A DNA stretch of 64,000 bases from Bacillota bacterium (GTDB taxonomy: Bacteria; Bacillota; Sulfobacillia; Sulfobacillales; Sulfobacillaceae), in assembly GCA_021784595.1 (NCBI GenBank), contig JAJYHT010000055.1:1-64000 (forward strand), given 5' to 3'. Made by a program: the position numbers and the translations under genes. Positions 1 to 64,000 of this stretch are shown piece after piece. The notes under the pieces were generated by a model, which was not told where the DNA came from, did not search any database, and saw nothing but the letters and a program-made list of their open reading frames with translations. The number at the start of each line of letters is the position of its first letter. Position 1 is the stretch's first letter.

Positions 1-19
1 AGCCAAGGAGGGCGTAGAC

Positions 20-1363
20 GTGTCAGCCATTGATGAGCACGCCGATTATTTCCAGCAGTTGATGCAACGAATCGAGCAGCACCAAGCTTTGGTGGCCGTG
101 GTAGGGCTGGGCTACGTAGGGCTTCCGCTAGCGGTGGAACATGGTTTGTCAGGATTTCGCGTCATTGGGTTGGATGATAATCCGGTGAAAGTGGAGAAGG
201 TCAATCGTGGTGAGAACTACATCAACGATGTCAATGACGAAGACCTCAAACGGTTGGTTGACGCTAACCGGATTTCGGCTACCGTGGATTATGCGCGGTT
301 AACTGAGGCCGATGTTATTATCATCTGCGTGCCAACCCCTTTAACCATAAACAAGGAACCGGATCTATCCTATATTTTAAGTGTTGCGGATAAAGTGCGA
401 GGTATTATGAGACCGGGTCAACTGATTGTGCTGGAAAGCACCACCTATCCGGGCACTACCGAAGAAGTCTTGGAACCGGTCTTGGAAACCAGCGGCCTGA
501 CCGTGGGTACGGAATTCTTCTTAGCGTTTTCCCCCGAACGGGTCAATCCGAGCGACCCCGTATACAAGACCCACAATACTCCGAAATTGGTGGGTGGAGT
601 CACGGCTCGGTGTCTTGAGGCTACTCGCGCCCTATATGCTCAGTCCATCATCGACGTGGTGCCGGTATCATCCCCTCGAGTGGCAGAACTGTCAAAGGTC
701 TTCGAAAATACCTATCGTGCGGTAAATATTGCCCTGGTTAACGAACTCGCTCTGTTGTGCGACCGTATGCAGCTTAGTGTGTGGGAAGTATTGGAGGCGG
801 CAGGCACCAAGCCGTTTGGCATTCAAATTTTTCAACCCGGCCCGGGGGTGGGCGGGCATTGCATACCACTGGATCCGTTTTATTTAAGTTGGAAAGCGAG
901 AGAGTATGACTTCTCCACGCGGTTTATCGAATTGGCTGGCGAAATTAATTTGAGGATGCCCTATTTTGTGCTGGACAAGATAACTCGAGCCCTGAACGAC
1001 CACGAAAGAGCCCTAAAGGGCTCTCATGTCCTGTTGTTGGGAGTTGCCTACAAAAAGGACATCAATGACGAACGGGAATCCCCTGCGTTAAAAGTGTTTG
1101 AACTGCTGGAGGATTCCAAGGCCCATGTGTCCTACTATGATCCATTTGTTCCTAGGGTCAAGCCGCACACCTTTTTCTCCAGAGAAATTCGTTCTGTTGA
1201 ATTATCGGCAGAACTTTTAGAACAGCAAGATTGCGTGGTAATTACCACCGACCACACGTCGGTGGATTACCAGTGGGTGGTAGACCACAGTAGCTTGGTG
1301 GTAGATTCCCGCAATGCGACCAAAAATGTGGCGCGTCACCGCGAGCGCATTGTTTTGCTTTAA
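20..1363 (+). CDS. wbpA: UDP-N-acetyl-hexosamine 6-dehydrogenase (WbpA/WecC-type)
   Basis: This 447-residue enzyme should oxidise C6 of a UDP-N-acetyl-hexosamine to a uronic acid with NAD+. The N-terminal Rossmann motif VVGLGYVGLPLA (about residues 26-37) and the active-site segment GVGGHCIPLDPF with Cys281 are both visible, and the length is normal for the UDP-glucose/GDP-mannose dehydrogenase family. The GTG start is set by AAGGAGG at 5-11, eight bases upstream. It opens a run of seven same-strand genes whose next four members match the later Wbp steps. WbpA (UDP-GlcNAc) is therefore favoured over WecC (UDP-ManNAc), but sequence alone does not settle the substrate. Confidence 0.9.
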   Translation: MSAIDEHADYFQQLMQRIEQHQALVAVVGLGYVGLPLAVEHGLSGFRVIGLDDNPVKVEKVNRGENYINDVNDEDLKRLVDANRISATVDYARLTEADVIIICVPTPLTINKEPDLSYILSVADKVRGIMRPGQLIVLESTTYPGTTEEVLEPVLETSGLTVGTEFFLAFSPERVNPSDPVYKTHNTPKLVGGVTARCLEATRALYAQSIIDVVPVSSPRVAELSKVFENTYRAVNIALVNELALLCDRMQLSVWEVLEAAGTKPFGIQIFQPGPGVGGHCIPLDPFYLSWKAREYDFSTRFIELAGEINLRMPYFVLDKITRALNDHERALKGSHVLLLGVAYKKDINDERESPALKVFELLEDSKAHVSYYDPFVPRVKPHTFFSREIRSVELSAELLEQQDCVVITTDHTSVDYQWVVDHSSLVVDSRNATKNVARHRERIVLL

Positions 1364-1407
1364 GTGCTTTGGTATCGGGCGTCTTAGGGCAGGAAGGAAA
1401 AGGATAA

Positions 1408-2439
1408 ATGGCACCCCTAAAAATGGGTCTTATTGGATGTGGTAAAATCGGCCAAAAACATCTTCAGGCCTTGGTGCATCAAAAGCATTTTGCGCTGATG
1501 GCTACCGCGGACACCGATCTTAGCCGAGCAGAGGCGGCGGCGGTTGCATTTGATGCCAACGCTTTTAGTGGAGTAGAGCAAATGCTGGACGGTGTCGAAT
1601 TGGATGCGGTGATTGTTGCCACTCCTTCAGGCCTTCATAAACCCATGGCGCTGGCTGCCTTAAATCACAATTGTCATGTTTTGATTGAAAAACCGATGAC
1701 GCTTTGTTACGCCGATGCGATAGACATTTTGAGTGTGGCAGAAACCAAAGAACGCGTGGTGTCGGTGACTCAGTTCAACCGTTTGCTGCCGGCGGTGTCG
1801 CGAATGCTCCAAGCAGTGGACCAAGGCAGGTTGGGCAATTTGGTCAATGGGGGGATCTCCGTTCGCTGGGCACGTCCCCAGTCTTACTATGATGAAGCTT
1901 CGTGGCGTGGGACACGGGCGATTGACGGGGGAGTGCTGTTTAACCAGGCGATTCACGCGCTCGATGTACTGTTGCAGGCCATGGGACCGGTAACCGAAGT
2001 GTTCGCCCACGCGACGACGTTGACGCATCAGATTGAGGCAGAAGACACTGTGGCGGGCAGTTTGCGATTTGCATCAGGAGCGCTCGCTTCTTTAGCCGCC
2101 ACCACCTCGGTGCCCCATACCAACTTAGAAGAGCGCATCACGCTGGTGGGTGACGAGGGTGTGGTGGTCATTGGGCCCACGATCAACCGAATTCAGGTGT
2201 GGCGACTAGACGGCGATGACGAGGACGAGGTCCGGCGCGAACTGGCAGAAATGCCGGCACGGGCTGGATGGCAAAGTCATGCGGACGCTTTGGTGGATTT
2301 TTCAGAGGCTATCCGGCAGCATCGCCAGCCTAAACTTTCGGGAGAGAGCGCGGTCATGAGTGTGGCGGTAGTAGAAGCCCTGACAAAATCGGCACTAGAG
2401 CATCGTCCCGTGCTATTAAGCGAGGTGATGGGACAATGA
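1408..2439 (+). CDS. wbpB: Gfo/Idh/MocA-family sugar 3-dehydrogenase (WbpB-like)
   Basis: This 343-residue NAD-dependent oxidoreductase has the N-terminal Rossmann motif GLIGCGKIGQKH and the family EKP motif (VLIEKPMTL, about residues 91-99). In the Wbp pathway this family oxidises C3 of UDP-GlcNAcA to a 3-keto sugar, which the aminotransferase then uses. A Shine-Dalgarno-like AGGAAAAGG lies just before the ATG. The 3' end overlaps the next gene by 4 bp, suggesting translational coupling. The role rests on family membership plus the neighbours; the family alone is broad. Confidence 0.82.
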   Translation: MAPLKMGLIGCGKIGQKHLQALVHQKHFALMATADTDLSRAEAAAVAFDANAFSGVEQMLDGVELDAVIVATPSGLHKPMALAALNHNCHVLIEKPMTLCYADAIDILSVAETKERVVSVTQFNRLLPAVSRMLQAVDQGRLGNLVNGGISVRWARPQSYYDEASWRGTRAIDGGVLFNQAIHALDVLLQAMGPVTEVFAHATTLTHQIEAEDTVAGSLRFASGALASLAATTSVPHTNLEERITLVGDEGVVVIGPTINRIQVWRLDGDDEDEVRRELAEMPARAGWQSHADALVDFSEAIRQHRQPKLSGESAVMSVAVVEALTKSALEHRPVLLSEVMGQ

Positions 2440-3170
2440 ACAGACCCGCCAGCCAAGGCCAAGACTGTATTATCGAGGATGGCGCCAAATTTGGCGATGG
2501 GGTCCATTTAGGCCATCGGGTTGTGGTGCACCGCCTCACAGTGATTGAAGACGATGTGAGGGTGGCTGATGGCGCCATTCTAGGCAAAGAACCATCGCGG
2601 TCCAAAACCAGCACCCTAAAAACCGGCGCTTTGGAACCTTTGGTAATCGGACGTGGCACCCAAGTAGGAACCTACGCCATTTTATATGCCGGGACCCGTT
2701 TGGGCGAGGACTGCTTTGTGGCCGACAGCGCGCAAGTTCGGGAACGTTGCCTGATTGGGAAAAATGTGGTGATTGGGCATAACAGCACAGTGGAAAATGA
2801 CACCATCATTGGAGATTACACGAAACTGCAAACGGCGGTCTATCTCACCGCCAAAAGCACGGTGGAGGACCATGTGTTTTTGGCGCCTATGGTAACCACC
2901 ACCAATGATCCCTACATTGCACGGACAGACGCCCGGCATGCGGCCACCCGCGGGCCGCACATTCACCGCGGTGCTCGGATAGCAGGGGCTGCGGTGTTGT
3001 TGCCGGGAGTGGATATTGGACAAGAAGCGGTGGTTGCGGCAGGCGCTGTGGTGACCAAAGATGTGCCACCCTATCAATTGGTAATGGGAATCCCGGCAAA
3101 GGTAGTGCGCGAAACCCCTTCCGAGCAACTGCTGTTTTTACCCGAGACTACGCATCAGGAGGACAAATGA
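2436..3170 (+). CDS. wbpD: Left-handed beta-helix N-acyltransferase (WbpD-like)
   Basis: This 244-residue protein is built mostly of hexapeptide repeats. Many [LIV]-G-x4 turns run from about residue 12 to 225, and the segment GAAVLLPGVDIGQEAVVAAG is typical of the acetyl-CoA-binding coils of sugar O/N-acetyltransferases. Lying between a WbpB-like dehydrogenase and a WbpE-like aminotransferase, it most likely acetylates the 3-amino group of UDP-GlcNAc3NA. It overlaps both neighbours by 4 bp. The N-terminal coils are preceded by a short segment rather than a separate domain. The exact acceptor is an inference from the pathway. Confidence 0.8.
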   Translation: MNRPASQGQDCIIEDGAKFGDGVHLGHRVVVHRLTVIEDDVRVADGAILGKEPSRSKTSTLKTGALEPLVIGRGTQVGTYAILYAGTRLGEDCFVADSAQVRERCLIGKNVVIGHNSTVENDTIIGDYTKLQTAVYLTAKSTVEDHVFLAPMVTTTNDPYIARTDARHAATRGPHIHRGARIAGAAVLLPGVDIGQEAVVAAGAVVTKDVPPYQLVMGIPAKVVRETPSEQLLFLPETTHQEDK

Positions 3171-4276
3171 GCATTCCATCATTTACGCTAAGCCGACAAA
3201 TGGCACTGTTAAGTCCGGCCATTGGGGATCGCCTCACCGAGGTCATGGCCTCGGGCCAGTTCATTCTCGGTCCGGTAGTCACCCAATTTGAAACGGAGAT
3301 CGCCACTGTCATCGGAGCGCGTCATGCGGTCGGCGTGGCCAATGGATCCGATGCCTTATACTTGGCATTGCTGGCCTTGGGAATCGGGCCGGGAGACGAA
3401 GTGCTGACCACACCGTTTACTTTTTTCGCCACGGCGGGCAGTATTTTAAGAACAGGCGCAAAACCGGTCTTTACTGACATACAACTGGATACTTTTAATA
3501 TGGACCCGGACATAGCATTGGCTCGGGTTACCCCTCGGATTCGGGCAATGCTGCCGGTCCATTTGTTTGGCTTAATGACCGACATGACCGCATTGGCGCG
3601 CGGATATGCGGGACCCATCGTGGAAGATGCGGCACAAGCCATAGGGGCTAGCCTTTATGGCCATGCCGCTGGCACGATGGGTTCGCTGGGGTGTTTTAGC
3701 TTTTTTCCCACCAAAAACTTAGGCGCTTTTGGTGACGCTGGTTTGGTCACTTCCGAAGACGGCGCATTGGCGGCTAAAGTTCGGGTTTTGCGAGTGCATG
3801 GTGCTTCCAAGAAATACTTTCATGATACGTTAGGAATCAACTCGCGGATCGATGCGGTGCAGGCGGCCATATTATCCGTTAAGCTGCCCTACCTGGCCGA
3901 ATGGACTAAGCGCCGGATTGCGGTGGCCGCGCGCTATACTAAGGGCCTAACCCAGTTGGGTGTTTCCGAGATAGTTTGCCCGATTACGCCGGAGGGCTTT
4001 GTGCATGTCTTTCACCAATATACCATCCGAGCATCAAGACGCGACGCCTTGGCCGCCTACTTAAAAGAACAGGGGATTGGCACGACCGTCTATTACCCAT
4101 TGTCACTGCATTTGCAGCCTGTGTTCAAGGATTTGGGGTATAAGGCGGGGGATTTTCCCCATAGCGAGACAGCGCAGGAGACGGTGCTGTCATTGCCGAT
4201 GTTTCCCGAACTGCTCGATAGCGAAGTGGATCAAGTGGTACAAGCGATTGCCGCATTTTATGGGCACCGTGCATGA
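3167..4276 (+). CDS. wbpE: DegT/DnrJ/EryC1 sugar aminotransferase (WbpE-like)
   Basis: This 369-residue PLP enzyme transfers an amino group to a keto-sugar nucleotide. The Schiff-base lysine is in FFPTKNLGAFGDAG, the PLP-phosphate region in ANGSDALYLAL, and the acidic cofactor contact in VEDAAQAIGA. These are standard for the family. It is translationally coupled at both ends by 4-bp overlaps, and the neighbours predict 3-keto-UDP-GlcNAcA as substrate. A second family member lies at 5338-6495, so the two probably serve different sugars. Confidence 0.85.
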   Translation: MSIPSFTLSRQMALLSPAIGDRLTEVMASGQFILGPVVTQFETEIATVIGARHAVGVANGSDALYLALLALGIGPGDEVLTTPFTFFATAGSILRTGAKPVFTDIQLDTFNMDPDIALARVTPRIRAMLPVHLFGLMTDMTALARGYAGPIVEDAAQAIGASLYGHAAGTMGSLGCFSFFPTKNLGAFGDAGLVTSEDGALAAKVRVLRVHGASKKYFHDTLGINSRIDAVQAAILSVKLPYLAEWTKRRIAVAARYTKGLTQLGVSEIVCPITPEGFVHVFHQYTIRASRRDALAAYLKEQGIGTTVYYPLSLHLQPVFKDLGYKAGDFPHSETAQETVLSLPMFPELLDSEVDQVVQAIAAFYGHRA

Positions 4277-5325
4277 AAGTCGTCACGGTTGTCGGTGCAC
4301 GTCCGCAGTTTATCAAAGCTGGTGTGGTGTCTCCTGTTTTACGGGCTCGGGCGGCAGAGGTTTTGGTCCATACGGGACAACACTATGACGCTCAGTTATC
4401 CGACATTTTCTTTCGGCAGTTGTCCATACCTCGTCCAGACTATCAATTGGCGGTGGGCTCGGATCATCATGGAGCTCAAACTGGTCGTATGCTGATGGGG
4501 TTAGAACCGATCTTGCTGGATGAGCGTCCTGACGTAGTCATGATTTATGGGGATACCAATTCGACTTTGGCCGGAGCTTTAGCGGCGGCTAAACTAGGAA
4601 TCCCGGTGGCGCACGTGGAGGCCGGTTTGCGCAGTTTCAACCGCGCTATGCCCGAGGAAATCAATCGCATCGTGGCAGATCACATGGCATCTAGATTATA
4701 TTGTCCTACTCCCGCTTCCCAAGCCAATCTCGCTCGGGAAGGCATTACTGCCGGGGTGATTTTGACCGGGGATGTGATGGATGAACTGGTGGTCCGCATC
4801 GAACCCGTTGCCTATTTGCTGCAATCGATGGGCGTCAGAGCCTGCGAGTACACGTTGGTGACCGTGCACCGGCAAGAAAACACCGATGACAGGAATCGGT
4901 TGGCCGGCATACTAGACGCCCTCATGAAAGTCCCCGGCCCCATTTTATGGCCGATTCATCCGCGTACGCGCCAACGTCTAATTGATTACGGGTTGGGCAG
5001 CCGAATGCCCGATGCCGTGCATCGATTGGAGCCGCTGGGTTACGCGGAAATGATTACATTAGAGCGTTATGCTGCCCAGATATTGACTGACTCTGGAGGG
5101 GTTCAGCGGGAAGCCGCAGCCTTAGGAGTCCCGGTATATATCCTGCGCCAGGAAACTGAGTGGGTAGAATTGGTCGAGTCGGAGCGCGCAGTGCTGGTGG
5201 GCACTGATCCTTTAGCAATCGTCGACGCCGTTTCGCAAGGGAAAGCCAAGCCTTACCCATTAGTATTGGAGACAAACCCTTCTGAAAGAATTGTTCAGGA
5301 CTTAATCGAGCAATATGCCAAATAG
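4273..5325 (+). CDS. wbpI: Non-hydrolysing UDP-sugar C2 epimerase (WbpI/WecB-type)
   Basis: This 350-residue enzyme belongs to the UDP-GlcNAc 2-epimerase family. Visible signatures are VVGARPQFIKAG at the N terminus, HTGQHYD, GDTNSTLAGALAAAK, HVEAGLRSFN and TDSGGVQREA near residue 275. In the Wbp pathway WbpI converts UDP-GlcNAc3NAcA to the manno form. The ATG overlaps the stop of the preceding aminotransferase gene by 4 bp. A WecB role (UDP-GlcNAc to UDP-ManNAc) cannot be excluded, but the complete preceding set of WbpA/B/D/E-like genes favours WbpI. Confidence 0.85.
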   Translation: MKVVTVVGARPQFIKAGVVSPVLRARAAEVLVHTGQHYDAQLSDIFFRQLSIPRPDYQLAVGSDHHGAQTGRMLMGLEPILLDERPDVVMIYGDTNSTLAGALAAAKLGIPVAHVEAGLRSFNRAMPEEINRIVADHMASRLYCPTPASQANLAREGITAGVILTGDVMDELVVRIEPVAYLLQSMGVRACEYTLVTVHRQENTDDRNRLAGILDALMKVPGPILWPIHPRTRQRLIDYGLGSRMPDAVHRLEPLGYAEMITLERYAAQILTDSGGVQREAAALGVPVYILRQETEWVELVESERAVLVGTDPLAIVDAVSQGKAKPYPLVLETNPSERIVQDLIEQYAK

Positions 5326-5337
5326 TGGAGGATTAGC

Positions 5338-6495
5338 ATGCGCGACAACTTTTTACCTTATAATCAGCCGGATATAGACGAAGAAGAGGTGCAGGCGGTA
5401 GCGGATGCGATTCGCTCCCAGTGGATTACCAGGGCCGGCATTACGGCCCAATTCGAATCGGATCTTTCTTCTTATCTGGACGGTGCTCCCGTGATGGCGT
5501 TGTCTTCATGCACAGCGGGCATGCATTTGGCTCTGCTGGCAGCGGGAATTGGACCCGGGGATGAAGTGATTACCACGCCTTACACCTTTGCAGCCTCCGT
5601 TAACGTCATTATCCATGCCGGAGCCAAACCGGTGTTGGTCGATATCGACCCAGAGACCGGGAATATCGATCCCAACCGGATTGAAGACCGCATCGGGCCG
5701 AAAACAAAAGCCATATTGCCCGTGCATTATGCCGGGCATCCAGTAGATCTGGATGCCATCAATCAGCTGCGCGATCAGCACCATCTGCTGGTGATCGAGG
5801 ATGCCGCACATGGTATCGCCAGCACCTATCATGGCAGGAAAATTGGGACCCACGGCAATATAACGGCCTTTTCGTTTTATGCTACCAAAAATTTGACCAC
5901 CGGAGAGGGCGGCGCGGTAGTGGTGCCAGATCCCGAGATGGCGGACAAGGTGCGGATGCTCTCTTTGCACGGCATGTCGCGCAATGCGTGGAATCGCTAC
6001 GAGGAAAAGGGATCATGGTTTTACAGCATTGAACTGCCAGGATTTAAATATAACATGACCGATATTCAAGCCGCGATGGGTCGCGTTCAGCTCAAAAAAC
6101 TTCCCCGGATGCAAGCACGGCGCCAAATGTTGGCACAGCATCTTACTCGAGGTTTGGAAGGCTTGCCTGTCACTACGCCGCAAGAACGGGCAGACGTGGA
6201 GCACGCCTGGCATCTATACCCGCTACGAGTGAATTTAGAAGAAATTAATGGAGACCGAGGAGACATCATTAATGATCTCAAGGCATTAAACATTGGCACC
6301 TCGGTTCATTTTATTCCCATTCATCTTCACCCCTATTACCAAAAGGCGCTAGGATTGAAGCCAGGAGACTTTCCTTTGGCCGAAGCATTCTACCAACGGG
6401 AAATCTCCTTGCCGCTCTATCCTACTATGACTGAGCGGGATGCCGACGACGTGCTAGAGGCGCTGTCGGTGTCGTTGTCACGTAGGATGCGGTGA
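5338..6495 (+). CDS. Second DegT/DnrJ/EryC1 sugar aminotransferase
   Basis: This 385-residue PLP aminotransferase has SSCTAGMHLALLAAG for the cofactor phosphate, VIEDAAHGI for the pyridine contact, and the Schiff-base lysine in FSFYATKNLTTGEGG. It begins 12 bp after the epimerase behind GTGGAGGA and lies 6 bp before the initiating sugar transferase. The FYATKNLTTGEGG style is common in 4-aminotransferases such as ArnB, PglE and PseC, so it may make a UDP-4-amino sugar for the adjacent PglC-like enzyme. No 4,6-dehydratase is visible in this window, so that assignment is tentative. Confidence 0.82.
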   Translation: MRDNFLPYNQPDIDEEEVQAVADAIRSQWITRAGITAQFESDLSSYLDGAPVMALSSCTAGMHLALLAAGIGPGDEVITTPYTFAASVNVIIHAGAKPVLVDIDPETGNIDPNRIEDRIGPKTKAILPVHYAGHPVDLDAINQLRDQHHLLVIEDAAHGIASTYHGRKIGTHGNITAFSFYATKNLTTGEGGAVVVPDPEMADKVRMLSLHGMSRNAWNRYEEKGSWFYSIELPGFKYNMTDIQAAMGRVQLKKLPRMQARRQMLAQHLTRGLEGLPVTTPQERADVEHAWHLYPLRVNLEEINGDRGDIINDLKALNIGTSVHFIPIHLHPYYQKALGLKPGDFPLAEAFYQREISLPLYPTMTERDADDVLEALSVSLSRRMR

Positions 6496-6501
6496 ACTGA
6501 C

Positions 6502-7107
6502 GTGCAATTAATGCAGTTGCTGATCAAGCGCCTTATGGACCTTGTGTTGGCTATCCTGTTAAGTGTTCTCACACTGCCTCTCTTTTTAGGCATTGCGATG
6601 GCCATTCGGCGCGATTCGCCGGGACCTGTGTTTTTTAAACAAACCCGCATTGGCCGTAACGGACAGCCATTTGTCATATGGAAGTTTCGCACCATGCGGC
6701 TCGGAGCGGATCAGGAGTGGCACCCTCCGCGTGCTGAGGAATTTGACAGCTACCAGTTTCAGGATGCGGGCGATCCTCGCATCACCGCCATCGGCCAATG
6801 GCTGCGCAAGACCTCGCTCGATGAGCTGCCCCAGCTCTACAACGTGCTGCAAGGCTCAATGTCGCTAGTAGGCCCCCGCCCAGAGATCCCCGAAATGGTA
6901 GCGCTCTATGCCACACCCATGCACCGTCGGCACCGAATGAAACCGGGCATTACGGGGTTAGCGCAGGTATCGGGTCGAGGGGATCTCACCACCAGAGAAA
7001 CCTTGCGTTGGGATCTTGACTACGTCGATCACTGGAACCTTTGGCTGGATATGAAAATTTTATGGTGGACCCTGGAGATCGTTATTCGTAAAGAAGGAGC
7101 CAAATGA
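6502..7107 (+). CDS. Initiating phosphoglycosyltransferase, PglC/WcaJ C-domain type
   Basis: This 201-residue membrane-associated enzyme should transfer a sugar-1-phosphate from a UDP-sugar to undecaprenyl phosphate, starting repeat-unit assembly. It has one N-terminal hydrophobic re-entrant segment (about residues 10-35), then KFRTMR, the catalytic Asp-Glu in TSLDELPQL and SLVGPRPE. Its length matches minimal monotopic enzymes such as PglC, without the extra N-terminal membrane domain of WbaP. The GTG start is weakly supported by GGTGA six bases upstream; an in-frame ATG lies nine bases downstream. It ends the tight nucleotide-sugar gene run. Confidence 0.88.
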   Translation: MQLMQLLIKRLMDLVLAILLSVLTLPLFLGIAMAIRRDSPGPVFFKQTRIGRNGQPFVIWKFRTMRLGADQEWHPPRAEEFDSYQFQDAGDPRITAIGQWLRKTSLDELPQLYNVLQGSMSLVGPRPEIPEMVALYATPMHRRHRMKPGITGLAQVSGRGDLTTRETLRWDLDYVDHWNLWLDMKILWWTLEIVIRKEGAK

Positions 7108-7201
7108 ACTGGGACGATCATTAAGCTCTTGAGTCCGCAGGATTTTGTTGATGGGACGGCGAATATATTCAAGAAATTGCCAAGTTGGAAAGGAATACAA
7201 A

Positions 7202-7723
7202 ATGCATATAGTGTCGATATTGCCCCTTTTAGTCTTGATTTTGGTGGTGGTTGGGCTGAGAGCGCGCCGGACGATGACCAGCCAGCCTGTCCGCCCAACC
7301 ATGTTAATCGTGCGCATTGTTATTTTGACGTTGCTGGGAATTCTTCTGCTGTTTGGTTTGGTGCCACAAATCTCTCTGCTGGTGGGCCTCGGCATTGGAT
7401 TGGCGGCAGGACTGGCGCTTGGTTTTTACAGCCTCAAGCACACTCAATTCGACAATACTGGTGGCGAGGTGCGGTATAAGGCTAATCCCTATTTAGGCGG
7501 GCTGGTAGTTTTGCTGTTGGTGTTGCGTATGGCCGTTGATTTCAGCAGTATCGATTCAATCCTCCAAACAGAAGCGCCCGCCGTTCATCATGCTTTACAA
7601 TGGCAACAAGGACCCTTGTCATTGGCCTTATATTTTTTGTTTCTTACCTATTGGGTCTTTTATTACATCGGTGTGTTGAAAAAGGCGCGAGCCCTGCCCA
7701 AGATTCCGCCTGCAGTCAGCTAA
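7202..7723 (+). CDS. Multi-pass membrane protein, CcdC/DUF1453-like
   Basis: This 173-residue protein has about five hydrophobic segments separated by short basic loops. The topology and a central GFYSLKHTQF segment resemble CcdC/DUF1453 membrane proteins, whose function is not established. The ATG at 7202 is preferred because GGAAAGGA lies about seven bases upstream; a longer in-frame opening exists without a good site. It follows the sugar transferase by 94 bp, so it may share the transcript. Its stop overlaps the stop of the opposite-strand serine hydrolase by 4 bp. The family call is moderate. Confidence 0.65.
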   Translation: MHIVSILPLLVLILVVVGLRARRTMTSQPVRPTMLIVRIVILTLLGILLLFGLVPQISLLVGLGIGLAAGLALGFYSLKHTQFDNTGGEVRYKANPYLGGLVVLLLVLRMAVDFSSIDSILQTEAPAVHHALQWQQGPLSLALYFLFLTYWVFYYIGVLKKARALPKIPPAVS

Positions 7724-9174
7724 CTCAGGGGATGGGATAGCGACTGCCAGATGATTTGGGATAGGCTCTCAATCGTGGCGATGCCATAAGCCTCGGTAGG
7801 GTTGTTGCGCGACAAGATGCATACAATGTAGTTTTGACCCGCCCCCGTGATGTGGCCGATACTGTTGATTTCCCAGCCCTCAGAGCCGATGGGAAGCCAC
7901 CCATTCTTAAGGGCTGCCGTGACATTGCCAGGCAGTCCTCCCGAGACGCCCCAATCCTCGAACCCCACGATATGGGTCATGAGATTCGCGGCATAAGCTT
8001 GCGACGCAGAGGTCAATATCGCATTAGGGTAACATAAGAGGCGCAAGAGTCGTATTTGGTCAGCCGCACTGGTAGTGGTAAGCCCCCAATACCCGTTTCG
8101 CCCCGGAATGGTTTGGCTCATCCCGGCGGTATCTAGAAAGTCTTGGATGCCGTGCGATCCGCCTGCCATAAACCACAGCGAGGTGGCAGCCTGGTTACTG
8201 CTGTCTTCGATCATGGGAATCATCAGTTGCTGCTCGGCTTCTGACAAGGGCATATGGTCGCGCTGGCTGTCCCACAAGAGCGTGGCCATGATGGTCACCT
8301 TGATGATGCTGGCAGTATCAAAGCGCAAGCCTGGATTTAGGACATAGGTGGTGTGGGTTGCGCTGTTGTAGAGGTCAATGGATACTATGCTCTGCCGGGT
8401 TGCCAGATATTGCGCCCATGGTGTGGCCAACGGGTTTTCAGAAGAGATTAGAGCGCTCTGCAGTTGGTTCATGATGGTTTGGTGCTCCGCTAGTTGACGT
8501 GCGGGTGTCCACGTTAAATATTGTGAGGCCGCGTTTACGGCGCGGGCAATCGTAGGGGTGGTTGATTGACGCTGCAATTGCTGTAGTAATGACAAAACAT
8601 CTTTCGGTTTAAAATCGACGAGTCCGCCACTCACCTGTTGGAGTTGGCTAATGGTGGACTGCCAAAACTCCGCAGCGCTACGCCACTGGTCTTTCAGCTT
8701 GGCTAGTGCGGCTAGACTTTTGGCGTTGGCAACGGCTTTGGCCAGCATTCGCGCATTAAGTTTTATCCACGGGGATTCAGTGGCCAGGAGGTCCCTGCCA
8801 GCGGTTAATGCGTTTTGGCGCGCTTGCTGTAAAATGTCGGCCTGGGCAACGATGGCGACCGCGTGCAAAGCCGTAGGATTTACCCACCAAAGAGGGAATG
8901 GGCCCCAATTTTTTGCGGTCACGCGATGGCGAAGAAAAAGGAGATCCATTTTCATCGGGGGAGACAAGCTTTGAACGATAGCTTGCGCTAAAATCTGGTT
9001 AACCAAGGTTTTCTGGCGGATAAATATGGATCTTTGATGGTAGAAAAATCCGATACTGACTGCGACGAGAAGGCTTACCAGCACAACGCCTAGAACTCTC
9101 GCATGCCTTCTCTGCAGTGCTTTCGCCCGGGTTTGCCGATGGCCGTCAGGGAATTTAAGCGGCGCTGCATTCAT
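7720..9174 (-). CDS. Membrane-anchored class A beta-lactamase-like serine hydrolase
   Basis: This 484-residue protein has a basic N terminus and one membrane anchor (about residues 28-45), then roughly 200 residues without a recognised fold, then a serine beta-lactamase/transpeptidase-like domain. Active-site motifs are visible: SxxK in DTASIIKVT, S-x-N in EDSSNQAA, and a KTG-like KNG in ALKNGWLP. It may act on peptidoglycan or peptides outside the membrane; beta-lactamase activity is not implied. The ATG at 9174 is chosen because GGAGGGGG precedes it. Its 3' end collides with the gene ending at 7723. Confidence 0.75.
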   Translation of the reverse strand: MNAAPLKFPDGHRQTRAKALQRRHARVLGVVLVSLLVAVSIGFFYHQRSIFIRQKTLVNQILAQAIVQSLSPPMKMDLLFLRHRVTAKNWGPFPLWWVNPTALHAVAIVAQADILQQARQNALTAGRDLLATESPWIKLNARMLAKAVANAKSLAALAKLKDQWRSAAEFWQSTISQLQQVSGGLVDFKPKDVLSLLQQLQRQSTTPTIARAVNAASQYLTWTPARQLAEHQTIMNQLQSALISSENPLATPWAQYLATRQSIVSIDLYNSATHTTYVLNPGLRFDTASIIKVTIMATLLWDSQRDHMPLSEAEQQLMIPMIEDSSNQAATSLWFMAGGSHGIQDFLDTAGMSQTIPGRNGYWGLTTTSAADQIRLLRLLCYPNAILTSASQAYAANLMTHIVGFEDWGVSGGLPGNVTAALKNGWLPIGSEGWEINSIGHITGAGQNYIVCILSRNNPTEAYGIATIESLSQIIWQSLSHPLS

Positions 9175-9331
9175 GATTATCCCCCTCCCCAGAGCAGTAG
9201 CTGACGTGTCACGAGCACTCGCTTTGGCAGCCATTTACCCTTTATAACGTCAGAGGTTTTGTCCTCGTGACTCCTATGCATTAGGTAAGATATGGGATAG
9301 ATGTGAAAAAATATAGCTAGGGGACATAAGG

Positions 9332-9366
9332 ATCCCCACAGCCGATGAGGCTGTGGGGATATTTTT
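9332..9366 (+). terminator. Intrinsic terminator-like hairpin
   Basis: A perfect 12-bp stem (ATCCCCACAGCC at 9332-9343 pairing with 9349-9360) encloses the loop GATGA and is followed by ATTTTTAAA. The T run is on the plus strand, although the nearest upstream protein gene on that strand ends at 7723. It may end a read-through antisense transcript or a short RNA. Confidence 0.65.
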
Positions 9367-9501
9367 AAACGAGTCTGGCTAGAAGGGATAAAAAAGCGAA
9401 TGCAGCGCCCTTTCTTGTCGACCACCGAGAGCCATGATGATTGCGTCCCTCTATTTGACGGTCATTGATTGTAAGAATGCCAAATTTTTTAGCTCCGAAG
9501 A

Positions 9502-9524
9502 CTCCCCGGGCCCGGGGAGATTTT
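9502..9524 (+). terminator. GC-rich palindrome with short T tract
   Basis: An 18-bp perfect palindrome, CTCCCCGGGCCCGGGGAG at 9502-9519, is followed by ATTTTAAACG. The tail resembles the one after the hairpin at 9332 (ATTTTTAAACG), so the two may be related. Terminator function is an inference, and the very small loop makes it less certain. Confidence 0.35.
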
Positions 9525-9691
9525 AAACGCAAGAATTGCAATCCGACTACCTATCAAGGTGAGGTCAGCGGCAAGATCCGCGAAGCCAGGAATGGATGAA
9601 GGGCCCGGTGATGCTTCGGCAAATGATGGCGCGATTCAAGCAGGACTTAGAGATAAGTCGGGTAAAAACGTTCTCTGCGCGCATCAAGCCG

Positions 9692-9919
9692 CTACCGACT
9701 GTGTTGGGAAGCAATCCTCAAGTAATACCACTTGCGTAATGCTACCAGGCTCCAGACTGTTTCGACTACCCCAAAAGGCCAGGTTCCCGCCAAGAACCCA
9801 TAGCTTGCAGATCCCAAGCAGGATATCGCAAACGCCAAAGTAAACCACACGGACCGCGATTCCAGAGCATAAAACACCATCATGAGAGTGACCACGGTAG
9901 CCCCATAGGCAGTTAGCAT
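9692..9919 (-). CDS. Small conserved-type membrane protein
   Basis: This 75-residue protein has two or three hydrophobic segments and the pattern YGATVVTLMMVFYALESRS, followed by a C-terminal segment ending in SLVALRKWY. I recognise this layout as that of a widespread small membrane protein family of unknown function. The ATG at 9919 is preferred because AAGGGTG lies about six bases upstream; an in-frame GTG at 9946 would add nine residues. It lies alone on the minus strand within the polysaccharide locus. Confidence 0.6.
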   Translation of the reverse strand: MLTAYGATVVTLMMVFYALESRSVWFTLAFAISCLGSASYGFLAGTWPFGVVETVWSLVALRKWYYLRIASQHSR

Positions 9920-10131
9920 CAATATCACCCTTACCAATTTTGGCACAGTTCTGTTACCATTGTAGGCGTTTTGTTGCCCACTGGATATATCTTAAAGGGG
10001 AACAGCGAGGCGGATAACGATGTACCATCTCCAGGCCAACATTTCATCTCACTATAGGGCTTATGTCTCGGCGACAATGCGGGCATACAATGGCTTGAGG
10101 ACGCAAAAAGGACACACCGCATATCCTTGCG

Positions 10132-10326
10132 CTAGTTTATTTCTCGTTCGAAGTCCTCGCTGCCTGGAATGAGAGCAGTCACGGCCACACCTGCCCAACT
10201 CAGTGCTATGCCTAATAGTAATCCGATCCACGGGATGCCCCGATGCAGTCCGATCCGCCACCCTAAGTATGTAGGAACCAGCCAAAAGATGATGGCTGCC
10301 AGGATAATCGGAGAGAGTAGGGTCAA
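10132..10326 (-). CDS. Small two-segment membrane protein
   Basis: This 64-residue predicted protein has two hydrophobic helices (about residues 3-20 and 32-50) joined by the short loop GWRIGLHRG, and an acidic tail GSEDFEREIN. That composition looks protein-like, but I cannot name a family with confidence; the layout faintly resembles superinfection-immunity-like small membrane proteins. The only in-frame start is a TTG with no clear ribosome site, which lowers confidence. It points the same way as the small gene ending at 9692. Confidence 0.45.
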   Translation of the reverse strand: MTLLSPIILAAIIFWLVPTYLGWRIGLHRGIPWIGLLLGIALSWAGVAVTALIPGSEDFEREIN

Positions 10327-10441
10327 GGGGGCTGTTCATCTTTCTTTAGGTTTTATCTCAGTATATGCGAAGACAACTCGTCTAAGGAATATTCCCGTCG
10401 TCGTTCCCCTCCGCGCGATAAATCGGGTATCATAAATTTTG

Positions 10442-11674
10442 ATGAAGACGATGCGGTTTCTCTTTTTGACCCAATATTATCCTCCCGAGCCGGGAGCCGC
10501 GTCTCTGCGCCTTCAAGCCATGGCCCAGCAATTGATGCGTCATGGACATCGTGTAGAGGTGGTCACGGCTTTTCCTCATCATTTAGGGACCAAACGGGAG
10601 ACAGCGCATAAAGGCCGATTCCTCTTTACAGAGACTGTAAATGGGGTCCCGGTTACTCGCACCTGGATTTGGCCGGTTCCACCCGGGCGATTTTGGCTTC
10701 GCTTGATCAATTACTTTTCTTTCGTGGTAACAAGTTTTTGGGGATTGCTGCGATCCAAACGTCCAGACTTTGTGATTGTGGAATCACCTCCTTTGTTTTT
10801 AGGCATCACCGCCTACATTTATGGACTGGTAAGGCAAGTGCCCTACATTCTTTCTGTATCGGATTTATGGCCTGAATCGGCAGTCGCCCTGGGATTGGTA
10901 AAAAATCGACAGGTAATCAAATGGTCCGAGCGGCTGGAATATTTTTTATATCGGCACGCTGCTTATGTGTCCGGGGTGACCGAAGGTATTTGCCGCACCG
11001 TACGGGAGACCAAAACCATTGCGTCCGACCGAGTGTTGTTTTTTCCAAACGGAGTAGACACCGAACTGTTTCGCCCAGTGCCTCCTTCGGCTGAATTGGC
11101 GGACAGGCTTGGAGTGCGGGGCAAGCATGTCTTCTTGTATCCCGGCACCATAGGTTATGCGCAAGGACTTGAGGTTGTCTTGGGAGCAGCCGAATTGTTG
11201 CGGGATCGGTCGGATATTGTGTTTTTGCTGGTGGGGGAAGGACCGGTTAAAGCCTCGTTAATGAAACAAGTCGAACAAAAGAACCTTACCAACGTCAAGT
11301 TCGAGGCACTGCAGCCCGTCGAACGAATGTCCCTCTACTTTGCACTGGCGCGGGCTGTGGTGGTCCCCTTGCGAAAGCACAAACTTTTTGCCGGGGCTAG
11401 ACCGAGTAAGGTTTTTCCGGCTTGGGCAGCAGGCGTTCCGGTGATATTTGTCGGAGAGGGCGAGATGGCCGAGCTGATTGAAGTGGCTGGCGGGGGGATG
11501 GTGACCCCTCCAGAGGACGACTTTGGACTCAGCATGGCGGTGGATTTTCTATCTCGCATTACCGACCATGAGTGGCGTGTTATGGCTGGGGCGGGAAGAG
11601 ATTATGTCTTGGAGCACTATACCTGGCAAGGCATTGCCGACCGATGGATAAAGGGAGTAAAACGGCGTGTTTAA
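10442..11674 (+). CDS. GT4-family glycosyltransferase (WbuB-like)
   Basis: This 410-residue GT-B glycosyltransferase should add a sugar to the lipid-linked repeat unit at the cytoplasmic membrane face. The N terminus FLTQYYPPEPGAASLRL is typical of WbuB-like GT4 enzymes. The C-terminal domain has a donor-site region with FPNGVDTELF, LVGEGP and an acidic stretch near residue 340. No good ribosome site precedes the start. The ATG at 10442 is used, with a TTG just upstream and a second in-frame ATG nine bases downstream. It overlaps the flippase gene by 8 bp. Confidence 0.85.
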   Translation: MKTMRFLFLTQYYPPEPGAASLRLQAMAQQLMRHGHRVEVVTAFPHHLGTKRETAHKGRFLFTETVNGVPVTRTWIWPVPPGRFWLRLINYFSFVVTSFWGLLRSKRPDFVIVESPPLFLGITAYIYGLVRQVPYILSVSDLWPESAVALGLVKNRQVIKWSERLEYFLYRHAAYVSGVTEGICRTVRETKTIASDRVLFFPNGVDTELFRPVPPSAELADRLGVRGKHVFLYPGTIGYAQGLEVVLGAAELLRDRSDIVFLLVGEGPVKASLMKQVEQKNLTNVKFEALQPVERMSLYFALARAVVVPLRKHKLFAGARPSKVFPAWAAGVPVIFVGEGEMAELIEVAGGGMVTPPEDDFGLSMAVDFLSRITDHEWRVMAGAGRDYVLEHYTWQGIADRWIKGVKRRV

Positions 11675-12947
11675 GGCCATGGGCTGGCTGTTTGCTACCC
11701 AAGTGGCGGGGGTGCTGGTTGCTCTTGGGGTCGGGGTGCTGTTGAGCCGCTACCTGGGAGCGCACGGACAAGGCTTGTACCAATTGACAATTTTGGTCCC
11801 TGTGGCTTTGACCTTGATGGTGGCGATTGGAGGCAGTGCTGCCCCAAGTTTTTTAGTGGCTCGAGGGGAGTCAATACCAGACATTATGGGCTGGATTTTA
11901 GTTTTAGCGGCGGGATCGACCCTTTTGGCGGCGACTCTGCTTACGATATTTCCTGTGTTATGGCCGCAATTGGTACGGGAGGCCATCGCTGCGCACCTTC
12001 GCCTATGGCTTTTGGGCTATGTGCCGCTGCAAATTGTGGCCAACGGCGCAGTGGCTATTTTGGTCGCGAAAAATCAGATGGTGCAAGTGTTTTGGGCAGG
12101 CATAGCGCCCCGCCTCGGACAGTTGGCCGCATTGCTGGTGTTCACCGCCTACCCTGGGCTAACCGTTTTTACCGCGGCGATGGTCTATGTACTGATGCCG
12201 CTTGTAGCCATCACTATCGCCGTAACAACGTTAAGACGGCAAGCCATGCCGAGATATCGCGGTGCCGTCATCAGGCAAGCGCTCTCGTTTGGGATTCGGG
12301 GACACTTGGGCAACGTGGCGCAGTTTCTCAACTATCGATTAGGGCTATACTTTACGGGTTTAATGCTGATGCCGCGGCAAGTCGGTTTTTATTGGCTGGC
12401 CGTAACCGTATCCGAACTGCTGTGGTATGGTCCCGGCGCATTGGCGGGAGTGCTGCTGCCTCGAGTTGCCAAGGGGCTGAAGTCGGGTCGCGACACCGCG
12501 TTGCTGGCTAATTTGGCAGGATGGGCATCCTGGGTGACAGCCTCGGCGATGGCTCTAGTCGCCCCATGGCTGGTGCCCGCCATTTGGGGCAAACCGTTCG
12601 CCGGGGCTGTGCCTATCTTGTGGGTGCTGTTGCCCGGTGCCGCCGTTTTTGCCTGGTCCAAGGTCTTAAGCGGGGATTTGGCTGGTCAAGGCTATCCGCA
12701 ATGGGGGACCTGGTCGTCGTTAGCGGGGTTTGGCGTGCTGCTCTTGGGAGGATTGGCCGCGGTGGCGAACCGTCAGGTAGTGTGGATGGCCAGTGCCCAA
12801 AGCGCATCTTATGCGGTGGCCACTGGCATCATGGTATGGGGATTTCTCCGCGTCCATTCAGCAGAGGGAATGGGTTGGGAAGCTCTTTTTGTCCCGCGAG
12901 TCCGCGAATGGCGGCGCTTAGTGCGGGGAGGGGTTTCAACCCCATGA
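11667..12947 (+). CDS. wzx: Wzx-like polysaccharide flippase
   Basis: This 426-residue polytopic protein has about 12 hydrophobic helices and the start FKAMGWLFATQVAGVLVALG, with LLSRYLGAHGQGLYQL following. That is the signature of the MATE/MOP polysaccharide exporter family. It should move undecaprenyl-linked repeat units across the membrane. The GTG start is supported by AAGGGAGT about nine bases upstream. Overlaps with both neighbours (8 bp upstream, 4 bp downstream) point to one transcript with the two glycosyltransferases. Confidence 0.85.
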   Translation: MFKAMGWLFATQVAGVLVALGVGVLLSRYLGAHGQGLYQLTILVPVALTLMVAIGGSAAPSFLVARGESIPDIMGWILVLAAGSTLLAATLLTIFPVLWPQLVREAIAAHLRLWLLGYVPLQIVANGAVAILVAKNQMVQVFWAGIAPRLGQLAALLVFTAYPGLTVFTAAMVYVLMPLVAITIAVTTLRRQAMPRYRGAVIRQALSFGIRGHLGNVAQFLNYRLGLYFTGLMLMPRQVGFYWLAVTVSELLWYGPGALAGVLLPRVAKGLKSGRDTALLANLAGWASWVTASAMALVAPWLVPAIWGKPFAGAVPILWVLLPGAAVFAWSKVLSGDLAGQGYPQWGTWSSLAGFGVLLLGGLAAVANRQVVWMASAQSASYAVATGIMVWGFLRVHSAEGMGWEALFVPRVREWRRLVRGGVSTP

Positions 12948-13984
12948 AGCCGCGAATTTTGGTGTTGGGACACTATCCATTGGATGTTTTGGACCGGGCG
13001 CCTAAGGTCCGAACCTACCGCATGATAGAAGCATTGGCTAAAAAGGCTTTGGTGACGGTGGTCACTGGCACACGATCTGAACGGGGAGCCAGCCTGCGGC
13101 AGGCTGGCGGGCTGCTCGAACACATCGATGCCATCTATCTAGAGAGCGGCAGTTCAACGGCGACCTTTGCCGATTTATGGTTTTTGCATCAAGCGCACCT
13201 ACGACAAATTCCCTTGGGAATATTTGTACGTGACGCGTATCAAATGTTCCCAGACCTGTATCCTGCTAACGGTGCGAAAGGTCGCATTTTGAGCGGGCTA
13301 TATAAGATGACATTACGGTTCTATGCGGCCTGGGCTACCGCGCTGTTTGTTCCTACGGCAGGACTAGGGGCGGTGGTGCCAGGAAAACGGCATATATTGC
13401 TTCCTCCCGCCGGCTATTGGGCGCCACGCGTTACCCGGCGGGGGGGAGTGCCTCGCATCGTGTATGTGGGAGCGGGCGGTCCTCATGATGGGATTGAGTT
13501 GCTGCTGGACGCATACGCCGCTCTGGTCCGCACGATGCCTCAAGTGGAGTTGTGGCTGGTGATGAGGCCAAAGGACCGGCCCAAAGACAGAGCAATGCCT
13601 GCTGGGGCAGTTCTATTAGAGGCGTCGGGCACTAGGCTTCAATCCTTGATGCAACAAGCGTCGATTGCGGTGATACCACGCGCAGACACTGCCTACAATC
13701 GCTTGGCGCTGCCGGTTAAACTCATGGATTATTTGTCCCAAGGACTGCCAGTGGTAGTGACAGCGGGCTCAGAAGCGGCGCGGGTGGTGGCCGAGGCTGA
13801 AGTGGGACTGGTGGTGGGACACCATCCTGAGGCGTTGGCGGCCGGTTTATTGCGGATATTGTCCGACGAGAATCTGCGTGACGCAATGTCCCAAAGAGCC
13901 TATGCGTTTATTCTTTCGCAAAACTTGTGGGACCACCGGGCGGACACCGTCTTGAAGACGCTTTGCCCGGATGGTCCCCTGTGA
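12944..13984 (+). CDS. GT4-family glycosyltransferase
   Basis: This 346-residue GT-B protein starts MKPRILVLGHYPLDVLDRAP. It has a C-terminal donor-binding half including VYVGAGGPHDGIELLL and LPVKLMDYLSQGLPVVVT. The ATG overlaps the flippase stop by 4 bp and is preceded by GGGGAGGGG at 12925-12933; a much longer upstream opening in this frame is a shadow of the flippase gene. Donor and acceptor sugars cannot be read from the sequence. The gene ends 2 bp from the convergent lipoprotein gene. Confidence 0.8.
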   Translation: MKPRILVLGHYPLDVLDRAPKVRTYRMIEALAKKALVTVVTGTRSERGASLRQAGGLLEHIDAIYLESGSSTATFADLWFLHQAHLRQIPLGIFVRDAYQMFPDLYPANGAKGRILSGLYKMTLRFYAAWATALFVPTAGLGAVVPGKRHILLPPAGYWAPRVTRRGGVPRIVYVGAGGPHDGIELLLDAYAALVRTMPQVELWLVMRPKDRPKDRAMPAGAVLLEASGTRLQSLMQQASIAVIPRADTAYNRLALPVKLMDYLSQGLPVVVTAGSEAARVVAEAEVGLVVGHHPEALAAGLLRILSDENLRDAMSQRAYAFILSQNLWDHRADTVLKTLCPDGPL

Positions 13985-13986
13985 GA

Positions 13987-14640
13987 CTAAGGCTTAAACG
14001 TGGCTTCTGGTACGGGTGATGTAGCACCCGTGTTCCAAATCAGAACATATTGGCTGGCGCTCGGCACCTGAATGGTCACCTCGCCGGTATGGGTTTGGTC
14101 AGGAAAAACGTGAACCACATCGGATCCGGGAGCTGAGGCGTCAATTGGATAAGGAAAGAACGACGTACCCGCAGATAGGCCGTTGGTTGCATAGTCATTC
14201 CAGGAGTATGCGGTGGAGCCGGGCACGACCACGGTGAAATCGTTAAGAGCAAGTGAAACCACAGAACTGGTAGGGTTGTACACCGACAGCCCTATGCGAT
14301 ACAGAGAAAGACTGGCGCCCGACGATGTCGCGTGCCCTTCGTTGACGACGCTGGTGACATGAATGCCTAAATCGGTATACGGCCCAGCTCCAGGCGGTAC
14401 GGGTGCCGACTCTGTGGTTGTCGGCGCAGAGCTGGTCGCGGGCGCCACGGTCGGGCTGGGACTGCTGGAGCTAGGAGATGGAGAAGAAGCGCTTGGCGAC
14501 GGGTTCGAAGAACTGGTCGTAAAAGGCGTTGTGGACTTGGAAGGCATAGACTTAGGGGACGCCGTGGCACCGCAACCCGTCAAAATGAACGAGCCTAATG
14601 CTAAAATGGAGAGAAACCGCCGAGACCGTCTTGATGTCAT
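13987..14640 (-). CDS. Secreted lipoprotein with DUF4352-like domain
   Basis: This 217-residue protein has a basic start, a hydrophobic signal and the lipobox ILTGC, so Cys is the likely lipidated residue. A Ser/Pro/Thr-rich linker (about residues 30-80) leads to a beta-rich C-terminal domain resembling DUF4352, an immunoglobulin-like extracellular domain. The ATG at 14640 has GAGGTG upstream; an in-frame GTG at 14661 would overlap the stop of the GH18 gene. It is probably co-transcribed with that gene and may work with it at the cell surface. Confidence 0.7.
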   Translation of the reverse strand: MTSRRSRRFLSILALGSFILTGCGATASPKSMPSKSTTPFTTSSSNPSPSASSPSPSSSSPSPTVAPATSSAPTTTESAPVPPGAGPYTDLGIHVTSVVNEGHATSSGASLSLYRIGLSVYNPTSSVVSLALNDFTVVVPGSTAYSWNDYATNGLSAGTSFFPYPIDASAPGSDVVHVFPDQTHTGEVTIQVPSASQYVLIWNTGATSPVPEATFKP

Positions 14641-14657
14641 ACCGCGTGCACCTCGTT

Positions 14658-17600
14658 TCACTGGGAATTGGCTCCGGTGGAGAAATGGGTCACCGTTGTC
14701 TGTGTTGCTAACGCCGTCCAGTAGCCTTGGGTTTCAAACGGCATGCGCCAGGAGGCCACTCCGCCCAATCCATCTTGAATGGCGAGTTCCAAGCGATCTT
14801 TGAATGACCGGGATGTTTCATCCCACCACTGATTTTGACCGATTTGCCATGTGTTGATCACTTGCTGCAAGGCGGTTTGGGTGGCTTGATCATACACCCC
14901 CGGGCTTGCTCCGGCTACATTGAAATCTTCTTGGAACGCTTGCACGTCACTTTGGGTGGCTGTGCCGTAATATCCGTCGATCCATAGCAAAGGGGGCGGC
15001 GTCTGTCCGTTTGTGACGGCGTAGCGCAACAAGATATAGTTTAACAGCGCCTGCAAGTTTTGTACTTGGGGATTAAAGGTACCTACGTCGGCCACGGAGA
15101 GAGCTTGGGTAGGCGCAACTTCCAAAGGGCCGGTAGTAAAGGTGATTTCTTTCTCAACCGGATCCCAAATGGGGGTAATGTTGTCGGTTTGCAGCAAAGC
15201 CTGCACGGAACGGTTGGTTTGGTAGCCCGGTGGGTTCGAAAGCCCGGCGTTAACCCCCTGGTTGTTCACGACCCAATAATGACCATAAGGCGCGACGCCC
15301 AAGATGAGTTGCTGGGGGTTGACTCCGGTAGCCAAGGCTTGGCTTGCCAGACTTTGCACCCAAGGGTATCCCGCGGTGGGTCCGGGCCATGTCGACGAGT
15401 TATGCTCAGGATAGGTCATAATGTTGATCCAATCAACGTAGGGCGCCAGTGCAGCATAGTTGTAAATCGTGTTGGGATAAGGCGAAGGGTAGACGGCTAC
15501 CATCAGTTTTTTGTTGAGGGCATGGAGGGCTTGCCCCAATGCCATAACGAAATTGGTGTATTGTTGCGAAGCCTGGGCTTTGGTCATGCCCGACGAGGTG
15601 TAGGCTCCCGAGTTCTCAAAGTCGATGGTAATCCCGTCCCAATTGTTTTGGGTCACCAATTGCACGATTTGAGTGACCATGGACTGGACATCGGCGGAGG
15701 TGGTGATAGGTCCGCTGGCCGGGTTGTAATAGCTGCCGATAGACGGCATGATGAGAACGTTTTGCTGGTGGGCGGCATCGGTAACAGCACTGACATTGGA
15801 TGCGCTGGCCCACAGGTTGACCGACCACGAACCATCCGTGTTCTGATTGACATAAAACCAAGCTGGCTGGATTACCGATAATTGCGAACCATTTTGCAGC
15901 AAGTCTTGATAGGAGGAACTTTGCTGACCATTAACCGGGGGATCGGTAAAAAAACCATAGCCCATTGAGAGCATGCGTCCTGCGGGTTCTGGGCTGAGTA
16001 CTAATGAGGTGGCATTTGAGGCTTGGGTGCCAACTGCTGCGTCGCCGAAGGCGAGGGTTTGTCCTCCGCTGGTCATGATGTCATACCCTTGGAGATCAGG
16101 CGTCATAGCTAGTCCCACCGCGGTCTGGCCGGTCATTTGTTGTGCGGTGGGACTGCCCAGGGCGGTGGCGTCTCCAAAATTGGAGACTTGCCCTTGCGAG
16201 TTTAAAATCCAGTAGCCGTGGCCATCGTTGGTAGGCACCAGGCCCACGGCAGTTACCGGCGGCGGTGCAGGAGGGAGTTGGGTGCTGCCAACGTCAGGAC
16301 CGAAAGGTAAATTTCCTAGTGTCAAGACGTGCAGGACTTCGGAAAAATTATACCCTAGTGCATACAAAATGGCTGGGCTGTCAATGTGTCTCAAGATGCC
16401 ATTTTGCACCAAGTATACGGGATTGGTGCCATCTAACTGGACCAAGGTGCCGGTCGGGTAGGTGCGCATGGGGCTCGTTACGGCGGGGCCTTGCGCTAGA
16501 TTAGGCAAGCTCGAGACGACGTGAATTTGGTTCCACTGATAGCCCATGGCCAGGAACACGCTGCCTGAAGCGATGTGGCACAATTGCCCATTAATAACCA
16601 TATAAACAGCGGAGCTGCCGGCTTGTTGGAACAGACTGCCGCTTGGCTCGTAGGGAACCGGACTGGACAGCGCAGGCCCCATGGGCCAATTGACACTTAA
16701 GCTGGGCACGGACTGTACTTGGCTAAACGTATATCCCATGCCGTAGAGGACCGAGGGGCTTTGGATGTGGCGCAGCACTCCTTGCATGACCAGGTAGACG
16801 GCGCGATGGCCGGCAGGTTGGATCAATGAGCCTGAAGGAAAAGGCGCTACCAATGGAGAGCCCACGCTATAGTTGGCTAGACTTGGCACGGTCTGGATTT
16901 GGCTCCACGAAAAGCCCATGTTTAAAAATAGCGGGGCGTCGGGAATGTGGTGCAAAGTGCCATTAGCCAGATAGAACACAGCGGAATTGCCCGATACCTG
17001 AAGCAGACTGCCGCTGGGATAGGTTGTTGTGGGCATGCTGTTGGCTTCAGGCTGATTGCCATAGTTTTGGGCGTCGCCAAAAGGGTATACGGTGCCGTTG
17101 ATTCCCAATATCCAATAGCCAAGACCATCTGGTGTGGCGGCAATTGAGGCCACGGTAGTCCCGCTCGGGGCATTTCCGTAGTTGACCGCACTGCCCAAGG
17201 CATAAACCGATCCTGTGTTGCTGAGCAGAAAAGCTCCCTGGCCAGAGGGAGTCGGGGCCATGCCGACGGCGGTGATTCCGCTGGGCAAGTTGTTAAATGA
17301 GGCGGCATCGCCAAACGAATAGACTTGCCCATTTTGGGTCAAAATCCAATAACCCTGGTATGAGGGAGTTGGTACCAGTTCGATAGCGGGAGTTGTTGGA
17401 ACAACATTAATGGTACTCAAGTCGCCGTAAAACTGCACATCCCCGGTTGCGGTGACCGTACCGTTGGACGACAGCGTGTAATACCCGCGCTGAATGCCAG
17501 AAAATGCAATGCTGTTGCTGGTCCCCAATGAGGTTGTCACGACAAGGGGACCAGGCCCTGCATTTTGTGGCAGAGTTACTTCTATGCTGGTGTCGGACCA

Positions 17601-17852
17601 ACTGTCAATCGGGGCGGAGATGTTGCCAAAGGTCACCGCAGCGCCAGTGGCATCGGTACCCAAGTTTTGCCCGTTGATGGTTACTATCGTGGTGCCATTG
17701 GTAGTAGAGATGGTATAGTCATTTATCGTGGGTCCGGTTGAAGCAAGTGCCGGCAACCCCGACATCATATTCCATAATAGTGCCGCTGAAGTTACAGCGA
17801 GCGCGGAGACAATTCGGCGGCGGGTGTGTTGGTGAGGTTTGTTACGTGTCAT
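14658..17852 (-). CDS. Large secreted GH18-family protein with IPT, propeller-like repeats and PG-binding insert
   Basis: This 1064-residue protein has a signal peptide (about residues 10-38) and then an IPT/TIG-like domain (40-118). About six WILxxNGxVxxFGDA-type repeats follow in two groups, split by four 60-residue repeats built on GSLxQxxGxxxVYLV..NGxLxHI (about 278-520). The C-terminal half is a GH18 barrel with DGITIDFE (Asp739, Asp744, Glu746), the motif of YaaH-like spore-germination and chitinase-type hydrolases. A peptidoglycan-binding domain (about 925-1003) lies before the last barrel strand ASWRMPFE. The ATG has AGGAGG seven bases upstream. It probably cleaves or binds cell-wall or exopolysaccharide glycans; substrate unknown. 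Confidence 0.82.
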   Translation of the reverse strand: MTRNKPHQHTRRRIVSALAVTSAALLWNMMSGLPALASTGPTINDYTISTTNGTTIVTINGQNLGTDATGAAVTFGNISAPIDSWSDTSIEVTLPQNAGPGPLVVTTSLGTSNSIAFSGIQRGYYTLSSNGTVTATGDVQFYGDLSTINVVPTTPAIELVPTPSYQGYWILTQNGQVYSFGDAASFNNLPSGITAVGMAPTPSGQGAFLLSNTGSVYALGSAVNYGNAPSGTTVASIAATPDGLGYWILGINGTVYPFGDAQNYGNQPEANSMPTTTYPSGSLLQVSGNSAVFYLANGTLHHIPDAPLFLNMGFSWSQIQTVPSLANYSVGSPLVAPFPSGSLIQPAGHRAVYLVMQGVLRHIQSPSVLYGMGYTFSQVQSVPSLSVNWPMGPALSSPVPYEPSGSLFQQAGSSAVYMVINGQLCHIASGSVFLAMGYQWNQIHVVSSLPNLAQGPAVTSPMRTYPTGTLVQLDGTNPVYLVQNGILRHIDSPAILYALGYNFSEVLHVLTLGNLPFGPDVGSTQLPPAPPPVTAVGLVPTNDGHGYWILNSQGQVSNFGDATALGSPTAQQMTGQTAVGLAMTPDLQGYDIMTSGGQTLAFGDAAVGTQASNATSLVLSPEPAGRMLSMGYGFFTDPPVNGQQSSSYQDLLQNGSQLSVIQPAWFYVNQNTDGSWSVNLWASASNVSAVTDAAHQQNVLIMPSIGSYYNPASGPITTSADVQSMVTQIVQLVTQNNWDGITIDFENSGAYTSSGMTKAQASQQYTNFVMALGQALHALNKKLMVAVYPSPYPNTIYNYAALAPYVDWINIMTYPEHNSSTWPGPTAGYPWVQSLASQALATGVNPQQLILGVAPYGHYWVVNNQGVNAGLSNPPGYQTNRSVQALLQTDNITPIWDPVEKEITFTTGPLEVAPTQALSVADVGTFNPQVQNLQALLNYILLRYAVTNGQTPPPLLWIDGYYGTATQSDVQAFQEDFNVAGASPGVYDQATQTALQQVINTWQIGQNQWWDETSRSFKDRLELAIQDGLGGVASWRMPFETQGYWTALATQTTVTHFSTGANSQ

Positions 17853-18091
17853 TCGTATCCTCCTAGCATCTAAAACGAGGGCCACAAGCCAAAGAAACAT
17901 GCCTTTCAGTAATTAGTCGAACGGTGTCTGATTTCCTCTTTTTTGCTCGAGATTATTTTCCTGGATCGAGATCCAAAATATGGAATTTAGAACTGAAGAG
18001 TGGCTTAAATTTGGCTGAATCATAGGGAAGAATTTTTACACGCGCGTTATACTTTGGAAAACATGGGGACAGACAGTACAGGGGGACTCCG

Positions 18092-19192
18092 GTGAAGCGT
18101 CTCGTGTGGGCTTTTGGCAGACATGTGAATCGAACCATTAGCAATCTAGGCGAAACCTTTGAAGAGCATGGGTACGTACTGGAGCGTTTTTCCATGATGG
18201 TGCCAAGATGGAAAAAACTCCCATCTATTGTCGCTAGCCTTCGATGGCAGGACGGCCGCCTAAAAGCATTTTCGTCCGTCCATCCTTGGACCTACCACCA
18301 CTTAAAGGTTCCATCAGAACTCCAAGCCATTCCAGTGTTTGTGTTTGGCGACATCATCCTATCGGACGCTCCCCACTTTTTTTACCAAGACCTAAATTAT
18401 CAGACCATTTTGGATGATCGTCAGGCAGGCCGGAAAACGTTCATGTATGACGCCGTGCCGTTGAGGATTTTGGCAGCTCAGGTTAGAGCTCAGGCTGAGC
18501 GGTACAGCCAGGCCAGCGCGGTGTTTGTCATGAGCCGATGGATTAAGGATGCGATTTTAGCGACTGGGGCGATTTCTTCCAATCGAGTGCATGTGGTGGG
18601 CGCGGGATCCAACCTGGGGCGAGAATTCAAACGCAATCCCTATACGGAACAGAACTTGGATTCCCAGACCCTTCTTTTCGTTGGACGCGATTTCGAACGC
18701 AAGGGGGGACCTTTGCTGCTTTCGGCTTGGGATGAGGTTCATCGGTTGATGCCCCAAGCTCGCTTGCAAATCGTGGGGCCAGGGGAACAATATGCCGACC
18801 CTAGTCGGCGCATTGAGGCGTTTGGAGAGGTTGACAGCACTAACCTGGTCGAACTTTTGAAACACAGTACGGGGTTTGTTTTACCCACACAGTGGGAGCC
18901 TTATGGCATCGCTTTTCTTGAAGCGATGTCTTGCGGCGTGCCGGCTATCGGCCCACAGCGCATGGCCATTCCAGAGTTTCTTCATGACGGTGCTAATGGC
19001 TTTTTATATGCCAAAGACGAGCCGCTGGTGCTGGCCCACAGCATGCTTTCGCTGCTGCGCGACCGGGATAAGGCCTGGGCGCTAAGCCGTCAAGCCTATC
19101 TAGATTCCCGTCAGCACGTCTGGGAACGAACGTTCGAAAGAATGGAGCGGGTGATTGAGGCGCCCAACGACGCGAGCGTGTGGCTTGCGTGA
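18092..19192 (+). CDS. GT4-family glycosyltransferase
   Basis: This 366-residue protein has a typical GT-B C-terminal half: LLFVGRDFERKGGPLLLSAW, QIVGPGEQ and the donor-site segment EPYGIAFLEAMSCGVPAIGP, whose two glutamates are characteristic. The GTG start follows GGGGGACTCC. It is the first plus-strand gene after the inverted GH18 pair and begins the second glycosyltransferase run; the next gene starts 1 bp after its stop. The specific sugar cannot be assigned. Confidence 0.83.
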   Translation: MKRLVWAFGRHVNRTISNLGETFEEHGYVLERFSMMVPRWKKLPSIVASLRWQDGRLKAFSSVHPWTYHHLKVPSELQAIPVFVFGDIILSDAPHFFYQDLNYQTILDDRQAGRKTFMYDAVPLRILAAQVRAQAERYSQASAVFVMSRWIKDAILATGAISSNRVHVVGAGSNLGREFKRNPYTEQNLDSQTLLFVGRDFERKGGPLLLSAWDEVHRLMPQARLQIVGPGEQYADPSRRIEAFGEVDSTNLVELLKHSTGFVLPTQWEPYGIAFLEAMSCGVPAIGPQRMAIPEFLHDGANGFLYAKDEPLVLAHSMLSLLRDRDKAWALSRQAYLDSRQHVWERTFERMERVIEAPNDASVWLA

Positions 19193-19193
19193 G

Positions 19194-20072
19194 ATGGACA
19201 ACGTGGTAGGCATCGTGGTGCCAGTCTATTATGGCCGACGGTATCTTAGACAAACTCTGGAAAGCATTTTTGGGCAAGATTTCCCGCGTTCCTTCTCCGT
19301 GGTTGTTGTTGAGGACGGTACCCCCTTGTCTGATTGCTCCGAAGACATTTGTCGGGATTTTCCCGTTTCCTATGTGTACCGATCGGAAAATCGAGGGGTG
19401 ATGGCCTCTCGCTTGGAAGGCGCCAACTTATTATCCGACTCAGAATATCTCGCGTTTTTAGATCAGGACGATCAATGGCAAAGAAATTTTTTAAGTCGAA
19501 TGACTGAGTATTTAGATGAAGATCCTGCACTCGGCTTGGTTGTCTGCAACGCCCGCTTGATTGAAGATGGCCATGGACAGACTCTCTATGACAAAAGGAT
19601 CCCGAGCCTTTTGCTTGACGACCTAAAGGTTGCCAACCAAATCATTTCGCCCAGCCAAGCATTGCTTCGCACGGTGGCTTGGAAGGCCGCTGGCCTAGCC
19701 GGAGAGGTACGGGGCGGGGCGGACGACTGGTTGATGTGGCTGGCCATCTTGGCCAAAGGTTACCGAGCCCAGTATGCGAAAGAGCTGCTGTTGGATTACC
19801 GCATTCACGCGAGCGGCGCCCATAATGACAGGCATAAGATGATTCAGAGCGAACGACATGTGGTGGACCAATGGTTTTTAAAGTTGGGATTTGCCCAAGC
19901 CGATCAACGGCGTTTTTATGGACGGGTAGCTTTTGATGGGCTAGTGGAGGGATTGCGAGCGCATAACTGGTCACTCATGCTACAATCGATGGGACAAGGA
20001 ATCCGGGATCCGTGGGCATTCAATGCGGCCGTGCAATTTAGGCGGCGGCACAAGGCTCAAGGATTGGTGTGA
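19194..20072 (+). CDS. GT2-family glycosyltransferase
   Basis: This 292-residue GT-A enzyme has the N-terminal nucleotide-binding strand VGIVVPVYYGRRYLRQTLES, then VVVEDGT and the metal-binding DxD-type segment AFLDQDDQWQ (about residue 90). The ATG at 19194 lies 1 bp after the preceding stop. A longer opening exists but would overlap that gene by 38 bp without reason. The tail overlaps the next GT2 gene by 4 bp. Confidence 0.83.
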   Translation: MDNVVGIVVPVYYGRRYLRQTLESIFGQDFPRSFSVVVVEDGTPLSDCSEDICRDFPVSYVYRSENRGVMASRLEGANLLSDSEYLAFLDQDDQWQRNFLSRMTEYLDEDPALGLVVCNARLIEDGHGQTLYDKRIPSLLLDDLKVANQIISPSQALLRTVAWKAAGLAGEVRGGADDWLMWLAILAKGYRAQYAKELLLDYRIHASGAHNDRHKMIQSERHVVDQWFLKLGFAQADQRRFYGRVAFDGLVEGLRAHNWSLMLQSMGQGIRDPWAFNAAVQFRRRHKAQGLV

Positions 20073-20992
20073 GGTGCGGAGTGCAAAAGCCGGATGTGAC
20101 ATTGATAGTAGCGACCTACAATCGGGAGCGGCTTCTCCTGGATACGGTACAAGATCTCCTGCGGTTGACCGGGGTCCGAGAAGGTGCTGCGGAAATATTA
20201 GTGGTGGATCAATCGACGTCACACCAAGACGCAACTTCCCAGCAACTTCTGCACTGGGATCAATCGGGTGTCATCCGCTGGATGCGCACCGCCCCGCCGG
20301 GATTGACCCGCGCGCGCAACATCGGTCTGGCCGCTAGTCAGGGCGATTGGGTGATATTTGTTGACGATGATGTACGCATTGAAAATGCCGGATTTATTGG
20401 CGCACATGTGGCGGCATTGCAAAAAGTCGGGGTAGGGGCTGCCGTGGGCCGAATTTTGGTGCCCGGACAACCACCTTTGACGGTGTCTAGGGATATTGGC
20501 AATCTAGGATATTTCGGATGGCGCGAGCCGGGATTTGGCAGCGATTGGAACGGACCGACGGCAACCCTGAGAGGGTGCAATATGTCGTTTAAAAAGGCGG
20601 CGCTTAATGAGGTGGGCGGGTTTGATGAACGCTACACGCGCTCGGCGTTTCGCGAGGATACCGACATCTCATATCGGTTGCGCCGGCATGGGTATGCGCT
20701 TTGGTTTTCCGCCGATGCTTGGCTCTATCATTTGGGGGCGCCCGAAGGAGGAACGCGAGACCAGAGCATTGCCGTGGATTTTGATTTGATCCTTAACGAC
20801 ATTCGGTTTGCCATGCGTAATTTGGCAGGGTTTTCAAAACTGGCCTGGCTAGCGCGGATTTATGGATCGCGCGTCATAAAGGCCGGGCTCCTACGCGGCC
20901 AAGGGACTCAACGCCACCACGCCTTTGTCAGAGGAATGCTGGACATAGCCCGGGAATTGCCTTGGAATCCGACGCGAGGACGGATCTCATGA
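20069..20992 (+). CDS. GT2-family glycosyltransferase
   Basis: This 307-residue GT-A enzyme carries VTLIVATYNRERLLLDTV at the N terminus, ARNIGLAASQGDWVIFVDDDV with the DDD metal site, and GGFDERYTRSAFREDTDISY in the acceptor half. The chosen GTG start has AAGGA five bases upstream and overlaps the previous stop; a second in-frame GTG at 20081 is a fair alternative. It is coupled to the following GT4 gene by a 4-bp overlap. It resembles rhamnosyl/galactosyl-type transferases, without a firm substrate. Confidence 0.83.
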   Translation: MRCGVQKPDVTLIVATYNRERLLLDTVQDLLRLTGVREGAAEILVVDQSTSHQDATSQQLLHWDQSGVIRWMRTAPPGLTRARNIGLAASQGDWVIFVDDDVRIENAGFIGAHVAALQKVGVGAAVGRILVPGQPPLTVSRDIGNLGYFGWREPGFGSDWNGPTATLRGCNMSFKKAALNEVGGFDERYTRSAFREDTDISYRLRRHGYALWFSADAWLYHLGAPEGGTRDQSIAVDFDLILNDIRFAMRNLAGFSKLAWLARIYGSRVIKAGLLRGQGTQRHHAFVRGMLDIARELPWNPTRGRIS

Positions 20993-22083
20993 ACATTTTG
21001 GTGGACGCTCTATTGTACCAATCGCAAGCGGCAGGCATCGGGCGGTACATCGAGCAATTGTTTGGCGCATATACGCTGGCATTTCCCGACGATATGCTGA
21101 CGGCTTTGGTGCCGCCGGGCCAATGGTTGGCAGGCGCCAAAAACTTGGAACCAGTTGCAACTCTACGCAATAGTCGTCAGCGTCTTCTGTATGAACAATG
21201 GCGATTGGCGCCTTGGGCGCGGTGCCAAAATTATGACGTCATGCACTTTGCGGACTATCAAATGCCCATCCTTCAGCGCTTGCCGCGAGCTCTGGTTACT
21301 GTGCATGATTTGGTGGCATTTCGATTTCCCGAATTGTTTCCTTCCAATATGGGAAGGGTCAAGCGCTTTTTGATGCGGCAGTCGGTTTTGCGCGCGAGCC
21401 ATGTGATTGTGCCTAGTGTGGCTACGGCAGAAGACCTGCAAACCATCTTAAAGACCCCCGCTGAAAAGATTTCTGTTGTGCCTCATGGCGTGACTCCTCT
21501 CGAATGTGCTCCGGCGGCAATGGGCCCGGCATATGCTCGTCCCTATTTTTTAGCCGTGGGCACAATAGAGCCCAGAAAAAACTTTGAACGCTTGATTGAA
21601 GCGTTTGCCCGTGTGTTTGGGCCGATGTCGGATGGTCCTGATTTATTGATTGCAGGCAAGCCTGGATGGCTTTATCGTAGTACCGTGGAATCTCCCCAAC
21701 GGCTAGGAATTGGGGGGAGGGTCAAATTTTTGGGGCATGTTGAGGACAGTCGTCTTCAAGTACTCTATCGCGACTGCCTGGCGGTCACCTACCCCAGTCT
21801 CTATGAAGGATTCGGATTTCCTGCGGCGGAGGCCCTGTGGTTGGGAAAACCGCTGTTGTGTTCCCGAGGAGGAGCATTGCAAGAAGTGGCTGGCCCCGAT
21901 GCCCTGCTGGTGGATCCCCAGAGTGTGGCATCTATTGCGCAGGGTTTGGAAGTCTTGTGGAAACATCCGCGAGAATGGCAACAAAGAGCGCGAGCGGGAT
22001 CGGAGCGCATGCGCCAGATGACATGGGATAAGGCAGCTCGGTCAACCCGGCGGGTGTATCTGAGTGTGCTAGGAAAGGAGTAA
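20989..22083 (+). CDS. GT4-family glycosyltransferase
   Basis: This 364-residue enzyme has the pattern QAAGIGRYIEQLFGAY at the N terminus, VTVHDLVAFRFPELF in the middle, and a donor-site run GTIEPRKNFERLIEAF ... YPSLYEGFGFPAAEALW. This is the layout of mannosyltransferase-like GT4 enzymes (MtfB/WbaZ type). The ATG overlaps the preceding stop by 4 bp. It is followed after 2 bp by the Wzy/ligase-type gene. Confidence 0.85.
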   Translation: MNILVDALLYQSQAAGIGRYIEQLFGAYTLAFPDDMLTALVPPGQWLAGAKNLEPVATLRNSRQRLLYEQWRLAPWARCQNYDVMHFADYQMPILQRLPRALVTVHDLVAFRFPELFPSNMGRVKRFLMRQSVLRASHVIVPSVATAEDLQTILKTPAEKISVVPHGVTPLECAPAAMGPAYARPYFLAVGTIEPRKNFERLIEAFARVFGPMSDGPDLLIAGKPGWLYRSTVESPQRLGIGGRVKFLGHVEDSRLQVLYRDCLAVTYPSLYEGFGFPAAEALWLGKPLLCSRGGALQEVAGPDALLVDPQSVASIAQGLEVLWKHPREWQQRARAGSERMRQMTWDKAARSTRRVYLSVLGKE

Positions 22084-22085
22084 TT

Positions 22086-23537
22086 ATGGGAGAATCCGAA
22101 TCAAAATTGTTTCCAGCCCGCATTTGGCCGTATTTGGTTTTGACCGCCATTGGAGGAGCAGTGGCACTGTTTTCGCCTTTTGCCGGGGGCGGGATTTTTA
22201 TGTTAGGTTACATAGGTATAGCCGTGGTCTCACCTCCAGTGGCATTGGCGCTATATATTCTCTTGGCGCCGTTTCCCTTGGGGGTCGTGCTGCATCACCA
22301 CAAGTTCTATATTTCCGACCTGATGGCTATCGTACTGGCAGTGTGGCTTTTGGCAAAAAGCTGGAGACAGGGGTTGCAATCAGTGTGGAGCACCTTTATG
22401 GTGCGGGATTATCAAAACCCTCTGATATTGCTGCTGGGGTTGTCAGTCTTGTCTCTTGCGGTGTCTTGGAGCCGCGTCGGCACGACGATAAAAATCTTGG
22501 AGTATGTTGAGTTCTTCGTGGTGATGGCCGCCTTGTTTCGATATACCTCGTTCAACTCACCCAAAGTCCGAAATTTCTACGTCATCGTCTTGGCACTCAC
22601 CGTGTCCCTGGTGACATTGTATGGTTTGTACCAATTTATGTTTCAACTGGGACCGGCGGCGAATACGGTCGATGTGCACCACGTTCGAGCGACCGCATTT
22701 TTTGGACAGCCCAACGTATTTGGCGCCTTTAACGACATGACGTTTCCCATGCTGCTGGCCCTTATTGCATTTGGTTCCGACCAACTGCCTAAGCGTTGGC
22801 TGACTGCGGCGTTGGCCATTTCTGCCCTGGGGGTGGTTATTTCGTATTCCCGCGGTTCCTGGGTGGCGGACGCAGCGGCGGTATTTTTTATGGGGGTCGT
22901 GGTATGGAGCACTAAAGGCCGCCAGGTCTTAAAAAAGTTTTCTGTTTTAGGTATCGGAATTCCGATTTTTATGTTTTTTGTTGTCATGGTATTGGGGAAA
23001 CTGGATTTGAGCCATACCGCGATTTCCATGGCCTACCAAAAGAACACCTTGGAGCGGCTGAGGACGTCGCTCACAGCGTTGTTCAATCCCGCCGGGCATT
23101 ATGACACCAACCAGAGACTGTTAATTTGGAAAGCTGCTATTGATGCGATCAAGACTCACCCTTGGCTGGGTGTCGGACTGGGGAACTTTCATTTGTACAT
23201 CCAAAAGTTTCCGCCCAAAGGTCTGGGCGCCATTCCTCCCATGGCTCACAACTTATATTTAGAGTGGGGAGCTGACTTAGGGGTTGGGGGCATTATTGCA
23301 GGACTATGGTACGAATGGCGTTGGATTAAGACTGCGCTGACTCTGCTGCGGGCCAAGAGCCAGCGTTTGTCGACAGATCTTTATGCATGGGTGCTGGGGG
23401 GCTTTGGGACGTTTGTGGCATTCATTGTGCATGACTGGGTAGACTTCATGATTGATCATGGTGTCATCGTTCCATTGCTGCTAGCACTAGGCATTGTGGC
23501 AGCGATCGCCACCCAAGTGCGGGCAGAAAAATCCTAA
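22086..23537 (+). CDS. wzy: O-antigen polymerase/ligase family membrane protein (Wzy-like)
   Basis: This 483-residue protein has about 11 hydrophobic helices and a large extracytoplasmic loop. The family region PWLGVGLGNFHLYIQKFPP ... MAHNLYLEWGADLGVGG (about residues 358-400) carries the conserved histidine and glutamate of Wzy_C/O-antigen ligase proteins. Within this gene set it probably polymerises the repeat units after flipping. Ligase function is the alternative, but no lipid A-type acceptor pathway is visible and the suggested host is monoderm. A GGAAAGGAG site precedes the ATG. Confidence 0.82.
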   Translation: MGESESKLFPARIWPYLVLTAIGGAVALFSPFAGGGIFMLGYIGIAVVSPPVALALYILLAPFPLGVVLHHHKFYISDLMAIVLAVWLLAKSWRQGLQSVWSTFMVRDYQNPLILLLGLSVLSLAVSWSRVGTTIKILEYVEFFVVMAALFRYTSFNSPKVRNFYVIVLALTVSLVTLYGLYQFMFQLGPAANTVDVHHVRATAFFGQPNVFGAFNDMTFPMLLALIAFGSDQLPKRWLTAALAISALGVVISYSRGSWVADAAAVFFMGVVVWSTKGRQVLKKFSVLGIGIPIFMFFVVMVLGKLDLSHTAISMAYQKNTLERLRTSLTALFNPAGHYDTNQRLLIWKAAIDAIKTHPWLGVGLGNFHLYIQKFPPKGLGAIPPMAHNLYLEWGADLGVGGIIAGLWYEWRWIKTALTLLRAKSQRLSTDLYAWVLGGFGTFVAFIVHDWVDFMIDHGVIVPLLLALGIVAAIATQVRAEKS

Positions 23538-23546
23538 GGGGGATCC

Positions 23547-24653
23547 ATGCGGGTAGCATTGGTGCATGATTGGCTTATCAATATGGGAGGCGCGGAACGC
23601 GTACTGGAAGAATTGGCACGCATGTTTCCTGACGCCCCAATTTATACCGGTGTGGTCGATAGGAGCAGGCTTTCGCCCTATTTGAGGACGCGCCGCATAG
23701 TGCCCAGCCTGGTGCAGCGATGGCCTTTGGCCATCCGCTGGTACAACCGTTATTTGCCGTTGTTGGCGTATGGTTTCGAGCAGTTTGACCTTTCGTCGTA
23801 TGATTTGGTGATTTCTTCATCTGCAGCGGTGGCCAAAGGTGTGGTGACCCCGGCTAAAACGTGCCATATTGCCTATGTGCACACGCCGATGCGGTATGCT
23901 TGGGATTTGTACCACCAGTATCATACGAGAGAAGCTCACGGATTGACAAGAAAGCTGATGGGCCCCGTATTTCACTATATGCGTCTATGGGATCGGGTGT
24001 CGACCGACCGCGTAGATGTGCTGGTAGCCAATTCTACTACGGTGCGGGCCCGCATCAAAAAGCATTATCGTCGTCCGGCCACTGTTATTCATCCTCCTGT
24101 GGCGGTAGATCATTTTAGGGTGGCGGATCAGGTGGCAGACTATTATCTGGTGCTCTCGCGGCTGGTGTCCTACAAACGGTTTGATTTGGCCATCCAAGCG
24201 GCCAATGCGTTGAAGCGTCCCTTGATCGTGGCTGGTGACGGTCCTGAGAGAAAGCATCTAGAACGTCTGGCGGGTCCAACGGTGAAATTTTTGGGGACTG
24301 TGAGCGACGATCAACTAGGGATATTGATGTCCCAAGCTCGAGCGCTCATATTTCCTGGGGAAGAGGACTTCGGCATTGCACCAGTCGAGGCGCAAGCGGC
24401 TGGCCGTCCCGTCATCGCCTATGGCCGGGGTGGTGTGATGGACACGGTCCAGCATGCCAAAACGGGCGTACTTTTTTTAGAACAAACACTTGAGGCCCTG
24501 GTCGCCGCAATCTTGGAAGCGGAGACGATCGCTTGGGATAGCCAGGCAATCCGCCAACACGCCCTCCAATTTGGCCCTGAACGATTTCGCAGCCAATTTC
24601 GAGATTTGGTGAACCAGGCATTAGCGAGTCATAGCCTCGATCCAAATGACTGA
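23547..24653 (+). CDS. GT4-family glycosyltransferase
   Basis: This 368-residue protein begins MRVALVHDWLINMGGAERVL, which is highly characteristic of GT4 mannosyl/glucosyltransferases of capsule loci. YVHTPMRYAWDLYHQY binds in the N-terminal half, and EDFGIAPVEAQAAGRPVIAY forms the donor site. Its ATG follows AAGGGGG, 10 bp after the Wzy gene. Sugar specificity is not evident. Confidence 0.86.
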   Translation: MRVALVHDWLINMGGAERVLEELARMFPDAPIYTGVVDRSRLSPYLRTRRIVPSLVQRWPLAIRWYNRYLPLLAYGFEQFDLSSYDLVISSSAAVAKGVVTPAKTCHIAYVHTPMRYAWDLYHQYHTREAHGLTRKLMGPVFHYMRLWDRVSTDRVDVLVANSTTVRARIKKHYRRPATVIHPPVAVDHFRVADQVADYYLVLSRLVSYKRFDLAIQAANALKRPLIVAGDGPERKHLERLAGPTVKFLGTVSDDQLGILMSQARALIFPGEEDFGIAPVEAQAAGRPVIAYGRGGVMDTVQHAKTGVLFLEQTLEALVAAILEAETIAWDSQAIRQHALQFGPERFRSQFRDLVNQALASHSLDPND

Positions 24654-24704
24654 GAATGCGCTATGATTAGCAGAAATGGACGAAGGAGTTCGGAAAATAG
24701 CGGA

Positions 24705-25805
24705 ATGAAAATCGCGATGGATATCTCCATCATGGAAAGCTGCCGGACGGGAACGGAAGAATATACAGAAGGTCTGGTCTGGGGACTGCACCGAGTGGGG
24801 ACCTCGGTGGTTGGCATGGGACGCCCGGGTGCGGCGATATTACCCAATCAGCCGTGCCTGGGGCTTAATCACCGCAGTCATCGCGCCTGGTGGCGTAAAT
24901 GGTGGTGGGAGAATTTGGGCATTATGATGGCGCCACGGAATGTGGATTTGATTCATATTCCGTATATGGCGCATCCTCCGCGGCCACTTGCGGTTCCGGT
25001 AGTGGTCACGGTACATGACTTGATCCCGTTTCGTCTGGCCTCCTACCATCATCGGCTTCGAGAACGCATGTATTTCGATATGGTGCGTCGACGACTACCT
25101 CAAGCCACGGCTTTAGTGGCGATTTCCCAGGCTACATTGCAAGATGTAGACGACTTTTTTCCCGGCTTAGCATCCAAAGTCACCGTGATTCCCAATGGCG
25201 TGCACCCGACCTTTTTTCAACCCGTGAGGGTCGAGCAAATGGATGCGCTGCTCAGAGAATTGCGCTTGATCAAAAGGCCACGGATACTGTATGTGGGTGG
25301 ATACGACGAGAGAAAAAATGTCCAAACTCTGGTAAAAGCGGCGCAAGAAGTGTTCGATCGCCGTCGGGACGGAGAGCTGGTGCTGGTCGGCGCACTGCAC
25401 CAACCGCAGATGGTGCGGCTGGTTTCGGAGCTGGGAATGGAACGCCATAGTGTCTTGACACCGTCGGTCAGTCGGCTGTCGCTGGCGGCCTTGTACCAGG
25501 CGTCCGATATCTTTGCCTTCCCCAGCACTTATGAAGGATTTGGCTTGGGTCCAGCCCAAGCTCTGGCTGCGGGAGTGCCAGTGGTAGCCAGCAATATCCC
25601 CGCAGTGTCTGAGGTGGTGGGAGAAGCCGGTATATTAGTGTCCCCGCGATCAGTGCAAGAGTGGGTACAGGCATTGCAGCGGGTGTTGGAAAGTCCTGCG
25701 CTGTCTCAAAAAATGGTGGCGCGGGGTAAAGCCCGGGCCGAGGATTTTGCTTGGGAGAGGGTTGCGTTGCAATATCAAAAGCTGTATGGCCGCTTAGTGC
25801 GGTAG
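24705..25805 (+). CDS. GT4-family glycosyltransferase
   Basis: This 366-residue enzyme resembles the gene at 20989. It has SIMESCRTGTEEYTEGL at the N terminus, VTVHDLIPFRLASYHHRL, VGGYDERKNVQTLV and the donor motif FPSTYEGFGLGPAQALAAG. The ATG at 24705 is favoured because family members begin at this point; an in-frame ATG at 24663 would add 14 basic residues, and AAGGAG at 24683 is poorly spaced for either. It may be a diverged duplicate of the 20989 gene. Confidence 0.82.
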   Translation: MKIAMDISIMESCRTGTEEYTEGLVWGLHRVGTSVVGMGRPGAAILPNQPCLGLNHRSHRAWWRKWWWENLGIMMAPRNVDLIHIPYMAHPPRPLAVPVVVTVHDLIPFRLASYHHRLRERMYFDMVRRRLPQATALVAISQATLQDVDDFFPGLASKVTVIPNGVHPTFFQPVRVEQMDALLRELRLIKRPRILYVGGYDERKNVQTLVKAAQEVFDRRRDGELVLVGALHQPQMVRLVSELGMERHSVLTPSVSRLSLAALYQASDIFAFPSTYEGFGLGPAQALAAGVPVVASNIPAVSEVVGEAGILVSPRSVQEWVQALQRVLESPALSQKMVARGKARAEDFAWERVALQYQKLYGRLVR

Positions 25806-25818
25806 AAAGGCAGATCCT

Positions 25819-26745
25819 ATGAGAATTTTGGTAACTGGCGGGGCCGGATTCATCGGTTCGCACGTGTGTCCCAGTATTATGGCTCAAGGACATCAATTAG
25901 TGGTGTTAGACAATTTATCCAGCGGTCGCCGGGATTTTGTTCCTCAAGGCGCGACCTTTATCGAAGGGGACATTTTGGCCCCGCATGCCTGGCAAAAGCA
26001 GGTCGGGCACATTGACGCGGTGATTCACCTCGCGGCGCAAATTAGCGTACCGCTGTCGGAATCCGATCCTGGCAACGATTTGCATACGAATCTTGCGGGC
26101 ACTCTCAAAATGTTGGAAGTGGCCACTCAATTGGGAGCCAAGGAATTTCGGCTGGCATCCTCGGCGGCCGTATATGGTGATGTGGCAGAGTTGCCGCTGC
26201 AGGAAAGCGGCCCCGCGCACCCGATCTCGTTTTATGGATTAAATAAGTGGGCTGCTGAACAGTATGTCATGCATTGGGCTGAAACACACGATTTGACAGG
26301 GATAGCGCTGCGGTTGGCCAATGTCTACGGACCACGGCAGCGCACCGCGGGGGAAGGGGGCGTGGTGGCGCTGTTCTGCGAAGCATTGGCCCAAGATCGC
26401 CCGCTCTCAGTGCATGGGGACGGATCGCAGACGCGTGACTTCATCGCCGCGTCTGATGTAGCCCAGGCATTTACGCATAGATTGGGAACCCCGGGCCCCA
26501 GTGCAATCTACAATGTCAGCACAGGCACCCGCATTAGTGTCTTAGAATTGATTGACAAGCTGCGTCAAGTGTCAGAACAGCCGGGTCGCTATGTGATGAC
26601 CGAACCTCGCCCAGGCGACATTCATGACAGTGTGTTGTCCATCGACCAGGCTCAAAAGTGGGGATTTCATGCCCGCACCGATTTAACGCGGGGTCTGGAT
26701 GAAACCTGGCAATATTTCAAAGAAATGGGACAGAATCGCCAATGA
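25819..26745 (+). CDS. NAD-dependent sugar-nucleotide epimerase/dehydratase (GalE-like)
   Basis: This 308-residue short-chain dehydrogenase has VTGGAGFIGSHV for NAD binding, the serine in LASSAAVYGD and the catalytic Tyr-x3-Lys in FYGLNKWAAEQ. The extended family includes UDP-glucose 4-epimerases and dTDP-sugar dehydratases; the length and VYGPRQ segment favour an epimerase. It probably supplies UDP-galactose or UDP-GalNAc-type precursors. It overlaps the next glycosyltransferase by 4 bp. Confidence 0.83.
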   Translation: MRILVTGGAGFIGSHVCPSIMAQGHQLVVLDNLSSGRRDFVPQGATFIEGDILAPHAWQKQVGHIDAVIHLAAQISVPLSESDPGNDLHTNLAGTLKMLEVATQLGAKEFRLASSAAVYGDVAELPLQESGPAHPISFYGLNKWAAEQYVMHWAETHDLTGIALRLANVYGPRQRTAGEGGVVALFCEALAQDRPLSVHGDGSQTRDFIAASDVAQAFTHRLGTPGPSAIYNVSTGTRISVLELIDKLRQVSEQPGRYVMTEPRPGDIHDSVLSIDQAQKWGFHARTDLTRGLDETWQYFKEMGQNRQ

Positions 26746-27857
26746 CAATGCGCGTGGTTTGGGTTGTGCCATCGATGGACCGTAATACCGGCACCACCAT
26801 CATGGAGTGGGTGGCCCCGATTCTGGTTGAGGCTGGGGTAGCGGTGGATATTTTGCCCCTCTTTCCGGCGACGTGCCCCGGAGCCATCACAGAAGTGGCT
26901 GGTGCCGCGATTCTGGACGCCCCGATTCAAGGGCGGATAACGGCAAAAATTCAGATGTCCGGCATTTTACGCCGTGCTTATAGTCGTTATCAACGGGTCA
27001 TTGTCGACCAAAATTTGGACACCGAGCTCAAAGCGGTCACGGCCATGGGAGCCGTGATGGGAAGGGCTCCCATGATTCTGATTTCCCATATTCCCCTGAC
27101 CGAGTTTTTGGCGGCCCGCGGCGAGCACAACATCGGCCGCCTGCGCCGCCTGATTGATGGAGTCTATCCTAAAATCGACCGCGTGGTGACACTTTCTGAC
27201 GCTGCCACCACCGATTTGATGGAATATCACGGTGTGCAAAAAGCCCGCGTCTTTAAGGTGAGTCTGCCGTTGCCGTTTCGCCAGTGGCAATCTGAGGCAG
27301 ACAGCGAAGTGCCGGATCCATTTTTGGATTCCTCTGTGCCCGTCATCGCCGCTTATGGATATCTGGAAACGTTAAAGGGCATGGAAGTGCTGATTCATGC
27401 CGTGCGGCTGCTTTACGACCAGGGTTTTTATGTGCGGCTTTTGGTTTTGGGCGATGGACCGATGCGCCAATCAGAAGAAACTTTGGCCAAGTCGTTAGGG
27501 ATAGAGGCATTGTTCCCGGGCTGGGTGCAACATCCGGGAGCGTGGTTGAGCAAAGCCCGCATTTTTGTAGCACCGCAGTATTTTGATGGAGCGGGATGGG
27601 ATTTATATGCCGCCATGAGCGTGGGAGTTCCAGTGATTGCCACCAATGGGCCGCATGTCTCCCAAGAAATATTGGCCAAAGGTACTCTAGGAAAGATTGT
27701 CAGCATTGGAGAACCCGGGGCGTTGGCGGATGCAATCCAAAAGTGGCTGAGCAATGACCGCATCCGCAGCACCTTTGCGCTGCACGGCAAGCAGAGGGCA
27801 AGAGCCTTAGACCGCGAGCGAGTCAAACAGACATGGATCGATGCGTTGGTTAATTAG
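26742..27857 (+). CDS. GT4-family glycosyltransferase
   Basis: This 371-residue GT-B enzyme has VVWVVPSMDRNTGTTIMEW at the start and a C-terminal half with IAAYGYLETLKGMEVLIHAV, LVLGDGPMR and FDGAGWDLYAAMSVGVPVI, where the usual glutamate pair is less obvious. The ATG overlaps the epimerase stop; another ATG lies two codons in. It closes the polysaccharide run, and its 3' end overlaps the convergent flavoprotein gene by 8 bp. Confidence 0.8.
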   Translation: MTMRVVWVVPSMDRNTGTTIMEWVAPILVEAGVAVDILPLFPATCPGAITEVAGAAILDAPIQGRITAKIQMSGILRRAYSRYQRVIVDQNLDTELKAVTAMGAVMGRAPMILISHIPLTEFLAARGEHNIGRLRRLIDGVYPKIDRVVTLSDAATTDLMEYHGVQKARVFKVSLPLPFRQWQSEADSEVPDPFLDSSVPVIAAYGYLETLKGMEVLIHAVRLLYDQGFYVRLLVLGDGPMRQSEETLAKSLGIEALFPGWVQHPGAWLSKARIFVAPQYFDGAGWDLYAAMSVGVPVIATNGPHVSQEILAKGTLGKIVSIGEPGALADAIQKWLSNDRIRSTFALHGKQRARALDRERVKQTWIDALVN

Positions 27858-29001
27858 GGTGGGCTTTGGGTAGACGAATTTTAGCGTGTGCTAAAAACGA
27901 GGCTTTTGTATCTTGTAAAAGGTCTTGGTACTTGGCCTTTCCCTGGGCGACGCGGAGATAGTGCTCCAAGAGGTGCGGGTCGCGGAGAAAAATTTCTGAC
28001 CAAAACTTGGCTAAAGGATAAAATAGATAGGCCATCTTAATCGCCGAACTGAGGTTGGGCCAGAATTCGGTTTTGACAAGGCGCTGATAATTCTCCACGC
28101 TTGTATCATGCTCAGCGGCGGCGATTATGGTCTCAGCGGCCAAATGCCCAGTGCGCAGCGCTGAATAGATGCCTTCAGCAGAAAAGGCATCCATTAGTCC
28201 TGCGGCATCACCCACCAATAAGGCCCGGCCGTGGGCTAAAGTGCTAAAGTGAGTGCGGTAGGGCAGGGGATGGGCTAAGGGTTTAAGGGGGCTGTTGAGG
28301 GGAAAGCCGCTCAGTTTGGTCGACAGATAGTCTTGAAGCAAAGACTTCAGCCCAAGTTTTTGAGGGCGAAACGACCCCACGCCAATATTCAAAATGGGAT
28401 ATCGGGGAATAACCCAGGCATATCCCCAAGGATATCGGGCAATGTCCACTTCCACCCGTTTCTCCCACAGCGCAAAAACGGCATCGGATACGGCAATTTC
28501 GACCTCTATGGCGGCCCCGTTTTTGGCACGGGGAAATCCCAGCAAGCGGGCGGACAGACCATGACCGCCGTCGGCGCCAACCAAGTATCGAGTGGCATAT
28601 TGGGCTCCATCCTGGGTGGCAACTCTATAGCCATAATCCGTAGAGGAAATAGAGGCGACCGGACTTGCTTGCATGAGCTGAGCGCCTCTGGCCGACGCCT
28701 CTTCGGCTAACCATTGATCGAAGTACTGGCGCTCTACCGTGTGGCAGTAGGCGGTAGGTGATTCAATGGTGACTTGGCGGTTGCCGTTGCTAAAAGTCCA
28801 TTGGGTGGGATGCGACTTAGTAAAGGCCTGATAGCCGTCCGGCAACAGTCCCAGAGCCCGGGTAGTCAAGGCGCCTCCACAGGGTTTAATGCGCGGCAGG
28901 GTCTTAGCCTCCAATATGCGAACGTTCAAACCCGCCATGGCCAAAAGACGCCCGGCAGTGGCTCCGGAGGGTCCGGCCCCAACAACAATCACGTCATCCA
29001 T
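27850..29001 (-). CDS. Geranylgeranyl reductase-family FAD oxidoreductase
   Basis: This 383-residue flavoprotein has the FAD motif VVGAGPSGATAGRLLAMAG, KPCGGALTTRAL, a central GADGGHGLSARLLG and the C-terminal LVGDAAGLMDAFSAEGIYSAL. Together these mark the geranylgeranyl reductase family (PHBH fold), which saturates isoprenoid chains or handles other hydrophobic substrates. A role in quinone or lipid side-chain reduction near the respiratory genes is an inference. The ATG at 29001 is used, with an in-frame TTG two codons upstream closer to AGGTGGG. It is transcribed towards the polysaccharide locus. Confidence 0.85.
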   Translation of the reverse strand: MDDVIVVGAGPSGATAGRLLAMAGLNVRILEAKTLPRIKPCGGALTTRALGLLPDGYQAFTKSHPTQWTFSNGNRQVTIESPTAYCHTVERQYFDQWLAEEASARGAQLMQASPVASISSTDYGYRVATQDGAQYATRYLVGADGGHGLSARLLGFPRAKNGAAIEVEIAVSDAVFALWEKRVEVDIARYPWGYAWVIPRYPILNIGVGSFRPQKLGLKSLLQDYLSTKLSGFPLNSPLKPLAHPLPYRTHFSTLAHGRALLVGDAAGLMDAFSAEGIYSALRTGHLAAETIIAAAEHDTSVENYQRLVKTEFWPNLSSAIKMAYLFYPLAKFWSEIFLRDPHLLEHYLRVAQGKAKYQDLLQDTKASFLAHAKIRLPKAHPN

Positions 29002-29283
29002 CGTCAACTATGCCCACCTCCATCTTCAGTCTACCAGACGACTATCCCGGAGGCGATACCCATATTGCACTGCGGACAATGGCATCCGGTGTGTCGGTTT
29101 GGCACATGAAATTGTCGCCCAATGCGTTAGAATACGATCAGCGTCTCACCCAACCAGATATCCTAATGTTGATGGCGGTCGACTTTCAGCGAGTGGCGAC
29201 AAACCTCTGTTGGTGAAGAAAATTTCAGGGACACTGGTAGAGGCGGGCTTGGTTAGAGACGATGGAATTGAGGAATCAACGAA

Positions 29284-30528
29284 ATGGCTAGGTTGTCACG
29301 CACCCGAATGGTTATTATTGGTGGAGGATTTGCTGGCCTTCGCGTTCTTTATCGTTTGCATAATGCTCTAGGTCGCGATGCGGACATTATTTTGCTAGAT
29401 CCTCGTTCGACAACATTGCAAAAGCCTGCTTTGCCGGACATCGCACTGACTGGGCAGGCGGTCGACAGATATCGACACGAACTCCAGCCCATAGCTGACC
29501 GAGCTGGTGCCCGTTTCATTCAGGCGGCCGTACTGTTTATTGACCCGGTCAAACAAAGAGTGGAATTGTCCAACGGACGAAAACTTCCATATGACTATCT
29601 TTTCATCACCATGGGAATTGAGAAAAACTACGACGTCATCGAAGGGTACCGAAAACATGGCTATTCCATCTGCGATGATGAAGAAGCTCCGCGCCTCTAC
29701 CAAGCGCTAAGGCAGTTCAAGGGTGGCCCGGTGGTTGTCGGGACAGCTAGAACTGAATGGAGCCACGACGTCTCCCTTCCCCATCTTGACGCGGCTTGTG
29801 AAGGGCCCATGGGTGAAGTGAGCTTTATGTTGGACCATCAGCTTCGGCGCCGAAATATCCGGGATATTAGCACAATCTCACTCTTCACGCCCGGCCGCGA
29901 ATTTCTCGATGACGTGGGCGATACCGTCCATCAGGTGCTGGCTGAGCGATTCTCAGCGCGCGCGGTGCAGGTTCTGCCACAAAAGAATGTGGTCTGCCTT
30001 ACCGATGACTCGGTGATATTTTCCGATGGCACTGAACTATCAAGCGCCCTAACGATTATCATTCCGCCCTATGGGGGCCCAGCCGCGATCAAACATTCTG
30101 GCCTGGGGGACGACAAAGGCTTTGTAGCCACTGACCATGCTATGCGCCATGTCGTGTATCCCAGCATCTTTGCGGCGGGGGATGTTAATGCTCTTTCCAT
30201 GCCCAAGCTCGGACATCTGGCCATTATTCAGGCAGACATCGCCGCGGCCACGGTCATTCGGGAATTGACCAATGTCGGTGAGGTGCCGTTATACAAGCCG
30301 GAAATTTTTTGCATTATGCATGAACGGGACAACGAAGCGATGCTAATCTGGTCAGATGTAATGTATGGAGGAAAAACTGATGTGGCATTTCATGGAATCA
30401 GCGCCCATTTGATGAAATGGGCATTTGACAGCTACTACTTCTATGCCCATGACCACCTGCCCGCCGACTGGGTCCACGCTGGTCTAGAGTCTGTGTTGGG
30501 TCATGTCAACATCCATGACCAGGCCTAA
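29284..30528 (+). CDS. sqr: Sulfide:quinone oxidoreductase-like flavoprotein
   Basis: This 414-residue protein has the FAD motif VIIGGGFAGLRVLYRL, TMGIEKNYD, and IFAAGDVNALSMPKLGH near residue 300. Cysteines 130, 172 and 343 sit close to the three redox cysteines described in Acidianus SQR (about 129, 178, 350), which favours true SQR over type II NADH dehydrogenase. It should oxidise sulfide to polysulfide and reduce membrane quinone; the C-terminal amphipathic region may bind the membrane. GAGG precedes the ATG. The cytochrome bd genes next door could reoxidise the quinol. Confidence 0.8.
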   Translation: MARLSRTRMVIIGGGFAGLRVLYRLHNALGRDADIILLDPRSTTLQKPALPDIALTGQAVDRYRHELQPIADRAGARFIQAAVLFIDPVKQRVELSNGRKLPYDYLFITMGIEKNYDVIEGYRKHGYSICDDEEAPRLYQALRQFKGGPVVVGTARTEWSHDVSLPHLDAACEGPMGEVSFMLDHQLRRRNIRDISTISLFTPGREFLDDVGDTVHQVLAERFSARAVQVLPQKNVVCLTDDSVIFSDGTELSSALTIIIPPYGGPAAIKHSGLGDDKGFVATDHAMRHVVYPSIFAAGDVNALSMPKLGHLAIIQADIAAATVIRELTNVGEVPLYKPEIFCIMHERDNEAMLIWSDVMYGGKTDVAFHGISAHLMKWAFDSYYFYAHDHLPADWVHAGLESVLGHVNIHDQA

Positions 30529-30662
30529 ATCTCCCGTCGATTGGACGATAAAGTTGGGGATTCTGTGCACCATCCGCGTCAAAGTGGCCAACTGCTGCGT
30601 CATTCAGAGAACAATCTCTTGTAGGCAGTCGTTTTGATTGCTGCCTTGGCATCCGTGATGCA

Positions 30663-31673
30663 TTAGTATTTCATCTCCTGATCATTCACCGGCCGCCGAA
30701 AGGTCCAGTAGAGCCAACTCTGATAACCAATGATAATCGGCAGAATGACAATGGCGGTTACAGACATAATGCCCAGCGTGTAGGCGGTGGAGGCCGTATT
30801 GTTTATGGTCAAATTCCACGCCGCATTGAGGCTTGACACCATTACCCGAGGGAACAAAATGCGAAAAATCGCGATGATGGTGGCCGCTATGCTGAGGCTA
30901 TTGAACGCAAATGCCCAGCGATATTTGGTCAAATATCCTGCTAATCGCGCCATGAGAAGCCCTAACACGACGACTCCTTGCAATATGATGGCTAGGTCGC
31001 CGACGTGGCCCTGGGAACTCGGCAAATGGTCCATCCATATAAACCACACAACCATGGCCCCTGTAGCGGGCCATATCATTTTGGACTCTACCAGGCGTCC
31101 CATTTTACGCGAATAGGCATCGCCTTTTATGGCGAGGTAACCCCCGCCGTGCACGATGAACAGCAGCACAAAGGTTAATGCGCCCCAAAGGCTGAAGCCA
31201 TTAAACAAGGTGCCAAACGTGCCCACGTAAATCATGTGGCGATTGATTGGCACACCTCGCAGGAGATTGGAGAAGGCCATTCCCCAAATAATAGTCACCA
31301 CTAGCGAGCCTGAAAAGATTAACCAGTCCCATAGCCCACGCCATCCACGGCGGCGGTCTTGACTCCGGAATTCCATACCCACGCCGCGTACGATAAGGCC
31401 TAGCAGAACTAAAATCAATGCCAGGTAAAACCCGCTGAACATTGTTGCGTACCAATTGGGGAAGGCGGCGAATAAGGCGCCGCCGGCTGCTACCAGCCAC
31501 ACCTCATTAGCGGCCCAAATAGGAGCAATGGAACTTAATGAGGCGCGCCGCTCGGTATCGGTGTGGTTCAACCAGGGGTGCAGCATCCCTACGCCGTAAT
31601 CGAAACCTTCTAAAATAAAGTAGCCTGTGGTCAACACACCTACGAGCACAAACCATAATTCACGCAACGCCAT
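30663..31673 (-). CDS. cydB: Cytochrome bd-type quinol oxidase subunit II
   Basis: This 336-residue membrane protein has about eight hydrophobic helices and the typical start LWFVLVGVLTTGYFILEGFD with GVGMLHPWL, followed by PIWAANEVWLV near residue 53. It supports the heme-bearing CydA subunit in reducing oxygen with quinol electrons. The ATG at 31673 is preferred because AGGAGG lies nine bases upstream; a TTG three codons earlier is less well placed. It lies 57 bp downstream of cydA on the same strand. Confidence 0.93.
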   Translation of the reverse strand: MALRELWFVLVGVLTTGYFILEGFDYGVGMLHPWLNHTDTERRASLSSIAPIWAANEVWLVAAGGALFAAFPNWYATMFSGFYLALILVLLGLIVRGVGMEFRSQDRRRGWRGLWDWLIFSGSLVVTIIWGMAFSNLLRGVPINRHMIYVGTFGTLFNGFSLWGALTFVLLFIVHGGGYLAIKGDAYSRKMGRLVESKMIWPATGAMVVWFIWMDHLPSSQGHVGDLAIILQGVVVLGLLMARLAGYLTKYRWAFAFNSLSIAATIIAIFRILFPRVMVSSLNAAWNLTINNTASTAYTLGIMSVTAIVILPIIIGYQSWLYWTFRRPVNDQEMKY

Positions 31674-31730
31674 CGCACTCAACCTCCTGTCCTACATAAC
31701 CGCTTGGTTCAATTTCACGAACACCATCGG

Positions 31731-33146
31731 TTAGCCCGCGGCATCACCGCCCGTCCCTAAAAACAGACTGTCAACATCCGAGGGGTCTTTGATCCGTTCA
31801 GGATCAGCATCGAGCCCGCGCCCAATGACCTTTTTCCACAAATGTACCGCTGCATAGGCTATAGCCCCGTAGAAGAGGGAAAAGGCCAGCAAGGACAGTT
31901 CAATATCCAGGGAAGGGACCGATGCCAGAGGCGAGACCCCGTCTTTAGTCAGTTGCAGGCCGTACACGACCCATGGCTGGCGTCCCACTTCGGTCATTAT
32001 CCATCCCATGGAATTAGCCAGATAGGGTAGGGCGATGGACCAACTCATGATTTTCAGAAACACACGGCGTTCCAGGAACCGGTTCTTTCTAAATAGGTAC
32101 AGCGCATAGTACGCTAAAAGCAGCATGGCAGTCCCGGCGAAGATCATGATGCGAAATGAATAAAATGTGATGGCAACGGGTGGGATGTAATTTCCGGGGC
32201 CATATTGGTGAACCATTTGGGACTGAACTTGATTGATGCCTTGAATCCTGCCGGAGAGCTTTTTGTAGGCCAAAATCGTCAAGAGTTCGGGAATCTGAAT
32301 TTGAAACGGGTCGGTATGATTTTTGGCGTCGATAACGGCTACAACACTCCACGGAGCGTGCACAGAACTGGTATTCCACAAAGACTCGGCTGCGGCCAGT
32401 TTCATGGGTTGGGCTTGCACCAAGTGGGCAGCTTGGGAGTCCCCCACGAAAATGACGAGAACACTGGTAATCACCGCCACAATGGTTGAGATTTTAAACG
32501 ATCTTGCAAAAGCCGTGACGTTTTTCTTGCGGAGTAGTTGATACGAGCTAATCGCCATCATAAAAAACGCTCCGCTTAATAACGCTGCAAGTTCGGTGTG
32601 GGGGAATTCGACCCATAGCTGAGGGTTGGCAAGCACAGCGCTAAAACTTGTCATGACGGCCTGCCCATTGTGAAGTGCGTAGCCTACGGGCTCTTGCATC
32701 CAGGCGTTTGCGGTAAGAATCCAAAATGCGGACAAGGTTGTCCCTAATGCCACCAACCAAATTGTCACGGCGTGAGCCCTAGCCGATAGCCTGTCCCAAC
32801 CGAATGTCCACGCTCCAATAAACGTAGATTCGAGAAAAAATGCTGCTAATGCTTCAATCGCGAGCGGTGCTCCAAAGATATCGCCGACATATTTGGAATA
32901 ATTTGCCCAGTCCAGCCCAAATTGGAATTCCTGCAAAAGCCCTGTAACAACACCGACCGCGAAATTTATTAAAAATAAGTGGCCCCAAAATTTGGCCATG
33001 TCACGATACACGGTATCTTTTGTCCGGACGTACACTGTTTCCATGATGGCGATGAGAAATGACAGCCCAATGGTCACGGGAACGAAAAAGTAGTGGAAGA
33101 CGGTGGTGACCCCAAATTGCAATTCAGCCCATCCTAGTTGCGTCAT
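31731..33146 (-). CDS. cydA: Cytochrome bd-type quinol oxidase subunit I
   Basis: This 471-residue subunit has the N-terminal heme-ligand region LQFGVTTVFHYFFVPVTIG, then LTANAWMQEPVG, EFPHTELAALLSG, the quinol-loop start MKLAAAESLW and the GRQPWVVYG motif. The Q loop is short, as in Gram-positive bd oxidases and cyanide-insensitive CioA types. The complex reduces oxygen with high affinity and does not pump protons. The ATG at 33146 follows GGGGGGAC. A Rex-type operator 175 bp upstream suggests control by the NADH/NAD+ ratio. Confidence 0.94.
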   Translation of the reverse strand: MTQLGWAELQFGVTTVFHYFFVPVTIGLSFLIAIMETVYVRTKDTVYRDMAKFWGHLFLINFAVGVVTGLLQEFQFGLDWANYSKYVGDIFGAPLAIEALAAFFLESTFIGAWTFGWDRLSARAHAVTIWLVALGTTLSAFWILTANAWMQEPVGYALHNGQAVMTSFSAVLANPQLWVEFPHTELAALLSGAFFMMAISSYQLLRKKNVTAFARSFKISTIVAVITSVLVIFVGDSQAAHLVQAQPMKLAAAESLWNTSSVHAPWSVVAVIDAKNHTDPFQIQIPELLTILAYKKLSGRIQGINQVQSQMVHQYGPGNYIPPVAITFYSFRIMIFAGTAMLLLAYYALYLFRKNRFLERRVFLKIMSWSIALPYLANSMGWIMTEVGRQPWVVYGLQLTKDGVSPLASVPSLDIELSLLAFSLFYGAIAYAAVHLWKKVIGRGLDADPERIKDPSDVDSLFLGTGGDAAG

Positions 33147-33320
33147 TTTTGTCCCCCCTGCGCATATCGCGCACCGACCTCGGTGAGATGAACCTGATCG
33201 CTCATGCTCGCTCAAAACTGATATGCTTGGTATAACATAGACGCCTTGGCGAATTTAGGACCTATCGGGGCCATAGCGCATTTGATTGCCACAGCGGTGC
33301 AGTGGTTGTAGGCCTAGTCT

Positions 33321-33338
33321 TTGTGAACTACTTCACAA
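33321..33338. promoter_or_regulatory. Predicted Rex operator
   Basis: TTGTGAACTACTTCACAA is a perfect palindrome fitting the published Rex consensus TTGTGAA-N4-TTCACAA at all 14 defined bases. Rex is a NADH-sensing repressor, and cydAB is a classic target. Its position 175 bp upstream of cydA fits repression that is lifted when oxygen is limiting. The rex gene itself is not in this window. Confidence 0.8.
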
Positions 33339-33521
33339 TACCTGCACTTTTAAATCGGCGGATTCTCGTCCCGCCACCTTTTGGTTGTTCAAGCCTTGCA
33401 GTATTGCAGGCTGTGTCCTCTTAGTAGGTGAGGCTGAGGAATATGTCATAGGAGCGATTCTGGGGAGGCTCGCGCAGCCTTGCCGTTCGATTGACGGAAT
33501 GGCATCAAACCGGTAAATGAA

Positions 33522-33549
33522 CTCCCGCCCTGCGAGTACAGGGCGGGAG
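33522..33549. repeat. Perfect 11-bp GC-rich hairpin
   Basis: CTCCCGCCCTG (33522-33532) and its exact complement (33539-33549) enclose a 6-base loop. No T run follows on either strand. The shape resembles end hairpins of IS200/IS605 elements, but no transposase or TnpB gene is next to it. Confidence 0.5.
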
Positions 33550-33802
33550 AGAGGGCAGCACCGAGTGACCATCAGCACAAAAAACCTTATGGGTGCAACA
33601 GCGTACGCGAGATGTCGGCTGGTTGGCAGTCTGCACCTTGAAATCTTTTGGCCAACCCGACGCCGTCTAGTGCGGTTTTTTCACTGACGGCGTTGATACC
33701 GGGTGTGCACGGAATTTTAAGGCGGACGCGGTAAACTTGTCTTTGCAAATACCGCGTGGGCTCTCTTCGCCGTTTTGGGCCAACCGAAGTGGATTTTGAC
33801 CC

Positions 33803-35155
33803 CTAACTGGTAAGGGATGTTTGAGTCCGGGTACGAGACCATCCGAGGTAAACGATTAAAGCTACCCCAAATCCCACGTAAAAGGTTAAATCAGCGCCTC
33901 CTAAGGCATGGGCCACTGGCCCGGTATAAAGAGTGGAACTCATAAAGGGTATAGAAACCAAAAGGCCAATGAGAAAGCTGAGCAATGCCGGCCACAGGAT
34001 TGGTTTTTGGGAATGAAGACGCGCACTGGATTGGCGGTGACGAAGATAGAAATCGGCAAACAAGACACCCATCCACGGCGTCATCCAATATCCCAGCAAC
34101 AGTAAAAAGTTGTCATAATATTGCTCAAAGCCGCCGGATCCAGCCATGCTGAGGGAAAATCCGATGAGACTGGCGATGACAGCTAAACTCCAGCGTGGCA
34201 ATCGAATATCAAGGGCACCTGCCGAAAGGGCGTTGGAGTAGAGGTTTAAGGCGTCAGCCGCAGTGCCTCCGAGAATGATGGCCAGCACCGCGACATCGCC
34301 CAGAGGTCCGGTCACCGAATGCAGCGCAGCAATGGGATTGGATGCATTGGCACCTGCGACTACGGCTACCAGCGCCCCTACCAGTTCCAGCCAGACCGAG
34401 GCGATAAAAGAGCCGAAAAAGCTCCAGACCAAAATCGCACGACGTGGGGTTTTTATGGGCAGATAACGACTATAGTCGGAGGCATATGGACCCCAACTGC
34501 CGACATAGGAAAAGGCGGCCGCGAGCATAATGGCGAACAGAATCCATGGATTGTGGACAATCGGATGATAGGCCGCGAGTTGCGGACGGTGGACTAAGGA
34601 CAGTGTCACTACGAGAAAGAGCACTCCTAAAACGACTGACATGATGCGCTCGTACGTGTGAATGAGGTTGTGGCCATAGACCGCAATGACTCCCTGAATT
34701 AAGACGAGAAGCAGGGCAGCTTGCCAAAAGGCCAAACTGGGCCAGAGTACACGTAATCCAAAGGATCCGAGTATATTGTTGACCGAAAACCATCCAATGG
34801 TGCTGACATAGTTGAGAAGCGCCGGCACATAGCCACCCCAACGCCCAAATATACGCTGGCTAATGATAAGCTGGGGAACTCCATAGGCTGGTCCCATTGC
34901 TGCACATAAGGATAATGCCCATGCGCCGAGCAGATTTCCCGCCAAAATTGCGGCGATGGTCCATCCCCATGGCATTCCCAACGCGATGGGGAAGAATCCC
35001 AGGGCATAATCCGCGATGGTAAGATTACTACCCAGCCAAAGAGTGAATTGACTCCGTGCACGGCCATGACGATCTGCGGGGGGAACCGGGTCAATTCCAT
35101 AGGGTTCCACTTTAAGAACCGCTTCTCCGTAGCGTACTTGAGCCTTCGGTATCAC
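33803..35155 (-). CDS. NCS1-family transporter, possibly for niacin-type substrates
   Basis: This 450-residue protein has about 12 membrane helices and an NCS1-style entry region LWLGSNLTIADYALGFFPIALG, plus GGTAADALNLYSNALSAG around helix 8. NCS1 proteins import nucleobases, allantoin, hydantoins or vitamins with H+ or Na+. The GTG at 35155 follows GAGG; an upstream extension is unlikely. It lies 82 bp behind niaR with a 12-bp palindrome between them, so a nicotinate or nicotinamide substrate is plausible. That substrate is an inference. Confidence 0.8.
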   Translation of the reverse strand: MIPKAQVRYGEAVLKVEPYGIDPVPPADRHGRARSQFTLWLGSNLTIADYALGFFPIALGMPWGWTIAAILAGNLLGAWALSLCAAMGPAYGVPQLIISQRIFGRWGGYVPALLNYVSTIGWFSVNNILGSFGLRVLWPSLAFWQAALLLVLIQGVIAVYGHNLIHTYERIMSVVLGVLFLVVTLSLVHRPQLAAYHPIVHNPWILFAIMLAAAFSYVGSWGPYASDYSRYLPIKTPRRAILVWSFFGSFIASVWLELVGALVAVVAGANASNPIAALHSVTGPLGDVAVLAIILGGTAADALNLYSNALSAGALDIRLPRWSLAVIASLIGFSLSMAGSGGFEQYYDNFLLLLGYWMTPWMGVLFADFYLRHRQSSARLHSQKPILWPALLSFLIGLLVSIPFMSSTLYTGPVAHALGGADLTFYVGFGVALIVYLGWSRTRTQTSLTS

Positions 35156-35192
35156 ATAAAACGCCTCGCTTTCCCTAAAACAGTTAATACAT

Positions 35193-35204
35193 CTGTATAT
35201 ACAG
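35193..35204. promoter_or_regulatory. Palindromic site between niaR and the NCS1 gene
   Basis: CTGTATATACAG is a perfect 12-bp palindrome 37 bp upstream of the transporter start and just past the niaR stop. It could be the NiaR operator for the transporter. I cannot confirm that it matches the published NiaR consensus. Confidence 0.45.
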
Positions 35205-35237
35205 GAGTTTCGATGAAAAGACAACCCCTAAATTGAC

Positions 35238-35759
35238 TCAGGAGAATACTTGGATGTTTTGGGCACGCAACGCATCAATGGCCCGTTCTAAATCACGATT
35301 TTGCTTAAATTCGACGGAGTGCATGTGAAAACCATCTGTAAGCATGGACAGCAGTGTAGTTCGAGTTTGTGCAACCTGCTCTAAAAATTGATCCACATCG
35401 ATGCGAGACCGCAAATGCAGAGTTCCCGTCAATTCGCCATAGAGTGGGTGCTCTACGGTTACGTTGTGGACGATGATGCCATGGTCGACCAGCGTATAGA
35501 GTTCGTCGCGGGTCTGCACCGGGGTATGGCGCACTGATAAAATGGCTTGGTGGGTCTTGTCAGAATCAGCCGCAAGATAATATCCACGCGGGGTGGCTAC
35601 CAGTGGCACCCCTTGCGCCCGCAACAGAGCAATCTCGTGGACCACCACTTGGCGGGTGACATGGCACTCGGCTGCCAAATCATCTCCGCGAACGGGTTCC
35701 CCGCTCTTGCCTAATAGATCTAATATGCGTTTTTGCCGAAGATCGCGTTCACGCGCCAT
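35238..35759 (-). CDS. niaR: NiaR-type transcriptional repressor (HTH plus 3H domain)
   Basis: This 173-residue protein has an N-terminal winged helix (DLRQKRILDLLGKSGEPVRG, then LAAECHVTRQVVVHEI) and a C-terminal 3H domain with conserved histidines in VDHGIIVHNVTVEHPLYGEL and HMHSVEF. NiaR represses NAD biosynthesis or niacin uptake genes when nicotinate is plentiful, with metal bound by the histidines. The ATG at 35759 follows AAGGGGG. The NCS1 transporter downstream is the likely target. The niaR gene seems to be transcribed first in a two-gene unit. Confidence 0.85.
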   Translation of the reverse strand: MARERDLRQKRILDLLGKSGEPVRGDDLAAECHVTRQVVVHEIALLRAQGVPLVATPRGYYLAADSDKTHQAILSVRHTPVQTRDELYTLVDHGIIVHNVTVEHPLYGELTGTLHLRSRIDVDQFLEQVAQTRTTLLSMLTDGFHMHSVEFKQNRDLERAIDALRAQNIQVFS

Positions 35760-35873
35760 GATGATCCCCCTTAAATGCTTGACGACTATTATCATCCTAT
35801 CATGGAGAGCTGCAATTCTCGATATGTCAGCCAGAATGTGTCAGTACAACAGATGATGCCTTTTGGTTCCTTG

Positions 35874-36290
35874 TCAATCTGATTTGAGGTAGGCGTAGAG
35901 TCCTTCAAACAACGGATAACTGGTTTTAAATGCCGCATAGTCGTCTTGACTGACCATGCGGATGCCTCGGCAAACGGCGTCCAAGCCCAAGGCAATCGGT
36001 TCTAGTAACGCGTCCTGTACGATGTCCGCCTCATCGATGATGCGCGCGATGCGGAGCAGCACCGGATCATCCAAGTGGTATTCACGCATCATCGTATGAA
36101 ATGTACAGTGACCGCGGTGATGGGACAAGAGAACGCCCGGAATGTCAAAAGGTTGGGTGTCGGGTTGGGTTTCTGGCTTTAATCCCCTGGGTATGAATAA
36201 AAACTCTGGTTCCGTATCAATAAACCGGCGAATCAACCATGCACACGCCATGCGATCGATACCGACGTTTTCCCACGTCATCCATTTCAT
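35874..36290 (-). CDS. ChrB C-terminal domain protein
   Basis: This 138-residue protein is the C-terminal (Chrome_Resist, PF09828-type) part of ChrB. The typical start KWMTWENVGIDRMACAWLIR and the acidic/histidine segments HHRGHCTFHTMM and IARIIDEADIVQD are present. ChrB is a chromate-responsive regulator or resistance factor. Here the domain is encoded separately and overlaps the N-terminal-domain gene by 4 bp. No ChrA transporter is visible nearby, so chromate may not be the real signal. Confidence 0.8.
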   Translation of the reverse strand: MKWMTWENVGIDRMACAWLIRRFIDTEPEFLFIPRGLKPETQPDTQPFDIPGVLLSHHRGHCTFHTMMREYHLDDPVLLRIARIIDEADIVQDALLEPIALGLDAVCRGIRMVSQDDYAAFKTSYPLFEGLYAYLKSD

Positions 36291-36721
36291 TCCTGTGATT
36301 CCTCCCGCTTTTGAAGCAAGATTTCATAGACTTGCTGGCCGAGGGCACAACCAAAGTAGTCCTTAATTTTCACCTGGTGATACCGTCGGGCCAATTCTGC
36401 AAGATTAGCTTGGCTGGCCTGCAGGTCAGCCAAAATGTCCTCGTATTCGCCTAATACTGTGGCCGAGAATTGTTCGATTAACTGGTCTTCTTGCTCACGC
36501 AAGGTTAGTGAGGCCTGCCAGAGCATCGCCTCCCCTTTAAGATCCGAGATTTCCGTGGCAAGCCACTGAAATTGTTCATAGGTCCGTGGGGTATACGGCA
36601 GGACCCACACCGAATCGTGTAATAATTTGGCTCCTAGACTTTTCATTTTGCGCCATATGTAAACGCGTCCGGCGCTGGGTTGGTTAGGAATCCGATAATG
36701 CATCAAAACCCATTGCCGCAT
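36287..36721 (-). CDS. ChrB N-terminal domain protein
   Basis: This 144-residue protein matches the ChrB N-terminal domain. It starts MRQWVLMHYRIPNQPSAGRVYIWRKMKSL cut into its usual halves, with SVWVLPYTPRTYEQFQWLATEI following and a C-terminal YFGCALGQQVYEILL. The ATG at 36721 follows GGAGG at a spacing of eight; upstream in-frame ATGs lack such a site. It precedes and overlaps the ChrB C-terminal gene, so the two polypeptides are probably made together and may assemble. Confidence 0.75.
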   Translation of the reverse strand: MRQWVLMHYRIPNQPSAGRVYIWRKMKSLGAKLLHDSVWVLPYTPRTYEQFQWLATEISDLKGEAMLWQASLTLREQEDQLIEQFSATVLGEYEDILADLQASQANLAELARRYHQVKIKDYFGCALGQQVYEILLQKREESQE

Positions 36722-37274
36722 CCGGAGTACCTCCAAAAACTTGGTTATTGATTGCATAATATCACGCAAGCTACCATCTTAGCTCGATTTTAATGGGTCT
36801 CTATCTCGGTCTCGAGCCATCATTGCGTGCAGTGAACCTAAAGTCAAGAGGCGAGCACGTCCCTTATCTCATACGTTGCTGTCGTTCCTAATGTTGAAAG
36901 AAGTTACCAGAGGATCAGACCGTTCCCTAGACATTAAGTGACTTAGTGTGAGTCAAGAAGATCAAAGGGGGTGGCACAGGGCCTTGGACCGACGAATTTC
37001 GACGGTGGCACGTGTCCGTGAAACCCAGCATCTCCCATTCGATTTTCTGGAGATACAGCCCTGGTAATCTTTTGGTGATGGGAGGCCTTGTCCGGTATTC
37101 ACCGACACTTGGTGTAAATCGATGAAGACGACGATGGTCCCGGTTTTTTTACAGATCGTTGGTCGATTGGGGAAGGCCGGTCCAGCGGGTGCAAACAAAC
37201 TCCTTCATGGTGATTTTTGAACAGGCCGCCATATCACTGGGCGGCCCGCTCCTCCTGCTAATCTCGCCATCTCT
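36722..37274. other. Non-coding stretch
   Basis: No recognisable gene is seen. A minus-strand open frame of 78 codons at 36962-37198 gives no family pattern, and a frameshift only extends it slightly; it could be a decayed gene. Near the pilin end a GC-rich dyad lies at 37224-37246. Confidence 0.4.
37224..37246 (-). terminator. GC-rich dyad after the pilin gene
   Basis: GGCCGCC (37224-37230) and GGCGGCC (37240-37246) form a 7-bp stem with a 9-base loop, 28 bp beyond the pilin stop. There is no proper T run on the minus strand, so terminator function is uncertain. Confidence 0.35.
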
Positions 37275-37508
37275 TTACCCATTGACGATGGTCTGGGCGA
37301 CATGATTCAACTGACTTTTTATCGAGTCGCCCAGAAAACTCAGGGCAGCGATCGCCACCACCGCAATAAGAGATAAGATCAATGCATATTCGACCAATGC
37401 TTGTCCCGTCTCGTCGACCGCCCGAGTCCTGTACCGTGCGATCCACGCCCAGTTCCGTGCATACACCATGCGACTCCAATTGCGGATTCGCGACATAGGA
37501 TAAACCAT
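37275..37508 (-). CDS. Flp/Fap-type pilin (type IVb prepilin)
   Basis: This 77-residue protein has a basic leader, then the pilin segment DETGQALVEYALILSLIAVV around residue 33. The Gly-Gln-x4-Glu-Tyr prepilin peptidase pattern and one hydrophobic helix define Flp family pilins of Tad systems. AGGTGATG lies upstream of the chosen ATG; later in-frame ATGs at 37496 and 37469 are possible. No Tad assembly gene, prepilin peptidase or usher is nearby, so the machinery must be elsewhere or lost. Confidence 0.82.
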   Translation of the reverse strand: MVYPMSRIRNWSRMVYARNWAWIARYRTRAVDETGQALVEYALILSLIAVVAIAALSFLGDSIKSQLNHVAQTIVNG

Positions 37509-37647
37509 ACAGTATCATCACCTGTGGAGGGGATCTGACCCATGGGATGAACCCATCGGTATCCCGAAGATCCTCTGGAGATTTTTAGGCTCTTGGTGTG
37601 CCTGTCGCATCATAAAAACATATCTGATAGTCGTCGTCGCTATGCAT

Positions 37648-37656
37648 ATTATAACA
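37648..37656 (-). promoter_or_regulatory. Extended -10 promoter for the pilin gene
   Basis: On the minus strand the bases read TGTTATAAT, a perfect extended -10 element (TGnTATAAT). It lies about 140 bp upstream of the pilin ATG and points at it. No good -35 hexamer is seen, which is common for this promoter type. Confidence 0.45.
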
Positions 37657-37963
37657 GCCACAGGCAGGTGTTTTCGCCACGAATCGACAGGTATGGATGT
37701 TTTTTCATCACCCTTAAACTTAGCAAGAAATGGTACGGAGTTAGTATCAGATGTGGATACTACGGATCATTGACGGGGCGCATCGAAGAGAACCTCTACC
37801 TGAAACGAAAAAAGGCGACAGTGCGTAGAGATCCACACTAGGTTTTACGGACCATGATGTCACTGCAAAGTTGGGAATCACCCAGAAGTTGGCGCTGGAA
37901 TTATGCTGAATGTTGAGGCGTTTCACCGCTTCCGTAGGCGGCTTTCCCGACTCGATCGGTCGG

Positions 37964-37985
37964 CTTATCCTGAATTCAGGATAAG
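37964..37985. repeat. 22-bp perfect palindrome
   Basis: The half-site CTTATCCTGAA is followed directly by its exact complement, with an EcoRI-like GAATTC at the centre. It lies 97 bp past the protease stop on the minus strand. It could be a protein-binding site or a stem; no T run makes it a clear terminator. Confidence 0.5.
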
Positions 37986-38081
37986 GTGACAAGGGGAACC
38001 AATCCCTCATGAGGCGTTCGGTGGCACTGCTCGGCCGTAAGCCGACGACTATGCTTTAACCTTTCATGCTTTCACTCGCGA

Positions 38082-40502
38082 TTACCTTTCAATGTCGTCC
38101 CCGTTGGTCTTTTGAACCTTGTTTCGATTCCGCGACTGATTGCCAAGAATCTGGGAATATTCTCGAAGTCGGGCGGCGACACGGCCCATTACGGTGTTGG
38201 GTCCATCATCCGGAGTCCCGGCTTTCACCCCGGTTAAAATGTCAATGCCTTGGTCAATATGGTCCACGGCCCAAATGTGAAAACGGCCTTCTCGCACGGC
38301 ATCGTAGACGTCATCGGACACCATCAGATTTCGCAAATTACGGGTAGGGATAATGACGCCTTGTTTGCCGGAGAGGCCCTTGGCCAAACAGGTGCGGTAA
38401 AAACCTTCAATTTTATGATTCACCCCGCCAATCGGCTGCACCGATCCCTTTTGATCTACCGACCCTGTCACGGCGATCCCTTGGTCGATTCCAAGTCCCG
38501 CCAATTCCGACAGCAACGCATAAAGTTCGGCGCTAGAGGCGCTGTCGCCATCGATCTCGTCGTACATTTGCTCAAAACCAATGCTGGCTGCCATCGTCAG
38601 CGCGGACCCTTGCGCAAATCGCCCAGCAAAAAATCCCGCCAAAGTTAGCACCCCTTTGGTATGTGTAGTCCCGGACTGCCTGGTTTGGCGCTCAATGTTC
38701 AGAATTCCTCGTTCTCCGGCCCATGTGGCCACGGTAATTCGGGACGGATGGCCAAAGGGTAAATCTCCTGCACTCATAACGGCCAGACCATTAATTTGCC
38801 CGGTGACACGACCCTCAGTCTCTAACAGCAAAGTGCCGTCGGATACTAGTCGTTGCATGGTTTCTTCGGGCCCGGCGGAACGGTAGCGTCGTTCCGCCAG
38901 TGCTTTTTTGATATGCACTGCTTCGATTTGCGGTGCCCCTTCGCTCAAGGCCCAGACTTGGGATTCAGCCAATACCCCTAGAATGTCCCCCATCCGGACC
39001 GAAATGCGATCTTGGTCTTCAGCCAGAGCAGAGCCAAATTCCGCCAGAGCCGCCGCTCCACCATCAGTAAGCGGCAATAAATGATCGCGTTCTACCACCG
39101 CATTTAAGAGATTGCGAAAGGCTCCAAGATTTTCCCGAGTGGCCGGCATGTCGGCCACGAAATCGGCTTTGATTTTGAACAGCCTGCGAAAATCGTCGTC
39201 ATAGGCATAAAGGGCATAATACAGGTCGGGAGTGCCGATCAGGATCACGGTCACCTCAATGGGAATCGGTTGGGGCTGAAACAACGTGGGATGCAGCCAG
39301 CCAATCGCTTCCGGGGCATTTTCGATGCGGGTCCAGCCCTGCTTTAACATCCGTTTTAATGACGGATAGGAAAAATTTTCCCTCAGCAAATCGGCCGCGG
39401 AGAGAATCAGGTAGCCGCCGTTGGCGCGCAGCAAACTCCCCGCCTTAATTCCCTCAATGGTCGCCACCAACATCCCCTGAATCTGCTGATAGTCGACGTG
39501 TCCGAAGAGATTGGCATATGTCGGGTTGGTTTCTACCACCACTGGCGCTCCGCCGTCCGGTTGGTGTTCGACTAAGACTTGCACTCGGTATCGTGCCAGC
39601 CATCCTTTGATCCCAACGGCCATGGCTGCGGCATCGCCCTCTTCAGCACGCAGATTGTCCAAATGGGCAAACAAATCCTCCAAAATATCATGGAAATATT
39701 GCAATACTGCCGGATGATCGCGATATTGATCCGACAATGGATCCAGTAAATGTTGGGCGGAATTTGCCGCCACCTCGCGGTCATCTTTGGCCAGAGCTTC
39801 TTTTGCTTCACGTTCTAGTGCACGAATTCGCCGGGTTGACGCCTCAACAGGCTCTTCCAACTGGTCTTGGTGTTCTTGAATCTCTTTACGGGTAGTTTCA
39901 GGCAGTTCGGCAAATTCTTGTGGATGATACGGTTGACCATCAGGTTTCAAAGGAACCGTTACTAAGGATCCTGTGGGAGTGGTTTGCAGCAAAAAGCCTA
40001 GGGCTTTAGCTTTCTGCGTCGCCTCGCTCCACAGTGATTGCTGTTCAGCCTGGAATTGGCGCAAAAGGTTTTGACGGTGATGAGCGTAAGAATCTGTATC
40101 AAAAGCTTGACGCAGTTGCTGTTGCGCTGTGGTGACAAAATCGTCTACATCCGATTGAAATTTGCGTGCCATACCCGGCGCCATAGATAGGCGTAGAGGC
40201 TGGTCGGGCTTGTGAAAATTTGGAATGTAGCACCAGTCATTGGATGCCGGCTTAGACTTGGCCCACTCTTTGACCCTTTCCATGACATAAGTGGTTTTGC
40301 CGGTACCCACGGGTCCTACTAGAACCATATGAGCGTTCATTTGCAAGCCAAAATCAATGGCACGGCGCGCTCGCTCTTGACCTACAATCCCATTGGCGCC
40401 TAAATCGTTTGATATCAAATCCTCGTGCTGGAACGTCCGACGAGTTTTTTGGTACGGTACTTGCGCCGTGATGAATAGATCCCCTTGACGTTCTTCCGCC
40501 AT
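38082..40502 (-). CDS. LonB-like ATP-dependent protease
   Basis: This 806-residue protein joins an N-terminal AAA+ part, with Walker A GPVGTGKT (about residues 63-70), to a long helical insert (about 120-260) and a C-terminal S16 Lon protease domain. The catalytic serine is in DGDSAS (Ser654), with the lysine in GGVNHK (Lys697). It lacks the LonA N-domain, matching the Lon-like group of bacterial proteins annotated as ATP-binding proteases. The ATG at 40502 follows GGGGGTG. The gene is monocistronic; substrates are unknown. Confidence 0.87.
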   Translation of the reverse strand: MAEERQGDLFITAQVPYQKTRRTFQHEDLISNDLGANGIVGQERARRAIDFGLQMNAHMVLVGPVGTGKTTYVMERVKEWAKSKPASNDWCYIPNFHKPDQPLRLSMAPGMARKFQSDVDDFVTTAQQQLRQAFDTDSYAHHRQNLLRQFQAEQQSLWSEATQKAKALGFLLQTTPTGSLVTVPLKPDGQPYHPQEFAELPETTRKEIQEHQDQLEEPVEASTRRIRALEREAKEALAKDDREVAANSAQHLLDPLSDQYRDHPAVLQYFHDILEDLFAHLDNLRAEEGDAAAMAVGIKGWLARYRVQVLVEHQPDGGAPVVVETNPTYANLFGHVDYQQIQGMLVATIEGIKAGSLLRANGGYLILSAADLLRENFSYPSLKRMLKQGWTRIENAPEAIGWLHPTLFQPQPIPIEVTVILIGTPDLYYALYAYDDDFRRLFKIKADFVADMPATRENLGAFRNLLNAVVERDHLLPLTDGGAAALAEFGSALAEDQDRISVRMGDILGVLAESQVWALSEGAPQIEAVHIKKALAERRYRSAGPEETMQRLVSDGTLLLETEGRVTGQINGLAVMSAGDLPFGHPSRITVATWAGERGILNIERQTRQSGTTHTKGVLTLAGFFAGRFAQGSALTMAASIGFEQMYDEIDGDSASSAELYALLSELAGLGIDQGIAVTGSVDQKGSVQPIGGVNHKIEGFYRTCLAKGLSGKQGVIIPTRNLRNLMVSDDVYDAVREGRFHIWAVDHIDQGIDILTGVKAGTPDDGPNTVMGRVAARLREYSQILGNQSRNRNKVQKTNGDDIER

Positions 40503-40938
40503 GGTTAGCACCCCCAGAAAATCACGTGTGTTGCCATTCCGAGAAAATTCCCCTAGTCGTACCCCATAATTCGCGTTGATGAGCGATAACTCCTGCTTGA
40601 GATGGATCTCTTGTCAGGGATTCGGCATGGAAAACACTTACGGAAGGATTTTGTCGGTTCTGCCCATATACGGCCCGCTAATGGTTTGTAAACGGTGACG
40701 ACTACACAGAACACGATGTTGGGCAACGTTGGAGAATATGGGCCGTATATCGTCTAGATCGCTAACTATATACCGAAGGCGGTTGTTATCTTCATTCCGT
40801 GGATCGTACCAGATCGGTGACAACACCCAAAGTCGCGCCTGGTCGCTGATTATCGATACGATCATCCTTCGCTATATCTTGCGTGCTTACGCCAATGTTC
40901 AGTCCGGGTCAACAAACAAGGGACGGCCGCTCGGGCGA

Positions 40939-40961
40939 GGGCAATCGGCGCACGATTGCCC
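40939..40961. repeat. 9-bp inverted repeat
   Basis: GGGCAATCG and CGATTGCCC flank a 5-base spacer, giving a perfect 23-bp dyad. Its position about 160 bp upstream of the ABC ATPase gene suits an operator or activator site; the protein that would bind is unknown. Confidence 0.4.
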
Positions 40962-40978
40962 GGATGCCATTGTCAATC

Positions 40979-41017
40979 TTAACACAATGGTAATCGGTGT
41001 TAACCCAATGATAACGG
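40979..41017. promoter_or_regulatory. Tandem imperfect repeat upstream of ABC operon
   Basis: TTAACACAATGGTAATCGG (40979-40997) is followed by TTAACCCAATGATAACGG (41000-41017), with starts exactly 21 bases apart, about two turns of the helix. Such spacing is typical of side-by-side regulator sites, so sugar-responsive control of the importer is plausible. Confidence 0.45.
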
Positions 41018-41122
41018 GACTCTCAGAGAGCTCTCACTAGCGAGTCCTACAGTAAAGATGTAAGGCCACAACCACGCTGACGTTCGTCAAGAGTCACACG
41101 AAAATCGATAGGAGGTATGATT

Positions 41123-42289
41123 ATGGCGGCGTTGCAGTTGACAAATGTGTCCAAAGAGTTTGGCAAGCATCGTATCATCAAGGATCTCTCATTGTCAGTT
41201 CAAGATGGGGAATTTGTTGTGGTAGTGGGCCCTTCCGGATGTGGTAAGTCTACCCTGCTTCGACTGATTGCTGGTCTGGAAAAACCCGATCAAGGTCACA
41301 TACTATTAGACGGGGTCCGTTCGGAGTATCGGACGCCGTACGAGCGAAACGTGGGAATGGTCTTTCAAAACTATGCGTTATATCCCCATCTCTCAGTGTT
41401 CGATAACCTGGCGTTTGGTCTAAAAGCTCACCGTTCGCCCCACGAGGAAACGAAACGTCGTGTCGCCATCGTCTCTGAGCTGTTGGAACTGGGCCTCCTG
41501 CTCGATAAAAAACCTAAGGAATTATCAGGAGGGCAAAAGCAACGTGTGGCGCTGGGAAGGGCCCTCGTGCGCCAACCGCGTATCTTTCTGATGGATGAAC
41601 CTCTGTCCAATTTGGACGCAAAACTCCGCGACAAGATGCGCACTGAACTACGATCTCTTCACGAAAAGGTAGGAATTACCACTATCTATGTAACCCATGA
41701 CCAAGTGGAAGCGATGACGATGGCGGATCGTATCGTAGTATTGAAGGATGGCGATATCGAGCAGATCGGCACGCCTGAGGAAGTCTACAATCATCCCGCG
41801 TCGACGTTTGTGGCCAGTTTCATAGGGTCTCCCGCCATGAATCTCTTCAAAGTGGTGCCGGTTGTTCAGGGAAATCAATGGCATATTAAACCGCTCAGTC
41901 TAGAAGATAAGAGCCCGGGTTTTTGGATGCCTGCTTTATGTTTGACGAGGCATTCCCTGCCTTCAGCATTATGGTTGGGTATTCGTCCTGAGTTGATTCG
42001 ACTGCACCCGCCCCAAACGAATGATGCCATTTCTCTCCCCCTCACGGTGGATGGTGTGGAATTGTTGGGAGCCCACTATCACATTCACGCCCGGTGGATT
42101 GATCAACCACTAAGCATTATCACGGATCATTTCGACCGCAACCAGCTCAATCAATTGACAGGGTATATTACGCCCAGAGCCCTGCACGTCTTTGACAGTG
42201 AAACCGGTTTGTCTATGATGGCTGAGCCATGGCCGGGACCTACCATGGAGGAAACCAAAGAGGCGAATTATGAATCCTCTCTAGCCTAA
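41123..42289 (+). CDS. Carbohydrate ABC importer ATPase (MalK/UgpC family)
   Basis: This 388-residue protein has Walker A GPSGCGKST, the Q loop in VFQNYALYPH, the signature LSGGQKQRVALGRALVRQP, Walker B IFLMDEPLSNLD and a switch histidine in YVTHDQ. A C-terminal TOBE-type region (about 240-370) marks the MalK/UgpC group. It powers import through the two permeases that follow. The ATG at 41123 is chosen because AGGAGG (41110-41115) lies seven bases upstream; the ATG at 41117 is too close. Some MalK-like ATPases serve several importers. Confidence 0.92.
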   Translation: MAALQLTNVSKEFGKHRIIKDLSLSVQDGEFVVVVGPSGCGKSTLLRLIAGLEKPDQGHILLDGVRSEYRTPYERNVGMVFQNYALYPHLSVFDNLAFGLKAHRSPHEETKRRVAIVSELLELGLLLDKKPKELSGGQKQRVALGRALVRQPRIFLMDEPLSNLDAKLRDKMRTELRSLHEKVGITTIYVTHDQVEAMTMADRIVVLKDGDIEQIGTPEEVYNHPASTFVASFIGSPAMNLFKVVPVVQGNQWHIKPLSLEDKSPGFWMPALCLTRHSLPSALWLGIRPELIRLHPPQTNDAISLPLTVDGVELLGAHYHIHARWIDQPLSIITDHFDRNQLNQLTGYITPRALHVFDSETGLSMMAEPWPGPTMEETKEANYESSLA

Positions 42290-42357
42290 TCCACATTGGC
42301 GACAAGAATCAGGATTGGTGTTCCAACGGGAAAGAGAACCTCAGGAGGGCATAGAGA

Positions 42358-43323
42358 ATGAGCGAACCATTAAGGGTTCAGGCCATTGGTAGTCCACAGT
42401 ATGATTCTAAGAGACTAGCCATGCTGACGCGATGGCAAGAGACGTTGGTAGGTTACGGATTGATCTTGCCCAGCCTTTGGGTGTTTCTGGTGTTTTACTA
42501 TGGCCCTGCATTGTTCCTCCTTTATATTGCTTTTTTCCACTGGAACATTTTCGCAAGCCACAGTACCTTTGTGGGGCTTCACAATTTTGTGGTATTGGTG
42601 CATCAGCCAATTTTTTGGCAGTCACTGTTGAACACGGCGTATTATGTAGTGCTAGTCGTTCCTGTTACCACGCTATTGGCACTGGGGCTGGCTTTACTGT
42701 TGCGAGAGGCTGCACGGATTCGTGGCGGCGGCATCGCCCGGGCCATGGTATTTCTACCTCACGTGACGCCTGTTGTCGCGACCTCCATTATCTGGGTCTG
42801 GATCTTTGATCCCAACTTCGGTCTGGCTAATACGGCGCTACGGTTTCTTCATTTGCCGCAGCTCCAGTGGCTAGCTAGTGTGCACTGGGCGTTGCCGTCC
42901 GTGATGATCTATACCGTATGGCATTCGGTGGGGCTATACACCATTCTGTTTTTGGCGGGACTGTCAACCATTCCCCGTCAAGTTCTTGAAGCGGCCCAAA
43001 TGGATGGTGCACGGGGCTGGTTTACGTTTCGCCGGATCCTATGGCCTCTGATTGGTCCTATTACGTTCTTTGTGGTGGTATTGGTATCCATTAACACCAT
43101 GCAAACGTTCTCTCAAATTTACACTTTGACTGGTGGTCCTCATGGTGGAGCGGGTGGCCCCGCTTTTTCCACAACCACCGACTCCCTATTAATTTACCAA
43201 ACTGCCTTTTTGTATTTGCATTTTTCTTTGGCATCTGCCATGAGCGTGATTTTATTCTTACTTATATTGGGCCTGACGCTGGGACAAAAACTTCTCGCTG
43301 ACCGGTTCGTCTTCTATCGATAA
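42358..43323 (+). CDS. Carbohydrate ABC permease, MalF-type
   Basis: This 321-residue inner-membrane permease has six hydrophobic helices and the coupling-loop EAA motif EAAQMDGARGWFTFRRILWP near residue 217. The start ATG follows CAGGAGG with good spacing. It pairs with the following permease to form the channel. Sequence does not reveal the sugar. Confidence 0.9.
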   Translation: MSEPLRVQAIGSPQYDSKRLAMLTRWQETLVGYGLILPSLWVFLVFYYGPALFLLYIAFFHWNIFASHSTFVGLHNFVVLVHQPIFWQSLLNTAYYVVLVVPVTTLLALGLALLLREAARIRGGGIARAMVFLPHVTPVVATSIIWVWIFDPNFGLANTALRFLHLPQLQWLASVHWALPSVMIYTVWHSVGLYTILFLAGLSTIPRQVLEAAQMDGARGWFTFRRILWPLIGPITFFVVVLVSINTMQTFSQIYTLTGGPHGGAGGPAFSTTTDSLLIYQTAFLYLHFSLASAMSVILFLLILGLTLGQKLLADRFVFYR

Positions 43324-43409
43324 CAGGAAAGATGAAGACGAACCCGCCTTCTCGGGGGATAATGCATCCCCGACACTCCAGACTCAGCCCACAGGGAGGC
43401 AAAATATTG

Positions 43410-44225
43410 ATGTGGCAACGACTCCTATTATATGGCTCCCGCGCCCTCATTGGGATAGTCTTTGTGATACCGATTTACTGGGTCTTGGTGATTGCAACTG
43501 GCTATCATGGAGCTGCTTATGCCTTACCCCCGGTCTGGATTCCGCTCTTTCATTGGGAACCTTTAATCTATGTGCTCACCCATACGCACTGGTCGCGCTA
43601 CGTGCTAAACAGCGTCTTCATCTCCGCCATGACCATCATTCTGGTCGTGATCACCAGTGCGCTGGCAGGATATGCGTTGGCGGAACTTCGTTTTCCGGGC
43701 AACTCGCTCTACTTCTATGCCGTTCTGGGTGTCATGATGCTCCCCCAGCAAGCGCTTTTAGTTCCGCAATATGTGGTGATGTACCATCTTCACCTGTTGA
43801 ACAGTTATACGGGGCTCATTATACCTTTTGGGGCCAGTACGTCGGGCATTTTTCTATTTCGACAATTTTTTAAGAAATTGCCTGTGAGTTACCGCGAAAT
43901 TGCGCGACTCGAAGGCGTGAACACATTGAGATACATCTGGGGGGTTGCGGTGCCTTTGGCCCGTCCTGCCGTCGCAACCACCGTATTGCTGACATTCATC
44001 GCATCATGGAACCAGTTTCAATGGCCCCTAATCATGACCAACAGCGCTTCCATTCAACCCATCGAACTGGCGCTGAGCCACTATATGCAGGCATATCAAG
44101 CTAATTGGCGGGAATTGACCTCGGCTGCGTTGATTGCCTTGGCGCCCATTGTGCTGGTGTTTGCACTTACCCAACAACACATCGTCAATGCGGTAGCAGG
44201 GGGAGAAATGGCTCAAAAGGAATAA
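43410..44225 (+). CDS. Carbohydrate ABC permease, MalG-type
   Basis: This 271-residue permease has six helices and the EAA-type loop EIARLEGVNTLRYIWGVAVP. The ATG at 43410 follows GGGAGG at a spacing of about ten. An in-frame ATG at 43332, close behind the MalF stop, would add 26 mostly polar residues and has only AGGAAAG right next to it. It is the second channel subunit of the importer. Confidence 0.87.
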   Translation: MWQRLLLYGSRALIGIVFVIPIYWVLVIATGYHGAAYALPPVWIPLFHWEPLIYVLTHTHWSRYVLNSVFISAMTIILVVITSALAGYALAELRFPGNSLYFYAVLGVMMLPQQALLVPQYVVMYHLHLLNSYTGLIIPFGASTSGIFLFRQFFKKLPVSYREIARLEGVNTLRYIWGVAVPLARPAVATTVLLTFIASWNQFQWPLIMTNSASIQPIELALSHYMQAYQANWRELTSAALIALAPIVLVFALTQQHIVNAVAGGEMAQKE

Positions 44226-44342
44226 TCCGCAGAATGCCCTATGTCAAGGAGGTGAGGAACATGTAATCCCAAGGGGTGCTTTGGTTGGCAAGACAACAAT
44301 GGGTCCGAGTTGACGCTAAGATTACTCTAAGGAGGAACACAA

Positions 44343-45656
44343 TTGATTACACCAAAAGTCGTGACAGCTCGCATCGGCATGTCGCTAGCAGCTTTGGGAG
44401 CGCTCGTTTTGGCTGGCTGCGGGACGACGAGTGCTGCCAGTTCCCCAAACCCGAGTCCCAGCAATCAGACGATTACGCTATGGGAATCCCACTCTGCAGG
44501 AGGGCCCCCGGGTTTGGCGGTAGCGGCCCTAGTCCAACAATTTAACCATACGCACCCACACATCCAGGTAATACTCACGGTCACTAAGGCTAGCCACAAG
44601 GGGTTGGCGGCATTGGCGGCTGGAGATGCGCCAGTAGCTGCCTGGATTAGCCATTATGACGGAAACTTTTTATCGGCGCATGCCTTGATCAACCTGAATC
44701 CATGGATTCACGGGCCCTATGGATTGAGTGCGACGGAACGTTCTGCTATATTCCCGGTTGTGTGGCACAACGGAGAAGTGAATGGACAGCATTATCGTTT
44801 GGAAGTTGATGCCAAAGTGTCCCAATTAACTTACAATAAGGCACTCTTCGCCAAAGCTGGCATTGCCGCACCTCCGGCCACGTGGTCCGAATTGGCGACA
44901 GATGTGGCCATCTTAAAACAAAAACTGCCTGGAGTCATCCCTCTAGCATGGAAAGATTCCTCAGCGCATATTCTGCCCCCATTTATGTCCAATGGCGGAA
45001 AGATTTTCCAACCGGGTTCTCACAGCACGAAAGCAGACTTCCTGACGCCCTCAGCGGTGAACACCTTTACTTATTTTCGAAATCTTTATCAGAAGGGCGA
45101 AATGATCTTGGCTCACGGGAGTAGTATTCGGGCGGATTTTGGAGCAGGGAAACTCGCTATCGCGGATGGCACCTCAGCCGGGTACCAGAAAATTCTGGAT
45201 GCCGCGCATGGCCAATTTCCTGTGGGTGTGTTCGCCTATCCTGCCGGAAGTACGGGGCATACCGCGAATCTTGTGCAAGGTTTGGGGTTTGTTCTTATGA
45301 TCAACCACACCAAAGCCCAAGACCAAGCCGCCATGACTTTTCTAAACTGGTGGTTTAGTGCCCGGCCTCAAGCCTATTGGGGAACCCACTCTGGCTATCC
45401 TCCAGTCGATCGCCTTGCATTACCTGATATCCCGCAAAGCTACTTGTCTTCACATCCGGGCATCTCGGTCGCCCTTCAAACGCTAGAATCGCCCTACACG
45501 ATTTCCCGTCCCATTCCGACGGCATATAAAGAGGTGCAGGCCGTGCTTGACACCGCGTTTTACAATGCCGTCACGGGACGCACCTCGGTCCAGTCAGCGC
45601 TCAATACGTTGCAAACTCAGGCCAATAATTACTTAAACGGCAGTTCTGCCCTGTAA
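44343..45656 (+). CDS. Carbohydrate ABC solute-binding lipoprotein
   Basis: This 437-residue extracellular binding protein has a signal peptide ending in the lipobox LVLAGC, a Ser/Pro linker and a family 1-type ligand-binding fold beginning ITLWESHSAGGP. Lipidation would anchor it outside the membrane. The TTG start is fixed by AAGGAGG seven bases upstream. It is the last gene of the importer operon and unusually follows the permeases rather than preceding them. Motifs suggest sugars or glycerol-phosphate-type ligands; no hydrolase is adjacent to narrow this down. Confidence 0.88.
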   Translation: MITPKVVTARIGMSLAALGALVLAGCGTTSAASSPNPSPSNQTITLWESHSAGGPPGLAVAALVQQFNHTHPHIQVILTVTKASHKGLAALAAGDAPVAAWISHYDGNFLSAHALINLNPWIHGPYGLSATERSAIFPVVWHNGEVNGQHYRLEVDAKVSQLTYNKALFAKAGIAAPPATWSELATDVAILKQKLPGVIPLAWKDSSAHILPPFMSNGGKIFQPGSHSTKADFLTPSAVNTFTYFRNLYQKGEMILAHGSSIRADFGAGKLAIADGTSAGYQKILDAAHGQFPVGVFAYPAGSTGHTANLVQGLGFVLMINHTKAQDQAAMTFLNWWFSARPQAYWGTHSGYPPVDRLALPDIPQSYLSSHPGISVALQTLESPYTISRPIPTAYKEVQAVLDTAFYNAVTGRTSVQSALNTLQTQANNYLNGSSAL

Positions 45657-45668
45657 TGTCGGTTCATA

Positions 45669-45694
45669 GGGGTCAAAGGCGGACCTTTGGCCCC
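45669..45694 (+). terminator. Hairpin after the binding-protein gene
   Basis: GGGGTCAAAGG (45669-45679) pairs with CCTTTGGCCCC (45684-45694) through an 11-bp stem with one G-U pair and a CGGA loop, 12 bp past the stop codon. There is no T run, so it may stabilise the 3' end rather than terminate fully. Confidence 0.5.
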
Positions 45695-45740
45695 CCATAT
45701 GCTACAGGCAGCTCAATATGATATGAAGGAGCCGTATCTG

Positions 45741-46292
45741 ATGGACGTTGAAGAAGCCATTCGGACCCGCCACAGCGTGAAAGTCTTCGCCGCTGATCCC
45801 GTAGACTCCACGCTAATTGCCCATTGTCTAGATCTCGCAGTTTGGGCCCCTAATCATCACTTGACTGAACCATGGACATTTACGGTGATTCAAGGCACCT
45901 CGTTAGTACAGTTTTCTGATGTCGTGTATCACATTTTGTCGGTCAGCCGTTTAGGCTCGGACAAAGCACTGAAAGAAAAGAGAAAACTTTTATCTGCCCC
46001 CGTGTTGATCGCCGTATACGCCCACATCGATATCACTTCTCCTAAAACGACACAAGAAAACTACGCGAGCACCGCGGTTGCCATTCAAAACATATTGTTG
46101 GTCGCCCACAACCTGGGTTTGGGTGCTATTTGGCGGACTGCCGACACACTGGATACCTTGGCGGTGCGAAGCTTTCTGCACGTACCCGATCCATCTCAGC
46201 CGGTAGGACTGATCTATCTTGGGTATTCCGCCCAGCGAAATTTGCCTCGAAGACGGACCCCTGCAGAAGCAAAAACTGAATGGTTATCCTAA
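45741..46292 (+). CDS. Nitroreductase-family flavoprotein
   Basis: This 183-residue protein has EEAIRTRHSVKVFAADPVD at the start, LAVWAPNHHLTEPWTF and GLGAIWRTAD in the middle, which form the FMN site of the nitroreductase fold. The length fits small homodimeric NfsB-like or YdjA-like members. It would reduce quinones, nitro compounds or enones with NAD(P)H. The ATG at 45741 follows AAGGAG. It lies 84 bp after the importer and may be read from the same transcript. Confidence 0.85.
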   Translation: MDVEEAIRTRHSVKVFAADPVDSTLIAHCLDLAVWAPNHHLTEPWTFTVIQGTSLVQFSDVVYHILSVSRLGSDKALKEKRKLLSAPVLIAVYAHIDITSPKTTQENYASTAVAIQNILLVAHNLGLGAIWRTADTLDTLAVRSFLHVPDPSQPVGLIYLGYSAQRNLPRRRTPAEAKTEWLS

Positions 46293-46577
46293 TAAAAGAA
46301 GGGGGGTGTCGTGAGAGTCCATCCTTCTTGAGAACCTATAGTATCACCTATCGGGATACCGGCGTTTCCGGGAGACCAGAATTCACCCGCCTGTTTCAGG
46401 ACGATTCATCATACATACAGCATTTGGTGGCTGAGTGTTGACGCGAGTTGGAGAAATAATCGCAAAACCCATAGTTCACTTGCGCTAAACGCCGCGAAAG
46501 GGTTGTGCGCTATTTCTCCCCCATGCGTGGTCCTCCACCCCCTATCACCCACTATCTGGATCTGGATATCTTTGAAA

Positions 46578-47846
46578 TTACTCAGCAAATCCAAACTGAA
46601 CCGTGTGAAAATCCTGACGAAATTCCCGTACTTCCGCGCGAGTGGCTTCTGCCCGGTCTGGTTGCGTCAAAGCTCGTTTAACGAATGTAGCGACAACGGC
46701 CATGTCGCTTTCTCCCATTCCGAGCCGGGTCATTTCATGGACGCCTAAGCGTATCCCGTTATAATCCCCTGCAATGACGGCCATGGGCAGCGGAATGCCA
46801 CTAAACAGCACGTTGCTCGCTTCTGCAAGACGCGCAGCGTGGGTGCCGCCACCGAACCGTGCGGCGTCTATCGCCACTAAATGCGATCGGGTCGGGGGCC
46901 CTCCGTTGGGTGCCCACACCGGGACCCCGAGGCGTAATAATTCGTCGGCGAGCCGCTGGGCATTCTTGAGACATTGTTGCGCATAGGATTGACCAAATGT
47001 GGCCAGTTCCAATGCTGCGACCCCGAGTCCTGCCACGCGTGCCATATCAAAGTTTGCCGTCAGCCCGGGATACGCAATGCGGTCGAGGCGTTGCGCAAGC
47101 TCTTCATCACCTGTCGCGACCAACCCGCCGGCTGGTCCGCCAAACGTCTTATAGGTCGACATGGTCATCAGGTCGGCACCTTCGGCCAACGGTTGTTGGA
47201 AGAGGCCTGCTGCCACCAGCCCCGCGACATGCGCAGCATCATACATCACCCGTGCTCCTACCATGTCGGCTAGCGCCCGGGCGCGTCCAATGTCCACCGG
47301 AATTAGCGGTAAACTGGTCCCCAGTATAATGAGTGTGGGACGGATATGGCGGATTTCATCTTCCCACGTGGTCCATTCAATGCAATGCGTGCCCGGATGA
47401 TACGGTATGGGCTGAACTCTCAAGCCGTACAAACCGGCGGCTCCCTGCGTGTGGTGCGTGGCATGTCCGGCTAGTGCCTCCGGTAAGGCATAAATCGTAT
47501 CTCCCGGTTTAGTGGTCGCCATATAAGCGTAAAGATTTGCCAGGGAACCACTCAAGACGCGATATTCCACGCGGCGGGCCCCTAAGAGAGTACAGAGTTG
47601 GTGCTCCACCCACTCCTCAATAAGATCGCTAAACGCCAGTCCCGTTTCATATTTGTCGCCCGGAGGACCTAAACTGGGCCGCGCATTGAGTGTGGACGCC
47701 ATAGCCCGTTGCACCGCGGGACTTTGGCGATTCGTGCCGGCATAGAGATTAAGTGAGTCCTCGTCTACCCAGTGTTCGCTCTGGGCAATCCAATCAAATA
47801 GTGTCTGTAGCGCATTCCTCGAATCATCGGGGGTAGGCTGTATCAT
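46578..47846 (-). CDS. SHMT-fold PLP enzyme with altered active site
   Basis: This 422-residue enzyme clearly belongs to the glycine hydroxymethyltransferase family. DAAHVAGLVAAGLFQQP, the PLP-lysine segment STYKTFGGPAGG and GIRLGVHEMTRLGMGESDM are all present. In true SHMT the segment LIASENFTSPAV carries the catalytic glutamate; here the aligned bases read LYAGTNRQSPAV, with Thr in place of Glu, and the usual His before the PLP lysine is Tyr. It may be an aldolase or transferase for another hydroxy amino acid. It shares an operon with the XRE-cupin regulator. Confidence 0.8.
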   Translation of the reverse strand: MIQPTPDDSRNALQTLFDWIAQSEHWVDEDSLNLYAGTNRQSPAVQRAMASTLNARPSLGPPGDKYETGLAFSDLIEEWVEHQLCTLLGARRVEYRVLSGSLANLYAYMATTKPGDTIYALPEALAGHATHHTQGAAGLYGLRVQPIPYHPGTHCIEWTTWEDEIRHIRPTLIILGTSLPLIPVDIGRARALADMVGARVMYDAAHVAGLVAAGLFQQPLAEGADLMTMSTYKTFGGPAGGLVATGDEELAQRLDRIAYPGLTANFDMARVAGLGVAALELATFGQSYAQQCLKNAQRLADELLRLGVPVWAPNGGPPTRSHLVAIDAARFGGGTHAARLAEASNVLFSGIPLPMAVIAGDYNGIRLGVHEMTRLGMGESDMAVVATFVKRALTQPDRAEATRAEVREFRQDFHTVQFGFAE

Positions 47847-47870
47847 AATAATGGCAGGGCTCCCTTCGGC

Positions 47871-48440
47871 TTAATAGGATGGCGGGGTAGACACCGCTAA
47901 CAATACGGCGGGCCGGTTGGCGAGGTTCGCCCACTGATGAGGGATGGTGCACGGGTAGTAAATGGTGTCCCCGTAATCCAAGTCCTCCATTCGGGTCCCT
48001 ACCCAAAAGCGCACACTTCCGTCCAGCACGGTAATAAACTCTTCGCCCGAATGGACTAGGGGCTCGCCGCTATCCGCGAGCGGCGGAATCAACAGCAAAG
48101 ATGGTTCCATCGCCACCGTGCCGACGTGGGTCAGCAATTCCTGGATCACGGGGCCGTGTGGAGAGACGTTACGTACTACGCGCGGGCGATCATGGCGCCG
48201 AGTTACCACCACCTCATCGTCCTCCGCTTCGAGAAAGAACTCGACTACATTCATGTCATACAGATGGGCAAATCGCATCATTTCTACGACGGACACATCC
48301 TGATTGCCATTTTCTATCCGGCTGAGTTGGCTGGGGGAAATGCCCAGTTGGGACCCGACATCGGCTAGCGTGTAGCCTTTTTTTTTGCGTTGCTCCTGCA
48401 GTTTAGCGGCCACACGCAATCGAATCGTACTGTCGTCCAT
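47871..48440 (-). CDS. XRE-family regulator with cupin sensor domain
   Basis: This 189-residue protein has an N-terminal helix-turn-helix (KKKGYTLADVGSQLGISPSQLSRIENG) and a C-terminal cupin domain (about 110-185) with HSGEEFITVLDGSVRFWVG and IPHQWAN. This two-part layout is typical of regulators for amino-acid or polyamine use (PuuR, SutR types). The ATG at 48440 follows GAGGAG. It precedes the SHMT-like gene by 24 bp and lies opposite the APC permease, so it probably controls both. Confidence 0.85.
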   Translation of the reverse strand: MDDSTIRLRVAAKLQEQRKKKGYTLADVGSQLGISPSQLSRIENGNQDVSVVEMMRFAHLYDMNVVEFFLEAEDDEVVVTRRHDRPRVVRNVSPHGPVIQELLTHVGTVAMEPSLLLIPPLADSGEPLVHSGEEFITVLDGSVRFWVGTRMEDLDYGDTIYYPCTIPHQWANLANRPAVLLAVSTPPSY

Positions 48441-48482
48441 GCACCGGCTCCTCTCGTTTCCTCTTATCGTATCTATCCAAAG

Positions 48483-48501
48483 GTGTGGTGTGCAACCACA
48501 C
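48483..48501. promoter_or_regulatory. Likely autoregulatory operator
   Basis: GTGTGGT and ACCACAC flank a 5-base spacer, a perfect dyad centred about 50 bp upstream of the XRE-cupin ATG. Such regulators usually bind short dyads in their own promoter region. Confidence 0.45.
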
Positions 48502-48597
48502 ATGGTTCCCCAGGGCGTATTCCGTTCTGAAAATGTTGGTCCACATTGCTTAATATACAACTATTATATTAGAAATTGCAAAAACTGCAAATATTGG

Positions 48598-48627
48598 TTG
48601 ACAACTTGCGTCTCTGTTTATTACATT
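48598..48627 (+). promoter_or_regulatory. Candidate promoter for the APC permease
   Basis: TTGACA is a perfect -35 hexamer, and TACATT 18 bases further on matches four of six -10 positions. A small dyad just upstream could hold an activator. The leader would be about 300 bases, which is long. Confidence 0.35.
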
Positions 48628-48929
48628 AATAATCGGGAGAACGCATCAATTGCGAAATCTTGTATTAAAGGCCTGTGGTTAGACGGTTTAAATTGGACTC
48701 TTAACAGACCGAGGAATAGCGCTTTCTCAAAACACTGATCACACCGAGATCGACTGTTTCGACGACAATGTTTTTCATGATCCCCCTATGCCACCACCCT
48801 GGGTCTAATGATTCCTGTGCGCGCACAACTACACACAATATCGGCTTCTTGAATTGCAAAGATGCCCTTGCTGTAGTGGACGATGAATTCATAAACAGAG
48901 AATTGAGATAAACAGAAAGGAGTCACAAG

Positions 48930-50525
48930 ATGAATCAGAACCCCGCGGAGAATCCTCTTCAGTTGGTCCGAGCAATGGAGCCGTGGCAACTCTATTTAGT
49001 CGGTATTGGCGGCATTATCGGATCGGGATGGCTTTTCGGTTCCATGTATGCGGCTCAGATGGCGGGTCCCTCGTCCATATTGGCCTGGGTGATGGGAGCG
49101 ATTGCGATATTTCTTATTGGCATGGTGTATGCAGAACTCTCGGCGTCTATGCCGGAAGCGGGCGGGGTTGTGCGGTTTCCACACTACAGCCATGGCAGCT
49201 TAGCGAGTTTCGTAGTCGCTTGGGCCAACTATCTAACGTACGCGGCCACGGCGGCTATAGAGGCTAGCGCAGCCACCAACTATGCCAGTTACTACATCCA
49301 CTCCCTCGCGGGGCCGTCCGGTCTCACGCCCTTGGGAACCATAGTAGGCATAGTTCTGTTAGCGCTATTCTACATCATTAACGGATTCGGCATAAGCTTT
49401 TACGGGTGGGTCAACTCCGTGCTCACCATAGCGAAACTCGTGACCCCAATGCTAGCTATCGCTGTGTTTTTATTGGTGGATTTTCACAGCGGGAACTTTT
49501 CATCTTCACAGGCAGGTGGATGGTTTCCGTCGGGCGTTAAAGGACCCTTTACCGCTCTTGCGTCCGCCGGCGTCATTTTTGCCTTTCTTGGTTTTCGCCA
49601 AGTCGTAGACCTTGCCGGGGAAGTAAAGAACCCAGGTCGGTCATTACCCCGCGTGCTATTTGCAGTGTTGGCCACCGTCAGTGTTCTTTATATTCTCTTG
49701 CAAGTTGCTTTTCTCGGCGCGGTCCCACCGAGGTTACTCTCGCACGGGTGGGCAGGCCTATTGCTTAAGTCCCCCCTGGCAACCTTGGCGCACATCGGCG
49801 GATTGCAGTGGCTTGCAATCATTATTCTAATTGATGCGGTCATTTCACCATCAGGAGCTGGTTTAGCGTTTGCCGCCTCCGGACCGCGGGTTGCGTATGC
49901 GATGCAGAAAAACGGTTATTTTCCTGAATGGATGGGTCGGATTAGTGTGCGGTTCCATGTTCCCTCACTGGCTTTAGTTGCCAGTTTCATCATAGGCGTA
50001 TTCTTTCTATTGCCGATTCATAGTTGGCAGACGTTGGCTGATATCATTGCTTCCTTGACGTTGTTTACGTATACCATTGCCCCCGTGTCTGCGGTGGTGT
50101 TGCGCGCAGAGTTCCCTAATATGCGTCGACCCTACCAAGTGGGAGCTCTCCAGGTGGTCGCGCCGATAGCCTTTGTCGTGGGTTCGCTCATCATGTATTT
50201 CAATGGCTGGCCGCTTACTGGACAAGTGATGATTCCGGTAGGGGTCGGACTTCTTCTTTATGTCTATTATGCAAGCCAAGGAGCGTTTTCGGTGAAGCGT
50301 GACATAGGTTCTGCCCTCTGGCTCGTCTCTTGGGTGGTGTTCGAATTGGTCATCTCGTTCATGGGATCTTTCGGTGGCAAACACTGGATTCACGCCCCTT
50401 GGGATGTCTTACTGATTGTTGTTGGGAGCCTTATCGCATATTTTTGGGGTATAGCCAGCCGAAATTCCGTTACAAAGCCCTTGGATTTGGAGACACCAGA
50501 ACCTATCTTATCTCAGGTCACCTAA
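48930..50525 (+). CDS. APC-family amino-acid permease
   Basis: This 531-residue transporter has about 13 hydrophobic helices and the APC substrate-binding start YLVGIGGIIGSGWLFGSMYA with unwound GIIGSG. Helix 6 reads FAFLGFRQVVDLAGEVKNPGR, where FAFxGF and the E-x-KNP pattern are typical. The start follows AAAGGAG. Placed opposite the SHMT-like operon, it could import the amino acid that enzyme acts on. The specific substrate is unknown. Confidence 0.87.
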   Translation: MNQNPAENPLQLVRAMEPWQLYLVGIGGIIGSGWLFGSMYAAQMAGPSSILAWVMGAIAIFLIGMVYAELSASMPEAGGVVRFPHYSHGSLASFVVAWANYLTYAATAAIEASAATNYASYYIHSLAGPSGLTPLGTIVGIVLLALFYIINGFGISFYGWVNSVLTIAKLVTPMLAIAVFLLVDFHSGNFSSSQAGGWFPSGVKGPFTALASAGVIFAFLGFRQVVDLAGEVKNPGRSLPRVLFAVLATVSVLYILLQVAFLGAVPPRLLSHGWAGLLLKSPLATLAHIGGLQWLAIIILIDAVISPSGAGLAFAASGPRVAYAMQKNGYFPEWMGRISVRFHVPSLALVASFIIGVFFLLPIHSWQTLADIIASLTLFTYTIAPVSAVVLRAEFPNMRRPYQVGALQVVAPIAFVVGSLIMYFNGWPLTGQVMIPVGVGLLLYVYYASQGAFSVKRDIGSALWLVSWVVFELVISFMGSFGGKHWIHAPWDVLLIVVGSLIAYFWGIASRNSVTKPLDLETPEPILSQVT

Positions 50526-50687
50526 GTGGCATGGACTACTTTCGGCTCTTTAGGGAACTACAGGCGGTCCTGTTAGTAAGAGTGGTGACAAAGCGTATAG
50601 TTCCCACAAAAGGCGACATTGGTGGTAATGCAGATTGTTTTGTTTTAGGATTGGAAGTAATCAAAATCTTGGTGGGAGGCGAACATC

Positions 50688-51617
50688 GTGCCCGTACATG
50701 CTGACGCTCGGAGATATTTAACGGGTGTAGCACTGGAACCTCCTTGGTCTGAGTTAGGAATTGAAAACGCAAGAAACCGGCGTGCGGCACGAACCGCCGC
50801 ATGGGCCGAGACGCCTGAGCCGGTATCTCAAACGAGGGACTTATCGATTACAGGCCCTGTTGGGCGCATTGCTCTCCGCATGTATATCCCAGAAGGTGCG
50901 TCGCCATTTCCTGTAATCGTCTATCTTCATGGTGGCGGATGGGTATTGGGTGATCTGGACCAGGTCGACTCAGTGTGTCGTATGCTGTGCAACGCAACGA
51001 AATCGATTGTAATTTCGGTGGACTACCATTTGTCTCCGGAGTATCGATTTCCTATTGCCGTAAACGAAGCCTATCGTGTCTTAGAGTGGGCAACACAGCA
51101 TGTCCACGCTTTTGGTGGTGACGGTACCCGTCTGGTAGTGGCTGGAGACAGTTCGGGTGCGAACCTGGCAATCGGTACGGGCCTTATGGCCACCGATCGG
51201 CAAGGGCCTCGATTAAAGGCCATGATTCTCGCGTATCCGGTTTGTCGACCGACTTTTGATACGGCATCATACCAAGCATACGGAGCGGGGTATGGCTTGA
51301 CGCGAAAAGACATGCAATGGTTCTGGTCGCAGTATTTAGCACACCCTGGTGATGCGGGCAATCCTTATGCAGTGCCGTTGATACGAAGTCAGTTTACGGG
51401 GCTCCCCCCTAGCCTAATAATTACGGCAGAGTACGACCCTCTTCGCGACGAGGGGCAACAATTGATCGACTGCCTGCGCCGCGATGGAATTGTGGTGCAG
51501 ACTCTATGCGTCAACGGGATGATCCATGGATTTTTCGTTTCCGCATGGGCTCCGACGCACCGCCGAATGGCCGTGGACTGGGTGTCATCAAACATTCAAC
51601 CGATTGTATCAATGTAA
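50688..51617 (+). CDS. HSL-family alpha/beta hydrolase (esterase)
   Basis: This 309-residue hydrolase has the oxyanion motif HGGGWVLGD, the nucleophile in AGDSSGANLA (GDSxG type), the acid in YDPLRDEG and the histidine in MIHGFFV. Such enzymes cleave short-chain esters, often of acyl or lactone type. The GTG start follows GGGAGGCG. It is 162 bp after the permease and may be in the same unit; the next gene lies 373 bp away. Confidence 0.88.
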   Translation: MPVHADARRYLTGVALEPPWSELGIENARNRRAARTAAWAETPEPVSQTRDLSITGPVGRIALRMYIPEGASPFPVIVYLHGGGWVLGDLDQVDSVCRMLCNATKSIVISVDYHLSPEYRFPIAVNEAYRVLEWATQHVHAFGGDGTRLVVAGDSSGANLAIGTGLMATDRQGPRLKAMILAYPVCRPTFDTASYQAYGAGYGLTRKDMQWFWSQYLAHPGDAGNPYAVPLIRSQFTGLPPSLIITAEYDPLRDEGQQLIDCLRRDGIVVQTLCVNGMIHGFFVSAWAPTHRRMAVDWVSSNIQPIVSM

Positions 51618-51990
51618 GCGGGGAGATCTGCCGACTCGGAAGGGGGTCTTGTGTCGAATGGTATCCAGACTTCTGAGCCATTCGACGCAGTTTTTGCTAG
51701 GATGTCCTCGACCGGCCCTATACCGGATCCCAGTTGTTTTGGGTGTACGGGCTTTTTATTACGAAGAAGTTTTGCTATTATTTGGATTCAAGGACTCCGA
51801 TCACCGGAACTGGAGAAAACCATGGCCACGCCAGGAGAAATGCAGGGCGATGTTCTATCGTGTTTGCCTCCATGTAGAGACCGTGGGCTGTTTGGGGCGT
51901 GCGAGCTGGTGATGGCCTTACGACGGTCAAGTCTTGTCGTATTGGGTCTCATTATGCAGCGCGAGACGTGATTATAAGGAGGACTTCGCC
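51618..51990. other. Spacer between esterase and small gene
   Basis: A plus-strand frame at 51651-51971 begins with GTG behind GGAAGGGGG and ends just before the next ribosome site, but its composition is not protein-like to me. No other structure is evident. Confidence 0.3.
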
Positions 51991-52365
51991 TTGGCTTCTC
52001 AGCACGACCACATCGCTCGGCTCTTGTCCACGATATTGCCTGACGAAACCGTTATAGGAGATCCCTATTGGGCAATTATGGCGTGGGCTGACGATCACTT
52101 AACAGGGGAATTGTGGACGATCCCGCGGGGTTCGCAGATTATCGTGCCGTTGTTTTCGTCACATAACGATGCGACAAATGTTCACCACAACATTCCTGAA
52201 GGCCACCGGTATGTTGTTCGGGGACTTAGCCGAAACCACTTGCAATTTAGCGTGCAACGTCTTAAAGAAGGAAGCCAATTTGCCGTTGTCGAAGAACTTT
52301 ATCCTAACGGCCAATTTTCATTGAGGCTGTTAACTAAAGAAGAACTAGTGTCGAAGCGGTCTTGA
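51991..52365 (+). CDS. Small hypothetical protein
   Basis: This 124-residue protein starts with a TTG fixed by AAGGAGG eight bases upstream. It is soluble, moderately acidic and contains DETVIGDPYWAIMAWADDHL and RGSQIIVPLFSSHNDATNVHH; no domain is recognised. It stands alone between an esterase and the mini-FliY gene. The strong ribosome site and balanced composition support it as real. Confidence 0.5.
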   Translation: MASQHDHIARLLSTILPDETVIGDPYWAIMAWADDHLTGELWTIPRGSQIIVPLFSSHNDATNVHHNIPEGHRYVVRGLSRNHLQFSVQRLKEGSQFAVVEELYPNGQFSLRLLTKEELVSKRS

Positions 52366-52448
52366 TGATTGATTTTGGTGGAAAGCGCAGGGGGGACCGA
52401 ACTCTACTTGCAGCCGGCATGAGTGACACGCTTTTAAGGGCGCTGAAC

Positions 52449-52922
52449 TCATGATCGTGTTTCAGATCCGGGCGCTGGGTCAGATTGTTGAGGTCCCCAT
52501 CGTACAACTTCCACCCCAAATCGGTTTCCCACCAACACAACGCGTCCACTGCCTACCGCCAACCCATTAAGGGTGAGCGCAATCGAATCGAGCCATTGCC
52601 CATCTAATGTGATGCGGGTGCCAATGCCGATGTTCAACACTTGTTGCACACTAAGCACCCCCTTGCCCAAATTCGCGGCCAAGCGGAGCGGTAGATCGCC
52701 CAAGCGCGCCAAGCGGGGATCCTGAGGCGGCGATGCGGGCGCTTCTATCTTTTGCGGCGAGACCAGGAGGGGTGTTTCGGTTGGTGAAACCGTTGACTCG
52801 GTAACGGGTGGGGGATCGAGTGGGGAGACTTCCACACTGGGTTGTACCGTCTCCGTCACAGCCGCTATCAACGCGTCGATGTCCTCTTGAGAGAGCGGGC
52901 CGTGATTATCGTTTATTGCCAT
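52449..52922 (-). CDS. Mini-FliY/FliN-like SpoA-domain protein
   Basis: This 157-residue protein begins with LSQEDIDALIAAV, the FliM/FliY-type CheY-binding motif. A proline-rich linker (about 30-75) follows, then a C-terminal SpoA (FliN C-terminal) domain with LPLRLAANLGKGVLSVQQVL and VGNRFGVEVV. Full FliY also has CheC domains, which are absent here. The ATG at 52922 follows AGGAGG. Normal FliN works in the flagellar switch; with FapA and EAL genes instead of flagellar genes beside it, a non-flagellar switch-like role is possible. No phosphatase activity is expected. Confidence 0.8.
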   Translation of the reverse strand: MAINDNHGPLSQEDIDALIAAVTETVQPSVEVSPLDPPPVTESTVSPTETPLLVSPQKIEAPASPPQDPRLARLGDLPLRLAANLGKGVLSVQQVLNIGIGTRITLDGQWLDSIALTLNGLAVGSGRVVLVGNRFGVEVVRWGPQQSDPAPGSETRS

Positions 52923-53060
52923 ATGAGTGCCTCCTTGCCACAACCGTGTTTATCTGGGCACTACCACCCCGCAAAAACATCAGTTAAATCTTAGATATGC
53001 CTTACCCCATAGTTGGTGATTTTCAAGGGCGTCTGGTTTTTGTTCAGGCGGTGCCTGTCA

Positions 53061-54890
53061 TTACGCACTATCAATAATCATATCGGTCATTTCAGTTGTG
53101 ATTTGTTGAGTCAAGTGGCCTACACGCACCACCGCATTCGGATAAATCACCTTACTTTGAATCCAACCATCATCATTGATGACATCTATTCGGGTGTCGG
53201 TGCCTTCTTCAGATCCGATCACTTTTGCCCACACATGTTGTTGGGCTCGTACATGTCCCCCAACCACGCGGTCTCTAATTTCTACCCATTCCTCCGACGT
53301 AATGTCACAGGATTGCGCCTCCTGCAATATCACAGGTCCACGACCAACGACTCGGCTACGGATGAGGCGCCGTAGATGAACTCCTTGGGGTTCATGGGCC
53401 TCTGCGGATTCTCCAGTGTGCGTAGATTCGGTGTAGTGCTGTATCCGTTCACGGATCACTTCCAACGCCTCGATATGTGTTGTCTGAGCGAACTGATTGC
53501 CATCCAGTATCGGCACCGCTTCTTCCACCAATGCGCGCAGGTCGGGATTGTAGCAATAAGGGGGCCGTGTTCGTGCCCTTTGCATCCACTGCACGAGAGA
53601 ATCAAACTCCGGGAATTTTGTACGCACCAACCATTGTAACACAGGGCCTGCGGGAAGGACTTGATCTGGCGCACGCGTACGGACTTGGTGGTAAGCTTGT
53701 TCTAGGCTGAATAGTATATCGTGCAAATGCTGTAAATGTCGGCTTACTTCACCTCCTAGCGGGGAAGTGCCGCCTGCGAAGATTTTAGTATGATGGACGT
53801 CCCCTAAAATCCAGACATCAGCTCCGGCCACTAATTCCGCATCAAACACGTCTCCGGAAACAATGATGCTCCCGGAGACGACGATGGTCACATTTCCTCG
53901 CACATGGCCGTCAATTAAGAGATCTCCGGTGTAGGAGAAGGGGCTGTGGTGCACGGTGAGAACTCCCGAATGAATGTACTCAGGAATTAAGGAAACCGAC
54001 TGGGCCATCCAACGAATACGCCCGGGCCGCGCAGCCACGAGATGCAGACCGTGATCCATCACTTGTATACCTTCCCCTATGCGCAGATCTGCGGGTGCCG
54101 GGGGAGAAGGTGGGACCACCGTGTTCCAGACCGTAGTACCGGGGCGCGATGGCTCCCCGGATAGTAAAACGCCGATAATTTCCCCCATCGCAACATAGCC
54201 GGGCTGATCCACCGTTCCTCCAGGGTAAGACCGTGTGCGAATCTCCATCGGTAACGGGAGGTAGGTGTCCACCGAACCTGTTACGGGCATGACCCCTTCG
54301 GCGACTACTATTGACCCATTTTCGTGACGGGCTAAAAAAGCTTCCAGAGTGCTCTTTGGAGTACGCCCAAACTGGATACGTAACGCATCTAACTGTTGAT
54401 CGACATCGTTAGGAGCCACCTGTACGGTCGGTATGATGGTGGCGTCTGCTTGCACCACCAACCGCGATTGCGGCTCGGTTGCCAACAAGGTCCGTTTAAC
54501 ACCGGGCTGGTATGTCACAGTTAATACGGCTCGCATCCCAAACTCGTCGACATCAATGGTAAATTGTGAACGAGGGTCTTGAAGAGGGGCCTGGATGACA
54601 ATTTGGTCTGACTGTTGGACGACGACGTCTCCAGTGGAGGCGACGATGCCGTTTACTTCTACTGTAATACCGCTGTCCGGGGGAGGGACCACAATGACCG
54701 GATACAGGCCATGCAGGTTTAGCGGATTTTGCACATGCACAACACCCTCTGCGTCCATCCAAACTCGGCCCGATGCTTCCGTCCGCTTCTGGAAAGACGT
54801 CGTGAGATGACCCATATGGTGGAGGGAGGCCTGAACTGGGCGAGTGATTGCGGTGACGGCATTCTTTATCCAATTGGCCCAGGCATGCAT
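53061..54890 (-). CDS. FapA/DUF342 beta-helix protein
   Basis: This 609-residue protein contains the DUF342 core, with the beta-helix region GDLLIDGHVRGNVTIVVSGS and the pair DAELVAGADVWILGDV (about 335-380). A leader of about 35 residues with aromatic and basic groups could touch the membrane. FapA-type proteins are linked to motility and polar organisation, but their biochemistry is unclear. The ATG at 54890 follows AGGAGG at a spacing of eight. It is read 43 bp after the EAL gene, and the FliN-like gene follows after 138 bp. Confidence 0.8.
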   Translation of the reverse strand: MHAWANWIKNAVTAITRPVQASLHHMGHLTTSFQKRTEASGRVWMDAEGVVHVQNPLNLHGLYPVIVVPPPDSGITVEVNGIVASTGDVVVQQSDQIVIQAPLQDPRSQFTIDVDEFGMRAVLTVTYQPGVKRTLLATEPQSRLVVQADATIIPTVQVAPNDVDQQLDALRIQFGRTPKSTLEAFLARHENGSIVVAEGVMPVTGSVDTYLPLPMEIRTRSYPGGTVDQPGYVAMGEIIGVLLSGEPSRPGTTVWNTVVPPSPPAPADLRIGEGIQVMDHGLHLVAARPGRIRWMAQSVSLIPEYIHSGVLTVHHSPFSYTGDLLIDGHVRGNVTIVVSGSIIVSGDVFDAELVAGADVWILGDVHHTKIFAGGTSPLGGEVSRHLQHLHDILFSLEQAYHQVRTRAPDQVLPAGPVLQWLVRTKFPEFDSLVQWMQRARTRPPYCYNPDLRALVEEAVPILDGNQFAQTTHIEALEVIRERIQHYTESTHTGESAEAHEPQGVHLRRLIRSRVVGRGPVILQEAQSCDITSEEWVEIRDRVVGGHVRAQQHVWAKVIGSEEGTDTRIDVINDDGWIQSKVIYPNAVVRVGHLTQQITTEMTDMIIDSA

Positions 54891-54933
54891 GGCATCAACC
54901 TCCTGTTCGGACGACCGCATCGATAATCCGTAA

Positions 54934-55680
54934 TTACGTGGGTAGAGAAAACTCCGGAAAATGGGCTAGAAAATCGCTTACGGCTTCTTGTTCCACAGGC
55001 GGTGAGATGGCATAACCTTGAACCCCGTCGATATGGTCTTGCGCTAATGTAACCCATGTTTCGACTGATTCCACGCCTTCAGCCCAAACACGGCATCCTA
55101 GGCGGTGACCCAGATCAATCATTTCCCGAACCAGACCACGCGTGGTCGCGAGGCACTGCGGGCTCACAAACCGTCGATCAATCTTCAATACATCAAATGA
55201 TGTGGCTTCTAGTGCTTGAAATGACATCCCACTGCCAAAGTGATCCAGTGCTAAGGGAAAACCCTCATCTTTAAGGGTTTGAAGGGCTAGCCAATGATCA
55301 GGATCTGCCGCGACAGTTTCGTGCACTTCCCACAACACATCGCGTTCCGTCATCCCCGCCAATTCTAACCATTCCCGCACCAGGGGAACCCATTGCAAGT
55401 CACCCAGCAAGGCCAACGATAGGCGCAATCCCAGTGTCATACCGGAGTGAACACGCCGGAGTGCAGAGATGGCGGCAATGCTCTGTTGGGCAACCCATTT
55501 ATCCAGCGCTGCCGCCCGTCCTTGACGGGTTAAAATGGATACTATTTGATGGGGAGAAATCATGCCTTGAGTCTCTACGTACCAGCGCACAAACGCCTCG
55601 ACATGGCGACTATGGTTTTGGTGTCGATCCCATACTGGCTGATAGACCACCCAGAACTTATTCGTGAGGTTTCCCATCAT
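54934..55680 (-). CDS. Degenerate EAL-domain protein (c-di-GMP-linked)
   Basis: This 248-residue protein is a single EAL domain. The first motif reads EAFVRW instead of EALLRW. The metal-binding Asn (usual VNLS) is Ser in LRLSLALL, and the second Asp of DDFG is His in DHFGSG. The glutamates in LWEVHET and AEGVES, the lysine in KIDRRFV and the Gln in QGYAISPP are kept. It probably binds c-di-GMP or a partner without strong hydrolysis. No good ribosome site is seen before the ATG. It heads the unit with FapA and FliN-like genes. Confidence 0.78.
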   Translation of the reverse strand: MMGNLTNKFWVVYQPVWDRHQNHSRHVEAFVRWYVETQGMISPHQIVSILTRQGRAAALDKWVAQQSIAAISALRRVHSGMTLGLRLSLALLGDLQWVPLVREWLELAGMTERDVLWEVHETVAADPDHWLALQTLKDEGFPLALDHFGSGMSFQALEATSFDVLKIDRRFVSPQCLATTRGLVREMIDLGHRLGCRVWAEGVESVETWVTLAQDHIDGVQGYAISPPVEQEAVSDFLAHFPEFSLPT

Positions 55681-56461
55681 TGTTCACTTTCTTTGACAAG
55701 TATTTCCCAGACATCCCCATTACTTAGATTTCCAAGCACAGCATGGAAATCTGAATGGCTCCCCCGGGCCCTCTGGGTCGTCGCGCTAAATCTCTGAGTC
55801 TTTTATTTATGTCGGATTATTGCATATAGTGTGCTACGTATAGTCTTTATGATGACAGACCGCTGCAATCCCAACATAGACTTGCATGTGTGCGAGGAAT
55901 GGAGCTGTTTTTCCCCCATGAGACACGGCTTTTCACCAAGAAGGCATCATTCTGCCTTGTCGCTTGGACTGCGGCTACCTCGCACCGATTAGGATTTATA
56001 TCTTATGTCACAACAATATTCGACAGGTGGGTTGCGTTTTCCTTCTTCATCGACATGAGGTTGGTGTATAGGCTGCTCTCCCATCCCAAACCCGAGGAGC
56101 GATCATTGTTGAACGTAACGACGCGGATCAGCCCATGGGTTCATCGGGGCGTCGCGACTTACCCAGTCATATAGGTAATTTCACCAACGTGAATCTTTCG
56201 GGCATCTGTGGGTAACTCCCGGAGTGTTATTCGACACATGGATGTCGGGGCTCATCCAGAGTCTCTGGTGCATTAGCTAGCCTTCCAGGGATGACCGGTT
56301 TCCGCTCTAGTGTGATCGAAGACTTCATTAAAACTAGGTACGCGTTCACGGTCTATGGTAAGGTTAAATCATGGTAGTGAATTCAGATAAATCATAAAGT
56401 GGCAAGAGTATCACATCCGCTTCCCGTGGGGGGGGAGATCCAGACTGTAAGGAGCTAGAGC
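55681..56461. other. Divergent intergenic region of the signalling block
   Basis: No gene is recognised in these 781 bases between the EAL gene and the hybrid kinase. A 9-bp inverted repeat lies at 55726-55752 close to the EAL start, and AAGGAG lies before the kinase. Plus-strand open frames lack protein character. Confidence 0.45.
55726..55752. promoter_or_regulatory. Inverted repeat upstream of the EAL gene
   Basis: AGATTTCCA and TGGAAATCT flank a 9-base spacer in a perfect dyad, centred about 60 bp before the EAL ATG. It could be a regulator site for the minus-strand unit or a leader stem. Confidence 0.45.
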
Positions 56462-59400
56462 ATGACACTCAGAACGAAGTTACTCCTCGGATTTGGTTGG
56501 ATCGCCATCGTTGTGTTGATTGTTGGTGTGCATGGCTGGATTCAACTCAATCGCATTCAAGGATCGGAAGCTATCCTTCAATCGAATTTCAAAAAAATCC
56601 AATTGACTTCGGATATTCAACGAGCCGTCAAAAACGAAGCGATTGACGTGCGAGATGTGTTACTGAATTACAACGCCACCGCTAATGCCGCTTCGGTTAG
56701 CCTCATGAACGCGAATATGACCATGACCACCACTGCGATCAATAGCTTGAAAACGATGGTAAACGCCGGTCGCGAACAACAACTGCTTCACCAAATTACT
56801 CAAACCAATAGTCAGTACGACGCGCTCTCATCCCAAATTGTGGCGTTGGCTCAACATGGACAACGGACTCAAGCGATGGGCTTACTGTTAGCCAAGGAAC
56901 CTCAACTGCAAAGCCAACTCTCTCAAGAGTCCTTTCAATTCAACGCGTACGAGGAGAGCCAAGCGTTGTTGGGATTAGGTGCGCTGAGCGCGATATTCAA
57001 AACTCAATTTACGTTAATGATTACGTTATTTTTGGCAGCGTTGGCCATAGGAATCGCCACCGTCTTTCGGATCGCGTGGCAAATGACTCGTCGGCTCAAC
57101 CGTCTGTCCCATGTGATGACCCGCTTTGCTAAAGGAGACGAGGAGTCGGTTCGGATTGATGCGCAATTGCGGGATGAAATTGGTACGGTGGCGGCTTCAT
57201 TTAATGAGATGGCCGACGCTCTCCAAGCGCAGGCCGACCGCGTGCGCCACGTTAGCCAAAGTAAGGAAGACCAAGCCTGGGTGCAATCCAACATCGCGAA
57301 CACAACCACTCTGCTCAGCGGCCTTCAGAACACCAGTGAGTTTGGCAAAAAATTGTTGACGGTGATAAGTCCCCTGGTTCAAGCCCAATACGGTGCTTTT
57401 TATGTACGCGACGAGGACAGTGCCAAAATCCAATTCAGGTTAGTGGGCTCCTACGCGTATAAACAACGCAAAAACTTGTCTAATGTCTTTGAGTTGGGAG
57501 AAGGACTGGTGGGGCAATCTGCTCTTGAAAACACCCCGATTTTGCTGACGGATGTGCCCGCGGACTATATCAAAATTACTTCGGGATTAGGAGAAGCCGC
57601 GCCGCGACAGGTCCTCGTGCTGCCCATTAATTTTGAGGGGATCACGCGAGGCGTGCTGGAACTTGCGTCCTTCGAGTCTTTCAGTCCGCTCCAACTCGCG
57701 TTTTTAGATGAACTGGCCCGCGCTGTCGGTATTGTCCTGGATAGTATTGCAAGTCGGATGCGCCTGGCACAGTTGTTGTCGGAATCGCAAACCATGACCG
57801 AAGAATTACAAGCACAATCAGAAGAACTGCAGTCGCAACAAGAAGAACTGCGGGCGACCAACGAAGAATTGGAAGAGCAAACCCAAGCGCTCCGACAGTC
57901 TGAAGAAGCATTACAGGCCCAACAAGTGGAGTTGGAAAAGATTAATGCGGAATTACAAGAAAAAGCTCAGTTGTTGGTAGAAAAGAATCTCGCAATGGAC
58001 CACACTCAACGAACTCTGAAGGATCGGACTCGACAACTTGAAGTCAGTTCGCAGTACAAATCGGAATTTCTTGCCAACATGTCCCACGAATTGCGCACGC
58101 CCTTGAACAGCCTGCTCATCTTATCCAAATTGTTAGCCGATAACTCCGAAGGCAACTTGACAGAGAAACAGGTAGAATTTGCCCACACTATCTATTCGTC
58201 TGGGCAAGGGCTCTTGGCGTTAATCAACGATGTGCTGGATCTTGCCAAAATAGAAGCCGGGAAAATGTCGATCAACCTGGGTCCATTGAGATTAGTGGAA
58301 CTGAAGACGTTTGTGGAACAGCAGTTTGCTCCCGTGGCGCAGCAAAAACACCTAGACTTTCATGTCACCATGAACCCACAATTGCCCCAGACTCTCTACA
58401 CTGATAGTCAACGCGTGCAACAAGTCCTCCAAAATCTCCTCTCTAATGCCTTTAAGTTTACCGAATACGGCAGGGTGTCCCTCGCCATCGACGAGGGTTT
58501 TAAACCTGATCCATGCGTCATCTTTTCCGTCTCGGATTCGGGGATCGGGATTCCTCAGGATAAGCAGGAGGTGATCTTTGAGGCGTTTCAGCAGGTCGAT
58601 GGGACCACCAGTCGCCAATATGGGGGAACAGGCCTCGGACTCTCCGTGAGTCGGCAAATGGTGACTCTTTTAGGGGGACACCTGACGGTAACCAGCCAAG
58701 AGGGAGAAGGGAGCACGTTTACATTTACCGTGCCGCTCGATCCCTCACACCCGCTGACCCCGGATGCAGCGCATGCGGTCCTGCCCCCAGCACCTGATCC
58801 CGCAGAGGTCCTTCAGGACGTCAGCTTGGCTCTGTCATCGCCGTCTGCCAAAAAAATTCTGATTGTGGAGGATGAGGAGGCCCCACAAGATAGTGTCATC
58901 ACCCTCATTGGCCACAAAAAGTTGGTCATCACGGCCGTGTCTACGGCTTCCCAGGCCATGAATCGATTGGCGATGGACCAATATGACGGACTGGTGTGGG
59001 TTGTAGGGAAATCCAGTCTACCGGGCACGAGTCTGTTGCATGCGTTACACACGCGAGGAGCCTTAGATGGGTTGACGCTCTTCATCTATACGGAGCGTGA
59101 GCTGTCCGATCACGAAGAGGACCAATTCCGTCGATATGCTTCGTCGATTATCATCCAAGGCCGTCAATCGCTTAAGCGTCTTGATGAGGCGATTGACCAA
59201 TTTCTCGCAGGTTCACAGCCTGTCGCAGCAGGTGAACCGGTTACTGCGAGACCCCTGTCATCCACAGAATTTGCCGGCAAAAAAATTCTCCTGGTGGATG
59301 ATGATATTCGAAATGTCTTTGCGCTAACCAGTGTGCTCGAACGTTATGGGATGGACATTGTGTTTGCGGAAAATGGGGAAGAATGTTTGGAGATTTTAGA

Positions 59401-59686
59401 GACCACGGCAGACATTGACTTAATATTGATGGACATTATGATGCCGAAGATGGATGGTATCGAGACCATCACCCGCATTCGATCGACGCAAACCTATGGT
59501 AGTGTACCGATTATTGTCGTTACGGCAAAAGCGATGACAACTGACCGCGTTGGAGGCCTTGAAGCGGGAGCGTCTGACTATTTGATTAAGCCCACTCAAC
59601 CCGATCAATTACTGTCGCTGATGAGTGTGTGGCTCCACCGACATCTGAGAGCGCGGTCGGGGAAGAATGAGGTCTCCAATGGATGA
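56462..59686 (+). CDS. Hybrid sensor histidine kinase (4HB-HAMP-GAF-HK-REC-REC)
   Basis: This 1074-residue kinase has a first membrane helix (about 8-28), a four-helix-bundle sensor (30-170), a second helix (about 180-200), HAMP (200-255), GAF (275-425) and a glutamine/glutamate-rich coiled coil (430-530). The HisKA motif SHELRTPLNS holds His542, and an ATPase domain with GIGIPQD and GGTGLGLSV follows. There are two receivers: the first (about 798-918) lacks the phosphoacceptor Asp, the second has Asp991 in LILMDIMMP. AAGGAG precedes the ATG. CheR and GGDEF-EAL genes follow closely. Confidence 0.88.
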   Translation: MTLRTKLLLGFGWIAIVVLIVGVHGWIQLNRIQGSEAILQSNFKKIQLTSDIQRAVKNEAIDVRDVLLNYNATANAASVSLMNANMTMTTTAINSLKTMVNAGREQQLLHQITQTNSQYDALSSQIVALAQHGQRTQAMGLLLAKEPQLQSQLSQESFQFNAYEESQALLGLGALSAIFKTQFTLMITLFLAALAIGIATVFRIAWQMTRRLNRLSHVMTRFAKGDEESVRIDAQLRDEIGTVAASFNEMADALQAQADRVRHVSQSKEDQAWVQSNIANTTTLLSGLQNTSEFGKKLLTVISPLVQAQYGAFYVRDEDSAKIQFRLVGSYAYKQRKNLSNVFELGEGLVGQSALENTPILLTDVPADYIKITSGLGEAAPRQVLVLPINFEGITRGVLELASFESFSPLQLAFLDELARAVGIVLDSIASRMRLAQLLSESQTMTEELQAQSEELQSQQEELRATNEELEEQTQALRQSEEALQAQQVELEKINAELQEKAQLLVEKNLAMDHTQRTLKDRTRQLEVSSQYKSEFLANMSHELRTPLNSLLILSKLLADNSEGNLTEKQVEFAHTIYSSGQGLLALINDVLDLAKIEAGKMSINLGPLRLVELKTFVEQQFAPVAQQKHLDFHVTMNPQLPQTLYTDSQRVQQVLQNLLSNAFKFTEYGRVSLAIDEGFKPDPCVIFSVSDSGIGIPQDKQEVIFEAFQQVDGTTSRQYGGTGLGLSVSRQMVTLLGGHLTVTSQEGEGSTFTFTVPLDPSHPLTPDAAHAVLPPAPDPAEVLQDVSLALSSPSAKKILIVEDEEAPQDSVITLIGHKKLVITAVSTASQAMNRLAMDQYDGLVWVVGKSSLPGTSLLHALHTRGALDGLTLFIYTERELSDHEEDQFRRYASSIIIQGRQSLKRLDEAIDQFLAGSQPVAAGEPVTARPLSSTEFAGKKILLVDDDIRNVFALTSVLERYGMDIVFAENGEECLEILETTADIDLILMDIMMPKMDGIETITRIRSTQTYGSVPIIVVTAKAMTTDRVGGLEAGASDYLIKPTQPDQLLSLMSVWLHRHLRARSGKNEVSNG

Positions 59687-60500
59687 AAACCTAGAGCGAA
59701 TTGAAGTCGGCTTGTTACTTCAAGGAATTTATGCGCAGTATGGGTATGACTTTAGAAATTACGCGTACCCGGTGATACGGAGGCGGGTGTGGCACAGGAT
59801 CCAAGCCGAACGACTAGAGACCATTTCGGGACTCCAAGAAAAAGTGTTGCATGACCCGAGTTGCGTAAAACGTTTGGTTTCTGACTTCTCCATAGCGGTG
59901 ACCGAGATGTTTCGTGATCCGCATTTTTTTCTGAGTCTGCGCCAACGCATCCTGCCACGCTTACACGCATGGGAAGCAATCCGAGTATGGGTCGCGGGCT
60001 GTTCGTCGGGAGAAGAAGTCTATTCAGTCTCTATTTTACTGAGGGAAGAAGGACTGGCTAACCGAACCGAAATTTATGCGACTGACATGAACCCCGATGG
60101 GTTGCAGAAAGCCCAGAATGGGGTCTATTCACTAGATGTTATGCAGACATACACCAGTAATTACCTTCGATCTGGAGGGCGTCATGTATTTTCAGACTAC
60201 TACACCGCTTCGTCACGGGGTGCAGCTTTCCGCCCCGAATTAATCGAACATGTTGTATTTGCCCAACACAATTTGGCCACCGACCGCGCTTTTCACACTT
60301 TTCACTTGATTCTTTGCCGCAATGTCTTGATTTATTTTAATGGGGTGCTGCAAAAAGAAGTGTTCGATTTATTCCACCAAAGCTTGGTAACGGGAGGATT
60401 CTTAGGCCTAGGGGATGCTGAGTCGATCTCTATTTCCGACATTCGCTACAACTACGAACGGGCCGATCCCCTACAAAAGTGGTACCGTCGGATAAAATGA
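59679..60500 (+). CDS. cheR: CheR-family methyltransferase
   Basis: This 273-residue S-adenosylmethionine-dependent enzyme has VAGCSSGEEVYSVSILL for SAM binding, EIYATDMNPDG and FHLILCRNVLIYF, all typical of CheR, which methylates receptor glutamates. The ATG at 59679 follows GAGG and overlaps the kinase stop by 8 bp; an ATG four codons upstream is also possible. No CheB methylesterase or MCP is nearby, so the substrate may be the kinase itself or a distant receptor. Confidence 0.87.
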   Translation: MDENLERIEVGLLLQGIYAQYGYDFRNYAYPVIRRRVWHRIQAERLETISGLQEKVLHDPSCVKRLVSDFSIAVTEMFRDPHFFLSLRQRILPRLHAWEAIRVWVAGCSSGEEVYSVSILLREEGLANRTEIYATDMNPDGLQKAQNGVYSLDVMQTYTSNYLRSGGRHVFSDYYTASSRGAAFRPELIEHVVFAQHNLATDRAFHTFHLILCRNVLIYFNGVLQKEVFDLFHQSLVTGGFLGLGDAESISISDIRYNYERADPLQKWYRRIK

Positions 60501-60531
60501 CAAAGTGCAAAAACCAGGGGAGGCATGTGAA

Positions 60532-62658
60532 ATGGAAGCCCGCGGCATAGACACCTGGGCAGTGGATGAACGCATCAATATCTTATTGGTTGATGACCGG
60601 CCAGAAAATCTCGGGGTGTTAGAAGCCGTGCTCTCTCCCCGAGATTATCGTTTAGTAAAGGCAACATCGGCGGAAATGGCTCTCAAAAGTCTTTTGCACC
60701 AGGATTTTGCGGTCATTCTTTTAGATGTGCAAATGCCGGGCATGAATGGTTTTGAAGCCGCCAAGATGATTAAAGCACGCGAAAAGTCCAAAGACATTCC
60801 GATTATTTTTATTACGGCGATTAGCCAAGAACGGGACCATGTGAATGAAGGATACTCCGTAGGGGCCATTGATTACATCTTTAAACCCTTTGATGCGGAT
60901 ATTCTGAGAAGCAAAGTGGACGCCTTCGTCAGTCTATTCAGCAATCAAAAAAAGATTGCGCAACAGGCTGAACAACTCAAACGTAAGACGCGAGAGTTGG
61001 AACATGCTTATGAGGAACTCTCCCGCACCACTGCCGAATTAAGACGCACCGAAGCTTTGGCTAGTGTGATTGCTGACACGGCACGCGACACCATGGCCAC
61101 TTTCAGCCCCGACGGCAGCCTGCTCTCGGTCAACCCCGCCGTAGAATCTATGTTTGGATATCAGTCCAGAGAACTCGTGGGGAGACCGGTCGCAACCATT
61201 ATCCCCGACATTATGGGGCAAGCGGGGTCGCCGTCGCCTGTCGCATTCGAAGCGACGGCGGTGCGCAATGATGCCAGCACTTTTGTCTCAGAAGTCCATA
61301 TTGGCACAACCTTGGTGCAGGGGGAGGTTGTTTATGCATGCACCGTTCGTGACATCACCGAGAGGAAACAACATCTCGAGATCTTGGAACATCAGGTGTT
61401 GCATGATGACCTCACGGGTTTACCGAACCGCACATTCTTGTTCCAACGCATCACCCAGGCTGTTCGTCAACAGCCTCCTGAGGCGCATCCTTTTGCGCTG
61501 CTTCTCCTTGACCTCGATCATTTCAAAGCGATTAATGACACCATGGGTCATGCGGTAGGGGATTGCCTTTTAAAAGTCGTGGGCCAGCGTTTACAGGAGT
61601 TTATCAATGACAACGGACTGGTCGTGCGGTTGGGTGGTGACGAATTTGCTGTTGTGGTGCCCGGGCAACACTTTGAGGATGTGCTACCTTTGGCACAGGC
61701 CATCCTCGAGCTTTTGGACACGCCGTTTGTCACTGCTGAACACACGTTTGTAGTGCGTCCCAGCATTGGGATCGTGAGCTTTCCCCGGCATGGCTATGAT
61801 GGGGATACCTTGATTCGACGCGCGGATATGGCTATGTATGAAGCGAAACGCACTCAGAGGGGCTATGTGGCATTTGCCGAAGAACAAGAACAAGTTGTCG
61901 TGATGGCGCAATCTCTCAGACAGGCCATTAAATCCGGCGAATTTCATTTGGTCTATCAACCTAAAGTGCATATGAACCATGGTACCACCCGGTCGGTCGA
62001 GGCGCTTTTGCGATGGAACCACCCTCAATTAGGTGCGATTGCCCCGGATCTCTTTATTCCGTGGGCCGAACAAATGGGGGTCATATCTCAACTCACCACA
62101 TGGGTTTTGAATGAAGCCATGACGCAATGCCAGGAGTGGGTCCGTGCAGGGCTCGCTCTCTGTGTGGCCGTGAACTTATCGGCCTGGGATTTGAAAGATG
62201 CGAATTTGCCGAACCGCCTAGCCAGCGGGTTGCGCCAATACCAACTAGCGCCCGCCAACCTCTCAGTAGAAATTACTGAAAGCGCTATCATGCAAGACCC
62301 TGCACAGGCCATGAAAGTCTTGACTCGCTTGGGACAACTGGGTATCAAAGTGTCCATTGATGATTTTGGCACGGGATATTCTTCCTTTGCCTATCTCAGT
62401 CAATTACCCGTCCATGAAATTAAGATTGATAAGTCCTTCGTACTCACCATGTTATCCAACCCAACCAATGCCATTATCGTGCGGTCCATTATCGCGTTAG
62501 CACATAATTTGTCTCTAGTCGTCGTGGCCGAAGGTGTCGAGACTCAAGAAATATGGGATGCACTGAATTCCTTATCGTGTGACGTGGCTCAAGGGTATCT
62601 CATCTCACGGCCGATACTGGCCGATGGCATTCCAGAGTTTATGAGAAGACAACCGTGA
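60532..62658 (+). CDS. REC-PAS-GGDEF-EAL response regulator
   Basis: This 708-residue protein starts with a receiver (Asp65 in VILLDVQMP), then a coiled-coil linker, a PAS domain (about 165-285), GGDEF at residues 368-372 and a complete EAL (490-492, with AVNLS, EITES, DDFGTG and KIDKSF intact). It can make and break c-di-GMP, with phosphorylation by the upstream kinase as the likely switch. The inhibitory RxxD site before GGDEF is replaced by NDNG. The ATG at 60532 follows GGGGAGG. It lies 31 bp after cheR. Confidence 0.9.
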   Translation: MEARGIDTWAVDERINILLVDDRPENLGVLEAVLSPRDYRLVKATSAEMALKSLLHQDFAVILLDVQMPGMNGFEAAKMIKAREKSKDIPIIFITAISQERDHVNEGYSVGAIDYIFKPFDADILRSKVDAFVSLFSNQKKIAQQAEQLKRKTRELEHAYEELSRTTAELRRTEALASVIADTARDTMATFSPDGSLLSVNPAVESMFGYQSRELVGRPVATIIPDIMGQAGSPSPVAFEATAVRNDASTFVSEVHIGTTLVQGEVVYACTVRDITERKQHLEILEHQVLHDDLTGLPNRTFLFQRITQAVRQQPPEAHPFALLLLDLDHFKAINDTMGHAVGDCLLKVVGQRLQEFINDNGLVVRLGGDEFAVVVPGQHFEDVLPLAQAILELLDTPFVTAEHTFVVRPSIGIVSFPRHGYDGDTLIRRADMAMYEAKRTQRGYVAFAEEQEQVVVMAQSLRQAIKSGEFHLVYQPKVHMNHGTTRSVEALLRWNHPQLGAIAPDLFIPWAEQMGVISQLTTWVLNEAMTQCQEWVRAGLALCVAVNLSAWDLKDANLPNRLASGLRQYQLAPANLSVEITESAIMQDPAQAMKVLTRLGQLGIKVSIDDFGTGYSSFAYLSQLPVHEIKIDKSFVLTMLSNPTNAIIVRSIIALAHNLSLVVVAEGVETQEIWDALNSLSCDVAQGYLISRPILADGIPEFMRRQP

Positions 62659-63125
62659 CTCTAGACTGCGCTCCATTTTAGGAGACAATGCAATGTGATG
62701 CGGGGTTAGGGCTGTCCGACCACTTGTTATTGCGCGGCGTGAGCAGAGGGCATATATTCGCATGGAACCGCTGACGAAATTTTTATCAGCGCTTAAATGG
62801 ACCTTATGCGCAGGACCCGTGACTTTCATGGGCCGTATCCGTCCCGAATGGAAGCCTTCAACCCAGTCTCCCGCCCGGATGGTTGAGGTTTTCCAGTGAG
62901 CTCAAACACACCGTCATTACGGTCGATGGACAACAACCATCGCATGGTTGAGGAAATGGCAATCTGCAAGATTATGACATGGTCAGTCGCACTTTGCGGC
63001 CTTCTTCAATTGTCAAGGGGTCCTGCGAGCAGTAGTTGGTGGCATCTGTGGGAGAGCGGAAAATTCGAAAACCAATTAACTAGATCCACATGTTGCCACG
63101 GGGAGGAATTGATCGATCGAGTTCT
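62659..63125. other. Convergent intergenic region
   Basis: No gene is recognised in these 467 bases between two converging genes. A weak dyad GCTGA-N11-TCAGC at 62770-62790 surrounds AAATTTTTA and might act as a modest terminator. A 101-codon frame at 62896-63201 has no protein character and overlaps the metA end. Confidence 0.4.
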
Positions 63126-64000
63126 TCATTCCCCTTTAGCCAACCCGATTTTTGCTGGCTGTGGATTTATGCCGCGTTCTAGATCATACGGAGTTTGCTG
63201 ATATACATAGTAGTTCAACCAATTGGCAAAGAGTAGGTTGGCATGCGCACGCCAGTTTTGCACAGGGGGTTGGCGCGGATCGTCATGCAAGAAGTAGTTG
63301 GTGGGACAGGCAATTTCCAGCCCGCGTTCACGGTCCCGCTCATATTCCCGTTGCAGGGTATCTCGATCATATTCTGAATGCCCTGTCGCAAAAATTTGAC
63401 GGCCATCGCGGGTGCCTGCCAAATACACGCCCGCAGTCGGGGACTGTGCAATCAACTCCAATTCCGGAATCCGTTCGATATCGCGGGTGCGCACTTCGGT
63501 ATATCGCGAGTGGGGTACCATGAATTCATCGTCAAAACCACGCACTAAGCTGGTGTGCTTGACAATGGAGTGTGAAAACACGCCAAACATCTTTTGAGGG
63601 AGAGTATATTTGGGAATGCCAAAATGATGATACAAAGCCGCTTGAGCTCCCCAACAAATATGCAAGGTGGAGGTTACGTGGGTCAGTTTCCAATCCATAA
63701 TATGTTGAAATTCCTGCCAGTAGTGGACGTCTTCAAAGGCTAAATGTTCAATGGGAGCGCCGGTCACGATCATTCCATCAAAATATTCATGGGCAATTTC
63801 TTGGAATGTGTGGTAAAAGGCAGTAAGGTGCTCTAAGGACGTATTCTTCGATTGGTGGGTCTGTGGCCGTAAAAGGCGCACATCCACCTGAAGGGGAGAA
63901 TTGCCCAACAAGCGTAAGAGTTGGGTCTCTGTGGTTTCTTTCACCGGCATCAGGTTGAGAATCACAATTTTTAAAGGGCGGATGTCTTGGTGAAAAGCTC
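63126..64000 (-). CDS. metA: Homoserine O-acyltransferase, probably acetyl-type (5' end outside window)
   Basis: This MetA-family enzyme acylates homoserine at the first committed step of methionine synthesis. The reading frame runs off the window, where it reads [12 protein letters not shown], so the apparent start at 63965 is internal. The catalytic cysteine is in LHICWGAQA and the His-x-Glu in ATGHSEYD. In [17 protein letters not shown] a Glu follows GAPI, where E. coli MetA has Gly; this position was shown to favour acetyl-CoA. Upstream control elements lie outside the window. Confidence 0.92.

Follow-up and report, generated by a model that had tools for sequence, protein, structure and literature searches.

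In the analysed stretch of 64,000 nucleotides (hereafter the window), the genes for an EAL-domain protein, a FapA-type protein and a small SpoA-domain protein follow each other closely. This raises the question of whether the three genes form a unit, and whether its output would be the flagellar motor or, as the first-pass annotation had proposed, a non-flagellar complex. All three genes of the trio were confirmed to be present on a single strand, with the following features:

54934..55680, minus strand: stand-alone EAL-domain protein of 248 aa, identified by a Pfam EAL match and by aligning its residues with those of neighbouring and structurally solved EALs
53061..54890, minus strand: FapA/DUF342-type beta-solenoid protein of 609 aa from its likely start, with FapA_N and FapA domains above cut-off
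52449..52922, minus strand: small SpoA protein of 157 aa, a member of a third flagellar SpoA family, consisting of tip, linker and SpoA domain
52870..52896, minus strand: codons of the docking tip LSQEDIDAL, located by a pattern search of the entire assembly

The list of parts in the first-pass annotation, namely an altered EAL protein, a FapA protein and a SpoA protein with a FliM-type tip, was right.

For two of the genes, the longest open frame does not mark the likely start. The longest FapA frame begins at 54920, and the ATG at 54890, with AGGAGG upstream, is the better start. The longest SpoA frame comprises 52449-52943; translation probably starts at 52922, where an ATG is preceded by AAGGAGG, which gives MAINDNHGPLSQEDIDALIAA. 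The distance from the EAL gene to the FapA gene (54890 start) is 43 nt and that from the FapA gene to the SpoA gene is 138 nt, and terminator-like sites were detected in neither gap. Judged by this arrangement, the three genes are likely to be co-transcribed; the 138-nt gap also offers space for a separate SpoA promoter. The unit comprises only these three genes, because both the hybrid kinase gene at 56462 and an open frame of 143 aa at 51934-52365 are on the opposite strand. The latter frame is convergent to the SpoA gene and lacks a Pfam match.

On the EAL side, a row of plus-strand genes (56462-62658) encodes an orphan CheR in addition to the hybrid kinase, whose sensor is of the 4HB_MCP type, and a protein with the domains REC-PAS-GGDEF-EAL. 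The CheY-type receivers that had been noticed next door are real, as domains of the hybrid kinase and of the REC-PAS-GGDEF-EAL protein, but no free-standing CheY adjoins the trio in its neighbourhood within the window. The orphan CheR is found in a genome without an MCP or CheB match, and it may have a role outside chemotaxis.

The EAL protein matched PF00563 with an E value of 5e-43, and its residues were compared with the canonical EAL of the adjacent REC-PAS-GGDEF-EAL protein and with solved EALs. It was correctly described as catalytically altered: in comparison with canonical EALs, NLS has become RLS, so that Arg stands in for the metal-ligand Asn, and His occupies the position of the second Asp in DDFG. 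Both Glu residues (in EAL and in ExxE), the first Asp, the Gln and the catalytic Lys are unchanged, and the EAFVR stretch is retained. The full set of metal ligands of an active phosphodiesterase, i.e. the Asn of NLS and both Asp residues of DDFG, is thus incomplete. Most of the other EALs that adjoin FapA genes retain both the Asn and the second Asp. From the general properties of EAL domains, we infer that the window protein is probably devoid of phosphodiesterase activity and may still bind c-di-GMP. LapD and FimX are degenerate-EAL receptors of c-di-GMP. The window protein resembles them in its EAL fold with altered metal ligands, from which binding without cleavage would be expected, and differs in that it stands alone, without a GGDEF or membrane part.

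The middle gene encodes a member of the FapA family (PF03961/PF20250; 43.9 versus 31 bits and 41.9 versus 27 bits), with the FapA_N (9e-11) and FapA (3e-11) domains both above the Pfam cut-offs. An AlphaFold2 model based on 15 sequences (pLDDT 87, pTM 0.64) predicts a solenoid that is divided by a helical insert. Foldseek did not retrieve a solved structural relative at E < 0.001, and a sequence search for a solved relative yielded just a weak match to MinC (E 0.005). In VIA-align, the last approximately 95 residues aligned with the MinC C-domain over 86-89 residues (Z 8.7-8.8, rmsd 1.8-2.0 A), but unrelated solenoids equalled or exceeded this score, up to a Z of 13.0 for the HMW1 secretion domain. 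Because solenoids match many unrelated proteins, the likeness to MinC counts for little. FlhG of the window's genome is MinD-like, and a contact between FapA and FlhG would fit with a MinC-like solenoid, although this is a weak argument. In Vibrio vulnificus, FapA (flagellar assembly protein A) reportedly acts in polar flagellation together with EIIAGlc and HubP (cited in PMC6877527). The window protein contains the identical Pfam families (FapA_N and FapA); however, its sequence is divergent and its gene is paired with an EAL gene.

Within the taxonomic order to which the window's genome belongs, an EAL or REC gene was found directly ahead of the FapA gene at about 18 of 20 evaluable loci. 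On a plasmid of Alicyclobacillus curvatus, EAL and FapA are even fused in one protein (L141:3912-6470), which adjoins a response regulator, and genes for EAL, FapA, REC, HK and HD are consecutive on the A. acidocaldarius plasmid pAACI02. Because of these loci, the fusion and the gene row, EAL-FapA can be regarded as a recurring unit. At 12 loci of the receiver type, a histidine kinase gene is next, followed by a gene for a TPR-HD protein unless the contig ends; EAL-type loci without a receiver do not have this continuation. The arrangement REC-FapA-histidine kinase-TPR/HD recurs (L041, L044, L047, L048, L050-L052, L054-L056, L142) in Sulfobacillaceae, in relatives and on one A. acidocaldarius plasmid, and is possibly an undescribed signalling module. 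FapA-like proteins are frequent across the phylum, with 155 of 299 genomes encoding them, and their contexts are varied; for example, CheB and CheR flank a FapA gene within a che operon of genome G249 (L230:1-7597).

A SpoA gene beside EAL-FapA was found solely in the window's genome. When the positions of FapA and SpoA genes were compared, a second trio was present neither in 61 related genomes nor in 26 genome-collection loci. A single FapA query against the named genome collection gave no matches, and among 20 loci across the phylum, analysed with a narrow home-made profile set, the pairing of EAL or SpoA with FapA was not repeated. As the trio occurs in one genome only, a conserved linkage of SpoA to EAL-FapA cannot be demonstrated.

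The SpoA protein matched FliMN_C (PF01052) with an E value of 4e-11 and 43-45 bits (cut-off 23.8). It is not FliN, from which it is separated in the tree with 100/100 support and whose NCBIfam model it matched with 40.7 versus 84 bits. It is also not FliY, as it comprises only 157 aa, has no CheC match and reached 41 versus 218 bits with the NCBIfam FliY model. A role in type III secretion was considered and rejected as the leading explanation (SctQ model, 44 bits versus a cut-off of 100.8). An N-terminal docking motif of the FliY EIDAL type is present in the form of LSQEDIDAL and is common to the protein's family. This third SpoA family of Sulfobacillaceae was defined in the present analysis by architecture together with tree grouping; its plan is an LSQxEIDAL tip, a linker, a DPRLxR-like stretch and a SpoA domain with a terminal WG. 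The window protein has all of these elements and groups with the family in the tree.

The third family was found in most Sulfobacillaceae examined. In at least seven distinct genomes, its gene is the last of a CheA-CheY-HD-CheX-CheB-CheR-SpoA operon, and in others it lies beside motAB. The window gene departs from these usual locations and sits behind EAL-FapA. In the tree, which is based on about 80 columns, the window copy does not have a well-supported sister inside the family. Two further copies in the genus, which includes the genome deposited as Sulfobacillus benefaciens AMDSBA4, adjoin an unrelated MMPL gene. In che operons of Sulfobacillaceae, HD-domain-like and CheX/CheC-like proteins are encoded between CheY and CheB, with the third SpoA gene at the end (L121, L125, L128, L130, L171, L173, L175). 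In two genomes without CheW (G006 and G015), a REC-HD-SpoA set (L137:8161-9961, L138:6934-8737) is located upstream of a TPR protein gene and, in G006, also of motAB; this set is a possible CheA-independent input to the motor.

The tip of the window protein represents a full LSQxEIDAL-type motif. According to one paper, all motile bacteria have an EIDALL motif in FliM and FliY (PMC9126983). However, FliM of all 16 Sulfobacillaceae that were read lacks the tip and begins just ahead of the conserved YDF(Q/K)R, and the alignment with the NCBIfam FliM model begins only at model position 28. FliN of the family has merely a weak, LTAEEIQALI-like version. The tip is also absent from FliM in the four outgroups of the order or class that were read, one of which carries it on a protein of FliY size. 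In the whole assembly of the window's genome, the tip pattern was matched once, by the window SpoA protein; the other small SpoA copy, which is encoded on contig C5, does not have it. Third-family proteins of three genomes without CheW (G010, G014, G018) have no tip either. Because these proteins and the C5 copy are without the tip, the tip of the window protein appears to have been retained by selection.

Three known systems can be compared with this arrangement. FliY, the CheY-P phosphatase of the C-ring in Bacillus and Thermotoga, likewise combines an N-terminal EIDAL tip with a C-terminal SpoA domain, and FlhG has been reported to bind it (PMC12826062). In contrast, the window protein has a linker of about 50 aa instead of the CheC domain and coexists with FliM and FliN. 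In Campylobacter jejuni and Helicobacter pylori, FliM, FliN and FliY also add up to three SpoA proteins per motor (PMC6946799, PMC8809382), and a duplicated FliN-like protein has taken a special role. However, FliM of these species commonly retains EIDAL, whereas in Sulfobacillaceae FliM is without it and the motif is found on a short third protein, whose gene accompanies che genes or, in the case of the window, EAL-FapA. Similar only in the way of working is CheF, the CheY adaptor of the archaellum (PMC9126983), in that a separate adaptor is the docking place of a response regulator at the motor; CheF is an unrelated protein with another binding mode and serves archaella instead of flagella.

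The claim that the unit occurs without flagellar genes is true for the neighbourhood but not for the genome. Contig C24 encodes FliM, FliN, FlhA/B/F/G and FliP/Q/R, contig C5 encodes FliF, FliG, FliH, FliI and MotA/B, and a flagellin-type gene is present on the contig of the window itself. The first-pass annotation had named occurrence solely with full flagellar operons as evidence against its proposal; in these terms, the single genome in which the trio was found is flagellated, although the trio lies outside any flagellar operon. A flagellum-independent, switch-like assembly of EAL, FapA and SpoA would be compatible with this neighbourhood, with the occurrence of SpoA domains in non-flagellar type III secretion rings, and with the FapA loci of relatives, which adjoin kinase or HD genes and not flagellar genes. 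However, in view of the flagellar gene set in the same genome and of relatives that encode third-family SpoA proteins with che or motAB genes, we consider such a non-flagellar output complex to be very improbable.

No match to CheW/CheA, MCP signalling or CheB was found in the window's genome, and the controls worked. The genome (G000) is a draft of 101 contigs that is 97.5% complete. Because CheA, MCP and SpoA are encoded in one locus in the relative G003, these absences are not independent, and a single missing contig of the draft could explain all of them. The SpoA protein would then be an ordinary CheY-P docking subunit with an unusually placed gene. Chemotaxis genes were present in all Sulfobacillus genomes of a published survey (PMC4378227), and G004 has CheB-CheR-SpoA at a contig end and yet no CheW match, the pattern expected from an assembly gap. 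However, CheW, MCP and CheB are all without a match despite working controls, and the chance that one given locus lies in the missing 2-3% is small. Such a missing contig is unlikely but possible, and ordinary chemotaxis docking seems improbable to us. Several other genomes of the family are also without a CheW match. In G005, CheW-domain genes are present but no SpoA-domain (FliM/FliN) match was found, possibly indicating a chemosensory system without flagella.

If the che genes have truly been lost, the SpoA protein could be a leftover, i.e. the docking subunit of an old che operon that was stranded behind EAL-FapA by accident. The che-terminal location of its relatives, the lack of CheW, MCP and CheB matches, the two copies beside the MMPL gene and the confinement of the trio to one genome would all be expected. 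However, the tip is intact, unlike in the C5 copy and in G010, G014 and G018, and the gene follows FapA on the same strand after 138 nt, with no terminator found and with a good ribosome-binding site. We therefore regard a chemotaxis leftover as an unlikely explanation, albeit one to be taken seriously.

The reading that we prefer, with a probability of roughly 0.5, is that EAL-FapA-SpoA serves the flagellar C-ring as an accessory input module linked to c-di-GMP, which probably feeds a signal other than chemotaxis into the flagellum. The degenerate EAL protein would be a receptor for c-di-GMP and not an enzyme, and FapA would be its partner and beta-solenoid scaffold. The SpoA protein would enter the FliM/FliN ring via its SpoA domain and supply the EIDAL docking tip that is missing from FliM of Sulfobacillaceae, and EAL-FapA would make docking to this tip dependent on c-di-GMP. 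CheY-P is one binder of EIDAL-type tips (PMC9126983), and for FlhG, docking at either FliY or the N-terminus of FliM has been reported (PMC12826062). Because CheA, CheW, CheB and receptors were not found, classical CheY-P is probably not the partner of the window protein's tip. With no CheA, candidate partners are FlhG, a MinD-like ATPase, while the C-ring is being assembled, or the receiver of a non-Che kinase, either of which would be likelier than CheY-P. We infer co-transcription, c-di-GMP binding, complex formation, incorporation into the C-ring and the tip partner from sequences and gene contexts, on which the mechanism is wholly based. A more specific proposal is that a chemotaxis-less flagellum is steered or assembled via a separate tip-bearing SpoA protein, which would bind FlhG or a non-Che receiver and be controlled by an EAL-FapA pair that binds c-di-GMP; in its entirety, this proposal is tentative and rather doubtful.

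Neither the location of the tip on a separate che-linked SpoA protein nor the pairing of EAL or REC with FapA was described in the literature searched, and the former appears to be the more interesting part. In Sulfobacillaceae, a small separate protein, whose gene accompanies those for chemotaxis, appears to carry the CheY-docking motif in place of FliM. With a separate tip protein, CheY docking would become a module open to rewiring, and the window would be a case in which this module has been rewired to c-di-GMP in a genome without detected chemotaxis. The EAL/REC-FapA pairing, which extends from Sulfobacillaceae to Alicyclobacillus, suggests a testable connection between phosphorelay or c-di-GMP signals and FapA proteins, a family that is poorly understood.
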